Part shown: piece after piece, positions 1 through 64,000 of the stretch
Position numbering within the stretch: position 1 is the first letter of the stretch
Layout of the letters: each line of letters opens with the position of its first letter
Assembly: GCA_019113345.1 (NCBI GenBank)
Contig: DXHQ01000037.1
Span: 1 to 64,000, forward strand
DNA: 64,000 nucleotides
From: Candidatus Faecalibacterium intestinigallinarum
Lineage (GTDB): Bacteria; Bacillota; Clostridia; Oscillospirales; Ruminococcaceae
Direction of reading: 5' to 3'
The notes under the pieces: model-generated
What the model was told of the DNA's origin: nothing
The model's input: the letters and a program-made list of their open reading frames with translations, nothing else
The model's database searches: none
Program-made: the position numbers and the translations under genes

Positions 1-32
1 AGATTTTCATGAAAAACAGCAGGCAGTAACAT
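1..32 (-). CDS. Hsp20-family small heat shock protein, N-terminus only (truncated by window edge)
   Basis: Minus-strand ATG at 32-30 after AGGAGG (41-46); reads MLLPAVFHEN, typical of clostridial Hsp20 N-termini; CIRCE-like operator upstream. Confidence 0.5.
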   Translation of the reverse strand, partial: MLLPAVFHEN

Positions 33-170
33 AAGTCAAACCTCCTATCGACGGCCCCTGCGGGGGGCCGGTAAAACGACTTTTGTCTGCCCGGCGGGGA
101 AGTGCTCTCGGGAGCTTTCCGCTCCCCGGCGCCCTTCCTCCTGAGCACGGCTTTAGTATAGCACGTGCTT

Positions 171-199
171 TTAGCACTGTCAATACGAGAGTGCTAAAA
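171..199. promoter_or_regulatory. CIRCE (HrcA operator)-like inverted repeat
   Basis: TTAGCACTG-TCAATACGA-GAGTGCTAA; one mismatch to TTAGCACTC-N9-GAGTGCTAA. Confidence 0.85.
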
Positions 200-301
200 T
201 TAACTTTTCCGTCACAAATAAGACATATTTCATGCAATCTTTTCTTCCGGCGTCCTCAGCAGCCGGGCCGCGCGGCCGTCAGCGGCCCACTTTGTTCCGG
301 C

Positions 302-1252
302 TCAGGCCGCCTGGTCGGAGGCGGCGCTGTCGGTCTCTTCGGTCTCCTGATCCCCGGCGGCCTCTTCGCCGGAAGCCGCCTCATCCGACGCGGCGCTGTC
401 GGACGCCGCCTCGCTGGAAGCCGCTTCGCTCGACGCAGCCTCGCTGTCCGCGCCGCTCGACGCCGCGTTGGGGTCCACCCCCTGCAGAATGGCCTCCTGC
501 AGCTCGTCGGGGTCCATCATGACCACCGAGTTGGCCTGGGAGGACGCCGCCTGTTCGGGCTTGGTGGCGCTCTCGGTCAGGCCGGTCAGATACCAGCTGC
601 CGCCGGTCCGCTCAAACAGATAGTCCATATATTTGGTGGGGGTGTCGGACTGGGTGCCGATCAGGTCGCCGGTGCCGCCGAGGGGGATGTATCCCACCGT
701 CACGTGCAGCCGGCCCTCCTGCTTGAACAGGGCGGTCACCTTGGCCCGGTAATAGCCCACGTCGCCGGTGACGGGGATGCTGTAGCACTGGGTCGTCTCG
801 TCAAAGGCGATGGTCATGTCGTCCATCTCAAAGCTGCGGTGGGTCAGCCGGAAGGACGGGCCCAGCAGCCGGGCCAGATAGGCGTCCACCTCGACGGCGG
901 GCAGCAGCAGCTGCTCGGTCACCGGGTCGTGGGCGTAGTTGTCAAAGCCGCCCTGGGTCTCCTGGATGTGGTAGATGCAGCCCCAGACGGCGGCCTCGCG
1001 CAGGGTCAGGTCGTCGATGTTCTCGATGCCGTCAAAAGGCAGCGGGTCGAACAGGACCAGCCCTTCCAGCTTGTCCTCGTACTCCTGCATCTCTTCGGTG
1101 TTGTCGAAAAGGCCGGCCACCAGCCGGACGCCGGCCGCCAGCACCGTAAAAATCCCGATGACCAGCAGCACCGCCATCGCCAGCCCCAGCGCCTGACGGC
1201 GGCGACGGCGGTGGATGCGTGCGTGTTCCTCCGGGGTCACATAGGTTTTCAT
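302..1252 (-). CDS. membrane-anchored/secreted hypothetical protein with Ala/Ser/Glu-rich C-terminal repeats
   Basis: 316-aa ORF, N-terminal TM segment, low-complexity AASSEAASSEAAS tail. Confidence 0.7.
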   Translation of the reverse strand: MKTYVTPEEHARIHRRRRRQALGLAMAVLLVIGIFTVLAAGVRLVAGLFDNTEEMQEYEDKLEGLVLFDPLPFDGIENIDDLTLREAAVWGCIYHIQETQGGFDNYAHDPVTEQLLLPAVEVDAYLARLLGPSFRLTHRSFEMDDMTIAFDETTQCYSIPVTGDVGYYRAKVTALFKQEGRLHVTVGYIPLGGTGDLIGTQSDTPTKYMDYLFERTGGSWYLTGLTESATKPEQAASSQANSVVMMDPDELQEAILQGVDPNAASSGADSEAASSEAASSEAASDSAASDEAASGEEAAGDQETEETDSAASDQAA

Positions 1253-1414
1253 AATGTATGCTGTCTCCTAAGATCAAAGTTCTCGGGTCCGCACGGGGCG
1301 GACATCACTCCGTATAGTATAACACAATGTATCTGCCTGCGGCTATGGTAATTTTGTGAAAAGCTGTTATAATGGTCTTATTCTGCAATACCGCATCGAA
1401 AGGGAGCGTATATC

Positions 1415-2443
1415 ATGATCCGTTTTACCAACGATTACAGCGAGGGCTGCCATCCCTCCATCCTCGAAGCCATGGCCGCCTCCAACACCGAGGGCAACCC
1501 CGGCTATTCCACCGACCCCCACTCGGCCCATGCCCACGCATTGATCCGCGCTGCCATCGGCCGTCCGGACGCCGCCGTCCACATTCTGGTGGGCGGCACC
1601 CAGACCAACGCCACCGCCATCGCGGCCTTTCTGCGGCCGTATGAGGCGGTGATCGCCGCCACCAGCGCCCACATCTGCGTCCACGAGACGGGCGCCATCG
1701 AGGCCACCGGCCACAAGTGCATCGCCTGCCCCGCCGCCGACGGCAAGCTGACCCCCGCCGCCGTCCGGGCCGCCGTGGCCGCCCATCCCGACGAGCACAT
1801 GGTCAAGCCCAAAATGGTCTACATCAGCCAGACCACCGAGATCGGCACCCTCTACACCCTGGGCGAAGTGGAGGCCCTGCGCGCCGTCTGCGACGAGCTG
1901 GGGCTCTATCTCTACCTGGACGGCGCGCGGCTGGCCGCCGGTCTGGCCGCCGGCGGGCCCTCCCTCGCCGACCTCGGCCGGCTGTGCGACGTCTTCTACA
2001 TCGGCGGCACCAAGAACGCCGCCCTCTTCGGCGAGGCGCTGGTCATCCTGAACGACGCCCTCAAGCCCGACTTCCGCTACAACATCAAGCAGCGGGGCGG
2101 GATGCTGGCCAAGGGCTGGCTGCTGGGCATCCAGTTCGAGACCCTGTTCCGGGACGGCACCGGGGCTTTCTATACCTCCCTGGCCGCCCACGCCAACGCC
2201 ATGGCCTTGAAGCTCAAGGCCGGCATCGCGGCGCTGGGCTACCCCTTCGCCTGCGACAGCGTCACCAACCAGCAGTTCCCCATCTTCCCGGATGGGGTGG
2301 TCAAGGCGCTGGAGTCCGATTTCGGCTTCGAGTTCTCGGCAAAGCCGGACGAGGGGCACACCTGCATCCGTCTGGTGACCAGCTGGGCCACCCCCGAGGC
2401 CAACGTCGACGCCTTCCTCGCCGCCCTCAAGGCCCTGTCCTGA
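1415..2443 (+). CDS. ltaE: low-specificity L-threonine aldolase / beta-eliminating lyase
   Basis: 342 aa PLP aldolase-like: NDYSEGCHPSILEAM, GGTQTNATAIAAFL, LDGARLAAGL, GGTKNAALFGEALV. Confidence 0.85.
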   Translation: MIRFTNDYSEGCHPSILEAMAASNTEGNPGYSTDPHSAHAHALIRAAIGRPDAAVHILVGGTQTNATAIAAFLRPYEAVIAATSAHICVHETGAIEATGHKCIACPAADGKLTPAAVRAAVAAHPDEHMVKPKMVYISQTTEIGTLYTLGEVEALRAVCDELGLYLYLDGARLAAGLAAGGPSLADLGRLCDVFYIGGTKNAALFGEALVILNDALKPDFRYNIKQRGGMLAKGWLLGIQFETLFRDGTGAFYTSLAAHANAMALKLKAGIAALGYPFACDSVTNQQFPIFPDGVVKALESDFGFEFSAKPDEGHTCIRLVTSWATPEANVDAFLAALKALS

Positions 2444-2446
2444 CCG

Positions 2447-2788
2447 TCACGCCCACCCGGCCCAGACCTCGGGCTGATAGCCCGCCGTCGCCTGCCGCCC
2501 GTTGCGGACGATGGGTTGCTTCAAAAGCTGCTGGTTTTCAAACAGCTTGTCCTCCTTCTGCCAGTCGACCAGGGCGTCCAGCAGCGCAAGGGTCTGTTTG
2601 TCCCTGGCGTTCGGGTCGACCAGGTTCTGCCAGCCGCCCACTGCGCGGGCGACGCTGTCAAACTCCCCGCGGCTCATCTCCTTTTCCTTCAGATCGATCA
2701 TCTGAAAGCGGATGCCCCGCTCCTTAAAATAGCGCTGGGCCTTTTTGGTGTCAAAGCTCTTGCTGGTGCCGAAGATCTGGATGTTCAT
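2447..2788 (-). CDS. ArsC/Spx-family arsenate reductase-like protein
   Basis: MNIQIFGTSKSFDTKKAQRYFKERGI..., ArsC-like fold; expected Cys replaced by Ser. Confidence 0.8.
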   Translation of the reverse strand: MNIQIFGTSKSFDTKKAQRYFKERGIRFQMIDLKEKEMSRGEFDSVARAVGGWQNLVDPNARDKQTLALLDALVDWQKEDKLFENQQLLKQPIVRNGRQATAGYQPEVWAGWA

Positions 2789-2907
2789 ATATTTTGCCGT
2801 CCTCTCCTGTTTTGTCCCGGTTATTGTAAGTTATTGTAACATATTGCCGGGCGAAAGTATAGCCCGGGGCCGTTCGGGGCAGACTGTCTGCAAAAGGAGG
2901 GAACGCC

Positions 2908-3096
2908 ATGAAAGCGATCGTCGACCCCAATCTCTGCATCGGCTGCACCCAGTGCGCCGGCCTTTGCCCCGAGGTATTCTCGATGGAGGGGACGCTTGCC
3001 GTCGCCATCCCGGGCGATATCCCCGGCGAGGACGTGCCGCAGGCCGTCGCCGCCGCCGAGAGCTGCCCGGTCAGCGCCATCAGCACCATTCCGTGA
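2908..3096 (+). CDS. ferredoxin (4Fe-4S)
   Basis: CIGCTQCAGLCP...SCPVSAI cysteine pattern; RBS aaaggagg. Confidence 0.9.
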   Translation: MKAIVDPNLCIGCTQCAGLCPEVFSMEGTLAVAIPGDIPGEDVPQAVAAAESCPVSAISTIP

Positions 3097-3256
3097 CCGC
3101 ATCCGCCCCGTCCGGCCAGTCCATACAGCCGGGCGGGGCCTTTTTGCCGGCAAAACTTGTTTCTGTCCGCCTGTTTGTGCTATACTAAGGGGTAATGGTG
3201 CGGCAGACGCACAGCCCCTCTGCACAGGGGCTGCACCTACAGGGAGGAAACACGCC

Positions 3257-5836
3257 ATGTCTTTACTGGTCGTTGACGGCAACAGCATCGCCAACCGCGC
3301 CTTTTTTGGCATCAAAGTCCTGACCACCAAGGAAGGACAGTACACCAACGCCATCTATGGCTTTATGAACATCCTGCTGTCTTTAACGCAGAACTATCAG
3401 CCGGACGAGGTCGCCATCGCCTTCGACCTGCCCGCCCCCACCTTCCGCCACAAAATGTACGACGGCTACAAGGCCAACCGGCACGGGATGCCGGAGGAGC
3501 TTGCGGCCCAGATGCCCCTGCTGCAGCAGCTCCTGACCGATCTGGGCTACAAACTGGTCACCGCCGAAGGGTGGGAGGCCGACGATATCCTCGGCACCCT
3601 GGCCGCCGCCTGCGACGCCCGGGGGGAGACCTGCTACATCGCCACCGGCGACCGGGACAATCTGCAGCTGGTCAGCCCCAACACCACCGTCCTGCTGGCC
3701 GCCACCTCGCGCGGGCACAGCGAAACGCGGGTGATGGACGAGGCCGCCGTCCGGGAAAAGTACGGCCTTGCGCCCAAACAGCTGATCGACGTCAAGAGCC
3801 TGCAGGGCGACGCCTCGGACAACATCCCCGGCGTCAAGGGCATCGGGGAAAAGACCGCCCTCGCCCTCATCCAGCAGTTCGGCAGTCTGGCCGGCGTCTA
3901 TGAGCATCTGGACGACCCCGTCATCAAGCCCCGGCAGCGGGCCAACCTCGAAGCCTACAAAGCCGACGCCGAGCTCAGCTATACCCTCGGCTCCATCCGG
4001 ACCGACGCCCCCATCGAGACGGCCGCGGGGGCCTACCGCCCCGGCGAAGGGGACAAGGCCGCCGCCGTCCGCCTGATGCTGGACCTCGAGATCCGGGCCC
4101 TCATCCCGCGGCTGGGGCTGGAACACGTGCTGCCCGCCGAGGACGAGCCGGCGCCGCCCGCCGCTCCCCTGCCCGCGGCGGAGGTCCGCTCCATGCCGGC
4201 GCGCCCCGCCGGCCTCTGGCTGCTGGCCGCCCGGCCCCCGGTCTACGGCAAGCAGGGCAACCGGATCATCGAGACCCGCCCCGCCCACTGGTACGCCGTC
4301 CAGGACCGGACCGTCTGCCCGCTGGCCGACGGCGAGCTGGCCCTGCTGCTGGACAATCCCGCCCTGCAGCTGGAAGTATTCGACGCCGCCCCCCTCTACG
4401 CCGCAGCCATGCAGGCCGGCGGCTGGGGCAGCGCCATCACCTGGGACGGCAAGCTGGCCGCCTACCTGCTGGACGCCTCGGCGGCCAAGTACAGCATCGC
4501 CGCCCTGGCCGAAACCTACCGGATCAAACCCGCCTTCACCTGCGAGGAATGGCCGGACGCCCCCTTGCTGGCCGGCCTTTTTGCCCGGCTGAAGGCCGAG
4601 ATCACCGCCCTCGGGCAGGACCGCCTTTACAACGAGATCGAGTTCCCCCTCGCGCAGGTGCTGGCCGACATGACCCGCACCGGCGTTCTGGTGGACAAGG
4701 CCGGCATCGAGCGGTTCGGCGCCGATCTGCACCGGAAGATCGAGGAAAAGCTGGACTACATCCGCGGCCAGGTGGAGGACCCCGACTTCAACCCCAACAG
4801 CCCCAAGCAGCTGGGCGAGATGCTGTTCGACAAGATGAAGCTGCCCCACGGCCGCAAAACCAGCCGGGGCTGGTCGACCGACAACGCCACCTTGCAGAAG
4901 CTGCGGCCCGACTGCCCCCTGATCGACGACATTCTGCAGTACCGCTCCTACCAGAAGCTCTACTCCACCTACGCCGAGGGGCTTTTGAAGGTGATCGCCC
5001 CCGACGGGCGGATCCACTCCACCTTCAACCAGACCGAAGCGCGCACCGGCCGCCTCTCGTCCGACAACCCCAACCTGCAGAACATCCCCATCCGCACCGA
5101 GCTGGGCAGCCAGCTGCGCGGCTTTTTCATCGCAAAGCCGGGCTGCGTCTTTGTGGACGCCGACTACAGCCAGATCGAGCTGCGCATCCTGGCCCACATC
5201 ACCGGGGACGAGCATATGCAGGCGGCCTTCCGGGCCGGCGAGGACATCCACCGCAGCACCGCCGCCAAGATCTACGGCATCCCGCTGGAGGAGGTCACCC
5301 CCCGGCTGCGCACCGCGGCCAAGGCCATCAACTTCGGCATCATGTACGGCAAGGGGGCGTTCAGCCTCTCGGAGGACCTGGGCGTCTCGGTGCGGGAGGC
5401 CGGCAGCTTCCTCAAAAGCTATTTTGCCAGCTTCCCCAAGGTGGACAGCTATATGCACAAGACCATCGCTGACGCCAAGGAAAAGGGCTATGTCAGCACC
5501 CTGTTCGGGCGGCGGCGGGCCCTGCCCGAGCTGGCCAGCTCCAACGTGAACGTCCGGGCCAGCGGCGAGCGGATGGCCCGCAACACCCCCATCCAGGGCA
5601 CCGCGGCCGACGTCATCAAGCTGGCCATGGTCAAGGTCTGGCGGCGCATCCGGGCCGAAGGGCTGCAGAGCCGGCTGATCCTGACGGTGCACGACGAACT
5701 GATCGTCGAGGCCCCCGAGGCCGAAGCCGAGACCGCCGCCCGCATCCTGAAAGAGGAGATGGAGGGCTGCGTCCGCTTCGCCGTCCCGCTGGACACCGAC
5801 GTCCATCAGGGAAAATCGTGGTTAGAAGCACACTAA
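3257..5836 (+). CDS. polA: DNA polymerase I
   Basis: 5'-3' exonuclease N-terminus (MSLLVVDGNSIANRAFFG) and PolA motifs (DADYSQIELRILAH, INFGIMYGKGAFSLS, LTVHDELIVEAPE). Confidence 0.97.
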   Translation: MSLLVVDGNSIANRAFFGIKVLTTKEGQYTNAIYGFMNILLSLTQNYQPDEVAIAFDLPAPTFRHKMYDGYKANRHGMPEELAAQMPLLQQLLTDLGYKLVTAEGWEADDILGTLAAACDARGETCYIATGDRDNLQLVSPNTTVLLAATSRGHSETRVMDEAAVREKYGLAPKQLIDVKSLQGDASDNIPGVKGIGEKTALALIQQFGSLAGVYEHLDDPVIKPRQRANLEAYKADAELSYTLGSIRTDAPIETAAGAYRPGEGDKAAAVRLMLDLEIRALIPRLGLEHVLPAEDEPAPPAAPLPAAEVRSMPARPAGLWLLAARPPVYGKQGNRIIETRPAHWYAVQDRTVCPLADGELALLLDNPALQLEVFDAAPLYAAAMQAGGWGSAITWDGKLAAYLLDASAAKYSIAALAETYRIKPAFTCEEWPDAPLLAGLFARLKAEITALGQDRLYNEIEFPLAQVLADMTRTGVLVDKAGIERFGADLHRKIEEKLDYIRGQVEDPDFNPNSPKQLGEMLFDKMKLPHGRKTSRGWSTDNATLQKLRPDCPLIDDILQYRSYQKLYSTYAEGLLKVIAPDGRIHSTFNQTEARTGRLSSDNPNLQNIPIRTELGSQLRGFFIAKPGCVFVDADYSQIELRILAHITGDEHMQAAFRAGEDIHRSTAAKIYGIPLEEVTPRLRTAAKAINFGIMYGKGAFSLSEDLGVSVREAGSFLKSYFASFPKVDSYMHKTIADAKEKGYVSTLFGRRRALPELASSNVNVRASGERMARNTPIQGTAADVIKLAMVKVWRRIRAEGLQSRLILTVHDELIVEAPEAEAETAARILKEEMEGCVRFAVPLDTDVHQGKSWLEAH

Positions 5837-5860
5837 AAATCACACCAAAGGAACGCGAAC

Positions 5861-6868
5861 ATGATCATTTTGGGAATCGAATCCACCTGTGACGAGACGG
5901 CCGCCGCCCTGGTCGAGGACGGGCGCACCCTGCTCAGCAACGTCATCGCCACCAGCGTCAAGGAGCAGGCCCTCTACGGCGGGGTGGTGCCCGAGATCGC
6001 CAGCCGCCGCCACTGCGAGTACATCAGCGCCGCGGTGGGCAAAGCCCTCGCCGACGCCGGCCGCACCATCGACGAGGTGGACGCGGTGGCCGTCACCTTC
6101 GCCCCGGGGCTGATCGGGGCGGTGCTGGTGGGGGTCAACTTTGCCAAGGGGCTGGCCTACGCGGCAAACAAGCCCCTGGTGCCGGTCCACCACCTGCGGG
6201 GGCACATCGCGGCCCTCTACCTGACCCACCCTGAGCTCAAGCCGCCCTTCCTCTGCCTGGTGGCCTCGGGCGGGCACAGCCACATCGTGCAGGTGGAGGA
6301 CTACACCCGGTTCCGCGTCCTGGGCCGGACGGTGGACGACGCCGCCGGCGAAGCCTTCGACAAGGTAGCCCGCACCCTGGGCCTCGCCTACCCCGGCGGG
6401 CCCAGCATCGCGGCCGCCGCCAAAACCGGCGACCCCCACGCCTACCGCCTGCCGGTGCCCCACGTCGAGGGCAAATACAACGTCAGCTTTTCGGGCCTCA
6501 AGACTGCGGTGCTCAACGAGGTCAACCAGGCGGGCATGAAGGGCCTGCCGGTCAATGTGCCCGACCTCGCCGCCTCCTTCCAGGAGCGGATCGACGGCAT
6601 CCTGGCCGAAAAGCTGCTGGCCGCCGCAGCCGACACCGGCGCCAGCCAGGTCTGCCTGGCCGGCGGCGTCGCCGCCAACGGACGGCTGCGCCAGCTGGTC
6701 AACGACGGGGCCCAGAAGCTGGGCGCGCAGGTCTTTCTGCCCCAGCTCAAGTTCTGCGGGGACAACGGCGCCATGATCGCCAGCCAGGGCTACTACGAGT
6801 TCACCGCCGGCCACACCGCCGGCCTTGACCTGAACGGCCTGCCCACCCTGCCGATCGATTATCAGTGA
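5861..6868 (+). CDS. tsaD: tRNA N6-adenosine threonylcarbamoyltransferase
   Basis: IILGIESTCDETAAALVEDGRTLLSNVIA..., GGVAANGRLR, CGDNGAMIA. Confidence 0.97.
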   Translation: MIILGIESTCDETAAALVEDGRTLLSNVIATSVKEQALYGGVVPEIASRRHCEYISAAVGKALADAGRTIDEVDAVAVTFAPGLIGAVLVGVNFAKGLAYAANKPLVPVHHLRGHIAALYLTHPELKPPFLCLVASGGHSHIVQVEDYTRFRVLGRTVDDAAGEAFDKVARTLGLAYPGGPSIAAAAKTGDPHAYRLPVPHVEGKYNVSFSGLKTAVLNEVNQAGMKGLPVNVPDLAASFQERIDGILAEKLLAAAADTGASQVCLAGGVAANGRLRQLVNDGAQKLGAQVFLPQLKFCGDNGAMIASQGYYEFTAGHTAGLDLNGLPTLPIDYQ

Positions 6869-6880
6869 GGCCATAAAAAA

Positions 6881-6917
6881 GCCTGTCTGTCCGGTTCACC
6901 GGGCAGGCAGGCTTTTG
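6881..6917. terminator. bidirectional intrinsic terminator between tsaD and the CPBP protease
   Basis: GCCTGTCTGTCCGG-TTCA-CCGGGCAGGCAGGC hairpin with flanking A and T tracts. Confidence 0.85.
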
Positions 6918-6920
6918 TTG

Positions 6921-7790
6921 TCAGGCCGTTTCTTCGGGCGGGGGCAGGCAGCGGGACCAGAAGGCGGCTATCTCGGGCAGGCGGCTTTTGCGCAGCAGAA
7001 AAACGGTGGGGACAAGATAGATCAGCGCCCCCCGCAGCATACTGGGGTCGTAGCTGCTGACCACCCCGCTGATGCTGCCGGTGCTCTGGTACAGCCCCAT
7101 GTTGATGAGGGCGGCGGTGTCCTGCATGGTGTGCAGAAAGACCAGCACCCACAAGTTGCCGCCGCGGAAATAGACGGCGGCGTACAGCATTCCGAGGGCC
7201 GCCGTGACGCAGCACTGCACCAGCACCCCCACCGGTGCGCTGGCCCGCAGGTTGGTCAGGTGCACCGCGCCGAACACAAGGCCCGAGAGCAGGCAGGCTT
7301 TCCAGACGCCGGCTGGCCCGGCGCCGAAGCGCTCCAGCAGCGTCTGGGCCACGACGCCCCGAAAGACCGTCTCCTCCGCCAGGCCGATCAGGAACATACA
7401 GAGGAAAAAGGCCGCGATCTGCCACAGCGGCTTGACCGCCGCCCCCTGCGCCGGGCCAGCCAGGGCGAGGTTGACGCTCAAGACCATGCTGACCATCACA
7501 AAGGAGAACATCCCCACCAGCAGCCCGTCCAGAAAACCGCGGCCCCGCTGGCGGCAGACCCACAGCCGCCCGGTCCGCCCCAGCAGGAACAGCCCCGCCA
7601 AAAGCCCAAACAGCTCGTTGACCGCTTGCAGCAGGAAGGTTTCCTGCACAAAAGGCCGGACCGCCGCCGGCCCCAGCAGCACCAGGACTAGCTCGAACAG
7701 GGTCATCCCCACTTCCATCGCCGCCAGAAACAGCACGGCGGTCAGGATACAGTAGCAAATCGGGTGCGCAGCCCGCAGTCGTTTCAGCAT
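6921..7790 (-). CDS. CPBP-family intramembrane metalloprotease
   Basis: multiple TM segments; EETVFRG motif and later conserved His region. Confidence 0.85.
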   Translation of the reverse strand: MLKRLRAAHPICYCILTAVLFLAAMEVGMTLFELVLVLLGPAAVRPFVQETFLLQAVNELFGLLAGLFLLGRTGRLWVCRQRGRGFLDGLLVGMFSFVMVSMVLSVNLALAGPAQGAAVKPLWQIAAFFLCMFLIGLAEETVFRGVVAQTLLERFGAGPAGVWKACLLSGLVFGAVHLTNLRASAPVGVLVQCCVTAALGMLYAAVYFRGGNLWVLVFLHTMQDTAALINMGLYQSTGSISGVVSSYDPSMLRGALIYLVPTVFLLRKSRLPEIAAFWSRCLPPPEETA

Positions 7791-7966
7791 TTGCAGCCCT
7801 CCCGGACGGTAAGATTCTGATACCTCATTGTATCACAAACGGGGCCGGAAAAACAGGGTCTTTCTTTTTTGCGCGCTCCGCCTCTGGCATTCCCCGCCGC
7901 AACGTGCTACAATAGAGGAAAAACAGAACGGCCCTGCAGGGCCGCGGCAGAAAGGAAGTTATCCCC

Positions 7967-8368
7967 ATGAGAATCGCAGTCACCTACGCAAACGGCGAAA
8001 TTTTCCAGCATTTCGGCCGCACCGAACAGTTCAAGGTCTATGACGTGGCAGACGGCAAGGTCACCCACAGCGAAGTGGTCGGCACCAACGGCCAAGGCCA
8101 CGGCGCTCTGGCAGGCGTCCTGCAGCAGCTGCATGCCGACGTTCTGGTCTGCGGCGGCATCGGCGGCGGCGCGCAGGCCGCCCTCGCGGCTGCCGGCATC
8201 CGGCTGTACGGCGGCGCGTCCGGCTCCGCCGACGCGGCGGTCGAGGCCCTGCTGGCCGGTCAGCTGGCCTACGACCCCGACGTCCACTGTGACCACCACG
8301 GCGAGCACCACCACGACGGCGAACACCATTGCGGCGAGCACCACTGCGCCGGCAACGGAGGGTGCTGA
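7967..8368 (+). CDS. NifX/NifB-like dinitrogenase iron-molybdenum cofactor domain protein with His/Cys-rich tail
   Basis: MRIAVTYANGEIFQHFGRTEQFKVYDV...; tail HCDHHGEHHHDGEHHCGEHHCAGNGGC. Confidence 0.85.
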   Translation: MRIAVTYANGEIFQHFGRTEQFKVYDVADGKVTHSEVVGTNGQGHGALAGVLQQLHADVLVCGGIGGGAQAALAAAGIRLYGGASGSADAAVEALLAGQLAYDPDVHCDHHGEHHHDGEHHCGEHHCAGNGGC

Positions 8369-8440
8369 CGCGCCGGCCCTCTCAGTCAGCTGCGCTCAGC
8401 CCCCGTTGGCCCCCTCAGTCGTGCTTTGCACGACAGCTCC

Positions 8441-8570
8441 CCCGCACGCGTGGGAGCTTAAGATGTAGGGATTTTCATAAGCAGCAAAAAGGCCCTGCCT
8501 TATTCCGTTTAGTCGGAGTAAGACAGGGCCTTTTTCAAATCCATTCCTTATTGCCTCCCACGCGTGCGGG
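8441..8570. repeat. intergenic element with 16-bp perfect terminal inverted repeats enclosing a terminator-like hairpin
   Basis: cccgcacgcgtgggag (8441-8456) vs ctcccacgcgtgcggg (8555-8570); internal hairpin 8490-8532. Confidence 0.6.
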
Positions 8571-8765
8571 ACTGCGAAGCTGAGGCGCGTCCTGCGGACG
8601 AAACAGCCGAAGCGGAGCAGGGGCAGCGGTCTGACTTTTGCAAGCGGCCTTTGGCCCGCGCGGCAAAAGCAGGACACCGCAACCAAGGGTGGCCCGAAGG
8701 GCCGGAGGGGGAAACAACGCGGCGGTTGTCACCACCGCACCAGCTCCCACACGCGCAGGGAAGCA

Positions 8766-10565
8766 TCACTGAAACCAGAACCCCTGATAATCGTACTTGA
8801 AGGTCCGGTAGCCCTGCATGGTGCACTGATAGGCGTACTGGCGGATCAGCTGGCCGTCGGCGTCGTATTCGCCGAACAGCATCGAGATGCCGCTGTTGAC
8901 GGCCCAGTGGCCGGTCTCCTCGTTCAGAGTAGCGTTGGAGACGATGCTGGAATAGGGCACCGGGAAGGATTCCACCAGTTCGACGGTGCCGGCGTTCTCA
9001 TCGACGCGGTAGACATAGGTGTAGCTGCGGTCGTCCGCGCCGCCGTAGAGCTCGGTGCTCACCCCGTCGGGCAGGTCCGGGTCGTAGCCGTCCCGGCTGG
9101 ACAGGGCCCAGTAGTTGTTGTTGAACATCCGCAGGTAGCCGATCCCCTCTTCTTCGCCCTCGGCCCAGGCCACGCTGTGCTGGCCGTACTGCCAGGTGAA
9201 GTCGCCCACCGGCGCAAGGCAGTACCCCTCATAGCCGGTGCCCTGCCAGAAGGCCGGGTCGCCGCACAGCCAGCCGACGGCGGCCTCGCCGTGGACATCG
9301 TCCACCTTGATGACGGTGGAGGTCTCGCGGGAGGAGACCACCAGGCTGTCGGTATCAGGCAGGTACTGGATGGTGTTCAGGTGGATCCAGTCCTGTTCGT
9401 CCACCTGCCAGAAAAAGGTGTCGGTGGCGCGGATGGGCCGGGTCTGGGCGTAGTAATCCGCCATCAGGTCCTTGAAATCCAGCAGCTCGGTCACCTCGCC
9501 GGTGGCAAGGTCGATCTCCAGCACCAGGTCCTCGACGTTGGCGTCGCCTGCCTTCTCAGCCAGGGCCACCACCGTGCCCTCCCGGCCATAGTCGATGTCG
9601 TGGTGCAGCTCGTAGTCCCCCAGGGGGTAGACCTGCTCCACCTCCCCCAGGCCGTTGATCCGGGCCAGCTTGTTGGAGGAGACGCAGGTGACCATCTCGT
9701 CCCCGTAGAAGAGGATGCGGTCCATCCCAAAGCCCTCCAGCACCATCTCATAGCGCATGACGCCGCTGTTGTCGTAGAGGAAGCCGTAGCCCAGGTAGCC
9801 GTTGGTCCGCATCATGGTGAACAGGCCCTCGTCCAGCGGCTCGGCGCTGGCGCCGTCGGTCACTTCCAGAATGGTGTCGTAGCCCGAATGGGTCTCGGGC
9901 ATCTCGATGGCAAAGCGGACGGTCTGCCGCAGGTTGCCCCAGCTGCCCCGCAGCCGGAGGGTGACCTCGTTCACTTCGCCGGGCACCAGGCCGATCAGCT
10001 GGAACTCGTGGGTGGCGGTATATTCCCTGCCCGAATGGTCGGCGGCTGTGGCAGTATAGTCGGGGATCCGCTCGTCGTCCACATGGACGGTGTACTCCAC
10101 CTGGGTGGGGAAGTCGGTCTCAAAATAGAGGTAAAGGCCGTTGGCCCCGGTGCCGAAGGGGTCGAGGACGGCCAGCGGGGTCTCGGCGGTCCACTCGACC
10201 CGGTGTTCCGCCCCGCGGGCAGAGAGGGCCTGCCCCCGCTCCAGCATGGCGCGGATCCGCTGCTGCACGCCAGTGTCGTAGTAGGTAAAGCCCTCCTCCT
10301 CGATGTCGGTGGGGACAAGCTGCAGCACGGTGATGCTGGCTTCGATCGGCGCGTGCCGGATCTCGACCTGTTCGGTCTCGTCCACGCCGATCAGGTCGCC
10401 GACGTCGACGGCCCAGCCGTCGCGGACGGCGCTCTCCTGCGCGGTGAACCACTTGCCCACCGCCGGCGCCACGACGGGCGCCAGCAACAGCAGCAGCACG
10501 AGCACCCCCGCCGCAACGGCGAAGGGCAGCCAGAGACGTTTTTTCTGTTTCGGTTTCGTTTTCAT
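8766..10565 (-). CDS. arylsulfotransferase (ASST)-family protein, membrane-anchored
   Basis: N-terminal TM; ASST-like HHDID, HLNTIQYLPDTDSLVVSSRETSTVIKVD, GQHSVAW. Confidence 0.85.
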   Translation of the reverse strand: MKTKPKQKKRLWLPFAVAAGVLVLLLLLAPVVAPAVGKWFTAQESAVRDGWAVDVGDLIGVDETEQVEIRHAPIEASITVLQLVPTDIEEEGFTYYDTGVQQRIRAMLERGQALSARGAEHRVEWTAETPLAVLDPFGTGANGLYLYFETDFPTQVEYTVHVDDERIPDYTATAADHSGREYTATHEFQLIGLVPGEVNEVTLRLRGSWGNLRQTVRFAIEMPETHSGYDTILEVTDGASAEPLDEGLFTMMRTNGYLGYGFLYDNSGVMRYEMVLEGFGMDRILFYGDEMVTCVSSNKLARINGLGEVEQVYPLGDYELHHDIDYGREGTVVALAEKAGDANVEDLVLEIDLATGEVTELLDFKDLMADYYAQTRPIRATDTFFWQVDEQDWIHLNTIQYLPDTDSLVVSSRETSTVIKVDDVHGEAAVGWLCGDPAFWQGTGYEGYCLAPVGDFTWQYGQHSVAWAEGEEEGIGYLRMFNNNYWALSSRDGYDPDLPDGVSTELYGGADDRSYTYVYRVDENAGTVELVESFPVPYSSIVSNATLNEETGHWAVNSGISMLFGEYDADGQLIRQYAYQCTMQGYRTFKYDYQGFWFQ

Positions 10566-10832
10566 GAGGGTGCGATCCTTTCTGAACCATTTTATGCGGG
10601 GACAGGTCTGAAAAGCGCTTTGCGGCCCGGGCTGTCGCGGCCCGGCCGAACCAGTCCTAGTATAGCACCCGGGGCCTTTCGATGTGTCAAATATTTCTTA
10701 GATTTGCGTTGCCTCCGCCACAAAACAGGCCGGCGGGAGGTAAAATCGGCGCAAATTTCCGCCGGCGTTTGACATCCGCCGCCTCTCCGTGTTATCCTTG
10801 CCCTACCAAATGACCAAAGGAGGGGCCCTCTT

Positions 10833-11411
10833 ATGAACGGGACAAACGACAAAAAGCAGGTTTTGCGCCGGCTGTTTTTCTCAACGCTTTCTCTCAGCGC
10901 TTTCACCTTCGGCGGCGGGTATGTGATCGTCACCCTGCTCAAGAAAAAGTTCGTGGACGAATGCCATTGGATCGAGGAGGACGAAATGCTCGACCTTGTC
11001 GCCATCGCCCAGTCGGCGCCGGGGGCCATCGCGGTCAACGGCGCCATCGTGGTGGGCTACAAGCTGGCCGGGATGCTGGGGGCGGCGGTGGCCATCACGG
11101 CCACCATCATCCCGCCCTTTGTCATCATCTCGGTCATCTCGGTCTTTTACGAGGCCTTCCGCAGCAATTTTCTGGTCAGCCAGATGCTGGCCGGGATGCA
11201 GGCCGGGGTGGGCGCGGTGATCGCCTCGGTGGTCTGGCAGATGGGGACGGACGTCGTCCGCTCCAAAAGCGCGGCGGCCATCCTCATCATGGCGGCCTCC
11301 TTTGCCGCCGCCTGCCTGTTTGAGGTCAACGTGGTGCTGGTGGTGCTGGCGGCGGCCGCCGTCGGCGTCGTGCGCACCCTGCTGGCCCAGCGGCGCGGCA
11401 AGGAGGGCTGA
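10833..11411 (+). CDS. chrA: chromate transporter ChrA-family half-protein
   Basis: FTFGGGYVIVTLLKKKFVDE, AIAQSAPGAIAVNGAIVVGYK. Confidence 0.9.
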   Translation: MNGTNDKKQVLRRLFFSTLSLSAFTFGGGYVIVTLLKKKFVDECHWIEEDEMLDLVAIAQSAPGAIAVNGAIVVGYKLAGMLGAAVAITATIIPPFVIISVISVFYEAFRSNFLVSQMLAGMQAGVGAVIASVVWQMGTDVVRSKSAAAILIMAASFAAACLFEVNVVLVVLAAAAVGVVRTLLAQRRGKEG

Positions 11412-11413
11412 TT

Positions 11414-11974
11414 ATGATCTATTTGCAGCTGTTTTGGAGCTTTCTGCAGATCGGGCTGTTCAGCTTCGGGGGCGGCTACGCGGCCATCCCCCTCATTCAG
11501 GGGCAGATCGTGGACCGCCACGGCTGGCTCTCCATGCCCGAGTTCACCGATCTGGTCACCATCTCCCAGATGACGCCGGGGCCCATCGCCATCAACTCGG
11601 CCACCTTTGTGGGCATCAAGATCGCCGGGCTGGCCGGGGCGGCGGTCGCCACTCTGGGCTGCATCCTGCCCTCCTGCGTCATCGTCACCCTCATCGCCCG
11701 GCTCTACTTAAAATACCGCAGCATGGCGCTTTTGCAGGGGGTGCTGGGTTCGCTGCGGCCGGCCGTCGTCGCCATGATCGCCTCGGCGGGGGTCTCCATC
11801 CTGGTCACCGCCTTCTGGGGGGAGGCCGCCGTCGCCTTTTCCGCCACCAACTGGGTGATGGTGGCCATTTTTGTGCTGAGCGTCTTTCTGCTGCTCAAGT
11901 GCAAGCTGGACCCCATTCTGGTCATGGTGCTGGCCGGCGTACTCAAACTGGCCGCCGCGGCAGCCGGACTGTAA
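11414..11974 (+). CDS. chrA: chromate transporter ChrA-family half-protein
   Basis: FSFGGGYAAIPLIQ, ISQMTPGPIAINSATFVG. Confidence 0.9.
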   Translation: MIYLQLFWSFLQIGLFSFGGGYAAIPLIQGQIVDRHGWLSMPEFTDLVTISQMTPGPIAINSATFVGIKIAGLAGAAVATLGCILPSCVIVTLIARLYLKYRSMALLQGVLGSLRPAVVAMIASAGVSILVTAFWGEAAVAFSATNWVMVAIFVLSVFLLLKCKLDPILVMVLAGVLKLAAAAAGL

Positions 11975-11978
11975 AAAG

Positions 11979-12016
11979 CGCTCCCGCCGGGCAGGCCGTC
12001 CGGCGGGAGCGTTTTT
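11979..12016. terminator. bidirectional intrinsic terminator
   Basis: CGCTCCCGCCGG...CCGGCGGGAGCG flanked by A5 and T5. Confidence 0.85.
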
Positions 12017-12024
12017 GCTTTTTG

Positions 12025-12984
12025 TCAGGCCGGCACGTAGCCCGCCTTTTCGATGCAGTCCCGGCCCGCGTCGGTGGACAGCCAGTCGTAGAGCCGGCGC
12101 TCGGGGCTGTCGGGGGCGGCGCCCGCCCGGATGACGGCGTAGAAGTCGTTGCACAGGGGGTACTCCCGGGAAGCGATGGTGTCGTTGGCGGGGGCGACCC
12201 CTTCCACCGCCAGCAGCCGCAGCCCCGGCTGGGAATACATCTGGTCCACGTAGTAATAGACCGAAAAGCCGATGGCGTTGGCGCTGTTGTTGTAGGCGGC
12301 CACGCTGTCCACCAGGCCGCCCATGCTGGCGGGCGCCAGCTCGGTGGGGGCCTCCATCAGCTCCCCGTCCCCGATCAGCAGCTTCTGGAACAGGGTCTGG
12401 CTGCCGCTGTCCTCGCTGCGCTGGAAGGCCACGATGGGCGCGTCGGCCCCGCCCAGCTCCTTCCAGTTGGTGACCCGGCCGGCGTAGATGTCCCGCAGCT
12501 GGGCGAGGGTCAGGCTCTCGATGGGGTTTTCCTCGTTGACGATAAAGACCAGCGCATCCCGGCCGACCGGCTTCTGTTTCAGCTCAACGCCGGCGGCGGC
12601 GATCTCCTCCTTGACGTAGTCGGGGGCCTCGTAGACCACCAGCAGCTCGATCTCCGAGCTGCCGTAGACCCCCATGTTCTCCCAGGCGTAGGCGGTGGTG
12701 CTGACGGCGACGCTGCTCTGCGCCTCGCTGAGGGGGATGCCGGTGGTGTCGGCCATCATCTGGGCGATGAGGGGGATGCAGGCGGTCGAGCCGTCCACCC
12801 CGGGGAATTCCTCGGGGCTGAGAAAGGGTTCGGCCCCCGCCTCGCCCGAAGAGCTGGAGGCGGGGCCCTCGCCGCCCGAACTGCTCGCGCTGTCCGGGCC
12901 GGCGCAGCCGCTCAAAAGGGCGGCCGCCGTCCCAAGACCCAGCGCCGCCAGAAAGCTGCGGCGGGAAAGTTTCGTGTTGCGCAT
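12025..12984 (-). CDS. PstS-like phosphate-binding lipoprotein with Tat-type signal
   Basis: MRNTKLSRRSFLAALGLGTAAALLSGCAG; DGSTACIPLIAQM, SEDSGSQTLFQKLL. Confidence 0.85.
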   Translation of the reverse strand: MRNTKLSRRSFLAALGLGTAAALLSGCAGPDSASSSGGEGPASSSSGEAGAEPFLSPEEFPGVDGSTACIPLIAQMMADTTGIPLSEAQSSVAVSTTAYAWENMGVYGSSEIELLVVYEAPDYVKEEIAAAGVELKQKPVGRDALVFIVNEENPIESLTLAQLRDIYAGRVTNWKELGGADAPIVAFQRSEDSGSQTLFQKLLIGDGELMEAPTELAPASMGGLVDSVAAYNNSANAIGFSVYYYVDQMYSQPGLRLLAVEGVAPANDTIASREYPLCNDFYAVIRAGAAPDSPERRLYDWLSTDAGRDCIEKAGYVPA

Positions 12985-13002
12985 GGCGTTTCTCCTTTTG
13001 TA

Positions 13003-14520
13003 TTACCAGTAGTAGGCGCTGTCCTCGTCCGCGAGGGAGGCAAAGATGCTCTCGCTGTACAGCCAGCTGCCGTCAAGGTCCATATAGCCCCGCTCAAAGC
13101 CGCGCCGGGCCGCGATGACCCCGTCGGGCAGCCCGTCTCCCCGGGAAACGTCCGCCAGCCCTGACAGCAGGATCTGCCCGCGGCTGTCCACCACGTCCGA
13201 GATCCAGCCGCCCCCCACGCCCCGCCGGGAGGCGCTGTAGACCGGGCCGTCCGGGCCCATGGTCAGGCAGTTCATGTTCTCATAGCCGCTGCCGGCGCTG
13301 TCATACACAAGGCCGGAGGCGTCGTAGATCAGGCTGTGCCCGTCGGGGTGGGCGGCGTCGGTGACGCTCAGCAAAACGCAGCCGTCCTGCACGCTGTAGA
13401 CCGAGACCCAGCTGTCCGCCTGACCGGACAGGGCGCCGAGGTCCGTTTCCACCTCGCTCCGGCCGTCGGGCCCGTAGAACAGCAGCCGGCCGTCGTCCAG
13501 CAGAAAGGCGGCCTCCTCCCCGTTGGACGCATAGGCGCCGAAGCCTCCCAGCAGCGGCAGCTCGCCCTCTTCCGTCACCAGAACGCTGCCGCTGTCCCGG
13601 GAGATGACGGCGGCGTCCGCCCGCCAGTAGGGGCAGCGCCCGTCATAGACGGCCAGGGGCTCCGCCTCGCCCAGGCGGCGGACGGCATACCCGTCCTCCA
13701 CCCGGTAACAGATGGTATTGTGGGCGCAGAAGCCGTCAAAGCCCTCGATCCACTCCCCCGACGCAAAGTCGTACAGGCTGTTGGACCAGACGTCGGTCTC
13801 CATGTCATGGGTCTGGGCGGCGGCGTAGAGGCTCGGGCCCGCTTCGTCATAGGCGCGGTAGGCGTAGGCGTTCTCCATCCGGGAGCATTCGCCGCCCGCC
13901 AGGTCGATCACCACCACGTCCGACCCGCTGGTCCCCGGCGCGCCGGGGTCGGCGGTCAGGGTCAGCACCACCTGCCCGCCCCCCACCGGCACACAGGCCG
14001 AGGTCTCGGCCGGCAGGGGGATCTCCTCCCCGCTGTCCAGTTCGATCAGCCGGCAGCCGCCCGGCCCGCCGGGCCCTGCGTCAACGGCAAAGCCGCCCGG
14101 CTCCAGCGCCAGCAGCCCCTCCGCCAGAGAGGCCCGCCAGTCGCCGGGCGCCGTCCAGAGCAGGGCGCCGTCCGCGCCGTAGACTTCGGTCACCCGGGCG
14201 CCGTCCGCCTCGTTTCTGCCCAGCTGCCAGCCGGCGGGCGCGTCGGCGCCCGGGGCATACAGCAGGCTGATGCTTTCGGAGGGCGCGGCCCGGTAAACCA
14301 CCGTATCCCCCCGCAGCAGGGTGCCCCCGCCGCTGCCGTTAACCGGGTAAAGATAGCGCAGCCGCCCGTCGTCCAGGGGGTTGGCGGCTTCCTCCCCGGT
14401 CTGGGCGGGGGCGCTGTCCGCCGGCGCGCCCGTCTGCCGGGCCGGCGCGCAGCCGGCCAGGGTCCCGGCCGCCAGCGCCAGGCAGAGCAGCGCGGTCCGT
14501 GCCTTGGTTTTTCTCTGCAT
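13003..14520 (-). CDS. lipoprotein, hypothetical, beta-propeller-like
   Basis: lipobox ALAAGTLAGCAP; extracytoplasmic repeats; adjacent to pstS-like gene. Confidence 0.65.
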   Translation of the reverse strand: MQRKTKARTALLCLALAAGTLAGCAPARQTGAPADSAPAQTGEEAANPLDDGRLRYLYPVNGSGGGTLLRGDTVVYRAAPSESISLLYAPGADAPAGWQLGRNEADGARVTEVYGADGALLWTAPGDWRASLAEGLLALEPGGFAVDAGPGGPGGCRLIELDSGEEIPLPAETSACVPVGGGQVVLTLTADPGAPGTSGSDVVVIDLAGGECSRMENAYAYRAYDEAGPSLYAAAQTHDMETDVWSNSLYDFASGEWIEGFDGFCAHNTICYRVEDGYAVRRLGEAEPLAVYDGRCPYWRADAAVISRDSGSVLVTEEGELPLLGGFGAYASNGEEAAFLLDDGRLLFYGPDGRSEVETDLGALSGQADSWVSVYSVQDGCVLLSVTDAAHPDGHSLIYDASGLVYDSAGSGYENMNCLTMGPDGPVYSASRRGVGGGWISDVVDSRGQILLSGLADVSRGDGLPDGVIAARRGFERGYMDLDGSWLYSESIFASLADEDSAYYW

Positions 14521-14606
14521 ACAAGTTCACCTCGTTTGGTTGCCAAAATCTGGTCTGTATCCATAATACGAACGGACAGGCCCCATCATTGCATCCGGAC
14601 AACAAA

Positions 14607-14640
14607 AATCCCCCGAAAGCGCGGGCTTTCGAGGGATCTT
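14607..14640 (-). terminator. original chromosomal terminator of the tRNA-Thr gene, now separated from it by the prophage
   Basis: minus strand ATCCCTCGAAAGcccgcgCTTTCGGGGGATTTTTG. Confidence 0.8.
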
Positions 14641-14646
14641 GACCTG

Positions 14647-14691
14647 TGGAGCTGCTATCCAGATTTGAACTGGAGACCTCATCCTTACCAA
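14647..14691. repeat. attL core (tRNA-Thr 3' fragment)
   Basis: tggagctgctatccagatttgaactggagacctcatccttaccaa, identical to 59899-59943. Confidence 0.97.
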
Positions 14692-14806
14692 TAATAGCGT
14701 CTGTCTTTTGCGCATTTTGGCCGTTTGCGAAAAACCGCATAGATGCTCAATTTTTGCTTTGTGTGTTTTGTATGCAGGCGTATTCTGCGGCGGATTTTTG
14801 CGGCCA

Positions 14807-14826
14807 TTCACCCCAAATTCACCCCA
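14807..14826. promoter_or_regulatory. putative left integrase arm-type site
   Basis: ttcaccccaaattcacccca, identical to 59801-59820, same orientation. Confidence 0.65.
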
Positions 14827-14858
14827 AAACAAAACAAAAGCACCCCCGTGTCACACCG

Positions 14859-15668
14859 TCAAGGTGCAGCACAGGGGCGTTCGTCGTCTTTGTGGTTTAG
14901 TTCTTCGATGATCTGGCGTTCCCGGCCGGAGAGAGTCCACACCCTGGTGGGAGCATCGGTGTGCGGGACAGCCTGTTCAGCGTCGGCCTTACGGGCGGCG
15001 GCCCGGTCGGAAATCAGCAGCGCGCCGCCGAAGGCTTCCTTGCCTTCGGCCCGCATAGCGTCCAGAGCGCGGATGAATACCGCCTCCCGGCGGGGCAGCG
15101 CATAGGGGATGCCGTTGCGGGCCAGGGCCAGCGCGGCCTGGGTGGTGAGCAGGTTGGGCGGGTACTGGTAGATCGTCCGCTTGATGGTGTAGCCCTTGCG
15201 CTGGGCCGCCTTGATGGCCTCGCCGAGGTCGGGGGTGATCTCCACTGCGTTGTCCCCGTAGGATGTCACAAAAGCGGTGTTGACCTGGGCGCCGTTGTGG
15301 TAGGTGATGCGGCTGTCAGTGTAGATGACGCCCGCGCCATGCCTGGCCAGGCCCAAGGCAGTCAGACCCGGCGCAAACAGGAAGTAAGGGATCTGGCGCT
15401 CGGTGTAGAAACGCACAATCCTGGCCAGGCAGGAAAACGGCGGGTTGTCCAGCACTACCGCCCCGGCGGGGTAGTCGAAACGCTCATAGTCGCCGCCGGG
15501 CCAGAAGGGCCGCACCGTGCGGGACGGGTCGATGCCGTACCGCCGGCAGGCCCACGCCTTGACGGCCTCATAGACCGCGGGCGGGGTGTAGCAGTCGTCG
15601 GTAGTCTTTTTGGGCTGGAACTTAGCCACAAAGCCCTCGTAGTCGTTGAACTTTTCTTCTCGCGTCAT
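14859..15668 (-). CDS. phage DNA adenine methyltransferase-like protein
   Basis: VVLDNPPFS motif IV-like; family resembles phage proteins sometimes labelled ParB/adenine methylase. Confidence 0.6.
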   Translation of the reverse strand: MTREEKFNDYEGFVAKFQPKKTTDDCYTPPAVYEAVKAWACRRYGIDPSRTVRPFWPGGDYERFDYPAGAVVLDNPPFSCLARIVRFYTERQIPYFLFAPGLTALGLARHGAGVIYTDSRITYHNGAQVNTAFVTSYGDNAVEITPDLGEAIKAAQRKGYTIKRTIYQYPPNLLTTQAALALARNGIPYALPRREAVFIRALDAMRAEGKEAFGGALLISDRAAARKADAEQAVPHTDAPTRVWTLSGRERQIIEELNHKDDERPCAAP

Positions 15669-15750
15669 GACGAAAACCTCCTTGAAAACAGGAATCAGGC
15701 AGCCCCCGCGCTGGAGGCTGCCTGTTACTCTAAACTGCTCTAAAGAAACT

Positions 15751-16104
15751 TTACAGCTTCTGCAATCTGACCTGCGCCTCGATGCGCTGAGTCAGGTAGG
15801 CGGCAATGTCGCCGTAGTTGTCGGTGATAAAGTCTTTGGCGGATTCGCTCAGGGACGCCATGCAGGCTGCAAGGGCCTTTGTGACAGCGATCTTCTGGGC
15901 GGCTTCATCGAATCTGCCCAACTCTTTCAGCTCGTCCGCATAGGTCTGCGAGATGCAGGCCACAGCATCGGCCACAGCGTCCGCGATCTCGGACAGCAGC
16001 CGGTTTTCGGTGTAAGCGTTGGCGACCTGCCGCAGCGCGCCGGCAGCAAAGCCGCCCACTGCGGTGACGGCCAACAGGAAAATTCCGCCGATCAGTTCGT
16101 TCAC
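15751..16104 (-). CDS. phage holin, LL-H-like
   Basis: N-terminal TM followed by amphipathic helix; sits in lysis module. Confidence 0.55.
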   Translation of the reverse strand: MNELIGGIFLLAVTAVGGFAAGALRQVANAYTENRLLSEIADAVADAVACISQTYADELKELGRFDEAAQKIAVTKALAACMASLSESAKDFITDNYGDIAAYLTQRIEAQVRLQKL

Positions 16105-16119
16105 GATATGTACCTCCCA

Positions 16120-16365
16120 TTACAGTTTTTCTTTCTTACGGGCCAAATAGACATCCGCCTTGCGAGCTTTCAGGGTCCAGCTGTTGTTTTTCCAGTAGCC
16201 CCACAGGGCGGCGACGACCGTCCAGACGTTGGTAACGATCAGCTCGATAGTCTGGTCCTCGATGGGCAGGACACTGTGCCCGGTCATCACGAGGACCTGG
16301 TTGACCAGGGCCAGGATCAGGCAGATCATGCGGGCAATGGTGCCGGCGGAAATGTTGGTGTTCAT
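16120..16365 (-). CDS. phage holin, SPP1-like
   Basis: ARMICLILALVNQVLVMTG...TVVAALWGYWKNNSWT...KARKADVY. Confidence 0.8.
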   Translation of the reverse strand: MNTNISAGTIARMICLILALVNQVLVMTGHSVLPIEDQTIELIVTNVWTVVAALWGYWKNNSWTLKARKADVYLARKKEKL

Positions 16366-16390
16366 GTGGTTCTCCTTTCAAAGGCTCTTT

Positions 16391-16633
16391 TTATTCGGGG
16401 ATACACCGGTTTTCGAACTTCTTGTAGGCGTCGAGGTACCATTCCTTTTTGTCCCCGTTGTAGGTGATCTCGTAGTACATACCATCCGGCAGGGTGCTGG
16501 AAATCAAATACTTCCAGTTCTGCAACACCTTGGCCTTCCAAACGGTGAATACCTCAAAATGGGGGAGTTTGTCGGCCTTGTCAATGTGCTCCAGGATGTA
16601 GCTCTTTACGAGATGTAACACTTTTTCATCCAT
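16391..16633 (-). CDS. DUF6275-like phage protein
   Basis: STLPDGMYYEITYNGDKKEWYLDAYKKFEN; inner start at 16633. Confidence 0.7.
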   Translation of the reverse strand: MDEKVLHLVKSYILEHIDKADKLPHFEVFTVWKAKVLQNWKYLISSTLPDGMYYEITYNGDKKEWYLDAYKKFENRCIPE

Positions 16634-16878
16634 GTCGAAAACCTCGCTTTCAATCGTTTCTAAATCAGTTGCAAAAAACAAACAAAGATGCAAAAAGAGA
16701 TGCAACACTTGCTGGTATACTGTTATCGATGAAATAAAAAACATTTCATCAAGGATGGTGTACGGTTGTGCCGGTTCTGAAAACATTGTAACATAGAACT
16801 ATCATGCGGGGCTGAAAGTGGCAAAATTGCTTGCTAGGTTTCCGATTTGGAAGTTACCAACAGTGTAGACCGTCCGTT

Positions 16879-16969
16879 CGCTTCGTAAAAGAATCAATGT
16901 TTTGGTTGGTTGGGCCGGCACAGCCGCTACCCGTATCAAAAACGCGCCTGTTGCTTTTGCGAAGAAGCG
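16879..16969 (+). ncRNA. structured leader of IS110; candidate bridge RNA
   Basis: CTTCGTAAAAG (16881-16891) pairs with CTTTTGCGAAG (16954-16964); internal CGGC-ACA-GCCG hairpin nested in GGG/CCC. Confidence 0.45.
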
Positions 16970-16990
16970 AAACTGTCCCGGGAAGGAGCG

Positions 16991-18265
16991 ATGTATATGA
17001 ATTTTGGACCAGTAGTGGGGATCGATGTCAGTAAACGTTTCAGCGACATGTGTATTCTGTCACCAGACAATCAGATTTTCGCACAAACAAAGATTTATCA
17101 CGATAGTACATCTATGAAGCGCGCTGAGGCTTTGTTGAAAAAGGCTACAGAAGCCTTTGGCGGCCGTCCGGCTGTTGTCATGGAGGCCACGTCACACTAC
17201 CACTTGATTCTGTTTCAGTTTTTCTCGGACTGTGGATATGACGTGCTTGTGGTTAATCCTCTCCAGAGCAGTTCCATGAAGGATTTTTCTATACGAAAGA
17301 GAAAAACAGACAAAGTAGACGCATTGAAGCTGGCCATGCTGTATCGCACCAAAACCCTACGTCCATCGCAGATCCCGCAATCTGCGATTCGTGCTTTACG
17401 GTTGCTTTGCCGGGAACGAGTAGAGCTTCTGAATGATGTGACTCGGTATAAAAACCGACTCACTGCCTTCTTGGATCAGATTTTCCCTGGATACGATAAG
17501 GTATTCTCGGATGTGGGCAGCATTACGTCGCGTGCCGTCTTGTCACACTTTCCAACTCCGGCCATCTTGCTGGCATCAGACGAGTACGAACTTGTTGAAG
17601 TAATTGCTACTGCCAGCAAATCAGGATACAAGTTTGCCAAAAAGAAGGCAGAAGCGCTTATAAAGACGGCGGAAACAGCCAAGGTTCTGGGGATTCACAC
17701 TTGTGCGGATGAAAGCATGATTTTGTCTGTTATTCCAATGCTGAACACTTTGTCAGACCGCGTAGCATACTTGGAACAGTCAATTGAAAATTTATTGGCG
17801 CAAGTAAAAACCATTCGCAAAAACGTAGAATTACTACAAACCATCCCTGGTGTAGGGCCTCACTCTGCCTCACTTATTATGGCAGAAATCGGTGATGTCT
17901 CGCTCTTCAAAAAGCCAAAACAGCTTGCCGCTTACTTTGGATTGGACCCTTCTGAAAGGCAATCTGGTACATTTCGAGGGACAAAGAACAAACTGTCAAA
18001 GAGAGGTTCTCCTTATGCACGGGCTGCTTTGCATATGGCAGTAGTCAACGCAGTATTCAAGCACGCCAACGCTCCTGCAGCCAATCCTGTTTTGTCCAGC
18101 TATTATGAAAAGAAATGTAAAACCAAACCGGCAAAAGTTGCGCTTGCCGCATCTATGCATAAATTGATCTTTATTATCTTCGCCGTTCTGCGCGATCAGA
18201 AGCCTTTCGAGCTGAGGACGCCTGAACAACATGCGAGGGAACAGGGGTTTATTAAAGCTGCTTAA
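16991..18265 (+). CDS. IS110-family transposase (DEDD RuvC-like N-terminus, transposase_20 C-terminus)
   Basis: GIDVSKRFSDMCIL, VMEATSHYHLILFQFF, RKTDKVDALKLA, LLQTIPGVGPHSASLIMAEIGD; RBS GGAAGGAG before ATG 16991. Confidence 0.95.
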   Translation: MYMNFGPVVGIDVSKRFSDMCILSPDNQIFAQTKIYHDSTSMKRAEALLKKATEAFGGRPAVVMEATSHYHLILFQFFSDCGYDVLVVNPLQSSSMKDFSIRKRKTDKVDALKLAMLYRTKTLRPSQIPQSAIRALRLLCRERVELLNDVTRYKNRLTAFLDQIFPGYDKVFSDVGSITSRAVLSHFPTPAILLASDEYELVEVIATASKSGYKFAKKKAEALIKTAETAKVLGIHTCADESMILSVIPMLNTLSDRVAYLEQSIENLLAQVKTIRKNVELLQTIPGVGPHSASLIMAEIGDVSLFKKPKQLAAYFGLDPSERQSGTFRGTKNKLSKRGSPYARAALHMAVVNAVFKHANAPAANPVLSSYYEKKCKTKPAKVALAASMHKLIFIIFAVLRDQKPFELRTPEQHAREQGFIKAA

Positions 18266-18443
18266 ACCCACTTGTGATTGTGGGCCCTGAAATCAAAGCA
18301 GGGTCTATTTTGTTATGCCCAAATTGGCATGGGGCAGCTTTTGCTGCCCTTGTTTTCTGCTTAGCGTAAGTGGCTGACAGGGTCAAGAGCGGCGAAGCCG
18401 TGATGGAAACCATCTACTCTTGACCCTGTTGGCCACTTATGCT
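18266..18443 (+). ncRNA. multi-stem structured RNA downstream of the IS110 transposase, ending in a three-way-junction fold
   Basis: 27-bp arms 18363-18389/18417-18443 (all three mismatches are G.U on + strand); two internal triloop hairpins; four stem-loops upstream. Confidence 0.5.
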
Positions 18444-18547
18444 ATTGACTTTGCTTAATTGGTCTAAACTTGCTTCAAAAGTTGCAACATCTTGCGGCCT
18501 TTCTTAGCAAGTGGCAAGGGCAAGTGGCAAGGCGGCAAGCTGGCAAG

Positions 18548-18853
18548 TCACTCTGCCGGGTGGGTGTGCAGCGCTTCCAGGCGCTGGGCCGTGTCCTCGA
18601 GGTCGGCGATGCGGTGCTCGTCGGCCTTGAGCTTGGTCTCGAGGGTGGGGATGCGCTCGGCAAAGTTGTTGTGCCGCTGGACCTCCCGGGTCAGCTCTTC
18701 CAGCTTGGTGTCGGTGATGGCCTGCTGCTTTTCCAGTTGGGCCTGCATCCGGCTGGATGCCGCCCGGTTGGAGAGGATGACGCCGACCAGCGACAGGCCC
18801 CCGGTGATGATAGCGGCGAGGATCGCCGCGGTGGTGCTGTCCATCGGTCTCAC
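18548..18853 (-). CDS. phage small membrane protein (holin/XhlA-like)
   Basis: N-terminal TM then coiled coil; lysis module. Confidence 0.5.
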   Translation of the reverse strand: MRPMDSTTAAILAAIITGGLSLVGVILSNRAASSRMQAQLEKQQAITDTKLEELTREVQRHNNFAERIPTLETKLKADEHRIADLEDTAQRLEALHTHPAE

Positions 18854-19245
18854 CCCTTCCAGCGGCTTTTGTTGGCGCGCACGTCCACATGGACAAAGGT
18901 GTCGTAGATGCCCACGCCGCCGTGGTCCCCCAGCAGCTGGCAGGCGTAGTCGTAAACCTCCCGCGGGGTGTGCCCAGCGACCTGGATATCCGCCGCCAAA
19001 CCCTCGCAGTGCTTGCTTTTCTTGGAGCTGTCCTTGACGCGAGCGTTATAGGCATCGGTTCTGTATGCACTGGTGATACTCACTGCTGCGCCAAAATGGA
19101 CGCGGATGCTTTCGAGGATGTCTACCAGTGCAGGGCTCACAAAAATCACATCGCTGCCATCACTGCACTGGAACTCGTGCAGCTTAAAATGGCCGGACAG
19201 CTGAACGTCGCCCTCACTTAGGCGATAACTTTTCACGTCATACAT
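18850..19245 (-). CDS. M15-family peptidase, endolysin
   Basis: HFKLHEFQCSDGSDVIFVSPALVDILESIRVHFG...SAYRT...KHCEGLAADIQV...VHVDVR. Confidence 0.9.
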   Translation of the reverse strand: MYDVKSYRLSEGDVQLSGHFKLHEFQCSDGSDVIFVSPALVDILESIRVHFGAAVSITSAYRTDAYNARVKDSSKKSKHCEGLAADIQVAGHTPREVYDYACQLLGDHGGVGIYDTFVHVDVRANKSRWKG

Positions 19246-19262
19246 GGGTGTGCCTCCCTTGT

Positions 19263-19526
19263 TCATTCGTTTTTGATGTGTTCTTCCAGTGCGGTGATCC
19301 GGCGGTCGTGGTCCATGAGCTTTTCCTGCAGCCGCCGGTCGGCGTCTTTCAGCTCGGACAGGCTCTCGGTGTACCTTGCCTTGAAGTCTTCCAGGTTCGA
19401 CAGCAGCAGCTTGACCTGCCCGCTCAGCTCGTTGATGGTGCTTGTCAGCTTCACGATGGGCCCGGCCACGCTGGCCAGCAGGCCCACCAGAGCGACAACC
19501 ACCGTCACCACGCCCCACTCGGTCAT
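19263..19526 (-). CDS. phage TM/coiled-coil protein (hemolysin XhlA/holin-like)
   Basis: MTEWGVVTVVVALVGLLASVAGPIVKLTSTINELSGQVK... Confidence 0.6.
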   Translation of the reverse strand: MTEWGVVTVVVALVGLLASVAGPIVKLTSTINELSGQVKLLLSNLEDFKARYTESLSELKDADRRLQEKLMDHDRRITALEEHIKNE

Positions 19527-20155
19527 GCGACCTCCTTCCACCCTGCCGGGTATGCGTCGGGGGAGTACACGTTCCCATCCATAGTGGATTCGTACACTTT
19601 CCCGTTGTAGGTCACACGGTCGCCGACGCTATAAGCATCATGCGCCCCGGTGGGCTGCACGAATTCGGGGTACTCGGTCGGTTCAGGGTTCTCCCCACCG
19701 CCCGGCTCGGGTTCGGGCCCGGGTTCTGTGCTTTCCACAAGCTCCCAGCCCGCGGGGTAGACGTCCGGGGCCCAAACGTTGCCGTTGATAGTGGACTTGT
19801 ACAGCGTGCCGTTATAATCCACCACGTCGCCGATATTGTACGCATCGTGTGCGCCGCTGGGCTGGGCCCACAGCGGGACGCCGCTGTCGTTAAGACCGAA
19901 CGCCGTGTACAGGCTCTCGGTGCCCGCACCGGGCGGATACTGGCTCTGCGAGACGTGGCTCTGTGCCACCTTGTACAGCTGCGGGTCGCCCAGGTTGTTG
20001 ACGCCGTGGGAGATAATATCGCCGGCGCTGTAGCTAGTCTGCGAGGCCCATACGGGATAGACGGTCGCCACCTCAAGGGCTTCGGCGTCGGTCAGGGTCT
20101 TGACGAACATCTGCAAGGCTTTCCGCAGCTGTTCCGCTGCCTGCAATCTGGTCAT
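19523..20155 (-). CDS. tail-associated protein with two carbohydrate-binding (CBM5/12-like) repeats
   Basis: two copies of HDAYxxGDxVxYNGxxYxSTxxGNVxxPDxYPAGW plus a partial N-terminal copy. Confidence 0.8.
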   Translation of the reverse strand: MTRLQAAEQLRKALQMFVKTLTDAEALEVATVYPVWASQTSYSAGDIISHGVNNLGDPQLYKVAQSHVSQSQYPPGAGTESLYTAFGLNDSGVPLWAQPSGAHDAYNIGDVVDYNGTLYKSTINGNVWAPDVYPAGWELVESTEPGPEPEPGGGENPEPTEYPEFVQPTGAHDAYSVGDRVTYNGKVYESTMDGNVYSPDAYPAGWKEVA

Positions 20156-20439
20156 TCCATCACCCCCAGTAAGGTATTCAGGACTTCGGTGTCGGTCGGC
20201 TCCGGTTCTGGCTCAGGCTGCTCCGCCTTCCACGCCTCGTAAGCCTCCGCGTTGGCCTCATAGCTCGCCACCGTACCGCGCTTGATGGTGGGCAGGATGA
20301 AGCCCTCGTACTGGTCAAAGACGGCCCTGTCGAGGCTATCCGGCCACCACAGGTAGCCCGGCGGCGGCATCGGCTGCGTGGTCTGTTGGATGGCCTCATA
20401 CTGGCCCTCTGCGCTCGGTGTGTTTTTCAGAATGTACAT
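20152..20439 (-). CDS. small tail-region protein
   Basis: 95-aa ORF overlapping neighbours by 4 bp. Confidence 0.6.
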   Translation of the reverse strand: MYILKNTPSAEGQYEAIQQTTQPMPPPGYLWWPDSLDRAVFDQYEGFILPTIKRGTVASYEANAEAYEAWKAEQPEPEPEPTDTEVLNTLLGVME

Positions 20440-20452
20440 TCAGGTCACCCCC

Positions 20453-23400
20453 TTACAGTTTGGTCAGGTCGATGCAGATGGACGGCCGGAACCCGAGCGA
20501 GTTCGACTTGTAGTAGTCGTAGCCGCCGTCGCCGTAGAGGCGCCCACCCGAGTCCACGAACCACGCGCGGTCCGAGGAATACTTGGTCGATGTCCAGTAA
20601 ACAGATCCGACACTTCTCCGGCTATTACTATTAAAGTAACTGAAACCACCATTCATCTGATCCTTGGTAGCAACAAATACCTTACCAGAGGTGTTACCTG
20701 CGGTAACACTCTTCAGACAGTTCTTCTGTGCCTCATTCAACGAATTTGCGAAGTTCGTACATTTCTGCTGCAAGTCATACCAAGTCGAGTTGCCAGACAG
20801 ACCATTCAGCGTCAGGTAGGCTTCCGATGCGGTCTTGTGGGAGATAATCCACTGCTGGCCCGCAAAGGTCATGATGTCGCCGACGTTGCCGATGGCAAGC
20901 AACAGCAGCGTCCCGCCGGTGTAGTAGGTGCTGCCGTCGGTGCAGTAGTAGACGTCGGGCGCGTTCATGGCGTCCGGTGAGATAACGGCCTCGCTCAGGA
21001 CGTAGTAGGTCTCGCCGCCCGAACCGGGAATGGCGTACCGGTGCCAGGTCGGCTGCGCCTCGATCATGGCCAGCAGCGTCTCGTTGATGTTCGAGCCCGC
21101 GCTTACGCTCGTGCCCTGCGTGGTCACGTCGTAGACGGTCGCGGCCAGCGGCTGGAACAGCGCGGCCACGTTGGAGGTGTCCACCATCGTCAACGTCCGT
21201 CCCGCATACAGCGTGGTGCCCTGGTCGTCCTGGTACACGGGCCCGGTAAAGCTGCCGGTGCTCGGCTGGATGACGTCCTGCGCTGCGATGTAGTACTTGG
21301 TACCGTCGGTGCCCGTCAGCACGTAGTAGTTGTGGTTTGCGTTGTCCGCGATGATGGTCTCCAGCGCCTCCGTCTGGTCGGTCACGCTGGACGTGCTGCC
21401 GCCGCTGGCCGAGAAGACGTGCGGCTGCTCCAGCGCGGTGAACAGGGCGACAGGGTTGGTCACGATCTCTGCCTCAGAGTCCACCACGAACTTGAAATAC
21501 TGCACGATGGCCGCGTTGCTGCCGTTGAGCATGGCGGTGAACTTGTCCGCGCTTGCGCCAATCGTCACATTGCCGTCAAGTGTCTTGGCCGCACTGCTGC
21601 CAGCTGAGATAAGCACCATCGTAAAGTTTGTACTTCCTGCTGTGCTGTACACGCCGAAGCAGTAATGGACGCCGCTCTCGCGCGGGAGCTCAGTCTGTGC
21701 GCCCGCGCTGCCCAGATACACCGCGTCCACCTGTTCCAGATGCCCTGTCAGGCCCCTGAAGCTCTTTTCGAGGGCGTCGATGTCATTCTGGATGGAGACG
21801 CCGTGCTTCCCGATGACCTGCTGCGAGGTGGTGCGCGGGAAGATGGGATTCCCCTGGTCGTCCCGCAGCTGTTCAGCCCGGCCGCCGTCCGGCAAGGCGT
21901 TGAACGGGATGGCGAACTGCCACGCCTTGTTGGCGGGCAGCAGGTCGGTCTTTTCGGCCGTCATCTGGATGGTGTGCTGACCGCTGGCAAGGATGCGGGT
22001 GTCCACGCTGATTTCTGCGTTCTCGCCCTGGTCAAGGATAGCATCCAGAACCTTTGCACCGTCCATGTATCCGGTCACGGCGATGCCGGTCACGCCGGTC
22101 TGGCCGCTGACGCTGATGGCTGCACTAAGGGTAAAGGGCTTGATCTGCTGCCCCATCGCGGTATCAGGGCCGCCGATGGTGATCCAGCCGACATTAACGG
22201 CAGACTGTTCGCTGGTCACATACGGGCCAGATGCACCGTCATCGTCTACAGCCTTTGCCCGGTACGTTACCGTGCCCCAGTCGCTGCTGATATGGTCAGT
22301 GGTGCTCAGGGCGCTGGTGGTGGCGATGACGTCCCAGTCAGAGCCGCCGTCCACTCTGCGCTCATATACATAGTTTTCAACCGTGCCGTCGGAGTCGGTA
22401 GCAGCGGTGAGCGTGATGATTGCGTCCTGTCCGCCCACCACGTTGGTCACGTAGATGCTTCCTGGCGCTGTGGGCGGCTGGTTATGCACGACGGTATATG
22501 CCTCACTGGTCACATACGGGCCCTCTGCCCCCATGTTATCTACGGCTTTGGCGCGGTACGTCACGGTCGTCCAGCTGTCGTCGATGCTGTCCGTTGCTGT
22601 CAGGCTGTTGGCGCTGGAGAACTGGGTCCACTGGCCGCTATCGACCTTGCGCTCGTAGATGTAATTGGCGATGGTGCCATCCTCATCGGTCGCGGCTGTC
22701 AGGGTAACGGTCGATTGCTGATTGCCGATTACATTGCTCGCGGTGATGGAGCCGGGCGCGGACGGGGGCTGGTTCGTGATAACGGTACCATCATCCAGAA
22801 CGAAAAGGTCGTTCGGGAGAACGAGAACAGGGCGGATATAATGGCTTCTCGTTGTGTCCCCAGCGTTAAAGCCCTGGCTCATCCATGGATAGGAACCCCC
22901 ATCGGTGCAGTAGTATGCGTACTGGCCCGAGCTGGCCGGAGCTGGTGTGCGCAGCCACCAATCATTTCCGTTCAGGTTTCTGGCATCATCACCAGAACTT
23001 GCAAACCAGCTCAGTACCGTTCCTTCATCCGGCACACCGCTGTAGCCACTCGTAGCACTGAAGCCGACCTCTGCAAGGCTCAAAAGGAACACTTTGCAGC
23101 TCAGGCCGTTTGAACCTTGATTTACGCTACCCGCGCCGCCGTAGTCCACATCAGAAACATAAGGGATTTTGACCTGCTTGACGGCGGCTTGGATATCGGA
23201 ATCCAGCGTGTTCAAGTAGGTATTGTTCAGCCACGTGTGGATTTCACAGTCGTCCGGGTAGTTGTAGTAGCGTTCGCCGTTATCCTCACCCCAAATACGG
23301 GAAGAGTGTGCACCCTTCCTCACTAGCACGGTGCCGCCTTCAAATCCGGAGTATGCGCTGGACGGGCTGTTTTGATGAGCAACGACAAATTCCACAGGGG

Positions 23401-23464
23401 AGCTATTTTCGTTCAGTTTGACGGTACTGCCCACCAGCTTGGTGCTGAGTTTTACTAATGCCAT
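20453..23464 (-). CDS. large tail/receptor-binding protein: N-terminal DUF6273-like domain, two fibronectin-like repeats, C-terminal lectin-fold-like domain
   Basis: 1003 aa; WWLRTPAP...IRPVLVLP at N-term; tandem PPxAPGSI...YRAKAVD repeats; YWTSTKYSSDRAWFVDSGGRLYGDGGYDYYKSNSLGFRPSICIDL at C-term. Confidence 0.8.
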   Translation of the reverse strand: MALVKLSTKLVGSTVKLNENSSPVEFVVAHQNSPSSAYSGFEGGTVLVRKGAHSSRIWGEDNGERYYNYPDDCEIHTWLNNTYLNTLDSDIQAAVKQVKIPYVSDVDYGGAGSVNQGSNGLSCKVFLLSLAEVGFSATSGYSGVPDEGTVLSWFASSGDDARNLNGNDWWLRTPAPASSGQYAYYCTDGGSYPWMSQGFNAGDTTRSHYIRPVLVLPNDLFVLDDGTVITNQPPSAPGSITASNVIGNQQSTVTLTAATDEDGTIANYIYERKVDSGQWTQFSSANSLTATDSIDDSWTTVTYRAKAVDNMGAEGPYVTSEAYTVVHNQPPTAPGSIYVTNVVGGQDAIITLTAATDSDGTVENYVYERRVDGGSDWDVIATTSALSTTDHISSDWGTVTYRAKAVDDDGASGPYVTSEQSAVNVGWITIGGPDTAMGQQIKPFTLSAAISVSGQTGVTGIAVTGYMDGAKVLDAILDQGENAEISVDTRILASGQHTIQMTAEKTDLLPANKAWQFAIPFNALPDGGRAEQLRDDQGNPIFPRTTSQQVIGKHGVSIQNDIDALEKSFRGLTGHLEQVDAVYLGSAGAQTELPRESGVHYCFGVYSTAGSTNFTMVLISAGSSAAKTLDGNVTIGASADKFTAMLNGSNAAIVQYFKFVVDSEAEIVTNPVALFTALEQPHVFSASGGSTSSVTDQTEALETIIADNANHNYYVLTGTDGTKYYIAAQDVIQPSTGSFTGPVYQDDQGTTLYAGRTLTMVDTSNVAALFQPLAATVYDVTTQGTSVSAGSNINETLLAMIEAQPTWHRYAIPGSGGETYYVLSEAVISPDAMNAPDVYYCTDGSTYYTGGTLLLLAIGNVGDIMTFAGQQWIISHKTASEAYLTLNGLSGNSTWYDLQQKCTNFANSLNEAQKNCLKSVTAGNTSGKVFVATKDQMNGGFSYFNSNSRRSVGSVYWTSTKYSSDRAWFVDSGGRLYGDGGYDYYKSNSLGFRPSICIDLTKL

Positions 23465-23479
23465 GTTTTTCCTCCTTTC

Positions 23480-24055
23480 CTATTTTGCGGCTTTTTCATA
23501 GTCGAAGTACGGACAAGTTCTCACCGGGCGGTTGGGGTTGATGACGCTTGTGTTCTTCGGATGCCCGGCAAGATTCGGGATGGCAACATATACGTTCTCT
23601 TTGACCTGCTCAAGGAAACAGTAAAAAAATCCGTCATCCTGCTGGTCGTAGTAGTACGATCCTGGAAGCCTCAGCGCCTCGTACTCCCTGCGCTCATACC
23701 ACTCCACAAAGGCTTTTCCGATGGTTTTCGGGATATAAGTACACAGTAGGAATCTGCCCTTGGATGCAGGATAAATTCCGGCCTCGGCAATACGGGACGT
23801 CGTCGAGAATACGATCACGGTGTCGGAATGCCGGGCTATGTAGCTTTCTGCTCTTGCGCAAAAGTCATGGCACAAAAGCATATCATCCTGCACATATACA
23901 GCATCGTCATTCGCTACCTTGATGGCTTCGACAAAGGACTCCACCGCCCCGCGGTGCTCTACGTCGTTATAGATCAGCGCACCGGGGATGAGCCGTTCCA
24001 GGTACACTGTGTCCCGCTCGGGAACCTTTCGTATGACGTACTTCATTTCAGCCAC
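23480..24055 (-). CDS. phage glycosyltransferase-like protein
   Basis: 191 aa GT-A-like pattern with AVYVQDDMLLCHDF acidic motif; between tail fibre genes. Confidence 0.5.
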   Translation of the reverse strand: MAEMKYVIRKVPERDTVYLERLIPGALIYNDVEHRGAVESFVEAIKVANDDAVYVQDDMLLCHDFCARAESYIARHSDTVIVFSTTSRIAEAGIYPASKGRFLLCTYIPKTIGKAFVEWYERREYEALRLPGSYYYDQQDDGFFYCFLEQVKENVYVAIPNLAGHPKNTSVINPNRPVRTCPYFDYEKAAK

Positions 24056-24060
24056 ACCTT

Positions 24061-25062
24061 TCAGGTATAATCCGCGAGAGTCTCGCCGTAGAGCGTGTTG
24101 GGCTTCGGGCTGGCCGGGAACTGGCCGGTGTACTGAATGAAGCCGCCGGTCATATCGTCCGGCAGCACGCTCGGCAGGACTTTGCCGTTTTCGTCAAGGC
24201 CCGCAACGCCGCCGGGGACGTTGACTCGCATGGTGTTGCCCATGTTGACGATGCCGCGGCCGTCGCCGGGGTGCTCTTCGCTGCCCGAGATAAGGGCCAG
24301 TGTGGCGTTCATATCGTCGGCCGGGATGGCCTGCGCATAGAAGCGTGCGCTGCCTGCAAATGTCTGCATGATAGGGGCAACACCGGCTGCCGCCGCAGTG
24401 CCCAGGGCATCATCGTGCAGAGATGCCACCGGGAAGTGTGTAGCCAGTGCCAACGCGCAGGCAACATCCGCCTGGTAGTGATACAGCCCGGTTCCTCCCG
24501 GCACCCACGCGGAGGCGGGGATGGTGATGCCCACCACATCGGAGGCGCCGACCACACCATCAATCATGCTTTTCAGCAGGGCTTCAGCTTCTTCGGCGGT
24601 GATGAAGGCATCTGCCGTGTACTGCACGTTGACGTTGACCTCGTCCGCCACTACGATGGTAATGGGAAAGCGGCGGATATCCGGGGGCTGGCCAGGGCTA
24701 TAGGCGTTGACCCACTGCGGATAGTCGCCCAGACTGCCGTAATAAATCAGGGTCTCTTCGGACGTCTCGGTTTTGGCGAAGACGCCGTATTCGTTGAGGT
24801 AAAAACCTGCCGCCAGTGATCCGTTGAGGTCGGAACGGTACTCGATGGTCATGGTCACAGTGCTCCCGGAATGGACCGGGGTTGTGGACGTCGCGTAAGC
24901 CATCGGCGAGATCAGATCCGTCAGCGCCGCCATCTGGTCCAGATTTTCGGGTTTGCCGGTGCCCACCATCACCTTGGTGATGGTCAGGGTCTCTCCTGCA
25001 AGCAGACCCGCAATCAATTCACGGCCGGCAGTCGGGCTTGTAAAACCATAGATATTTGCCAT
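24061..25062 (-). CDS. phage tail fibre protein (P2 gpH-like N-terminus)
   Basis: MANIYGFTSPTAGRELIAGLLAGETLTITKVMVGTG...; downstream of gpI. Confidence 0.85.
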   Translation of the reverse strand: MANIYGFTSPTAGRELIAGLLAGETLTITKVMVGTGKPENLDQMAALTDLISPMAYATSTTPVHSGSTVTMTIEYRSDLNGSLAAGFYLNEYGVFAKTETSEETLIYYGSLGDYPQWVNAYSPGQPPDIRRFPITIVVADEVNVNVQYTADAFITAEEAEALLKSMIDGVVGASDVVGITIPASAWVPGGTGLYHYQADVACALALATHFPVASLHDDALGTAAAAGVAPIMQTFAGSARFYAQAIPADDMNATLALISGSEEHPGDGRGIVNMGNTMRVNVPGGVAGLDENGKVLPSVLPDDMTGGFIQYTGQFPASPKPNTLYGETLADYT

Positions 25063-25063
25063 G

Positions 25064-25723
25064 TTATCCCTCCTTGATGTTCGGCAGCACGGTCTGCATA
25101 ATGGTGCCGCACTGCGCAGCTCCCACATAGAGGATGGCTTGCACATCCACATAGGCCGGCGGGAGTGTGGTTTCCATGACGGTGCCGCACATTGCCGTCC
25201 CAATGTGGATGGGCGGTTCGGCGGTCATCTCAGTCACGGTCGTGATATCATCCAACCAGGATGACAGACGCTTGACTGAGGCAAGGATGAGCCAAAATTC
25301 GCGCACGTCCTCCTGACTGATGCCAGCGGAAGTTTCGATGGTTGCCCGGAAGTGGTGCGGCTCGCCGTCGTACTCATACCACTCAGCGATGTGGCCGCCA
25401 CCGAATATAGCTCTCATAAGCCGTTCGACCGCCCAGGGCGTGCCCATCTTGCAATAGAAGAGCAGCGATGCCTTGACCAGGTCTCGTTTGGTCTCGATGG
25501 GGTATGTTTCGCGGTAGGCCGGTGTCCGCAGCTCCACAGCCAGATAATCCAGCAAAAACTCTGGCGCAGTGTCAATGGCGGCATAGCTGCGGCAGGCATC
25601 TGCATAGGCCAGAATCTTGTCGATTTGGATGTGCAGCGCATAGGCAAACGCCTGTGTTTCAACCTGGCTGGCCAGGTTGTCCGGCATGATCTGGGTAAAG
25701 AGACTGCCTTTTAGTTCAATCAT
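25064..25723 (-). CDS. phage tail protein I (gpI-like)
   Basis: position after gpJ; LDYLAVELRTPAYRETYPIETKRDLVKASLLFYCKMGTPWAVERLM. Confidence 0.85.
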   Translation of the reverse strand: MIELKGSLFTQIMPDNLASQVETQAFAYALHIQIDKILAYADACRSYAAIDTAPEFLLDYLAVELRTPAYRETYPIETKRDLVKASLLFYCKMGTPWAVERLMRAIFGGGHIAEWYEYDGEPHHFRATIETSAGISQEDVREFWLILASVKRLSSWLDDITTVTEMTAEPPIHIGTAMCGTVMETTLPPAYVDVQAILYVGAAQCGTIMQTVLPNIKEG

Positions 25724-26873
25724 CTTCCAGCCCTCCGTAACTCACGGACGGATCACCCTGCAAAACGCCCACTTTGGTGCCGAGCACCACCGTATAGGTG
25801 GGCGCGGTGACCACAATGCGCTTTGCGCCGGCGGCCATGATGCGGGCCCGCAGCTCGTCCGGGTTGATATCCCGGCCGATGGTGCGCTGCCAGGATACAT
25901 ATTCGCTGACAGCTACCGTGACGCTCTGCTGAATGGATACAGCGCGGGCGCTGTCGCTGCGGTTGATGTAGTAAGTCAGGGCGATGGTATAAGGCACTTC
26001 ATCTGGCGCGGCGACCCGGACTAGGTCTGTCATCGGTCTCAGGTTGCGGGCGGACAGATAGTCGAGCATCCCATCGATGGCATCTTCATTCGGCTTGGAG
26101 CCGTCGGTCATGAGGAACACCACGTCCACGGTTCCGGCAGCCTGGTCGCTGGTGACTTCAACGTCGCCCACCGCAGGGCTGTAGGACTTGGCATGGTAGA
26201 TGTAGGAATCTTCGGGCCCCGCCGTGGAATAGGCGCCGGGGGCAAGGTAGATGCGCTCTTTGTAGCTTTCATCACTCTCGATGTTTGCGCCGCCGCTGGT
26301 GGGTGTGATGTTGCTGGCGCTGGCCACATACGGCACCGGGTCCACAATGGTGGACAGATCGCCTATCTCGTAGCCGTTGCCTCCTTCCCCTGCCACCGTG
26401 CAGGTAGCCGGAACGTCAACGGTCATCCCGCCGATGGGGATTTCGGCATATTCGTCGGTCGCAAAGTAGATCACGCCCTCCATCGCCACCCGCGTCCCCT
26501 TGGGAATAGAAACAACTGAGGGCCGTTCTGCCGACAGAGTGAACCGGATGGTGGTGGAAGCAGCTGTCGCCTGGTTGCGGGTCGTTCCTTTGAACAGGCC
26601 GAGGTTGTCGAGGAACCCGCCATAGCTGTACTTGAGCAGGTTTTGCTTGCCTGCCCGGTCGATGTACTGCATCGCCTGGTATATCTGGTCGGCCGCAGCG
26701 TACAGTTCCATCCGGTGCGGGCTCGATCTGTCAAGAGTGACAGTCTCGCCAGTGGCCGCGGAAATATAGGTCTCATAGTCAGCGACCATCTCGCTGCGGA
26801 TATCATTCACACCGCGGTCATCGATGAAGGAAATATCGGGGGTATTTGCAAGCGCGCTCTCCCAGTCAAGCAC
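25716..26873 (-). CDS. baseplate J family protein
   Basis: IPKGTRVAMEGVIYFATDE...GEGGNGYEIGDLSTIVDPVPYVASASNITPTSGGANIESDESYKERI. Confidence 0.93.
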   Translation of the reverse strand: MLDWESALANTPDISFIDDRGVNDIRSEMVADYETYISAATGETVTLDRSSPHRMELYAAADQIYQAMQYIDRAGKQNLLKYSYGGFLDNLGLFKGTTRNQATAASTTIRFTLSAERPSVVSIPKGTRVAMEGVIYFATDEYAEIPIGGMTVDVPATCTVAGEGGNGYEIGDLSTIVDPVPYVASASNITPTSGGANIESDESYKERIYLAPGAYSTAGPEDSYIYHAKSYSPAVGDVEVTSDQAAGTVDVVFLMTDGSKPNEDAIDGMLDYLSARNLRPMTDLVRVAAPDEVPYTIALTYYINRSDSARAVSIQQSVTVAVSEYVSWQRTIGRDINPDELRARIMAAGAKRIVVTAPTYTVVLGTKVGVLQGDPSVSYGGLEDD

Positions 26874-27159
26874 TCTTTACCACCACCTTTGCTTTGACGT
26901 GCCCCTCAACGTCCGCCGTCCAGTCGATCTGCTGGAGGCGGAGAAAGGGAAAAAACTTGGGGATTTTTTCGGTCAGCTCGGCCACATACCGGACCTTTGC
27001 CGTTTCGCTTGGCAGGTCTACATAGGACATATCCAGCCCAAACTCGCGATCAAGCGGCATGGTGTGGATGGGGGTAGTAAGCAGCAGCTTGAGCTGCCGG
27101 TCGATATCGGCCAGACGGTCATCCGCGAAGGTGTACTCCAGCTGGAAATCAAAGATCAT
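26866..27159 (-). CDS. baseplate W/gp25-like protein
   Basis: LLTTPIHTMPLDREFGLDMSYVDLP. Confidence 0.85.
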   Translation of the reverse strand: MIFDFQLEYTFADDRLADIDRQLKLLLTTPIHTMPLDREFGLDMSYVDLPSETAKVRYVAELTEKIPKFFPFLRLQQIDWTADVEGHVKAKVVVKSA

Positions 27160-27548
27160 GTGTACTCCTCCAGTGTAATGGTCAGGCTTGCGCGGGCCAA
27201 CTCGCCCTTGTTATAGATCAGGTCCCATGTCTCGCTCGCCCCAGTGATCCGGAAACGGTTGGCGCCCACAGGTCGGTTGCCCAGGATGAAATATTCTGCC
27301 TCACCGTTCTCCACCATCTGTTCGATGGATTCCAGCACAGACCGGGGACGGACGCCCAGACTTGCCGAAAGTGTAATGGGCAGGCTGATGGTTTGCAGCC
27401 CGGGGCCAAGGAACTCGGGCTTTGGCTTGATGCCAGGGGTCTCGTGGACGGCCCACCGGCTAGTCACATCCCGCGTCATGCCGTTGAAGGTGAGCGCATA
27501 GCTGTCGCTCACCCGAAATACGATATTTGAGCCGAGCGTGCCGATCAT
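27156..27548 (-). CDS. P2 gpU-like tail protein
   Basis: LQTISLPITLSASLGVRPRSVLESIEQMVENGEAEYFILG. Confidence 0.8.
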   Translation of the reverse strand: MIGTLGSNIVFRVSDSYALTFNGMTRDVTSRWAVHETPGIKPKPEFLGPGLQTISLPITLSASLGVRPRSVLESIEQMVENGEAEYFILGNRPVGANRFRITGASETWDLIYNKGELARASLTITLEEYT

Positions 27549-27562
27549 GGCTCATACACCTC

Positions 27563-28273
27563 CTATCCAAGCGGCGGCGATGTAGGCGCGCCCGCAGCCG
27601 GGCAGGTATGCACGTGATGGACCAGGCTCACGCCGCTGATGACGCAGTCACCGGATGCACCGGTGATGTTGACCGTATTCCCATCGATTGTGATATTCGG
27701 TGCGGTCATAGTCAGCTTGCTTGCGGCATCTACCGTAACTGTCCCGCCGTCGATGGTCACGGTGCAGCTGCCCACCTTGAGGGTCAGCTTGCCTTTGACT
27801 GTGACGTCGGCGTTACCCTGAATGGTGACGGTCCTGTTTCCGGTTACCTGCTCTTCGTTATTGCCCTCGGTCGTATCTTTGCGGTCCTTTTTAACGAGCG
27901 TTTCCTGTTTGCCAACGATCTCCACATAATCGTCGCCTTCGGTATGGTAGAGGCTTTCCGGGATATTGGCATCGTAGCGGATGTAGCACTTCCACGGCTC
28001 CAAATCGAAATCCTTGCGGTACAAGCCTTCGTAACCCTCCGGGGGCACGTTTTTATCGCTCCACGGCCGCCAGAATACCACGCCAGCCTCGCTGCCGTTG
28101 GTCAGGTGTGCCACTGCGACAAGCGCGCCCACAGGAGGCATCATGTACTCGTGGGACAACAATGGGATATACCGGGTGACCTCGTCGTCCTTGTCGTGGT
28201 AGACCACCTGGATCATACCGCGCTCATAGTCGATGGCCGAGACTTTGCCCACCCGGACCTCATGTCTGGTCAT
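27563..28273 (-). CDS. baseplate assembly protein V / spike
   Basis: beta-helical spike: GNRTVTIQGNADVTVKGKLTLKVGSCTVTIDGGTVTVDAASKLTMTAPNITIDGN. Confidence 0.85.
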   Translation of the reverse strand: MTRHEVRVGKVSAIDYERGMIQVVYHDKDDEVTRYIPLLSHEYMMPPVGALVAVAHLTNGSEAGVVFWRPWSDKNVPPEGYEGLYRKDFDLEPWKCYIRYDANIPESLYHTEGDDYVEIVGKQETLVKKDRKDTTEGNNEEQVTGNRTVTIQGNADVTVKGKLTLKVGSCTVTIDGGTVTVDAASKLTMTAPNITIDGNTVNITGASGDCVISGVSLVHHVHTCPAAGAPTSPPLG

Positions 28274-29268
28274 CCACTCACCACCTTTGACATTTCAAGG
28301 TCGACTGTGTAGCCGCTGCCTACACGGCTGGTGACCTTGTCCAAAAAATACTTGCCGGAGATGGGGCCGCCCATATCAGCGATTTCGATGCACTGAGTAG
28401 ACACCAGGTCGGGCCGGCCGGTGATGGTAACAGTCATCGTGATCGCTCCATGGTTGGCGTTGGCAATGGCGGCGTTGAGCTTGCGCTGGGCGTCTGCCTG
28501 GTCGTCTGCTTTCCCATTGAGCTTGAGCGGGCGGGTCATATCGCCGGCCGTGACCTTGATTTCCTCTTCGGTGGTCGGGTCAGTGTAGGTGTACTCTCCG
28601 CCCGTGTAAGTCCCATCCAGGGTTTGCCGCCAGGACCAGGACTGTATATCCGATGGCCGGATGGTAGCCACTGCGCCTTTGGCCTTATAATCCTCCGGGT
28701 CAAATACCACGAGTTTGTTGGAGTAGACCTTGACAAACAGGCCGTAGTCCTGACAGAGGGAGGTGAAGAACTCGCAGTCTGTCTGCTCGATTTGCTCCAC
28801 CGTTTGGATGGTCGGCGGTGATCCGCTCACCTCCCAGGACAGAGAAATGCCGGCGCGGGATGCAATCTCGCTGCCGATGGCCTGCAGGGTAGCTTTTTCC
28901 CACACCTTGTTCCGCAAGCTGGCCCGGAAGGACCGGTCGGCCGGGACCGACACTGCCGAAATGGTCCCGGTCCGGGGCCAGCCGGAAAAGCTGAAATCAT
29001 CGAGGACAAACGCCCCGCAGTCCAGCTCCCGGTCATCCCCTTCCCCGTCCCAATCCTGCACTTTGATCTTTGCGGTCATGGTATCGCCGGGCTGCGGCAG
29101 CCAATCATCCGCCCAGTGGCCGTCCCGGTCGTTGATCTCGACGTCGATGCTGTCAGATTCGCCCTCCGCAGGGTCGGTATAGGTCACAGTGCCTTTGTAC
29201 CCCTCCATGTCGGTGGTGATGGCGGCGCCGTTCCAGGTCAGCTCGGCTTTCGCTTTGCGCGTCCTCAT
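28270..29268 (-). CDS. phage late control gene D protein (gpD-like)
   Basis: 332 aa; position between gpX and gpV; FFTSLCQDYGLFVKVYSNKLVVFDPEDY. Confidence 0.9.
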   Translation of the reverse strand: MRTRKAKAELTWNGAAITTDMEGYKGTVTYTDPAEGESDSIDVEINDRDGHWADDWLPQPGDTMTAKIKVQDWDGEGDDRELDCGAFVLDDFSFSGWPRTGTISAVSVPADRSFRASLRNKVWEKATLQAIGSEIASRAGISLSWEVSGSPPTIQTVEQIEQTDCEFFTSLCQDYGLFVKVYSNKLVVFDPEDYKAKGAVATIRPSDIQSWSWRQTLDGTYTGGEYTYTDPTTEEEIKVTAGDMTRPLKLNGKADDQADAQRKLNAAIANANHGAITMTVTITGRPDLVSTQCIEIADMGGPISGKYFLDKVTSRVGSGYTVDLEMSKVVSG

Positions 29269-29477
29269 GCAGTGATCCTCCAGGCGGGCAGGTTGACAGT
29301 CGGGTCAGGGGTCGGCAAAGGCGGCGTCTGAAGGACGGTCCCGTAGCCAAACGCAAAGGTGTCGAGCAGCGGGAAGTTGTGCTGCATCAGCCAGCCGGTA
29401 TACTTGACGTCGCCATAGACGCGGTATGCGATAAGGTCCCAGGCATCGCCCTGCTGTGTTGTGTAAGTGCTTGCCAT
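29265..29477 (-). CDS. tail protein X (LysM-like)
   Basis: YTTQQGDAWDLIAYRVYGDVKYTGWLMQHN. Confidence 0.92.
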   Translation of the reverse strand: MASTYTTQQGDAWDLIAYRVYGDVKYTGWLMQHNFPLLDTFAFGYGTVLQTPPLPTPDPTVNLPAWRITA

Positions 29478-29487
29478 AGATGCCTCC

Positions 29488-31740
29488 TCAAGTCACGCCG
29501 ATGCGGAAATTCTTGCGCCGTTCTTCTGCTTTCATCTGGTTGTAGAGCCGCTTGAACTCCGCGAAACTGATGCGGCCTACTTCTTCAGCTTCCTGTCGAG
29601 TCGGGGTCGATCCATAGAAGTTGAAGACCGGCGACCACACAATGGTATCTCCGCCAGGCGCCGGCTCGGACGGGGACGGACCGCCGCGGCCATCCAGCAT
29701 GGCAGCCAGTTTGGACAAAGGCAGGACCGCCTCCGGCTCGCCGCCTTCGCCGATCTCGGCCAGGGTCGGCCCGGTAGCCACGCCGCCGTCTGCCAGCTGC
29801 GGGACCGACGGAATGGTTGGAATGTCAAAACCGAGAGTGGACCCGCCCACGACCGGCACCCAGTCCGGGATGGTCACCGAGATGGAATTGACTCCCTCAA
29901 TGGCCTTGTTGATGCGAGCAATCACAGCGTTGATAGGGACTGCTACGATGTTTCCAAGCATCCCAAACAGGTTGCCGAAAATGTTTACGACGTTCTGCCA
30001 GGCGGCTTCCCAGTTGCCGGCAAAGACGTTGTTCACAAAATCGCACAGGTTCTGGATGATTGCTTGGGCGTTGCCTGCTGCGGCCTGGATGCCGCTCCAG
30101 AAGGCTTGCAGGGTAGCGGCCGCTGTCGGGAACTTTTCACTGATCGAAACAATGAAGCTCGTGACCGCCGCATTGACCTTGTCCCAGTTTTGGTAGAGCA
30201 GGACAAGCCCCGCGCCAATAGCCAGAAGGATGCCCAGAGGCCCCATCATGGCAGAACCCAGTGCCTTGAATACGCCCACGGCTTTAGCCAAGCCGCCGGA
30301 TGCCTGGAACAGTGCAAGGCCCGTCTTGATGCTGCTCACCCAGTCCTTGACGGCGGAAACGGTATTCATGGCCTTGGTGACCGTGTTGACCGCCGGGCCA
30401 ACCGCCCGCAGGCCGACAGCAAAGGCCATGACAGTGCCCTTGTGCTCCCACAGGAAGTCCAGGAAGGGTTTCGCCTTGTCGTAGGCTGTCCCGGCCCAGG
30501 ATGCAAAATCGCGGATACCATCCACCAGTTCGGGCAGGCCGTCGGTGATGGCGTCGGTCGCCATATCGGCAAAATCCCCCGCGATCTCCTCGACCACGGG
30601 GGACAGGCTGCTGATGGCATCCGCGATTTCTGGTGCACGATCGGTGAGGGTACTGTAGACCCGCTCTGCAGCGGGCAGCATGGCGACCTCAAACTGCCGC
30701 CCAATCTGCCGCACTGTGCTGTCAAGGCCGCTCAGGCTTGCCTGGTTGATCTGCTCGATGGCATCGCCGGCGGCATAGGCGGCGTCGGAGGCCTCGGCCA
30801 TGGCCTGCAGAGCATCCACGCCCAGGTCCTCCCACATGGTGCCAAACAGCTTGACGCCCACAGCATCGCGCTGGACCTTGTCGTCCAGGTCGAGCAGGCG
30901 GTCAATGACGTCGAAGAAGGCTTTATTCGCGCCTTCTCCGCCCGCAGCGAACCTGTCCATCATCTGGTCGGCGTTCAGCCCGAGAGCCTGGTATGCCGCG
31001 ATGGTGGTGTCGCTGCCGTCGATGGCGCGGATGGAGAACTCCTTCACGGCGTCGCCGACCTTGTCCAGATTCCAGGCCGTGCCGTCTGCGCCGGCCTGAT
31101 AGACCTGGAACATCTGATCGGCCGAGAAGCCGAGTTTGGCAAACTGGACCGAGTACTCGTTGATGGAGTCGATCAGTTCGCCCGAAAAGTCAAGTCCGTT
31201 CTGCGCACCGGTGGAAATCAGGTTAAAGGCATCTTCGACCGAGACATTGAAGTTCTTGCGGATGGCTTCGGCCGCGCGGGTGCTTTCCGCCACGTCATAG
31301 CCAAAAGCCTGCTGCAGAGCCAGGGCACCCTTGGTAGCAGAAGCCAGTCCTCCCTTGCTCAGACTCTTCATATTGCGGTCCACGATGGCGACAGCATCGC
31401 CGATAGCCGCCACATCCTCGCCAAAGCCGGATGCGTAAACATCCTCCATGACGCCGCGCAGCGTTTCGAGCTCCCGGCCGGCAGCCCCGGTGGCGTTGGC
31501 CACCTGGGTGGTCGCCTGCTGCCATTCGTTGGCAAGGCCTGTCATGTACTTGCCCGCCGCCAGCGCGCCGGTGCCCATCGCAGCCATTCCGGCCGCCACA
31601 CCGGTAGAGACCCGGTTGGCCACCTTAACGATGGAGTTAAGCTGCTTGGATGAGGTCTTGACGCTCTTTCCGAGCGACTTGTCGACCTTACCAGCGATTT
31701 TGATGGCCAGTTCCATGACCTTGCTTTTTGGCATACTCAA
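29488..31740 (-). CDS. phage tail tape measure protein
   Basis: 750 aa; VYASGFGEDVAAIGDAVAIV...; glycine/alanine TM segments. Confidence 0.93.
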   Translation of the reverse strand: MSMPKSKVMELAIKIAGKVDKSLGKSVKTSSKQLNSIVKVANRVSTGVAAGMAAMGTGALAAGKYMTGLANEWQQATTQVANATGAAGRELETLRGVMEDVYASGFGEDVAAIGDAVAIVDRNMKSLSKGGLASATKGALALQQAFGYDVAESTRAAEAIRKNFNVSVEDAFNLISTGAQNGLDFSGELIDSINEYSVQFAKLGFSADQMFQVYQAGADGTAWNLDKVGDAVKEFSIRAIDGSDTTIAAYQALGLNADQMMDRFAAGGEGANKAFFDVIDRLLDLDDKVQRDAVGVKLFGTMWEDLGVDALQAMAEASDAAYAAGDAIEQINQASLSGLDSTVRQIGRQFEVAMLPAAERVYSTLTDRAPEIADAISSLSPVVEEIAGDFADMATDAITDGLPELVDGIRDFASWAGTAYDKAKPFLDFLWEHKGTVMAFAVGLRAVGPAVNTVTKAMNTVSAVKDWVSSIKTGLALFQASGGLAKAVGVFKALGSAMMGPLGILLAIGAGLVLLYQNWDKVNAAVTSFIVSISEKFPTAAATLQAFWSGIQAAAGNAQAIIQNLCDFVNNVFAGNWEAAWQNVVNIFGNLFGMLGNIVAVPINAVIARINKAIEGVNSISVTIPDWVPVVGGSTLGFDIPTIPSVPQLADGGVATGPTLAEIGEGGEPEAVLPLSKLAAMLDGRGGPSPSEPAPGGDTIVWSPVFNFYGSTPTRQEAEEVGRISFAEFKRLYNQMKAEERRKNFRIGVT

Positions 31741-31857
31741 TCACCACCCTGGCCATATCGTTCAGCTCGTCCAGCGGCAGGGACAAAAAGTAGTCCACGC
31801 CGCTGTGCAGTTGGAGAGAGAGTGCGATGCACCCTTTTTTGATCTCAGGCGGGGTTA
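31688..31857 (-). CDS. C-terminal extension of tail assembly chaperone (gpE'-like), reached by -1 frameshift
   Basis: TPPEIKKGCIALSLQLHSGVDYFLSLPLDELNDMARVVIEYAKKQ..., no own start codon nearby; -1 frame relative to 31855-32202. Confidence 0.6.
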
Positions 31858-32202
31858 TTCCTCTCCATCCCCGCCGTACAGAAAAGAAGTGACCAGATTT
31901 TTCAGCTTGATGGCCTCCTTCGCCGGCAGCCGCTGGAAGAACTCCACCGGCTTGCCGGACGCCCGGGCGGCCATATAGACGGCGTAGTCCACCGTCAGCT
32001 CGGGCACGGGGGTCGCGCCCAGAGAGCGGGAGACCAGCTTGCCAACAGCGCACAAGTCCCCCGCGCTCATGTTTTCCAGCCCGGTCAGATCGACTTCACT
32101 ATACTCTGCACCCTCAAAACGATAGGACTTCGCAAAGCGAAGGATCAGCTCGTTTTTCTCTGCCGCAGGCAGGACGATTGCGTTTTCGTTTTTCTCACTC
32201 AT
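31855..32202 (-). CDS. phage tail assembly chaperone (gpE-like)
   Basis: 115 aa between tube and tape measure. Confidence 0.85.
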   Translation of the reverse strand: MSEKNENAIVLPAAEKNELILRFAKSYRFEGAEYSEVDLTGLENMSAGDLCAVGKLVSRSLGATPVPELTVDYAVYMAARASGKPVEFFQRLPAKEAIKLKNLVTSFLYGGDGEE

Positions 32203-32726
32203 CAGGTCTGCTCCCTCACTTTCTGCAGTTTATCAACGCCGCGGATGGCAAAACGCGGGTTGAATTTGTTCAGCTCGACCAGCTCTTCGTCGTCGACCTC
32301 GATCTTGATGTACGCGATATTGACGGCCACCGACGCGTTCATGGGGTTGGCGGGGTTCAGGGTGCCGGGGTCGAGGGTGGCGCACTTGCCGCGGACCACG
32401 ACCCGCATACTGCGGAAATTCGTGGCCATCTGGTCGTTCATCACCTGCTGGGAAACCCGCAGGGTCAGTGCCACGCCGTTGGGGTCCATCAGGTCGATGG
32501 ACTCACCGTCCAGCAGCCGGAACGGAATCTCCAACTGCATATTGGAGAAGTGCCCCACGGCGGGGTCGTCGAACTCGCCCAGGATGCCCGCGCCGCTGAC
32601 GGTCTCGGCCATCGACTCAAAGGGCGGCAGAGTAGTCTCTGCGCCTACGCCGATCAGCCGGCCGCCCTGATTGTCGTTGTAGACGTTGTAGTTGTTGATC
32701 TTGCTGGGGATGGGTCTCTGACTCAT
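32202..32726 (-). CDS. phage major tail tube protein
   Basis: FDDPAVGHFSNMQLEIPFR...; next to sheath. Confidence 0.9.
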   Translation of the reverse strand: MSQRPIPSKINNYNVYNDNQGGRLIGVGAETTLPPFESMAETVSGAGILGEFDDPAVGHFSNMQLEIPFRLLDGESIDLMDPNGVALTLRVSQQVMNDQMATNFRSMRVVVRGKCATLDPGTLNPANPMNASVAVNIAYIKIEVDDEELVELNKFNPRFAIRGVDKLQKVREQT

Positions 32727-34201
32727 GCGGCTTCACCTCCGGTCAGGGCGGTCTCCAGCGCGGAGACGTCGTACTCGTTGATGTTCTCGATGAACTCTGC
32801 AGGAATATAGGGTGCAAGGAACGTGTGGGTGGTCAAATGACCGTCCAGCAGGCTGGTGGTGGGGTTCTCATCAGCGCGGAACTCGGTCTTGTAGCCCGCG
32901 CAGTAGTCCCGCGCCACATAACCGTTGCCCTTGATGTTCTGGCTGTCGATGACCGACTGGATCAGCCGGCGGTTACCGGGTTCATCGACCTTCTGGAAAT
33001 AGGTCAGGATGAAGTTGTTCGCGTCCCAGTTGAAGAAACGCCGCACCGCAAGCCACCGGTCCTTCGGGTCGGTGGTAGACGGATAGGCGGCGGTATTGTT
33101 GCCCCAGGACCGCCAGCCGTTGACATTGATGGCAGTGACGATGCCATTGGCATTCAGGGTATCGTTGGCCTGCTGCTGGTCCAGCAGCACCTCGGTGCCG
33201 TCGTGCAATACAGTGCCAGTGCAGCGCAGCGCCTTGTTGGAGGGGCTTGCATAGGGCACATCTTCGTGGGTGCTGTCGGTGTAGGCGGTCAGTGCACCAA
33301 AAGCGGCGGAGTAATAGTAGCGTTTGTCGCCAATGGCGATCATCGGCCACAATGCCGCCGCAAAAGCAGATGTAACGCCCAGCTTTTCCTTGGCGGTTTT
33401 GACGCCGCTGTAGACCGCTGCGCCGTTCTCCTCTGCGTCGGTGGAGATGTCGATATAGGTCACCGCGCGGAACACGCCATTGATGCCCTCGGTCTTGGCC
33501 TGGAGAGCCGCTGCCACTACGGGCTGCTGACTCCAGCCGGGGGCAAGGAGGATGCCGGCGGTCATGCCCAGGCGGGGATAAATCTGCCGGATCAGCTCGA
33601 TGCCGGTCTCCTGGCCGGTCAGCGCATCCACACCGCCCACAATGTCGGCGACGGTGACGCCGTCCGGCTTGAGACTCTTGCTGGACACCTTGAGGGTAGC
33701 CGCTTCCGCCGCCGTGTCGTCCAGAACAACGATGTGGACAGAACCGTCGTCCGCATGGCTGGCCAGGTAATCCTCACCAGCGACCAGGGGCGTTTCCGCA
33801 TTCTTCACCACGAGTGTGTTCAGCAGCACATAGGGCTTGTCGTACCGTAGGGTGCCGTCGGCCTGGACAGTGACTTCTTCTTCCACGTTGGCGGTGGTGT
33901 GGGTGGACTTGTTGGGGTCCAGCACATTGACCAGGATGATCGGCGCCACGTTGAAAACACGGAAGCAGTAGTCCATGCTCTGGCACAGGGTGAAGTTCTT
34001 GAAGTCATCCGAGTACCCAAAGTTATTCTGGCACTCAGCGAAGGAGTAGCACAGAATGGGCTTGTTGACGGCGGCTGCAGGATCGTCCAGCATATGGATA
34101 GGTGCAGTCCCAAAAACGACCTGTAAGGCAGCGTCGCTCTCTACAGGAACAGTGAGGCTGGTTGCCTGTTCGGTCACGCTTACGCCATGATTATAGGGCA
34201 T
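32723..34201 (-). CDS. phage tail sheath protein
   Basis: 492 aa; NHGVSVTEQATSLTVPVESDAALQVVFGTAP...; GWRSWGNNTAAYPS. Confidence 0.95.
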   Translation of the reverse strand: MPYNHGVSVTEQATSLTVPVESDAALQVVFGTAPIHMLDDPAAAVNKPILCYSFAECQNNFGYSDDFKNFTLCQSMDYCFRVFNVAPIILVNVLDPNKSTHTTANVEEEVTVQADGTLRYDKPYVLLNTLVVKNAETPLVAGEDYLASHADDGSVHIVVLDDTAAEAATLKVSSKSLKPDGVTVADIVGGVDALTGQETGIELIRQIYPRLGMTAGILLAPGWSQQPVVAAALQAKTEGINGVFRAVTYIDISTDAEENGAAVYSGVKTAKEKLGVTSAFAAALWPMIAIGDKRYYYSAAFGALTAYTDSTHEDVPYASPSNKALRCTGTVLHDGTEVLLDQQQANDTLNANGIVTAINVNGWRSWGNNTAAYPSTTDPKDRWLAVRRFFNWDANNFILTYFQKVDEPGNRRLIQSVIDSQNIKGNGYVARDYCAGYKTEFRADENPTTSLLDGHLTTHTFLAPYIPAEFIENINEYDVSALETALTGGEAA

Positions 34202-34203
34202 GG

Positions 34204-34485
34204 TTACACCTCCTGCTTGGTCTTCTCGGCCAGGCCGGCCTGTACGCGCTTATAGAGCGTGTAGATACGGCCGTACTTGTACGCGATCTGCTTTCTGGCG
34301 TCGGGCAGCCGCTCCAGCGGCAGCACCAGGCCGGCGACGGCCCGGTCCTCTGCGGCCAGAGCGGCCAGCCCAGGGGTAAGTCCGTTGGTGTAGCAGGTCC
34401 ACTGCTGCGCCACACCGCGGATGGTGGGGCCGCAGTAGACCAGGGTGCCGCCGGACGCTTCGGCAGCCTGTTTGGTCTTGTTCAT
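34204..34485 (-). CDS. small tail-region protein
   Basis: 93 aa in tight operon. Confidence 0.65.
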   Translation of the reverse strand: MNKTKQAAEASGGTLVYCGPTIRGVAQQWTCYTNGLTPGLAALAAEDRAVAGLVLPLERLPDARKQIAYKYGRIYTLYKRVQAGLAEKTKQEV

Positions 34486-35000
34486 GTGTAATAGTCCTCC
34501 GTTCTAAAGGCCGGGACGTCGAATTTGAGGGTCATTTTTCCGGTGTAATAGGGCCGGGCGAGGGCTGTCTCCCACTCCAGCGGGAACTTGAACCACCAGG
34601 AGCCTCCCTCGATGCCCGAGGTGCCGGGCTTGATCTGCACCGCTGGGTTGCGGGCGTACCGCCCGTAGATCGTCTGGATGATGTGCATCACGCCGCGGTA
34701 GCCCTGGCGGTCAGACCCAGACTTCGGGTGGCCGTCATTGTACAGGCAGATATGGAGCGTGACGCTGACCTCCTGGGCGCTGTTCACGTCCGCAATCTTG
34801 CCGCCGGAGATGTAGACCTGGATGCAGGGTTCGGGGATGTCCCCGGCCCGGGTCGTCTCATCGTAGCCGGTGGGCGCAGGCAAGTCCTGCAGGATGATGC
34901 GCAGCGGCCGCTGGTCCCCCGCAGAGCTGGCAAAAAGTTCGCCATCAAAGAGCCGTTCCAGGTCCTCTTTGATGGCGTCCTCCAAAAAGTCGATGGTCAC
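34482..35000 (-). CDS. tail terminator/completion-like protein
   Basis: position and size; WWFKFPLEWETALARPYYTGKMTLKFDVPA. Confidence 0.6.
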   Translation of the reverse strand: MTIDFLEDAIKEDLERLFDGELFASSAGDQRPLRIILQDLPAPTGYDETTRAGDIPEPCIQVYISGGKIADVNSAQEVSVTLHICLYNDGHPKSGSDRQGYRGVMHIIQTIYGRYARNPAVQIKPGTSGIEGGSWWFKFPLEWETALARPYYTGKMTLKFDVPAFRTEDYYT

Positions 35001-35653
35001 TTGGCACCTCCATTCGCCTTGAGCGCCTTTGCGATCCGCTTGTCGATCTCAGCTTCGAGGGTGCGGTACATCAGCACGCGGGCGCTCTCCTGCACCTGCT
35101 CGTTCGCCATCATGCTGGGCACGGCCGGGCCGAGCAGCTTTTTGATGCGGGTCAGGTCGGGCCACTGCCCTTTGTGCGGATAGCCGTACCGCTCGATGCG
35201 GCGGCGAGCGCCGTCCATCGAGTAGGTCTGCCCGATCTGCCGCTGCACGATAGCCCGGTGGCCGCTGGAAAACTGGGTGATAAAGGCCGGCGCGCCGCCG
35301 CGCTCCAGCGGCTTCATGCCGCCGGAACGCAGCACCTTGGCCCGCGCGCCCGCGCTGGACGGCTGGACCAGGAAGTCCATCAGGTCGTTGACCGGCCCGC
35401 GGGAGCGGATCACCGCCTCGATGGTGCCGGGCTTTGCGGTCTGCAGGCGCGGGGCACCCTTGCTGCGGTCCCGCAGGATGGCGTCGTCGATGGTGTAGAC
35501 TTCGGCCACGTCCTCGGTGAGCTGTTTGCGCACCTTGCGGGCCGCCGCATTGATCGACAGCCGCAACACGTCGGGGGCCTCAAAGGCCAGTTTTTCAAGC
35601 CGCTGGCCGATGCGGACGATCTCGTCGTTGGTATCGACTTCCAGGTGGATCAT
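34997..35653 (-). CDS. phage virion morphogenesis protein (gpS/gp10-like)
   Basis: 218 aa; basic; head-tail joining block. Confidence 0.65.
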   Translation of the reverse strand: MIHLEVDTNDEIVRIGQRLEKLAFEAPDVLRLSINAAARKVRKQLTEDVAEVYTIDDAILRDRSKGAPRLQTAKPGTIEAVIRSRGPVNDLMDFLVQPSSAGARAKVLRSGGMKPLERGGAPAFITQFSSGHRAIVQRQIGQTYSMDGARRRIERYGYPHKGQWPDLTRIKKLLGPAVPSMMANEQVQESARVLMYRTLEAEIDKRIAKALKANGGAK

Positions 35654-35985
35654 GTCCTCACCGCCTCGATCTCAATGGCAAGGATCCCCGCCTCGTCGTC
35701 GGCCTGCTGCACATAGTAGTCGCGGCCGTCAAGGTTCAGGCGCTTGCCCGGCATGGGGCGGCCGCCGTAGTCCACGGTGGCCACAAAGATCAGTTTGCGC
35801 GCCCGGTACATCCCGTCAGGGAAGATGCCGCCGCGGGCTGCATCCCGCTCCAGCAGGGCGTTGTCGTCCACCACCACGTCCATTTCCCGGCCGTCGATGG
35901 TATGCCTGTCGGCAAACTCCATCGGGTTGAGAAAGACGTTGTGGACGTCGGCAGCGACACAGTCCTTGAAAGAAAGCGCGCCCAT
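35650..35985 (-). CDS. head-tail joining protein-like
   Basis: 111 aa; position after capsid genes. Confidence 0.6.
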   Translation of the reverse strand: MGALSFKDCVAADVHNVFLNPMEFADRHTIDGREMDVVVDDNALLERDAARGGIFPDGMYRARKLIFVATVDYGGRPMPGKRLNLDGRDYYVQQADDEAGILAIEIEAVRT

Positions 35986-35987
35986 CC

Positions 35988-36320
35988 TTAACCCAGCAGT
36001 TTGACAAGGACGGTGGTATCGGCGGATTCTGCCGCAGCGACGGCCCAGCCCGCCGGGATGTTGGCGGGTTCGGTGCCCGCGGCGGTGGAAATATTCTCGT
36101 CGGCCACGACCCAGTACAGGGCCTGACCTAGGGTGACGGCGCCGGTGGCCTTGGGCATCTCAAAGACGCCGGTCACATGGACGGCGCCGGTCTCGCCGGC
36201 AGCGATGTCCGCGGCGGCCACGCCGATGCGAGTGGCCAGGTTCACGACGTCGCCGGCGGCGATCTTGGCGGCGGCGGTATAGTCGATGGCTTCGCCTTTC
36301 TGCCAGTACTTTGCGCTCAT
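35988..36320 (-). CDS. DUF2190-like capsid decoration protein
   Basis: Ala/Gly-rich; AAKIAAGDVVNLATRIGVAAADIAAGETGAVHVTGVFEMPK. Confidence 0.85.
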   Translation of the reverse strand: MSAKYWQKGEAIDYTAAAKIAAGDVVNLATRIGVAAADIAAGETGAVHVTGVFEMPKATGAVTLGQALYWVVADENISTAAGTEPANIPAGWAVAAAESADTTVLVKLLG

Positions 36321-36332
36321 GGTAGTGCCTCC

Positions 36333-37835
36333 TTACAGGGTGATTTTAGCGCCGGGGTTCTTCACCGCACCGCGGTAGTCTACGACGGTGACGCCCCAGT
36401 CGAGCCAGATGTCCCACACATAGCCGAGCTGGCCGGGGGTCTCCATCCGGCGGATGGTCGGGGTCTCCTGGCCGTTGAGGTAGTCCACTTGGATGCAGCG
36501 GGCGTAGCTCGGGTCGGCGATGATGAACCAGGGCACGGCGCCTGTGCCGGCCAGGGTGTTCAGGGTGCCGTCCTCGATGACCTGGAGCTGGTTGCGGTAC
36601 TGGTACAGCGCGTTGGCGGTGTGGCTGCCGATGCCGTCCACCTCGATCTGGGCGGTCTGGAGAATCTGCGCCAGGGTGAAGCCGTAGCCGACCGGCACCA
36701 CGATGAAGCGGGGCTGCACGGTGATGCTGTCGCCGAAGGGGTCGGTCTGGCTCATCATCTTCAGGATCATGCCCTGGATATTCTCGATGGAGGGCGCTGC
36801 GCCGGAGGTCACGAGGTTGCCGTGGTCCGCGTGGAACAGGGCCTTGTCGTCGAAGATGGTGGGGTTCGAGTACAGGATGGAATAGACCTGCTTGTTGATG
36901 GTCCGCTTGGCGCTGGCGGCATACATGCCGGGCACCTGGGTGATGAAGCCGATGTCGTCGTTGATGAACGCCTCGCGGGTCATCGAGAACTGGCGGCCGT
37001 AGGTGCTGATCTTGCGCTGGGGCAGCAGGTCGGTCTTGGGGGTGTCATGCTTAAGTTCGCCGCCCTCACCGACAGGCAGAAACTCGCCGGCGCCGCCCGC
37101 CAGGTACTCGTGGTCCTTGGTGGGCTTGAAGTCGGTGACGCTGCCCTTGGTGGTCCAGAGCTGGAAGGTGGTGGGCACGGCCTGATACCGCTGCACGATG
37201 GCCTTGCGGATGGTGTTGTCCAGGATGGCGGGGAAGGCGGCGGTGGGGTTGAAGAACTGCCGCTGCGCCATCCCCCACAGGTCGTCCTTGGACATCCGCA
37301 TCAGCGAGGCGGTGGTGCCCAGGCCCTCGCGCGCCATGCACTCGATGGCCAGGTCGCGCAGGGACAGCCCGCGCATCTGCTCGGCGCCGGCGGCGGGGCT
37401 GGCGGTTCTGATGCCGCTGCGCAGCAGCATGGCGTCCGAGGCGGCGGCGCGGAAATTGTCCTCGTCGCTGCCGCTTTCAGACATCCGAGCGCCCACAGGG
37501 CCATGGTGCTGGATCAGAAAATCCACCGCAGCTCTGCGGACGTCCTCCACGCTGGAGCCGTCCTGGATGTAGCCGGCGGGGTCCATGCCGGTCTGCCGGC
37601 ACAGGTTGATGATGTCGCTCATCCGGCGGCGCTCGTTTTCCACAGCGCGCTGCGCCTCTGCCGCGGCGTCCTGGCTGGGCGCGGCCCCGTCCTCGCCGCG
37701 GGTGCCGTCGCCGTCGATGACAGCCTGGCAGCGGTCGAATTCAGCCTGTTCGTCCGCAGTCAGGCCGCGGCCCTCGCTGCGGGCAAGGTTGACCAGCTCC
37801 TGCTGACGGGCAAGTGCTTCCTGTCTAGTGTTCAT
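36333..37835 (-). CDS. phage major capsid protein, HK97 fold
   Basis: coiled N-terminus, FNPTAAFPAILDNTIRKAIVQRYQAVPTTFQLW, MTREAFINDDIGFITQVPGM. Confidence 0.9.
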   Translation of the reverse strand: MNTRQEALARQQELVNLARSEGRGLTADEQAEFDRCQAVIDGDGTRGEDGAAPSQDAAAEAQRAVENERRRMSDIINLCRQTGMDPAGYIQDGSSVEDVRRAAVDFLIQHHGPVGARMSESGSDEDNFRAAASDAMLLRSGIRTASPAAGAEQMRGLSLRDLAIECMAREGLGTTASLMRMSKDDLWGMAQRQFFNPTAAFPAILDNTIRKAIVQRYQAVPTTFQLWTTKGSVTDFKPTKDHEYLAGGAGEFLPVGEGGELKHDTPKTDLLPQRKISTYGRQFSMTREAFINDDIGFITQVPGMYAASAKRTINKQVYSILYSNPTIFDDKALFHADHGNLVTSGAAPSIENIQGMILKMMSQTDPFGDSITVQPRFIVVPVGYGFTLAQILQTAQIEVDGIGSHTANALYQYRNQLQVIEDGTLNTLAGTGAVPWFIIADPSYARCIQVDYLNGQETPTIRRMETPGQLGYVWDIWLDWGVTVVDYRGAVKNPGAKITL

Positions 37836-38469
37836 GTTTACCTCCAGAGAGTTTGTTCTGGTTGATCTTGATCTGCCGCTCCCACAGAGCGAGGGCGGCA
37901 GCTCCGTCTTCTTCGGACCGGCCGACGCCCACGGTGGCGTCTGCCGGCACAGACACGATGGAAACTTCCATCGGCGTCCATTTCCGGGCGATCTGGCAGG
38001 GGCCGGTGAAGCGGCCGTCCTGCGACTTCTTGCCGGGGGCCACCTCCTCCCAGACATCGACGCGGTACCGCACCGACGTGGTCTTCAGGGTGCCGGACCG
38101 GACCTTCTCGAAGATGCGCTCGGCGTCCTCGTCGGTGTCGAACTCCACCTCGGCCATGCCGCGGTTGTTTTCGACCCAGGCCCGGACCACCCTGCCGACC
38201 ACCCGGTCCACATCGTGGTTAAAAAGCAGCACCCCCACCTCGTTCAGCCGGGCAAGGTCCACGGCGTCCCCCGCGTGGTCGAGAATTTCAGGGCCGAACC
38301 ACCGCTGGTACGGTTCCTCGCTGGAAAAGCTGAGGATGCGCCGGCGGCTGTCCTGCCCGTCCTCCTCGCGGGCCAGGAACTGGCCCATGCTGCGGGTGGC
38401 GCGGTCTTTATTCCTCGGCTCCTTCGGGGTCGTCGCTTTGCTGGGCTGCGATCTGTGCGCCATTTCCAA
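37825..38469 (-). CDS. phage prohead protease, HK97 family
   Basis: LLFNHDVDRVVGRV..., TTSVRYRVD, WTPMEVSIVSVPADATVGVGRS. Confidence 0.93.
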   Translation of the reverse strand: MEMAHRSQPSKATTPKEPRNKDRATRSMGQFLAREEDGQDSRRRILSFSSEEPYQRWFGPEILDHAGDAVDLARLNEVGVLLFNHDVDRVVGRVVRAWVENNRGMAEVEFDTDEDAERIFEKVRSGTLKTTSVRYRVDVWEEVAPGKKSQDGRFTGPCQIARKWTPMEVSIVSVPADATVGVGRSEEDGAAALALWERQIKINQNKLSGGKHEH

Positions 38470-39916
38470 AAATCACCTCCTCCATGTTCACGCCCCTTTC
38501 GCGGCCGTAGGCCAGCACCTCGGCAGTCTCGTCCACCGCCTGCCGCCAGTCTTTGCCGCGCTCGGCGCAGATGTCCTGATAGGTTTTCTGCCCGGACTGC
38601 AGCGCAGTCTGACCGGCAGAGCTTTCTTTGGCCGGGTCGATCCACTTCTTGGGCGACTTGACCCAGGCGTGCGCCAGGTACTCGGCCTTTCTATCCCAGA
38701 AGCCGGGCAGATCGAGCAGCCCGGCGAGATAGCACGAAATGACAAACTGTTCATACACCTCGGTCATGAACTCCTGCAGAAGTTCCACTTCCTCGGCGTA
38801 GGTGTCCTCGTCCTCGATGGCGTTCTGCCGTGCGGACGAATAGGTCGAGCCTTTCATGTCGCGGGACACGGCCTCGTAGCTGAGGCCCTGCCCGGCGCCG
38901 ATCAGGCTCTGCTGGGTGCGCAGGAAGGCGGTGGCGTCGGTGGCCGCGCTGTGCGGGTCGATCACCTGGGCCTCGTCGCCGGCGCCCATCTCCATCATCA
39001 TGCCGGGGGACAGCCGCTTGCCGGCATAATCGACCCGCCCGTCGGGGCTGCGGCCGGCCGAGCGCCCGATGCCGCCCCCGGTGGGGATGGCCTTTTTGAT
39101 GAGCACTGCCAGACAGGCGGCGATCCGTTCCTTAACCGAGACGGCGTTGATAAACTCGTTGACGTCCCGGATGCGGGTCAGGGTGTGGGCCATGTCCGAA
39201 ATTTCCCGAATCTGGCTGGGTCGCCGCTTGGAGTACAGGAAGTAGGCGTCTTTGGCGTCCACGTAGGCCGATTCCAACATCCGCCAGCCCTCGATGTCGT
39301 ACTGCTGTATCCAGTAGCCCACCGGCCTGCGCCAGGCGTTGTACTCGATGCCGCCCACCACCCGGTTCCCGCGGCGGCGCGGTTCGGTGCGGCTCACGTC
39401 CAGTTCGTCCACCTCGATGGCCTGGAGCTTGAAGGGCACCAAGCCGCCGGAGGTGTGCCGGAACAGGAACAGGATGCCGCCGTCCACCTTTTTGCGCTCC
39501 ACCGCCATGCGGAGGATCTGGGTGAAGGACTGTTCGCCGGTGACGTCGCAGTTGCGGGCCTTGCACCACTGCCGCCACAGGTTTTCGATGCGCCGGTTGA
39601 GATCATCGTCGCCCGTATTCGCCCGCAGGGTATAGCCCTTGCCCACCACATTGCGCTTGTAGGCCAGGACGATGGCCTGCAGGATGTCGCTGTTGCGCTC
39701 CAGATCGCGCGCCCTGGCCCGGATCACGTCCCGGCTGAACCGGTCGGTGGTCTCGGCGCTCTCGTTGACGGCGGCCCAGTGGGAGTTGATGCGGCCGTAC
39801 CCGGCGGCATCGTAGTGGCGCAGGGCGTCATAGCTCTGCCGCCAGGCCTCCCGCTTGTAGGCCCACTGCGGGGACACGGCGGCGATCATATCGTCGAGAA
39901 AGCCCACCCCCATCAC
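38408..39916 (-). CDS. phage portal protein, lambda family
   Basis: GYGRINSHWAAVNESAETTDRFSRDVIRARARDLERNSDI... Confidence 0.95.
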   Translation of the reverse strand: MMGVGFLDDMIAAVSPQWAYKREAWRQSYDALRHYDAAGYGRINSHWAAVNESAETTDRFSRDVIRARARDLERNSDILQAIVLAYKRNVVGKGYTLRANTGDDDLNRRIENLWRQWCKARNCDVTGEQSFTQILRMAVERKKVDGGILFLFRHTSGGLVPFKLQAIEVDELDVSRTEPRRRGNRVVGGIEYNAWRRPVGYWIQQYDIEGWRMLESAYVDAKDAYFLYSKRRPSQIREISDMAHTLTRIRDVNEFINAVSVKERIAACLAVLIKKAIPTGGGIGRSAGRSPDGRVDYAGKRLSPGMMMEMGAGDEAQVIDPHSAATDATAFLRTQQSLIGAGQGLSYEAVSRDMKGSTYSSARQNAIEDEDTYAEEVELLQEFMTEVYEQFVISCYLAGLLDLPGFWDRKAEYLAHAWVKSPKKWIDPAKESSAGQTALQSGQKTYQDICAERGKDWRQAVDETAEVLAYGRERGVNMEEVIFGNGAQIAAQQSDDPEGAEE

Positions 39917-40140
39917 CTCCCGTCAAAAAAGGCCACATAGGTGCGGCCCAGTAGCGGCCCGCTGTCGTCGTCGGCAATCTGGGCTTCCAGGTCGTCCCGC
40001 AGGGATTTGAGCATGGCGAGGTCGGCCCGCGTCAGCGACCGGCTGCCGATCTTGTAGGACTGGCCGCCGACCAGGATGGTCTTGATCGCCGCATTGACCT
40101 GCCCCAGCAGCTCGGTTTTATCTTTGGTCGTGTTTTTCAT
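39913..40140 (-). CDS. gpW-like head-tail joining protein
   Basis: 75 aa; IGSRSLTRADLAMLKSLRDDLEAQIA. Confidence 0.85.
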   Translation of the reverse strand: MKNTTKDKTELLGQVNAAIKTILVGGQSYKIGSRSLTRADLAMLKSLRDDLEAQIADDDSGPLLGRTYVAFFDGR

Positions 40141-40149
40141 GGGGCCTCC

Positions 40150-42000
40150 TCAGAGCCAGTTTTCGTTTTCCCTGATCCAATCTTCTTCGGGCGCGGGCTG
40201 ATGGCGCTGCGCCGGCGCAGCGGCCGGCGGCGTTTGTGCAGCCGCTGCGGCATCGTCCCACAGGTAGAGCGAGCGCACCTCCATGATGTCGGCGGCGGCC
40301 GCTGCATAGACCTCACAGTCCAGGTAGTGGTTGTCGGCGTGGGAGGATTTTACCGCCCACCGCTGCACCTCTCTGCCGTTGACCCGCTCGGTGACCTTGT
40401 GTTCGGACGTGACCTGCTCGGCGTAGTCGAGGTCGCAGTCCTTGTGAACCATCCACGACCCGCTGCCGTTCGGGCGGCGCATCCGGGCGGCGATCATGTC
40501 CTTGTACTTGCCGCCGTCCACCAGGATGAGCTGCAGGCCGTTGGCCCGGCTGCCGGCCTTGTCCACGGTGGAGATGCGGTAATGCCCCTGCAGGTTGGAC
40601 ACGCCCTTGCAGGGCCGCACCCACTCGGTGTTGGCGATGCAGAAATTGTAGACGGCGTCGGTCTGATCGCCGCTGTCCATCAGGGCGAGGTCCACCATCA
40701 TGGACCCGCCGTCCGGGACACGGAACTCGGTGCCCATGATCCGCTCGACCTCGTCCATCGAGAGGGCCTGCCCGTGCGCCACGTTCTGGCTGGTCATGTA
40801 GTCGCCCCAGGCCCGGATGGTCCAGTACAGGCAGTTTTCCTGCACGTCGATGCCGCCGGTCAACAGCTTGGCCCAGGCAGGCAGCTCCCAGGCCGGCACG
40901 GCAGTCTGGCGCTCCATCACCATCTCGGCGTTGGTCTTGAGCTTGGTATCCTCCCACGGTTCGGCCAGCCACGAATTGACAAAGTTGTGCAGCAGGTCGG
41001 GGTCGTCCTTTGACTTCATGAACTCCCGCGCGATGTCCGAGAAGGAGGTGAACGGGGAGTATAGGGTGTTCATCCAGTAGGCCACGCTCTTGGGCGTCTG
41101 CGTGTCCTGCCGGACGTACTGCCACTGGCCGGCGCGCAGCATGGCGCCCTTGTCCCGGTCGGTGATGATGCAGCCGCACTCCTGGCACAGGTAGGTGGTC
41201 ATGTCGGCGCGCTTTGCCCGGTCGGGCACGTCGTCCTTGCTGGGCCATTTGAGCTGCGCGAATTTCAGCTCGATGTACCTGCCGCAGTGCGGGCAGGGCA
41301 CGAAATAGTGTTTTTCGGCGTCCGCCTCCTCTTTGGCCTTCCAGATGGGGCCGGTCTTGAGGGTGGGGGTGGACGCCATGAAGATCTTGCGGTTGAAGAT
41401 GTAGGTCTTGGTGCGCTCGATGGCCAGGGAGATGGGGTCGGCCTCGCGCTTTGTCGCTCCGGGGTACTTGTCCACCTCATCGAGGAACAGGTACCGGATG
41501 GGGGTGGACGCCAGGTCGGCCGGGCTGTTGGCGCCGGTCAGATAGACGGTCATGTCCCGGAATTTCTGCGCGAGGACCTTGCTCTCATGCTCCCTGTACT
41601 TGGCCCGCAGCGGCTTGCACTGGCGGAACATCGGCCCCAGCTTTGCTTCGACGGTCCGCTCGGCCAGCTCGTCGGAAGGATAGACGATCATGGCTGGCGC
41701 CGGGTCCTGATCGATGGCGCTGCCCAGAGCGTTCTCCATAGCCGACGTGCCGCCCACCTGGGTGGGCTTGACAAAGACGATCCGCTCGGTGGTATCGTCG
41801 CTGAAGGCGTCCATGATCTCGGTCAGGTAGGGGGTGAGAGCATTGCGCCAGGGGCCTGAAATGGAATTGCTGTCCGGGAGGATACGGTTTTTCTCGGCCC
41901 ACGCGGACACGCTCAGCCGCTCCCGCGGGCGCAGCAGTTCAACGGCGGGAGCCATCCACGCCGGCAGATCATAGGGCTTTACCGCAGGGCGACGGCTCAC
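40150..42000 (-). CDS. phage terminase large subunit (GpA family)
   Basis: PWRNALTPYLTEIMDAFSDDTTERIVFVKPTQVGGTSAMENALGSAIDQDP; CxxC zinc motifs. Confidence 0.95.
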   Translation of the reverse strand: MSRRPAVKPYDLPAWMAPAVELLRPRERLSVSAWAEKNRILPDSNSISGPWRNALTPYLTEIMDAFSDDTTERIVFVKPTQVGGTSAMENALGSAIDQDPAPAMIVYPSDELAERTVEAKLGPMFRQCKPLRAKYREHESKVLAQKFRDMTVYLTGANSPADLASTPIRYLFLDEVDKYPGATKREADPISLAIERTKTYIFNRKIFMASTPTLKTGPIWKAKEEADAEKHYFVPCPHCGRYIELKFAQLKWPSKDDVPDRAKRADMTTYLCQECGCIITDRDKGAMLRAGQWQYVRQDTQTPKSVAYWMNTLYSPFTSFSDIAREFMKSKDDPDLLHNFVNSWLAEPWEDTKLKTNAEMVMERQTAVPAWELPAWAKLLTGGIDVQENCLYWTIRAWGDYMTSQNVAHGQALSMDEVERIMGTEFRVPDGGSMMVDLALMDSGDQTDAVYNFCIANTEWVRPCKGVSNLQGHYRISTVDKAGSRANGLQLILVDGGKYKDMIAARMRRPNGSGSWMVHKDCDLDYAEQVTSEHKVTERVNGREVQRWAVKSSHADNHYLDCEVYAAAAADIMEVRSLYLWDDAAAAAQTPPAAAPAQRHQPAPEEDWIRENENWL

Positions 42001-42554
42001 GCCTTCATCCCGCCCTGGTCGTCACCTTTCAGCCGCATCCCGTCCACAAAGGCATTCAGCATGGTATCCAACTCCTTTCGCAGCGACCGCTGCGTACTTC
42101 TCACGGTGGTTGCATCCACATAGCCGGTCAGCATGCCGGCCAGGCGTGAGGTCATTCCATAGGCAAATTTTTTGAAGTTTGCCATAAAGTCGGACAGCTC
42201 ATCCACCGCCTGGCTGACCTCGATGTACTCGCCCTTTTCAATGGCCGTTTTCAGCTTGTGCAGCTCGGCCTGGCTGTTTTTCAGGGCGATTTCGGCCCGC
42301 AGCTTCTGCTCCTTGAGTTCGGCCTCTTTGTCCGTTTTGCTGCGCCCGTAGGCCTTGTCGGACAGATAGGCCGTGTACTTCTGCACCGTCGGCACAAGAT
42401 CATACCGGCGTCCGTCCGGGGTTTCGGTGGTCGGCAGGACGCCCTCCTGGGTGAGCTGCTGGATACGCCGCACACTCACCCCAAACAGGTCCGCCACGAC
42501 CTCCACGCGGTAGAGTCCACCGGCAAACGCCTTTCCATTTTCAACGTTTCTCAT
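41997..42554 (-). CDS. phage terminase small subunit (Nu1-like)
   Basis: N-terminal wHTH: VADLFGVSVRRIQQLTQEGVLPTTETPDGRRYDL. Confidence 0.85.
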   Translation of the reverse strand: MRNVENGKAFAGGLYRVEVVADLFGVSVRRIQQLTQEGVLPTTETPDGRRYDLVPTVQKYTAYLSDKAYGRSKTDKEAELKEQKLRAEIALKNSQAELHKLKTAIEKGEYIEVSQAVDELSDFMANFKKFAYGMTSRLAGMLTGYVDATTVRSTQRSLRKELDTMLNAFVDGMRLKGDDQGGMKA

Positions 42555-42820
42555 GCTGTCATTTCATTCTGCAAAGTTAGTTGTAACGAAGTGTGAATTT
42601 TGTTGAATTTTTTTCGCAGAAAAGCATCGGGCCTTCCGTGCCCCGCAGGGCCAATCCCTCCAGGAAGGACCCGCGAAACAAAAAATAAAGCGCACAGGCC
42701 TGTTACAGCCTTCCGGGGCCTCCGACCTGGGCGGGCGCGAAGGGGGACGCCCGCAGCTCCCGGCGGTGGGAAAAGAAACCACCATGCGCTTTCGAGGTCC
42801 GGTTACGGGGTCCCGGATGC

Positions 42821-42894
42821 TGGCACGACGGGCAGGAGTCGAACCTGCAGCCCGCGGTTTTGGAGACCGCCGCTCTGCATTGAGCTACCGCCGC
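42821..42894 (-). tRNA. phage tRNA-Trp(CCA)
   Basis: GCGGCGGTAGCTCAATGCAGAGCGGCGGTCTCCAAAACCGCGGGCTGCAGGTTCGACTCCTGCCCGTCGTGCCA; cloverleaf with anticodon CCA and encoded 3' CCA. Confidence 0.88.
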
Positions 42895-42898
42895 ATAC

Positions 42899-42931
42899 AA
42901 AAAGAGCCGCGGGTGTCTCCATCCGTGGCTC
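42899..42931 (-). terminator. intrinsic terminator immediately upstream of tRNA-Trp and the late operon
   Basis: minus strand GAGCCACGG-atggagacacc-CCGCGGCTC-TTTTT. Confidence 0.75.
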
Positions 42932-42966
42932 TACGAGTACAGTATACCTCGCCCGAAATAGGAACT

Positions 42967-43398
42967 TCAAGGAACTCTTTCGGGATTTTCGGGCGAAATT
43001 TCCATCGCATCCACCGTCCGGTGGTGCTGTTTTGCCGCCCATCGCAGGGTGACATTGTGGTCGGCCGCGATCCGCTCCCAGCGCTGGCCGAGGATGTACC
43101 TCCGGGTCAGGATGTCCCGGCGCAGGGGGTCGGGCACGGTATCAATGGCCGCCCTGACCTCGGCGCGGGCGGCGGCGCAGCGCGCAGCCTCGGCGGCGAG
43201 GCGCTGCTGCGCGTCCACGATCCGCTCCACCGCCCGCGGGATGGCCTGCCCGTCCCCGCCGCCGGGCATCCCGGTCAGCGCCTGAGTGACGCGGGCGGCT
43301 TCGGCGCGCAGGGCCTCGATCTCATCCGCGATGGTCTTTTCCCGCCGCAGCGCGTCGCGGTAGCGGTAGAGATAGGCGATTTTTTCAGGGTATGTCAT
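42967..43398 (-). CDS. DUF1492-like sigma-region-4-type phage transcriptional regulator
   Basis: EKIAYLYRYRDALRREKTIADEIEALRAEA... DPLRRDILTRRYILGQRWERIAADHNVTLRW. Confidence 0.75.
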   Translation of the reverse strand: MTYPEKIAYLYRYRDALRREKTIADEIEALRAEAARVTQALTGMPGGGDGQAIPRAVERIVDAQQRLAAEAARCAAARAEVRAAIDTVPDPLRRDILTRRYILGQRWERIAADHNVTLRWAAKQHHRTVDAMEISPENPERVP

Positions 43399-43411
43399 GG
43401 GCACCTCCAAA

Positions 43412-43759
43412 TCAAACAAATTCTTTCGGCGGCAGGTCTGTTTCTTCGCCGATCTTCTTCCATAGGTGCAGGCAATACGGGTGGAGGTTAACATACTCGT
43501 TTTTAGGCGGATGGAACTGAACAGCGCATTCGTCATCCCTCCAAAAAATATCCTTCACAAGGCACATTTCTTCCCATGTGGGGCACCTGTTTCGAAGGCT
43601 CACACTGACGTGCTCCCAACCACCGGCCCACGATGCGATAATGGCCATTTCCCGCGGTGCCTTGTACCGCTTGTCGTTGATGTAGCAGGCCATACCATCA
43701 AACCCGGAATCTACGATTCGGAGACGTTTGTCATTCTTGATTTCAGCTATCTTTCGCAT
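43412..43759 (-). CDS. DUF7694-like phage protein
   Basis: YKAPREMAIIASWAGGWEHVSVSLRNRCPTWEEMCLVKDIFWRDDECAVQFHPPKNEYVN. Confidence 0.75.
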   Translation of the reverse strand: MRKIAEIKNDKRLRIVDSGFDGMACYINDKRYKAPREMAIIASWAGGWEHVSVSLRNRCPTWEEMCLVKDIFWRDDECAVQFHPPKNEYVNLHPYCLHLWKKIGEETDLPPKEFV

Positions 43760-43761
43760 AG

Positions 43762-43971
43762 TTATTCCTCCAAAAAGTCGTAATACCGGAAAAGCCAGCG
43801 CAGCGCGAAGATCAAATCCGCCTTGCTCAGGTTGTCGTGTGCCTTCATTTCTGCAACGCGCTTTATGGCTTCTGTTTTTTCGCTGATGGTGACATCTGGG
43901 TTTTCGAGGTTATATTTAACAATTTTCAACGCTTGCGCGTTTACGTCCGGAAACATAATCTCGTTGCTCAT
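43762..43971 (-). CDS. small hypothetical phage protein
   Basis: MSNEIMFPDVNAQALKIVKYNLENP...; downstream start preferred. Confidence 0.6.
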   Translation of the reverse strand: MSNEIMFPDVNAQALKIVKYNLENPDVTISEKTEAIKRVAEMKAHDNLSKADLIFALRWLFRYYDFLEE

Positions 43972-43973
43972 GG

Positions 43974-44165
43974 TCAGTTCTCCATCTTTGCTCCGCAGTG
44001 GGGGCAAAATCTCCATGTCGGTCTTGTAATAATCCCTGCGGCAGTTTTGCACTGGCTACATCCAAAAATTGCGCAATTAGAATAGTTGTCGATTTGGAGC
44101 ACTACCCATTCTCCATGCGGTCGCAGATTCTCGAGGTCGATGGTTAGGATGTAGACTTTCTTCAT
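43974..44165 (-). CDS. small zinc-ribbon phage protein
   Basis: CAIFGCSQCKTAAG...RFCPHCGAKME. Confidence 0.75.
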   Translation of the reverse strand: MKKVYILTIDLENLRPHGEWVVLQIDNYSNCAIFGCSQCKTAAGIITRPTWRFCPHCGAKMEN

Positions 44166-44167
44166 GG

Positions 44168-44669
44168 TTAAAGACCCCCCGCCAAATCGAATAAAGTAAA
44201 CATCTTTCCAGCCTCGTCGGCCTCTTGCAGGTAGCCCACGCCGTCCCGGAAATAATCGGGGTTCAGCTCGATGCCCACGCCATAACGCTGCATCTTGATG
44301 GCCATGTAAGGCACCGTCATCAGGCCGCCGAAGGGGTCAAGGATGGTGTCGCCGGGATTTGACCAGCGGTTGATGGCGCGCTCCACAATATCGAGCTGCA
44401 GGGGGCAGATGTGCATCTCCCGCTTTTTCAGCCGCTGGCTGGTGTTGAGGGTGCGCATCCGGTTGATGTCGTCCCACACACCGTCCGTCCAACTGCCCGG
44501 CGCGCAGACCATGCCGGGCGAAGATCGCCCGGCGTCCGCCACGCAGCGCCCACAGCACGCTGGCACGCTGGTGAGGCTTGAGGATAGGGTTCAGTTCATC
44601 TTCTCCCACGTCCAGGCCGGACAGCGGCGCGACGTCGATCTTGCCCTCCAGAAACTCTCTGTACGTCAT
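44168..44669 (-). pseudogene. internally deleted helicase/DNA-methyltransferase fusion gene remnant
   Basis: N-term frame LKPHQRASVLWALRGGRRAIFA breaks off before Walker A; other frame resumes as VWDDINRMRTLNTSQRLKKREMHICPLQLDIVERAINRWSNPGDTILDPFGG. Confidence 0.75.
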
Positions 44670-45082
44670 CTCATATCCCCTCCAACGTCGTCCTCTGTCT
44701 CGACGATCTCAATCTCCACCCTGGGCCTTGCCTTGTCCACCGCCCAGTCATCGGAAAAGCCGATGATCTCCTTCCAGCCGTCGTTTTGCAGCACCTTGCA
44801 GCGGACCAGCGCATCCTGGACGAACTTGCGCCCGGCGGTGATGTTATCCCGGTCCCGGCGGCGGTCTGGCTCGACCCACAGATACCGCATCACCACCGGC
44901 CGGCGGATATGTACGCCGTGCAGCTGGCGGCGTATCTCGGCGCAGATGCGGCGCTCGGCGTCTTTCTTGAGCTGGGCGCCCTTGTACCGGTTGGCCCGCT
45001 CGGCCTCGATCAGCTCGTTCAGGCCAGGCAGGCGGCCGGGGATGGTCAGTTTGTATTGCATGGGGTCACTCCTTCTTTTCAA
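44666..45082 (-). CDS. RusA-family Holliday junction resolvase
   Basis: IPGRLPGLNELIEAER..., DRRRDRDNITAGRKFVQDALV. Confidence 0.88.
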   Translation of the reverse strand: MKRRSDPMQYKLTIPGRLPGLNELIEAERANRYKGAQLKKDAERRICAEIRRQLHGVHIRRPVVMRYLWVEPDRRRDRDNITAGRKFVQDALVRCKVLQNDGWKEIIGFSDDWAVDKARPRVEIEIVETEDDVGGDMR

Positions 45083-45324
45083 AACAGGGTCAGCTGCCCA
45101 TATTCGTTTTCACTGGCGGCCGGTTGTGCCTTTTTAGGCCGCGTCCGCGGTTTTTGTGTGGTTGTTTCAGGTTTTGAAACAACCTCTGCACCTTGCGGCT
45201 TTTCCGCGCTGCACATCATATCCACCTGGGCCCACACCCGGCGCCAGTGCCAGACGTCCCTAAAATACATGGGCGTATACCAGACGTTCCCCTCATCCCG
45301 CGGGATCTGCCCCCCTCCGGTCAT
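45079..45324 (-). CDS. C-terminal portion of a phage N-6 DNA methylase (split by frameshift)
   Basis: IPRDEGNVWYTPMYFRDVWHWRRVW..., +1 frame relative to upstream ORF across a G6 tract. Confidence 0.6.
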   Translation of the reverse strand: MTGGGQIPRDEGNVWYTPMYFRDVWHWRRVWAQVDMMCSAEKPQGAEVVSKPETTTQKPRTRPKKAQPAASENEYGQLTLF

Positions 45325-45958
45325 AGGCGGTCGCCGGGTGGGCCAGGGTGTCGCCGATCACGACGTACCCGGCGCAGCCCAGCAAGCTGAGCTGTATGTA
45401 GCACATCAGGCCGACGGTAAAGTCGATGTCCTGCGCCACGAAAAGCACGCTGGTCTGGTAGTTGACCTTCTGCCGGGTACACTCATTTGCAAAGGCCACC
45501 AGCAGCGCCCCGGCCCCGCAGGCGGGATCAGAAACCGATACCCAGCCCTGCCTCTCAACCTGCGCGGCGATATTCTCACTGTTCAGCGCAGACATGGCGC
45601 TGCACACGTTGTAGGGTGTAAAAAACTGTCCGTTGTGCTCGTTGCCGAGGCCGAGCGTCATGAAAATTTCGCCAAGCAGGTCTTGATCCTGGTTTTCATC
45701 CAGTGCGGCTACAACCATGCCCAGCATCTCGGCCATGGTCTGCCGCTCGGCTTCCGTGTATTTTTCGCTCAGGGTTTTGTACGTCTTTTCGCGTTCATTC
45801 CGGTGCGCACGGTCAACCGCGTTGGAAATGGAGCAGGCGCACATGACGATCCAGTCAGCCCACACCTCCCACCTGCCATGCCTACCACAGAGGGATTCGA
45901 AGGCTTTGACCAGCTCTTTCTGGGCCGCCCCACGAACAAGCCGGGCGTCCGATTTCAT
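45293..45958 (-). CDS. phage N-6 DNA methylase, N-terminal/catalytic part
   Basis: GNEHNGQFFTPYNVCSAMSALN... VSDPACGAGALLVAF. Confidence 0.85.
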   Translation of the reverse strand: MKSDARLVRGAAQKELVKAFESLCGRHGRWEVWADWIVMCACSISNAVDRAHRNEREKTYKTLSEKYTEAERQTMAEMLGMVVAALDENQDQDLLGEIFMTLGLGNEHNGQFFTPYNVCSAMSALNSENIAAQVERQGWVSVSDPACGAGALLVAFANECTRQKVNYQTSVLFVAQDIDFTVGLMCYIQLSLLGCAGYVVIGDTLAHPATAYDRRGADPAG

Positions 45959-45964
45959 GCTGTA

Positions 45965-46717
45965 TCACCCCTTCCTCTTGTGCCGCCTGGGCCGCGTTGC
46001 CGCATCGGCCAGAAAGTCGTTGCCGCTGGGCGTATCGCGGTCCACCCGTTTTGCGCCCCCGCCGCGGTGGGCCGCCTGCCAGGCGTCTAGGGTGTGGATG
46101 CCCTGGGCCTGGCAGCGGTCCAGGATGCGACGGGTATAGGCCAGCGGGCATTTGGCGGCATGGGCTGCTGTCTCCCGGATGGCTTCCAGGATCAGCGTAT
46201 CCTCGATGCCTGCTTTTCTGTATTCAGCAAAAGTCTGATGCACGGCAGCCCCTCCGTTGTAGCCGCAGGCCGTCCAGAACGATTCCGGTTCGGCCTTCGC
46301 CTTCTCCGGCGGGTCCGAGCCGGAAGAAGACGAAGTCTTCACAGGAACAGGTACAGGTACAGGAGCAGGTACAGGTAAGCCGGATTTGCCGTTTTCATTT
46401 TCGGCAAAATCGGCATTTGCCGACTTTCCGGACTGCTGCCGCTTGCTGTTTGTTGCATCGGCACCCATACGCCCAGCCACGCGGCGCTTTTCACGTATTT
46501 CCTCCCACTTTTCCAAGTTGTCGTCCAGCCGTAGCCGCATAAACTCCCAGGCCACAGACGCGGCCGGATTCTCAAAAGCAGGGAGTTTCCCTGTCTCGGT
46601 GTAATCCAGAATAGCGAAAAACAGGCGGCCCACATCTTCCAGCGGAAGGCCCCGAATGGCTTTTGCCCAATCGGTATACAGAAGGACGCTTTTGCTTTTT
46701 TCCATGCGGGCCTCCAA
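45965..46717 (-). CDS. phage replisome organizer: DUF6291-like N-terminus and DnaD-like C-terminus
   Basis: VLLYTDWAKAIRGLPLEDVGRLFFAILDYTETG; (PV)n linker. Confidence 0.7.
   Translation of the reverse strand: MEARMEKSKSVLLYTDWAKAIRGLPLEDVGRLFFAILDYTETGKLPAFENPAASVAWEFMRLRLDDNLEKWEEIREKRRVAGRMGADATNSKRQQSGKSANADFAENENGKSGLPVPAPVPVPVPVKTSSSSGSDPPEKAKAEPESFWTACGYNGGAAVHQTFAEYRKAGIEDTLILEAIRETAAHAAKCPLAYTRRILDRCQAQGIHTLDAWQAAHRGGGAKRVDRDTPSGNDFLADAATRPRRHKRKG
46341..46376 (+). repeat. hexanucleotide tandem repeat (acaggW)x6 in replisome organizer linker
   Basis: acagga acaggt acaggt acagga gcaggt acaggt. Confidence 0.85.
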
Positions 46718-46722
46718 AACGT

Positions 46723-47484
46723 TTAGAACGGCATGGGTTCATCGTCGGGCACATCCACAAAGCCGTCGTTTGCATCCGGCTCTGCGCTCTGGTCCACCAC
46801 CGGTACATGGCTGGCGACGCCCTTGATCCAGGCGCAGGTGGGCTGGATGGCCTCGATCTGGCCGGGGGTCAGGTCGGCCGCCTTGCTGAACACGCAGGCC
46901 GAATAGGCGATGCCGTCGGCGTTCTTTTCTTTTTTCAGCTTGATGCAGGTGATGACGTCGGCGCTGCGCTTGCCCTTCATAATGAGCCGCTTGGCCAGAT
47001 AATCCTTGAAGGCCCGCAGGCTGGTGGGCGGCAGGGTCAGCAGGATGGGCAGAGCCTCGTTCTCCCGCAGCAGGTAGACCCGATGGGTGTTTTTGCAGGC
47101 TTTGGCGCTGCCCTTGCCGCCGCTGCCGAACTGGTTGAAGGGGCAGGTGGCGCAGTCCCGGACTTCGCCGGTCCTGGTGTCCAGGCCGTGCTTGCCGTCG
47201 GGGCTGCTGCAGTCGGGCAGGCCGCCCGAGCCGTCGAAGTCGTGCTCCCAGTAGACATTGACCGGGTGGTGATGGACGATCACGCCGGTGAGGGACTGGG
47301 CCGTCTCGGGGTTGTCGGGGTCGTCGCCCGGCACCTCAAAGGCCAGCCCGCCGCCGCTGGGGATCTTGACCGTGTCGAAGGGCACTTGCCCCAGGCCGTC
47401 CAGCTCCTCGGTGAGCATCTTGGCGATCTCGCCCGACATGGGAACGATGGAAAAGTTTTCCGCTTTCATCAAATTGGCTGCCAT
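46723..47484 (-). CDS. phage replication-associated protein, Cys-containing, hypothetical
   Basis: 253 aa; CATCPFNQFGSGGKGSAKACKNTHRVYLL. Confidence 0.65.
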   Translation of the reverse strand: MAANLMKAENFSIVPMSGEIAKMLTEELDGLGQVPFDTVKIPSGGGLAFEVPGDDPDNPETAQSLTGVIVHHHPVNVYWEHDFDGSGGLPDCSSPDGKHGLDTRTGEVRDCATCPFNQFGSGGKGSAKACKNTHRVYLLRENEALPILLTLPPTSLRAFKDYLAKRLIMKGKRSADVITCIKLKKEKNADGIAYSACVFSKAADLTPGQIEAIQPTCAWIKGVASHVPVVDQSAEPDANDGFVDVPDDEPMPF

Positions 47485-47497
47485 AGGTAAATCCTCC

Positions 47498-47917
47498 TTA
47501 CTGTTTATGGAACGCCCGGGCTTTGCGCCGGGTGACGTCGTTGAATGTGTACACATTGACAAGGCCCTCGAACTCTTCGGGCAGCTCGTCGTCGTTCTCT
47601 TCGGCCAGGGCGCTCATGGCCCCCTGGAGGCTCTGGGCGTTGACCGTCTCCCGGATCAGGCTGCCCAGGCCATAGTTGCGCAGCGCGTCCATCAGGGCCT
47701 CATCCTGGCCGGCCGCCTTGCTGTACTTGGTCTTGGGAGTCAGGGTGTAGCTGTACCCGTCCCGGACGATCTGCACCGTTTCCTCGCTGACCATGCTGTC
47801 CGCCAGGGCGTCCCGGGCGGCCTCGATGGCGCGGTTGTTTTCCTTGACGGCTTCCGCCAACTGCTCTTTTTTATCCAGCAGCGCGCGGTAGGCGTCCAGC
47901 TGTTCCATAATGCTCAT
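47498..47917 (-). CDS. hypothetical phage protein
   Basis: MSIMEQLDAYRALLDKKEQLAEAVKENNRAIEAARDALADSMV... Confidence 0.65.
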   Translation of the reverse strand: MSIMEQLDAYRALLDKKEQLAEAVKENNRAIEAARDALADSMVSEETVQIVRDGYSYTLTPKTKYSKAAGQDEALMDALRNYGLGSLIRETVNAQSLQGAMSALAEENDDELPEEFEGLVNVYTFNDVTRRKARAFHKQ

Positions 47918-49614
47918 GGTGTATCCCCTCGAAAATAGTTCTTCCAGCCGTCCACGATGGTACGGGCCAGGTCCTCTTTCCGCTCCAAAGCGTCCAGCAC
48001 CTGGTCGTCCACCGTGTGCTCGGCCAGCAGATGGATGTAGGTGACCGGCTGTGCCTGCCCGATGCGGTGGATGCGGGCCAAGGCCTGGGCATAGTTGGCG
48101 TAGTTGAAGTCCAGGCTGTAAAACACCGCCGCGCTGGCCGCGTGCAGGGTGATGCCGAGGCCTGCCGTCTGGATCTGGGCTACAAAGACCTTGACGCCGG
48201 GGTCCTGCTGGAACGTCTCGACGATGGCGCCCCGCTGGTCCATGGGGACCTCGCCGTCGATGCGGCCATAGCGGATGCCGCGCTGCTCCAGCAGCTGGCA
48301 GATGGCGGCGATCTCGGGGCGGAAGCGGGCAAAGACCACCAGCTTCTGCCCGGCCTCCTGGACGTAGTCCTCCAGGATGTCGGCCAAAGCGTCCAGCTTG
48401 GCGCTGCCGGCGGGCCGGGGGCGGTCGCCGCCGTCGGCCTGCACAAAGCCGCCGGTCAGCTGCATCAGCCGCAGCAGCTTGGTCAGGACGATGGAGGCGG
48501 TGACGTGTTCGCCGTTTTCCAGCTCGGCGCAGCTGGCCCGGGCGATCTGGGCGTACAGCCGCCGCACCGCGGGCTCCAGCTGCACATACCGGCGGACAAA
48601 GGTCTGCCCGGGCAGGTCCAGGCACTCGGCCTTGGTCACCCGCAGGGCGATGGAGTGCTCTTTGCGTGTCAGCTCGTCCATGTGCTGGTAGCCCACCACC
48701 TCGTGGCCGCCGTAGCCGCCCATCTGGCAGTAGCGATTGCGGAAAGCGTAGAAATTGGCGCCGAACACGCCGGGGTCGAGGAAGCGGTACTGGCTGTACA
48801 GGTCGATGACGCTGTTCTGGACCGGCGTCCCGCTGAGGATCAGCCGGCAGGCGGCGTTGTCGCCCAGCATCTGGACCGCCCTGGACTGGGCCGCCCGGGG
48901 GTTTTTGATCCGCTGGCTTTCGTCGCAGACGATCAGGTCGGCGGCGTACCCTTCCAGCGCCTCAAAGATGCCCTCCCGGTGGGTGGCCTCGTAGTTGATG
49001 ACAGCGACCAGCAGCCGGTTGGCTGTGTTGGGGTAGTCCGTCAGGCTGTGCAGCGCTTCCAGCCGCTGCTTTTTCTCGCCCAGCAGCACCCGTACCTCAT
49101 AGGGGAAGGCCGCAAAGGCTGCCAGGTCATGGGGCCAGACGCTGCACACACTGCTGGGGGCCACCACCAGCACCCGGGTGATCTTGTGCTGGCAGTAGAG
49201 CGCCCCCATGATGGCAATGGCGGTCAGGGTCTTGCCGCAGCCCATCTCGAACAGCAGTCCGAAACCGGCCGACGGCTTGCTGGAAAGCTGGATCAGCGCC
49301 ATGTTGGCGGCTCGTACCTGGTGGCGGAACATCTTGGCCCGCACCGGGTAGGACGTCAGGGGGACCGGCTCGGAGGCGGCGCGCTGGGCGTCCAGCTGGC
49401 GGGCGATGCCGGCCAGCCGCCGCCGTTCGGCCTCGACGGTGTCCGGCAGCGGGAAAATCTGTGCCAGTACATCCAGCAGGTCGAGCGTGACGGGGGCGGA
49501 GTAGGTACGCGCGGTCTTGTTCCACCGCAGCATCCCGGTCTTTTTGAGCTTGTCCATCCGGGCCTGCTCGATCTGTGCCAGGACGATCCGCCCATTCTTC
49601 ATGGCGACCTTCAC
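47914..49614 (-). CDS. SNF2/DEAD-like helicase
   Basis: LLFEMGCGKTLTAIAIMGALY (Walker A), ESQRIKN, LSGTPVQNSVIDLYSQYRF, ARIHRIGQ; GTG start. Confidence 0.93.
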   Translation of the reverse strand: MKVAMKNGRIVLAQIEQARMDKLKKTGMLRWNKTARTYSAPVTLDLLDVLAQIFPLPDTVEAERRRLAGIARQLDAQRAASEPVPLTSYPVRAKMFRHQVRAANMALIQLSSKPSAGFGLLFEMGCGKTLTAIAIMGALYCQHKITRVLVVAPSSVCSVWPHDLAAFAAFPYEVRVLLGEKKQRLEALHSLTDYPNTANRLLVAVINYEATHREGIFEALEGYAADLIVCDESQRIKNPRAAQSRAVQMLGDNAACRLILSGTPVQNSVIDLYSQYRFLDPGVFGANFYAFRNRYCQMGGYGGHEVVGYQHMDELTRKEHSIALRVTKAECLDLPGQTFVRRYVQLEPAVRRLYAQIARASCAELENGEHVTASIVLTKLLRLMQLTGGFVQADGGDRPRPAGSAKLDALADILEDYVQEAGQKLVVFARFRPEIAAICQLLEQRGIRYGRIDGEVPMDQRGAIVETFQQDPGVKVFVAQIQTAGLGITLHAASAAVFYSLDFNYANYAQALARIHRIGQAQPVTYIHLLAEHTVDDQVLDALERKEDLARTIVDGWKNYFRGDTP

Positions 49615-49754
49615 GGTTCTTCCTCCTCCGGCCGGTCCTGGTCCTCATCGTCGGGCCAGTCCGAATAGTAGTAGTCGCCCGGTTCCAGGCTGGCCATGTA
49701 TGCCCGCTCCAGCGCGGCGTCCTGGGCGGCGCAGAGGCGTTCGGAATAGGTCAT
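49611..49754 (-). CDS. small acidic phage protein
   Basis: 47-aa ORF MTYSERLCAAQDAALERAYMASLEPGDYYYSDWPDDEDQDRPEEEEP, overlaps helicase start by 4 nt. Confidence 0.5.
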   Translation of the reverse strand: MTYSERLCAAQDAALERAYMASLEPGDYYYSDWPDDEDQDRPEEEEP

Positions 49755-49765
49755 GGTGCACCCCC

Positions 49766-50479
49766 TCACTGCATCACCACGACCTGGCCCGCGTCGATCA
49801 GGTCGGCCAGATGGCTGGCGAAATAGTCGGCGATGTTGCGCTTGGCCTCCAGCTTCCAGACGCCGCCGTCTGCCTCAAAAAGGCCAATGCCCTTGTCGGC
49901 GTCTACCCGCAGCAGGAACTCGCTTTCGGGCTGTTCCACCTCCAGAAAGGTGCGGAAGGGCCGCAGCTGCACACGGGGCCTGACCTCCACCATTGCATTG
50001 AGGGCCACGCCCTGGCGGGCCTCCACTGTCTGGGTGACGCCGTTATCCTTGCTGCTGACGCTCTTTTCGTCGGTGATCCGGCTCAGCAGGTCCAGCAGGT
50101 ACTTAGTGCCGTCGTTGGGGATAAACAGGCTGCGCAGCTCGATCAGGGCTTCTTCCCGGGCACGGAATCCGGTACGCAGGCCGGGCACATCGGCTTCGGC
50201 GCGGTACAGGACATTGCGGGAAAAGTCCGGCAGGTAGGTGGTCATGACCTCCACTGTCTTGTGGCTTTTGGCCTGCACCAGGATGGTGGCGTCCATTTTG
50301 GCCAGCTCGGTGCGGATCAGTTTGCAGATGCCGTCCAGCCCGCTGACCGTGATGCACTCGGGACGGTCCACATGGGGCGGGATGCGGGTGAGGTGGCCGT
50401 CGGTGTAGGTCTGGCCGCCGATCTCAAAAGTCTGGGTCTGTTTCAGGGAGACGATTTTGTCGATCATTTTTGCGAGCAT
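49766..50479 (-). CDS. hypothetical phage protein (DUF2303-like)
   Basis: 237 aa; ECITVSGLDGICKLI...RPFRTFLEVEQPESEFLLRV. Confidence 0.55.
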   Translation of the reverse strand: MLAKMIDKIVSLKQTQTFEIGGQTYTDGHLTRIPPHVDRPECITVSGLDGICKLIRTELAKMDATILVQAKSHKTVEVMTTYLPDFSRNVLYRAEADVPGLRTGFRAREEALIELRSLFIPNDGTKYLLDLLSRITDEKSVSSKDNGVTQTVEARQGVALNAMVEVRPRVQLRPFRTFLEVEQPESEFLLRVDADKGIGLFEADGGVWKLEAKRNIADYFASHLADLIDAGQVVVMQ

Positions 50480-50500
50480 GGTATGTTCCTCCTGTATCGT

Positions 50501-50863
50501 TTATCGGGCTGCCAGCTTGAGCAGCTTGGGGGCTTCCTGTTCGGTGCCGTCCATGGATGTCTGGCCGGGCACCTGCGGCACCATCTCGGCCACGACCAGC
50601 TCGCCATTGTTGTCGTTGGTGACATAGAGCGAGGTGGCGACGGGGTTGGTGGGCGCGAGGGTGCTCTTGGCCGTCACCGAGACGCCGATGGTCTGGCGCT
50701 CATCGTCCGGCGCAAGCTCGATGGTCAGGGTGATCTTGCGCTTGGCGGTGGCCTTGGTGTTGGGGTCGAGGATGTTGTCGATGACCTTGTTCATCTCATA
50801 ATCGACGCGCTCGATGAACGCGCCGCGGGCCATCTGCAGGATGCTGTCACGGTTCTGTTTCAT
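50501..50863 (-). CDS. hypothetical phage protein (replication terminator-like)
   Basis: 120 aa; GAFIERVDYEMNKVIDNILDPNTKATAKRKITLTIELAPDDERQTI. Confidence 0.6.
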   Translation of the reverse strand: MKQNRDSILQMARGAFIERVDYEMNKVIDNILDPNTKATAKRKITLTIELAPDDERQTIGVSVTAKSTLAPTNPVATSLYVTNDNNGELVVAEMVPQVPGQTSMDGTEQEAPKLLKLAAR

Positions 50864-50876
50864 GTGCGGTCTCCTT

Positions 50877-52190
50877 TCATTGTTCCGGCCAGCGGCCGAG
50901 TTCCAAAGCGGTGGTCAGGTGGTCCCGCAGGGCCTCGAAGGGCGCGGCTGCCGCCTCGTAGGTGTCGTAGGGCAGGGCGTCCAGCAGGGCGAACTGCCCT
51001 TGCAGGATGGTCTCAACGCCGGCGGCAGCCTGCCGGGCCAGCGCCACAGCGTCGCCGCCGACCGGGCCGGCTTCCAGCTCTGCCAGGCGGTCCTGCAGGG
51101 CGGCGGCCTCGCGGCGGGCCTTGTCCAGTTCGGCGCGGGCCGCCTCGGTCCCCTCGGCCCGCCACTGGGCGATGTCGTCGGGATCGGCGCCCCGCACTTC
51201 GATGGGCCGGGCCTCCAGCTCTGCGATGCGGGCAGCCTTGTCGCGGGCGTCCTGCTGAGCATCGGCCAGCTCGTCCTCCCTGGCCTTGAGCTGGGCCAGC
51301 AGCTCCTGGTACTGCTTGTGGGTGGTGATGTCCCCCTCCTTGACGGCCTGCACCAGCTCGGCCGGCGCCGAGGGCTTGGCCGCCGCATACAGCAGAGACG
51401 GGCTGGCGGCCTCCAAAACGGCCTGTTCTTCTGGCGTCGAGCCTTTCAGCAGGGCGGCGACCTGCAAAAGACGATAGGCAGTGTCTTTGCCCAGCCCCAC
51501 GCTGCCGCACCACTGAACGAATGTTTTTTCGGAATACTGGTTGTGGTTCATCTTGTGCCCGTCGCAAATTGCGACAGGCAAAAGCGCCCCGTGGGCAATG
51601 CTCACCGCCTGGGCCAGCTGGACGACATAGTCCCGCCGGGCCTCGGCGATCAGCCGTTCGGCCGCGTGCAGGGTGTCTGCCGTGCGCGGGTCAAGGCCGC
51701 TGTAATCAAACGCTGCCATGGCTGCGGGCGCAGCCTGCGCAGGCGCCAAAGGCGCGGCAGTGCCGCAGGCCGCAGGGCAGCCGGGGGCCGATCCAGAGGG
51801 TCGGGTAAGTACGGTCGAGGAGCCGGACGTCGAGGGCGCGGCATCCGTCGAGCAGCTGCTCGGCGCAGCAGATACGCCCGGATTCGCAGCAGCGGCCCCG
51901 CTCGGGGCAGTCTTGGGTTCGCATGGGGTTTCCTCCTCTTGGCAGGCGGCCTCCGCGGCCTTGCGCAGCCGCACAAAGTCAGCGTCCGGCACGCTCTGCC
52001 ATCCTTCGTCCTCAGCGTAGCGCTCCAGCCAGTCCTCCGGCGCGGGGCTGCCCGCCTCCTTCCGAAACAGGCCCGTGAGCAGGTCGCTCTTGACCCAGCG
52101 CCCGGCGCCGCCGAAAAAGAAGAACTCAAACTGATGCGTCCGGTCGTCCCAGCGGTAAGCCGCGCTGCGGTTGGCGTTTAAGTAGATCAC
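50877..52190 (-). CDS. DUF3102-like phage protein with Ala/Ser/Pro linker
   Basis: 437-aa ORF; LVQAVKEGDITTHKQYQELLAQLKAREDELADAQQDA coiled coil. Confidence 0.65.
   Translation of the reverse strand: MIYLNANRSAAYRWDDRTHQFEFFFFGGAGRWVKSDLLTGLFRKEAGSPAPEDWLERYAEDEGWQSVPDADFVRLRKAAEAACQEEETPCEPKTAPSGAAAANPGVSAAPSSCSTDAAPSTSGSSTVLTRPSGSAPGCPAACGTAAPLAPAQAAPAAMAAFDYSGLDPRTADTLHAAERLIAEARRDYVVQLAQAVSIAHGALLPVAICDGHKMNHNQYSEKTFVQWCGSVGLGKDTAYRLLQVAALLKGSTPEEQAVLEAASPSLLYAAAKPSAPAELVQAVKEGDITTHKQYQELLAQLKAREDELADAQQDARDKAARIAELEARPIEVRGADPDDIAQWRAEGTEAARAELDKARREAAALQDRLAELEAGPVGGDAVALARQAAAGVETILQGQFALLDALPYDTYEAAAAPFEALRDHLTTALELGRWPEQ
51706..51924 (-). CDS. Cys-rich 72-aa ORF overlapping the DUF3102-like gene out of frame
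   Basis: AGGAGG 7 nt before ATG; MRTQDCPERGRCCESGRICCAEQLLDGC... Confidence 0.4.
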   Translation of the reverse strand: MRTQDCPERGRCCESGRICCAEQLLDGCRALDVRLLDRTYPTLWIGPRLPCGLRHCRAFGACAGCARSHGSV

Positions 52191-52528
52191 AGCCTTCCCT
52201 CCATTCTGGCGGCCATCGTACCGTAGTCCACGCCCGCAGCACTTGCCGCCAAGACGACTTTGCGAATTGCCGCATCCGAAGCGGCGGCGCGGGCTTTGGC
52301 GCGTTCACGGATGATCTCAGGACTGGGTATAGTGTCGGGTCTGGGCTCGGGAATGCTCATATCCTCTTTGTGGGCGGCATTATAGGCGGCGCAGGCCATG
52401 AGCTTTGCTTTCCGGGCGCAGGCTGGACAGCGCTTGCGGCTGTAGCCCACGTTGTGCATCACCTTGCCGCAATCAATGCACACGCGGGTGAACTTCATGT
52501 TGTTGGCGGGGGCAGTAGTGTTGCGCAT
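52187..52528 (-). CDS. zinc-ribbon phage protein A
   Basis: VCIDCGKVMHNVGYSRKRCPACARKAK. Confidence 0.7.
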   Translation of the reverse strand: MRNTTAPANNMKFTRVCIDCGKVMHNVGYSRKRCPACARKAKLMACAAYNAAHKEDMSIPEPRPDTIPSPEIIRERAKARAAASDAAIRKVVLAASAAGVDYGTMAARMEGRL

Positions 52529-52530
52529 GG

Positions 52531-52902
52531 TCAGCCCTCCTTTGTTTTGGGCTTGTGTGACGCTGTCAGCCCGCTGTCCACCCCGTACAGCCGCGCGGTG
52601 GATATGACATTGCGGGCCAGGTCGGTGAGGATGTCCCGGTCGCCGGCCCGGTCCGGCGCGTCCAGCGCATCGACGGCCGCGTGGGCCTTGACGGCCAGAC
52701 AGTAGACCGCGCCTCGCAGGGAGATCAGCTCGCTGTGGTCATCGGCCGCATTGGCGGCGACCCGCAGCGCGTCGGCCAGGTCCTGGGCCTGCTCCCGTTC
52801 GCGGTTATGGCGGGCCAGGCCGTCCTCCTGGTAGCGCTCCATAGCCCGGTCGGCCTTGGTCTGCCAGCGTTCGGCCAGGGCGATGATTTCAACCTTGGTC
52901 AT
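52531..52902 (-). CDS. hypothetical phage protein
   Basis: 123 aa in tight operon. Confidence 0.6.
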   Translation of the reverse strand: MTKVEIIALAERWQTKADRAMERYQEDGLARHNREREQAQDLADALRVAANAADDHSELISLRGAVYCLAVKAHAAVDALDAPDRAGDRDILTDLARNVISTARLYGVDSGLTASHKPKTKEG

Positions 52903-53086
52903 GGTTGCTCACCTCCTGTACCAGGGCTGCAGATGCAGCCAACAGTTGCTTGATCTCCCACGGCAGCAGGCCCGTGTCCTCGTACTCGGCCAGCCGCTGG
53001 ACAAGCTCTGCTTTAGTGGCGGCGCTCCAGTAACCGTCCTTGATGCCGTTTGCCCGCTGGTGGGTCATGCGATCGTTTTCAGTCAC
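52889..53086 (-). CDS. hypothetical phage protein
   Basis: NGIKDGYWSAATKAELVQRLAEYEDTGLLPWEIKQLL. Confidence 0.7.
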   Translation of the reverse strand: MTENDRMTHQRANGIKDGYWSAATKAELVQRLAEYEDTGLLPWEIKQLLAASAALVQEVSNHDQG

Positions 53087-53294
53087 GGCAGCTCACCTCC
53101 TTCGGCGGCTCGGGAAGCGGCATCCAGTGGGTGACGTGCTTGGTGCGGGCGCCGTACACCTTCCACCAATCCCCCAAATCCCGGCATCCCTGCTCCACCT
53201 TGAGCTGATCCTTGCTATAGGGGCGGCAGACGATGACAGGCTGGCCATACGGCGGCAACTTGTCCTTGACGCTGGTCCAGTTCATCTCTTGCAT
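53079..53294 (-). CDS. DUF551-like phage protein
   Basis: NWTSVKDKLPPYGQPVIVC...VTHWMPLPEPPKE. Confidence 0.85.
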   Translation of the reverse strand: MQEMNWTSVKDKLPPYGQPVIVCRPYSKDQLKVEQGCRDLGDWWKVYGARTKHVTHWMPLPEPPKEVSCRD

Positions 53295-53387
53295 TTTGCT
53301 TTACCTCCCTGTATAATGGGGGCGAGAAGCGCCCCCTGTTTCTCGCTTTTGGCCCTGCCCGATCTAGCTCATCGGGTGGGGTCGCTT

Positions 53388-53810
53388 TTATTTTGTGTGC
53401 CTGGCCACATACTGGCCGTAACTCAGCCCGGCGGCGTCGGCCTCGGCCGCTACCGCGCGGACGTCCCCGCTTGCGGGGTGTTTGGAACGATCCCGCTTGA
53501 TGCGTGCCAGTTCGCGGGCCCTTGCATTTTCGCGCTCGCGGCGGCACTCGGGGCAATACTTGGTTTTGTTGCCTACGCCCCGCATCACCTTGCCGCAGAC
53601 TACGCAGATGCGGATGTATCCGCGTTTGCCCGAGCGGCTGCCGAGGGGCTGCGGCTCTTTGGGATTGGGCTTGTCGCCGCGGTGCGCGGCCGCATAGGCG
53701 GCGCGGCGCTCTCTGTCCAGGGCGATGCGGCAGTCGGTGCAGTACCGCTGCGGCCCGCGCGGATGCTCGATCAGGCGTCCGCAGCGCTGGCAGGGGGCCG
53801 CGGGTCTCAT
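53388..53810 (-). CDS. double zinc-ribbon phage protein B
   Basis: CQRCGRLI...YCTDC; ICVVCGKVMRGVGNKTKYCPECRRERE. Confidence 0.7.
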   Translation of the reverse strand: MRPAAPCQRCGRLIEHPRGPQRYCTDCRIALDRERRAAYAAAHRGDKPNPKEPQPLGSRSGKRGYIRICVVCGKVMRGVGNKTKYCPECRRERENARARELARIKRDRSKHPASGDVRAVAAEADAAGLSYGQYVARHTK

Positions 53811-54085
53811 GCGCTGTGCCGCCAGTTGCTGCGGCGCTCGATCTTGCGGACAGGCACCCGCTTGTACTCGTCCATGGCGCGCTTGAGGTCGTCCTCGGAC
53901 AGCGAGACCAGCGCAGCCATCAGCGCGGCAAGCAGAAAGCACAGGGTTGCAGTCAGCGCGTACAGCCACCACAGGGCGGGGTACTCGGCAATGCCGCACA
54001 ACAGCCACATGCCAAAGCCGCCCAGGGACACGACGCAGAGCTTGCCGCCAAAGAGGGCTGTCTTGCGGATGTAAAATCGTTCCAT
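53807..54085 (-). CDS. small two-TM phage protein
   Basis: two hydrophobic segments; 4-bp overlap. Confidence 0.65.
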   Translation of the reverse strand: MERFYIRKTALFGGKLCVVSLGGFGMWLLCGIAEYPALWWLYALTATLCFLLAALMAALVSLSEDDLKRAMDEYKRVPVRKIERRSNWRHSA

Positions 54086-54097
54086 GATGACCTCCTG

Positions 54098-54358
54098 TCA
54101 TTTCAAACGTGCGTCCAGCCGGCGGATGCCGCCGGACATCTCGGGAGTGCTGTCATGCGGCGGAGTGCCGGCGCGCAGCAGGGCCAGCACGTCGTCCAGG
54201 TTGATGAGGGTCTTACTGCCGGCGTGTATAGCGGGCAGGCGTCCTTCTCGGGCAAGCTGGCGGATGTAGTATTCGGTAACGCCGCTGCCGGGGTCCAGGG
54301 CCTTGATTTCGGCCACGATGCCGGCGGCTGTGCGCATCCGGGGGATGGGTTCGGTCAT
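54098..54358 (-). CDS. MerR/excisionase-like HTH protein
   Basis: VTEYYIRQLAREGRLPAIHAGSKTLINLDDVLALL. Confidence 0.75.
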   Translation of the reverse strand: MTEPIPRMRTAAGIVAEIKALDPGSGVTEYYIRQLAREGRLPAIHAGSKTLINLDDVLALLRAGTPPHDSTPEMSGGIRRLDARLK

Positions 54359-54361
54359 GGG

Positions 54362-54574
54362 TCAGTCCTCCTTCCCGGTGGCGGCGAGGGCGGCGGCCCG
54401 GATGGCTTTGCCGCACTCGTCGCAGTAGGTGAGGGTGCCCAGCAGGTCGCAGTCGCCGTCGGCGATCTCAGCCTGCAGGTCCACCGCGTGCAGCACCCCG
54501 CACTGCGGGCAGAATGCGTAGACGCGGTCAGGATCGATGGGGATCAGCTTGCGCTTGTGCAGGATGTAAAACAT
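54362..54574 (-). CDS. small zinc-ribbon phage protein
   Basis: AFCPQCGVLHAVDLQ...LTYCDECGKA. Confidence 0.65.
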   Translation of the reverse strand: MFYILHKRKLIPIDPDRVYAFCPQCGVLHAVDLQAEIADGDCDLLGTLTYCDECGKAIRAAALAATGKED

Positions 54575-54664
54575 TGATGCTCCTTGTCTTTTTGTTCACT
54601 TCCTCCTATACTTGATTTACCGGCTGTTGCCGCAGCCGAGATTCAAGGAAAGGAGGGAATTGCG

Positions 54665-54880
54665 TTGTGGATTTATCGTTCTCCCATTGGGCCATTTGTA
54701 ATTCGGCGCGCCCGCGATGGATATTATGAGCTTTGGCACGGCAGTGAGTGTTATGGCCGCTACATCAACCCTGTTGCCGCAGCGGATGATGTCTACTTGC
54801 AGCACACCGGCTGCGACCAATGGGATGATTTGAACATTTCCAACGCGCCCACCGATTTGGGCGAATGGGAGAGAACTTAA
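54665..54880 (+). CDS. small phage protein, divergently oriented
   Basis: AGGAGG before TTG 54665; LWIYRSPIGPFVIRRARDGYYELWHGSECYGRY. Confidence 0.45.
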   Translation: MWIYRSPIGPFVIRRARDGYYELWHGSECYGRYINPVAAADDVYLQHTGCDQWDDLNISNAPTDLGEWERT

Positions 54881-54884
54881 CCTC

Positions 54885-55121
54885 TCACGGGAGCGGACGC
54901 TGGTCATCGGCGTCTGCTCTTTCGCTTTTATCCGCCATTTTACACAGCACCGCCAAAATCTTGCTTATGGCGCTGATCGTATTGGACATCTCAAAGGACA
55001 TCTCGCTGCTCAAGATGTTGCCACCGATAATGCGGGCAGTCATGAATTCGCAGTAGTAGACCACCAGTCGTGTGACACTGCACATTGCCCTATCGACCAA
55101 AGTCCTGCTTTCTTTCGTCAT
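54885..55121 (-). CDS. small hypothetical phage protein
   Basis: 78-aa ORF with RBS. Confidence 0.55.
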   Translation of the reverse strand: MTKESRTLVDRAMCSVTRLVVYYCEFMTARIIGGNILSSEMSFEMSNTISAISKILAVLCKMADKSERADADDQRPLP

Positions 55122-55169
55122 AATTTTGCTCCTTTCTTAAACTCTTTTATCCGTCCCAGGACGGATAGT

Positions 55170-55406
55170 TCACAACTTTAAGGTTGCCTCTGTGATGAGC
55201 AGGGCCGTCGGGTAGTCCGGGTCATATTCAAATGTGATCCGGACTTTCTGTTTGTCATCCACGAACTTCATAAAGTCCGCGATGGCTGCGAGCCTCTTGA
55301 AGGCGTCGGCCTTGTCCCAGACACCGACTCCGGTATTGGGCGCCGCCGATGTGCCCATTAAGATGCTGTACCCGTAGTGCAGCAGCGTTTCTGTTTTACG
55401 ATTCAT
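55170..55406 (-). CDS. small hypothetical phage protein
   Basis: MNRKTETLLHYGYSILMGTSAAPNTG... Confidence 0.6.
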   Translation of the reverse strand: MNRKTETLLHYGYSILMGTSAAPNTGVGVWDKADAFKRLAAIADFMKFVDDKQKVRITFEYDPDYPTALLITEATLKL

Positions 55407-55654
55407 TTGTCCTCCCTTCTTTCGATCAGCCGGTCGAGCGCAGCGTTCAACTTGGACTCTGCGCCTTTGGGAGTACGGTGACCATTGATAACGGCGCTCA
55501 GGTAGCGGTAGTCCCAGCCGGCTTCGGTGGCGAGCTGTCGTGCGGTTACGCCGGAAAGGTGCATCCGCCCCAGTAAATCTGCCGTCCATTGCGCAGGCAT
55601 CGCGGCCTTTGCCTCCGAGCTAACGTTGATTTGACTAATTTTAATCACCTCCAA
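55403..55654 (-). CDS. Cro-like HTH protein
   Basis: SGVTARQLATEAGWDYRYLSAVINGHRTPKGAESKLNAAL. Confidence 0.8.
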   Translation of the reverse strand: MEVIKISQINVSSEAKAAMPAQWTADLLGRMHLSGVTARQLATEAGWDYRYLSAVINGHRTPKGAESKLNAALDRLIERREDK

Positions 55655-55694
55655 TTGTGCAAAAGAGCAAAGTTTAATTTGTTCTTCTATAATA

Positions 55695-55832
55695 GTTGAA
55701 CTTGTTCGTCATTTGTGATATGATTTGATTGTCGAACAAAATAATCTCAAACGTTGAACAAGTTCAACCTTGCAAGCACAGTATAGCTGATTTTATCCAA
55801 CTTTACAAGAGTTTTCGTTGAACTTTTTCAAC
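55695..55832. promoter_or_regulatory. lysogeny switch operators, three 16-bp palindromic sites
   Basis: GTTGAACTTGTTCGTC (55695-55710), GTTGAACAAGTTCAAC (55753-55768), GTTGAACTTTTTCAAC (55817-55832). Confidence 0.8.
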
Positions 55833-55867
55833 TTTTACAAGTTGCATAAAATTCAGGAGTGAATATT

Positions 55868-56200
55868 GTGTTTTATGACCTGTTTATTGAGCTATGCCGC
55901 AAAAAGGGTGTTGCCCCCACACGCGCCGCGATGGAAATAGGGCTGAATAAATCCACGCCGACCACTTGGAAAAAGAAAGGGTTGACCCCACAGGGAGCCA
56001 CCCTACAAAAAATTGCTGACTATTTTGGTGTGACAACAGATTGCCTTTTGGGTACCGAAACAGAAAAAGACCCCGCTGCTCCTAGCGAGGTCTCTGAATC
56101 CGATCTGAAGTTTGCGCTGTTCGGTGGCGAGGCCACCGACAAGCAGCTGGACGAAGTGCGGCGCTTCGCTCGGTTTATCAAAGAGCGTGATGCAAAGTGA
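55868..56200 (+). CDS. XRE-family phage repressor
   Basis: FYDLFIELCRKKGVAPTRAAMEIGLNKSTPTTWKKKGLTPQGATLQKIADYFGVTTDCLLG; start codon uncertain (55859-55868). Confidence 0.88.
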   Translation: MFYDLFIELCRKKGVAPTRAAMEIGLNKSTPTTWKKKGLTPQGATLQKIADYFGVTTDCLLGTETEKDPAAPSEVSESDLKFALFGGEATDKQLDEVRRFARFIKERDAK

Positions 56201-56601
56201 ATTTGAATGACTTGTACCGTTTGGCCGAGGCTAAAGGAATCGATGTATCCAATTTTCCGCTGCCGGAAAGCGGCAGCCTTGCGCTGGAGCTGGGCAACCG
56301 ACAGTATATCGGGATAGACAACTCCCGGCGCTACTCCGCCGGGGAAGAAGCCGCCCACCTGGGGCACGAACTGGGACACTGTCTGTACGGGGGATTCTAC
56401 AACGAAAAATCCGCCCTGGACACCATCATGCGACATGAGGTGCGGGCGGATAAGTGGTACATCGAAAACGCTATCCCGCGGGCAGAGCTGGAAAGGCTGC
56501 TGGCCGGCGGGTATGAGCTTTGGGAGATCGCAGAGATTATGGGCACGACTGAGGATTATATCCAAAAGGCGTGCGCATATTACGCGATTGGAAATATGTA
56601 G
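56197..56601 (+). CDS. ImmA/IrrE-family metalloendopeptidase
   Basis: AAHLGHELGHCLYG (HExxH-like). Confidence 0.9.
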   Translation: MNLNDLYRLAEAKGIDVSNFPLPESGSLALELGNRQYIGIDNSRRYSAGEEAAHLGHELGHCLYGGFYNEKSALDTIMRHEVRADKWYIENAIPRAELERLLAGGYELWEIAEIMGTTEDYIQKACAYYAIGNM

Positions 56602-56607
56602 GGGAGG

Positions 56608-57606
56608 ATGAATATGGGGTTACGCTTCCGAAAGAGTAAAAAAGTAGGCCCGTTCCGGGTCAATATCAGCCAAAAAGGCGTGGGCTGGTCTGTGGGGGTG
56701 CCGGGTCTGCGCTACACAAAGAAAGCAGGCGGCGGCAGCCGCGTAACAGCCAGCGTGCCAGGGACAGGCATCTCTTATGTGAAAGAGTCCGGCGGCAGCA
56801 ATCAGAGGAAAAAGCCCCGGATAGCAGAAGGCAACACGGCAAAGTTGAATGCAGCCAAACCATCTGCGTCGCGTATGCCTGTTCCGTCCCCCGAGCTGAC
56901 AGAGCCGCAGCCTCCCCAGAACGGCGGCAAAAAAACCGGACACGGTTGCTTATGGTGGGTAATGGCAATATTTTTCTGGCCATTTTTCCTATCCGCCTGG
57001 TTTTGGAAGACCGACAAGTTCAAGCTCAAAAAGCCTGCAAGAGCTTTTGCCCTGGTTGCAGTTTGGGCAATTCTTCTGGCTTCTTGGAGTGCTTCTTCTA
57101 CCGAGTCCAATCTGGCAGTGTCCAGCTCCGCGGCGTCTTCCGTTGTATCGTCTTCTGCGCCAGCTTTGGAGGCAGAAAGCGAACCAGAAAGCCTAGCCGC
57201 ATCATCTGAGCCAGCAGAAGATGTTGCGGACAGCCAGCCGGAAGAAGCCGCATCCGCGCCCATGCAGGAAGAGGCTCCATCCGAATCAACTCCCGCGTCC
57301 GAAGCGCCTGCTGCAGCCGCTCCCAGTGAACCTGCACAAGACGCAACCGCTCCCGACAGTACGGCTTCCGGCTCGCCTGCAGTGGTCCCCGCGCCCGTAC
57401 CTGTCCCCACGCCTGCGCCTGCAGAGAGCAGCTCGGTGGAAGAGACGATCGAGGAACCTGAACCGCAAGAGGCGATGGTGTGGGTCACAGCGACCGGCTC
57501 CAAATATCATAGCCGGCCAAACTGCGGCAACACAAAAAGCTCCTCGCAGGTGCCGATCAGCCGGGCTATTGCAATGGGCCTGGAACCATGTAAACGCTGC
57601 TACTAA
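56608..57606 (+). CDS. DUF4236-domain membrane protein with C-terminal Cys motif
   Basis: MGLRFRKSKKVGPFRVNISQKGVGWSVGVPGLRYTKKAGG; TM; KYHSRPNCGNTKSSSQVPISRAIAMGLEPCKRCY. Confidence 0.8.
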   Translation: MNMGLRFRKSKKVGPFRVNISQKGVGWSVGVPGLRYTKKAGGGSRVTASVPGTGISYVKESGGSNQRKKPRIAEGNTAKLNAAKPSASRMPVPSPELTEPQPPQNGGKKTGHGCLWWVMAIFFWPFFLSAWFWKTDKFKLKKPARAFALVAVWAILLASWSASSTESNLAVSSSAASSVVSSSAPALEAESEPESLAASSEPAEDVADSQPEEAASAPMQEEAPSESTPASEAPAAAAPSEPAQDATAPDSTASGSPAVVPAPVPVPTPAPAESSSVEETIEEPEPQEAMVWVTATGSKYHSRPNCGNTKSSSQVPISRAIAMGLEPCKRCY

Positions 57607-57617
57607 AACAAAAAGAA

Positions 57618-57649
57618 CCCCGTCCACCTGTTGGCGCAGGTGAACGGGG
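57618..57649. terminator. intrinsic terminator-like hairpin downstream of the repressor operon
   Basis: CCCCGTCCACCTG...CAGGTGAACGGGG. Confidence 0.6.
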
Positions 57650-57755
57650 CAACAGACCGGCTCCCCTCAAAGAGGATCGTCGCACAGCCCTAGACACTGT
57701 GAGTATACCTCTTTTTGGGTGGGTCTGTCAACCTATACCCAAAAGGAGGTTTTTT

Positions 57756-59177
57756 ATGGCGACCGTTGAAAAGCGGGGCAAAGGCTACCGCATCACGGTG
57801 GCGGCCGGCATCGGGCTGGACGGGCGGCAGATACGCCGCCGGACGATCTGGACGCCGGACCCCAAGATGACGCCCCGGCAGGTTGAAAAAGAACTGGCCC
57901 GGCAGGTGGTCAAGTTCGAGGAGCAGGTGAAGGCCGGCGGCGGGGGCGACGGCGGGAACATCCGATTCGCGGACTTCGCGGCCCGCTATATGGAGGAATA
58001 TGGCAAGCTCTATCTTAAGCCAACCACCCTGGCCAACTACCAGGGCTGCCTGGTGCGGATCAATCAGGCCATCGGGCACCTGCGGCTCAAGGACATCACC
58101 CCGCTGCACATCCAGGCTTTTTACCGCAACCTGCAGGAGGAGGGAGTGCGCCAGAAGGTCACCGCCCAGGCCACCCCTGCTCTGGCGGCCTGGCAGCAGG
58201 GGCAAAAGCTCTCTCAGGCCGAACTGGCCCGCCGGGCGGGTGTTTCCCGGCCCACGGTGGGGCAAGCCCTCAAGGGCCGCCCGGTCAGCCTGGACAGCGC
58301 CCAGAAGCTGGCCGCCGTCGCCGGGCAGCCGGTAGGCGTCCTGTTCCAGGTGCAGCCCAACACCTCCCCCCTCTCGGCGGCTACCATCCACGCTTACCAT
58401 CGGGTGTTGTCCTCCATCCTCAAGCGGGCAGTGCGGTGGCGCTGCATCCCTGCAAACCCCGCCGAGGGCGCCGAGCTGCCATCCCTTGCGGGCCACAGCG
58501 CCCACTACCTGGACGAGCCGGACGCCCGGCGGATGCTGCAGCTGCTCCTCTCCGAGCCCATCAAGTGGGCCGCGCCGGTGATCTTTGACCTGCTCAGCGG
58601 CCTGCGCCGGGCCGAGCTTCTGGGCCTGCGCTGGCAGGACGTGGATCTGGACGCCGGGCTGTTGCGGGTCGCCCAAAGCTGGAACTATGTTCCGGGCACC
58701 GGCACCTACATCAGCACCCCCAAGACCGAGGGGTCCATCCGCTGCCTGCGGATCTCCACGGCGGCGGTGGCCATCCTGCGCACCTACAAAACCTGGCAGG
58801 ACGGCCTGCGGTCATCCCTCGGGGACGCCTGGCAGGACACCGACGGCCGCGTTTTCACCAGCGAGATGGGGCGGCCCATCTTCCCCTCTTCTTTGACGGC
58901 ATGGCTGCGCAAATTCATCCGGCGCACCGGGCTGCCGCCCAGCTCGGTCCACAGCCTGCGCCACACCTACGCCAGCCTGCTGCTGGCTGAGCGCACCCCG
59001 CTGGTGGTGGTCGCCCACAACCTGGGCCACGCCCAGGCCAGCACCACCGCCAACATCTACGCCCACACCATCCAGTCCGCCGAGGTGGCCGCCGCCGGCA
59101 TCCTGGACCGCTTCGCGGACGGGCTGGCGGGGCAGGGTGAGGCTAACCGGGGCGAGAATGCGCAAAAATTCATCTAA
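57756..59177 (+). CDS. int: tyrosine recombinase (integrase) with inserted XRE-type HTH domain
   Basis: DLLSGLRRAELLGLRWQDVD, HSLRHTYASLLL, LGHAQASTTANIYAHT; internal SQAELARRAGVSRPTVGQALKG; RBS AAGGAGG. Confidence 0.95.
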   Translation: MATVEKRGKGYRITVAAGIGLDGRQIRRRTIWTPDPKMTPRQVEKELARQVVKFEEQVKAGGGGDGGNIRFADFAARYMEEYGKLYLKPTTLANYQGCLVRINQAIGHLRLKDITPLHIQAFYRNLQEEGVRQKVTAQATPALAAWQQGQKLSQAELARRAGVSRPTVGQALKGRPVSLDSAQKLAAVAGQPVGVLFQVQPNTSPLSAATIHAYHRVLSSILKRAVRWRCIPANPAEGAELPSLAGHSAHYLDEPDARRMLQLLLSEPIKWAAPVIFDLLSGLRRAELLGLRWQDVDLDAGLLRVAQSWNYVPGTGTYISTPKTEGSIRCLRISTAAVAILRTYKTWQDGLRSSLGDAWQDTDGRVFTSEMGRPIFPSSLTAWLRKFIRRTGLPPSSVHSLRHTYASLLLAERTPLVVVAHNLGHAQASTTANIYAHTIQSAEVAAAGILDRFADGLAGQGEANRGENAQKFI

Positions 59178-59266
59178 TGTACGACAAATACAAAATCATC
59201 TCACTTTACTTTGCTGTAAAAAGCATTATAATACAAATAGAACATTATTAAAGGAGTAAACCTAAA

Positions 59267-59788
59267 ATGAAAATTATAAAAAAAATTGAAGAAAAGAAAG
59301 CTCTTATTGTCCTTACCGCTGTTCGAGCAGTGTGTGAAGATTCTCAGGAAGTCGCCTATTTTGTAGGGGTTCAAGATAATCCGTATATTCCTAGCAGTCA
59401 TACTATAAAAACCGAAATCGCAAAAAACGGGTGGAAGATTTTGTCTGAAGATGATGAATGGATCGAACGCTGGGAGATAACTATCGAATTGCCCAAAGGT
59501 TTTTGCTTTTGCTGCTACAAAGTAACCAGTTCTGATATTGTTACATATGCCATATTCAAAGACACACGTTATAAGGACGGCAAACTACATATGTGCCATC
59601 CTTTTATCTCGCCGGTAAGATGTGAAATGGTTGAGCATGATAATGTTGTACAGCCAGATATAGCCAGTGCAATCGAAAAAATCGCCCAAAGCGGCATCTG
59701 TCTTTGTATGGATAACTCTTCCGATAAGATGATAGCTCAGGTGATTTCCAAGGAGCTTATTGCAAAGTATCCATCTTCGTATAAGTAA
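59267..59788 (+). CDS. AT-rich orphan gene between int and attR (possible lysogenic conversion gene)
   Basis: 173 aa with RBS aaaggag; base composition clearly below surrounding GC. Confidence 0.75.
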   Translation: MKIIKKIEEKKALIVLTAVRAVCEDSQEVAYFVGVQDNPYIPSSHTIKTEIAKNGWKILSEDDEWIERWEITIELPKGFCFCCYKVTSSDIVTYAIFKDTRYKDGKLHMCHPFISPVRCEMVEHDNVVQPDIASAIEKIAQSGICLCMDNSSDKMIAQVISKELIAKYPSSYK

Positions 59789-59800
59789 AACTGTAACGAG

Positions 59801-59820
59801 TTCACCCCAAATTCACCCCA
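59801..59820. promoter_or_regulatory. putative right integrase arm-type site
   Basis: ttcaccccaaattcacccca, identical to 14807-14826. Confidence 0.65.
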
Positions 59821-59854
59821 CCGGACAAAACCGACGAAATCACATAAACAGGAA

Positions 59855-59891
59855 AATCCCCCGAAGACTCATACCTTCGAGGGATTTTTCT
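59855..59891 (-). terminator. phage-supplied tRNA-Thr terminator
   Basis: minus strand AATCCCTCGAAGgtatgagtCTTCGGGGGATTTT. Confidence 0.8.
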
Positions 59892-59898
59892 ATACCTA

Positions 59899-59974
<76 letters not shown>

Positions 59975-60038
59975 AGGACTGCGGGATGTATTATAGCACA
60001 CTCCGCGCAGCTTTGCAAGAGGGAATTTCCGGCTTTTT

Positions 60039-61316
60039 TCAATTTTTTCCGTTTTTGGCGGCCGGAGGCAGCGGGGCGGCGCCGTCGGGGGCCACCTCCA
60101 GCGAAGCCTGCGCCCGCTTGTCCCGCCGGTAGGCGGTGGGGGTCTGGCCGGTGGCGTTCTTGAACATCTTGGTAAAGTAGTTCACGTCCAGAATGCCCAC
60201 CTCTTCGGCCACCACCGCCACCCGGGCGTTGGTGGTCAGCAGCAGGCGGGCCGCCCGCTCCATCCGGCGGCGGCTGATGTAGTCGGTCAGGGTCTGACCG
60301 GTCTCCTGCTTGAACACGTTGGACAGATAGCTGGGGCTGATGTAGCACTGGGCCGCCAGGGTCTTGAGGGAGAGGGGCGCGTCCAGATGCAGGTTGATCT
60401 CGTTGATCACCTTCTGGATCAGGGGACTGTACTGCCGCAGGGAGTACTGCTGCACATAGCGGCAGTACTCCTTCACCATCCGGACCCGCAGCCGCCTGCC
60501 TTCCTCGACGCTGCCCAGCGTTTCAAGCTCGAGGGCAAAGCGGGCCGAGATATGGTCGAGGTAATAGGGGTGGACGCTGGCCTGCTCGATGGCCTTGCGG
60601 AACAGGCTGTTCAAAATGATGGTGTAGTTTTTGAACTCCCGCAGAGGGCTGCGCAGCCGGGGCGCCAGCTGAAACTGGTGGAAATTCTCATACGCCGCCA
60701 GCGCGGCCTGCACGTCCCCTTTGGCCACCGCTTCCAGCATTTTGTTCTCGGCGGCGTACCGCTCGGCGATCAGTTCGGCGGGCAGCTGCTCGGTGAAGGA
60801 AGTCTCCCGGAATCTTTCCAGGCTGGGCCGGAAGCGCAGCGGCATGAACTCCCGCCACTCGGCCGTTTTGAGCTCCCCCTCCGGGAACGCCAGGGAGACC
60901 ACCGCAAAGAGGGAGGTCTTGATGGTGTTGTCCTCCACCTGCCGCACCCGGTTGTAGTACTCTTCGACCACCCTCTGGGCTTTTTCGTCCAGGTACTTTT
61001 CGCACCACGCCAGCGACTGGCTGGACCGCGGCCCGTCCGCCCAGGGGCCGAAACAGTAGAGGGTGTCCTTTTCGTCCGGCGACAGGAAGAGCGCGAACCG
61101 CAGCTCGAACACCCCCTGCGCAAAGACCAGGGTCTTTTCCGGCACCTGGTCCAGCAGCTGCCGGCCAAAGCCGGGCCAGTCGAACTCGGCGTCCAGGGCG
61201 CGGCGCAGCCCGTAGTCGAAATTGTCGATCCCCGCAAAGGGCGGGGTCACCCGCGTCAGGCCGATGTTCATCGACCCGGCAAGCTTTTCCAGCACCCGGC
61301 TGATCTCAACTTTCAA
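60039..61316 (-). CDS. AraC-family transcriptional regulator
   Basis: C-terminal double HTH: CYISPSYLSNVFKQETGQTLTDYISRRRMERAARLLLTTNARVAVVAEEVGILDVNYFTKMFKNATGQTPTAYRR. Confidence 0.93.
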   Translation of the reverse strand: MKVEISRVLEKLAGSMNIGLTRVTPPFAGIDNFDYGLRRALDAEFDWPGFGRQLLDQVPEKTLVFAQGVFELRFALFLSPDEKDTLYCFGPWADGPRSSQSLAWCEKYLDEKAQRVVEEYYNRVRQVEDNTIKTSLFAVVSLAFPEGELKTAEWREFMPLRFRPSLERFRETSFTEQLPAELIAERYAAENKMLEAVAKGDVQAALAAYENFHQFQLAPRLRSPLREFKNYTIILNSLFRKAIEQASVHPYYLDHISARFALELETLGSVEEGRRLRVRMVKEYCRYVQQYSLRQYSPLIQKVINEINLHLDAPLSLKTLAAQCYISPSYLSNVFKQETGQTLTDYISRRRMERAARLLLTTNARVAVVAEEVGILDVNYFTKMFKNATGQTPTAYRRDKRAQASLEVAPDGAAPLPPAAKNGKN

Positions 61317-61636
61317 TCCAGTTCACCTCTCCGTTTTTTCTTCTTCCGGTCCCTGCCGCGCATCCTGCTCATACAACTTTACGCTTTCGATTATAACACA
61401 AAAACCGCCGGCAGAAAAGCCGCCGGGCCTCTGTCAGGACCATTTTTCACAATTTTTGCCGGGAATTTATCGTAAAATTCACCATTTCTTTGCCCAAACT
61501 GCCGCAAATTCGGACAGAATGAAAAAATTATACGGAATCTTCTCAAAAAAATCCTTTCCTTTGCCTGCGGCTTATGCGATAATAAAATCAATATGGGCCT
61601 TTTCGCCCCCACCCGCTTGAGAAGGAGGAACGCTTC

Positions 61637-63886
61637 ATGGCAAAAAAAGCATCCGACAACCTGAAATATTACCACAACCCCAACGGTCCCACCATCGGCA
61701 CCGTCTCCCGCCGCGTCATCGAGAAGGACGGCCTGACCTTCAAGGACATCGACGGCACCGGCGAGGTGACCGCCGTCAACGACTGGCGGCTCTCCCCGGC
61801 CGAGCGCGCCGCCGCCTACGTCAAGACCCTGACCACCGACGAAAAGATCGCGCAGCTGTTCATCTCGGACTGGCGGATGGGCCCCGCCTGCCCCGCCGCG
61901 GGCCACACCGTCATCCCCGACGAATCGGGTGTGCTGGACGACGCCGAGTTCAACGGCAAGACCATCTTTGGCGAGCAGCACCTGCCCGGCACCACCACCC
62001 TGATCAAGGAGTGGTTCAACCGGCATCTGATCCTGCGGGCCAGCCCCTCCCCCGCCGACATGGCCGACTGGCTCAACCAGCTGCACGCCGTCGCCGAAGA
62101 GTGCGAGCATTTCGTCCCGGTGCAGGCAGCCTCCAACTCCCGCAATGAGAACGGCGAGGTGGTCTTTGGGATGAACGATGCCTCGGGCGTCTTTGCCACC
62201 TGGCCCGGCACCCTGGGCATCGCGGCGGCCGTCCTGGGCGAGGACGGCGACACCGCCCTGATCGACAAGTTTGCCGACTGCATCCGGCGCGAGTGGGCCG
62301 CCTGCGGCCTGCGCAAGGGCTATATGTACATGGCCGACTGCGTCAGCGACCCCCGCTGGCAGCGCACCTTCGGCACCTTCGGCGAGGACCCCGAGCTGAT
62401 CGAGAAGATCTTCGAGCGGCTGATCCCCGGCATCCAGGGCGGCCCCGACGGCGTCACCAAAGACGGCGTGTCCATGACGGTCAAGCACTTCCCCGGCGGC
62501 GGCGCCCGCGAAAACGGCTTTGACCCCCACTACGCCGCCGGCCAGTGGAACGTCTATGCCACCGAGGGCTCGCTGCAAATATACCACATCCCCACCTTCC
62601 GCCCCGCCGTCAAGTACCACGCCGCCTCCATCATGCCCTATTACTCCAAGCCGGCGGCCGCAAAGAGCGCCCCCCAGACCGACTGCGAGGGCAGCGCCCT
62701 GCGGATGGACCCCTACGGCTTTGCCTACAACAAGGTGTTCATCGACGGCATCCTGCGCGGGCAGATGGGCTTTGACGGCTACATCAACTCGGACACCGGC
62801 ATCACCCACAACATGAGCTGGGGCGTGGAAGCGCTGGACGTCCCCGAGCGGATCGGCTTTGCGGTCACCCAGTCGGGCGTCGACCTCATCAGCGGCCTGT
62901 TCGACAACGCCGAGGGCCGCGAGGCCTACGCCCGCGCCGCCAACGGCTACTACGACACCCACCCGGTCCCCGAAGGGTTCAAAAAGGAGGACCTGGTCCT
63001 GACCGACGAGAGCCTGGACCGCGCCGTCAGCCGCACCCTGGCCGAGCTGTTCCAGCAGGGGATGTTCGAGAACCCCTATGCCGACCCCAAGCACGCCGAG
63101 GAAGTGGTGGCCAACGAGGACGACTGGAAGGAAGCCGCCCTGGTCCACCGCGAGAGCGTCGTCCTGCTCAAAAACCAGGACCGCACCCTGCCCCTGACCA
63201 CCGACAAGCTGTCGGGAGCGAAGGTCTACGCCGAGGCGTTCGCCAAGGACGCCGAAAAGGGCGCAGCCGCCACCAAGGCCCTGCGGGAGATGATCGCCCG
63301 GTTTGAGATCCACCTCACCGACGACCCCGCCGAGGCCGACTACGCCATTCTGATGGTCAGCCCGTCGTCGGGCGCCTACTTCAGCGCCACCCCCGGCTAC
63401 CTCGAGCTGGATATCTGCGAGGACAAGACGGTCCACGACGTCGGCGCCGACGGCAAGCCCCTGCCCTCCACCCACACCGAGACCACCCTTGCGGGCGCAA
63501 AGCGCATCCCTGCCATCGCCGCGGCGGTGCACGCCCACGGCGGCCGGGTGATTGCCAACATCAACTTCCCGCTGGCCTGGATGGTGGGCAACGTCGAGCC
63601 CTATGCCGACGCCCTGACCGCCGGTTTCGACACCTACCCCTCCGCCACCCTGGACGTCCTCTTCGGGCGCTTTGAGCCGGTGGGCCGGCTGCCCATCACC
63701 CTGCCCCGCAACGACGCGGTGCTGGCCGTCAACGCCGACGGCGTCTGCGCCAGCCCCAACGACGTGCCCGGCTACGCCAAGGACCAGTACATGGACCCCG
63801 CCCTCAAGGACGAGAACGGCAAGGCCTACGCCTACCGCGACGCCGCCGGCAACTATTACGAGCTGCGCTTCGGCCTGCGCTACTGA
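61637..63886 (+). CDS. glycoside hydrolase family 3 protein (beta-glucosidase-like)
   Basis: GH3-like VKHFPGGGARENG, FDGYINSDTGITHNMSWGVEAL, GRLPITLPRN. Confidence 0.88.
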   Translation: MAKKASDNLKYYHNPNGPTIGTVSRRVIEKDGLTFKDIDGTGEVTAVNDWRLSPAERAAAYVKTLTTDEKIAQLFISDWRMGPACPAAGHTVIPDESGVLDDAEFNGKTIFGEQHLPGTTTLIKEWFNRHLILRASPSPADMADWLNQLHAVAEECEHFVPVQAASNSRNENGEVVFGMNDASGVFATWPGTLGIAAAVLGEDGDTALIDKFADCIRREWAACGLRKGYMYMADCVSDPRWQRTFGTFGEDPELIEKIFERLIPGIQGGPDGVTKDGVSMTVKHFPGGGARENGFDPHYAAGQWNVYATEGSLQIYHIPTFRPAVKYHAASIMPYYSKPAAAKSAPQTDCEGSALRMDPYGFAYNKVFIDGILRGQMGFDGYINSDTGITHNMSWGVEALDVPERIGFAVTQSGVDLISGLFDNAEGREAYARAANGYYDTHPVPEGFKKEDLVLTDESLDRAVSRTLAELFQQGMFENPYADPKHAEEVVANEDDWKEAALVHRESVVLLKNQDRTLPLTTDKLSGAKVYAEAFAKDAEKGAAATKALREMIARFEIHLTDDPAEADYAILMVSPSSGAYFSATPGYLELDICEDKTVHDVGADGKPLPSTHTETTLAGAKRIPAIAAAVHAHGGRVIANINFPLAWMVGNVEPYADALTAGFDTYPSATLDVLFGRFEPVGRLPITLPRNDAVLAVNADGVCASPNDVPGYAKDQYMDPALKDENGKAYAYRDAAGNYYELRFGLRY

Positions 63887-63902
63887 TGGAAAGGACGCCG
63901 CC

Positions 63903-64000
63903 ATGCAAAAGAACGTATTGAACACCGACCTGACCGGCAAGGTCGCCGTCGTCACCGGGGCGGGCGGGGTGCTGTGCTCCGACATGGCCAAGACTCTGGC
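63903..64000 (+). CDS. SDR-family oxidoreductase, N-terminus only
   Basis: MQKNVLNTDLTGKVAVVTGAGGVLCSDMAKTL; Rossmann TGxGG. Confidence 0.8.
   Translation, partial: MQKNVLNTDLTGKVAVVTGAGGVLCSDMAKTL

Follow-up and report, generated by a model that had tools for sequence, protein, structure and literature searches.

Faecalibacterium phages frequently carry diversity-generating retroelements (DGRs) (PMC5883640, PMC11792537). Among the established targets of DGRs are DUF6273 domains, in which the variable region (VR) occupies the C-terminal end (PMC11792537). The tentaclins and DUF6273 targets of phages Brigit, Toutatis, Mushu, Lelie, nd4 and nd12 have an N-terminal DUF6273/C-type-lectin domain followed by Ig/Hoc-like repeats (PMC5883640, PMC10743442, PMC11792537); in the published account of tentaclin architecture, one phage protein (BK023705) carries an additional lectin domain at its C-terminus (PMC10743442). 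Descriptions of second or distal VRs exist as well, and in each case the VR was detected through its match to the template of the same phage (PMC11792537, PMC12629997). Phages Lelie, Lagaffe and CP11, and certain gut prophages (PMC12629997), have more than one lectin-type VR per phage. In the Mtd/DGR system of Bordetella phage BPP-1, the VR lies at the 3′ end of a tail-protein gene and adenine-type changes fall at the first two positions of NNC codons. The prophage adhesin considered here shares these features with its described counterparts, but its C-terminal variable segment (VR2) is accompanied by no DGR; in a limited search of the open-licence literature we came across no report of such a VR without a template.

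The window that we analysed is a 64,000-nucleotide stretch of Candidatus Faecalibacterium intestinigallinarum DNA (contig DXHQ01000037.1, positions 1-64,000), from a host genome that is a 2.2-Mb MAG, 92% complete; the relatives of the prophage likewise suggest a Faecalibacterium host. It holds a complete prophage of about 45 kb, bounded by identical 45-bp attL/attR repeats at 14647-14691 and 59899-59943 (the latter overlapping a tRNA-Thr gene at 59899-59974) and encoding an integrase (57699-59177, plus strand; PHROG 1, 6.3e-61). Its tentaclin-like tail adhesin of 1003 residues (20453-23464, minus strand) follows the tail-fibre gene, the same position as in the tentaclins, and is homologous to those of Brigit, nd4 and nd12. 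The protein has an N-terminal DUF6273 lectin domain (residues 58-217; 22814-23293, minus strand; Pfam 9.5e-29), continues through Ig/Hoc-like repeats, with a PHROG Hoc-like family match across residues 71-329 (3.7e-72), and finishes, at the residues YWTSTKYSSDRAWFVDSGGRLYGDGGYDYYKSNSLGFRPSICIDLTKL, in a second, lectin-like domain, where tentaclins have an anchoring Ig domain with a consensus motif. Two genes downstream of the adhesin (19523-20155, minus strand) lies a gene whose product has three stretches matching carbohydrate-binding module family 5/12, and the same MAG encodes a second DUF6273 tail-type protein (contig C112:2341-3006), 38% identical to part of the adhesin; the 9 kb inspected at that locus contain no template pair.

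Taken alone, the C-terminal 150 or so residues have no convincing Pfam match. A profile of this domain, built from the window and from the sister phage described below, matched the DUF6273 domains of related DGR targets (probability 79.5%, E=1.5e-5), and in that alignment the variable ends fall in register; an AlphaFold model from the two-sequence alignment was unusable (pLDDT 36). The domain has an AT-rich 5′ part (residues about 899-961; 20582-20770, minus strand; GC 0.435) and a variable half (20453-20581, minus strand) set in a conserved frame (TATTCCTCGGAC ... GGGTTCCG ... stop), which for VR2 reads TATTCCTCGGAC..CGCGTGG..CGTG ... TCGGGTTCCG. The variable core, VR2, spans residues 966-990 (20495-20569, minus strand).

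The sister phage is the IMG/VR contig IMGVR_UViG_3300035365_000039 (here L010; 46,104 bases), the one relative of the C-terminal domain that searches returned. We read it as complete and circularly permuted, because its ends overlap by 12 bases at window positions 42632-42643 and the beginning of the att core lies within it; a tRNA-Trp (cca) gene within the prophage (42821-42894, minus strand) adjoins the opening point of this circular contig. In a blastn comparison with the window, L010 shows 99.8% identity across 5150 nt, a stretch that closes with the tail-fibre stop codon at 24061. Beyond that point similarity is nil until the Ig-like repeats start at 22774, and thereafter it is 86% overall. 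The L010 stretch that faces this exchanged module (22774-24061, minus strand) is 5150-8186, and it contains an intact DGR just upstream of the adhesin: Avd (phrog_3206, 8.7e-20), a template at 5985-6114 and an RT within 6302-7504 (phrog_1423, 5.1e-115). The template writes the N-terminal lectin domain, whose VR (8008-8134) matches it with adenine-only mismatches and a one-codon length difference, and not the C-terminal segment; the sister has its RT and its N-terminal VR where the tentaclins have theirs. In the slot of the sister's Avd, template and RT the window has an ORF of 191 residues (23480-24055, minus strand), which has no family match to set beside the sister's phrog_3206 Avd and whose only relative, a distant one, is in Microbacterium phage Hendrix (25% identity, E=1e-5). 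The window's N-terminal DUF6273 domain also differs from that of L010 and, unlike the sister's, gave no template match in its own genome region, the window. Each phage thus either has or lacks, as a single module, the DGR together with the domain that it targets. This is a natural swap between close sisters, of a DGR with its N-terminal target against the ORF with a DGR-free DUF6273 domain.

It is comparison with this sister that bears out the preliminary description of an orphan DGR-like variable region at the end of the gene. That description had drawn on ten consecutive NNC codons, which are indeed present at the gene end on the minus strand, with the caveat that the host favours C-ending codons; the caveat was well placed, for elsewhere in the gene 47% of codons have C as their last base, and the NNC run is weak evidence by itself that we do not use in isolation. 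The sharp change in composition is likewise borne out: GC is 66% in the variable segment and 44% in residues 899-960 (about 20770-20582). At 14 proven DGR loci the GC content of the VR minus that of the preceding 200 nt ranges from -0.01 to +0.13, so the jump at VR2 comes mostly from an unusually AT-rich neighbour.

The substitution pattern between the window and L010 is more telling. Residues 669-898 contain five differing sites in 230 codons, and identity then breaks abruptly at residue 899, a sharp, recombination-like boundary at the start of the AT-rich part which points to recent domain exchange. In residues 899-960 the differences by codon position are 14/17/33, and 20 of the 41 shared residues use different codons, whereas in residues 961-993 the differences are 10/7/2 and another codon is used in one of 17 shared residues; the Ig-like part gives 48/32/125. 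The two parts of the domain differ both in codon-position pattern (Fisher p=0.0014) and in silent change (p=0.002), values to be read with the segment limits having been drawn from the same alignment, and with two alleles and one relative behind them. In the core, 12 aligned codons vary (CGC/AGC, TTC/AGC, GAC/CGC, TCG/TAC, GGT/GAT, CGC/TAC, GGC/AAC, GAC/TAC, TAC/GAC twice, AAC/AGC and CTC/ATC); in 11 of them the third base is unchanged, and in four the first and second bases both differ. The exception at the third base, TCG/TAC, and a 9-nt length difference within the core mean that different templates, or another process, are needed to account for the two alleles.

Proven DGR variable regions served as positive controls. 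In all DGR phages of this group that were examined, and in several same-genus chromosomes, we found template/VR pairs in which, over 60 nt, the 8-16 mismatches all fall at adenines. Allele pairs of proven VRs differ by 11/8/0, 6/5/0, 8/8/0, 13/12/3, 8/8/3 and 9/7/3 at the three codon positions, although these pairs are of common ancestry and hence not independent; the first three diverge ordinarily upstream, as in the 11/8/0 pair, which shows 8/2/22 outside the VR. On its sequence VR2, with variation at codon positions 1 and 2 in a conserved frame between its two alleles, behaves like these proven pairs, and also like two diverged DGR domains (L086/L084) whose figures are given below. The variation scattered over all codon positions that the preliminary description had expected if no DGR were at work is not what we see. 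The proposed adenine dependence of VR2 is deduced from the codon pattern. Against the template of two related DGRs (L085/L093), 13 of 14 ungapped VR2 codons agree, in that codons with a template adenine vary and those without one stay constant (p=0.0023, a guide value, as the alignment was picked by eye). We looked for a stem-loop of the BPP-1 type downstream of VR2 and found none; such stem-loops are present at three C-terminal VRs of same-genus DGRs (L096-L098; longest stems 9 and 10 bp), but most N-terminal VRs of related DGRs are without one, and a stem-loop is therefore not a strict criterion here.

The preliminary description had also reported no RT or template between attL and attR, which our searches uphold and extend: in the prophage we found neither the RT nor the near-identical template that would make a complete DGR, and neither it nor the MAG, at 92% completeness, has an RVT_1 match. 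The whole window gave no adenine-type template for any stretch between 18.0 and 29.3 kb. A template for VR2 was likewise sought in vain in the whole L010 genome, in the MAG (by BLAST and by pattern), in 31 same-genus genomes (DNA search), in 398 genomes of the family (frame pattern, three mismatches allowed), in IMG/VR (several frame patterns, exact frame needed) and in phage or plasmid records. The template of L010 was ruled out as the source, as it does not match VR2, and it has no match anywhere in the window. The MAG and same-genus genomes also gave short, weak DNA matches (15-29 nt); the five such loci inspected encode unrelated proteins or share GGCGACGGCGGC-like strings. The IMG/VR frame-pattern matches (L073-L080) proved unrelated, bar a loosely similar lectin-like tail end near position 2930 of L073 (WYWTSTPC...DAAWCVGSVNG...YYVRPVRS), which was reached solely through the frame pattern. 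Such a lack of RT and template in the genome had been named beforehand as evidence against a variable region, and it holds for the assembled 92% of the MAG; with exact-frame scans of IMG/VR, at most three mismatches in the family scan and 8% of the MAG missing, absence of a template is not proven. We call VR2 an orphan because neither of the two complete phage genomes carries a template for it. The earlier suggestion of a DGR whose RT and template were lost is borne out insofar as the sister has a DGR in the slot of the 191-residue ORF, but the sister's template fits the N-terminal domain and not VR2.

We consider it probable (roughly 60%) that the segment is a genuine orphan DGR-type VR on a recombined C-terminal lectin-like domain, and that it is now probably frozen in this prophage. 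Counting against this are the two alleles on which the comparison stands, the lack of a template and of a stem-loop, and the lack of a Pfam match for the C-terminal domain alone. The failure to find a template anywhere, the two alleles, the clear recombination boundary at residue 899 and the strong use of C-ending codons (47%) would also suit an origin without any DGR: recombination would have exchanged two alleles of a C-terminal lectin domain, diversifying selection would have acted on the binding residues, and codon bias would have lent them their NNC look. Selection on amino acids, however, fails to explain why silent changes are one in 17 here beside 20 in 41 within the same domain, or why in four codons the first two bases were both altered and the third was not; the variable codons, moreover, sit where related templates have adenines. 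We therefore think it unlikely that the pattern arose without a DGR.

The same two alleles could possibly result from rewriting in trans, which the preliminary description had also proposed. The RT and template that still diversify VR2 would then belong to the host chromosome or to a second phage in the same cell, and lysogeny or co-infection would refresh the segment. At its silent sites the VR2 frame is conserved, despite the diverged 5′ half of the domain, as recent copying from one shared template would give. DGR RTs, moreover, are no rarity in this genus: 13 of 31 genomes have an RVT_1 match of some kind, and eight match the sister's RT. Yet no template was found in the MAG, which is also RT-less, in the same-genus and family genomes or in IMG/VR, and VR2 lacks the downstream stem-loop; conserved VR frames in diverged domains occur between ordinary cis-acting DGRs too, as in L086 and L084, where the VR differs by 12/11/7 and silent changes are 2/22 in the VR against 33/79 upstream. 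Continued rewriting in trans is accordingly improbable in our judgement, and it is just as doubtful that this phage lineage would use its own DGR for one lectin domain while another genome served the second. It is far less likely still that VR2 was once served by a further template or DGR in the phage ancestor, lost since in both lineages. Faecalibacterium phages with two-VR DGRs are known (PMC11792537), but those systems use a local template matching both VRs, whereas the single template of L010 misses VR2; neither complete genome holds a remnant, and independent loss in lineages 99.8% identical nearby is an extra assumption.

For the orphan VR that we favour, a DGR in related phages would have written the variable half by adenine mutagenesis, and the C-terminal domain would then have been acquired recently from such phages by recombination, leaving the template behind. 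Separately, the Avd-template-RT block with its N-terminal lectin domain and the DGR-free module would have been swapped for one another. The prophage may thus display a fixed variant of a putative receptor-binding domain, altered by domain exchange rather than by hypermutation of its own.

Such an arrangement sets the adhesin apart from the described systems. It differs from the tentaclins by an extra C-terminal lectin-like domain with a variable segment of its own, and by the lack of a DGR. It departs from phages with second or remote VRs in that the sister's template does not match VR2 and no template was found in the window prophage. Compared with BPP-1, no RT, template or downstream stem-loop was found here, nor an Avd among the window ORFs scanned, and the domain resembles DUF6273.

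Large surveys of DGRs seek an RT near a template and target, so that variable regions which outlive their machinery, or travel without it, go uncounted. In this sister pair, a DGR comes or goes with the domain that it targets as a unit of exchange, and beside it stands a second VR with the same mutational fingerprint, for which no template was found. If VR2 is frozen, ready-made hypermutated binding domains would be spreading by recombination; if instead it is rewritten in trans, phages could borrow the diversification machinery of another genome.
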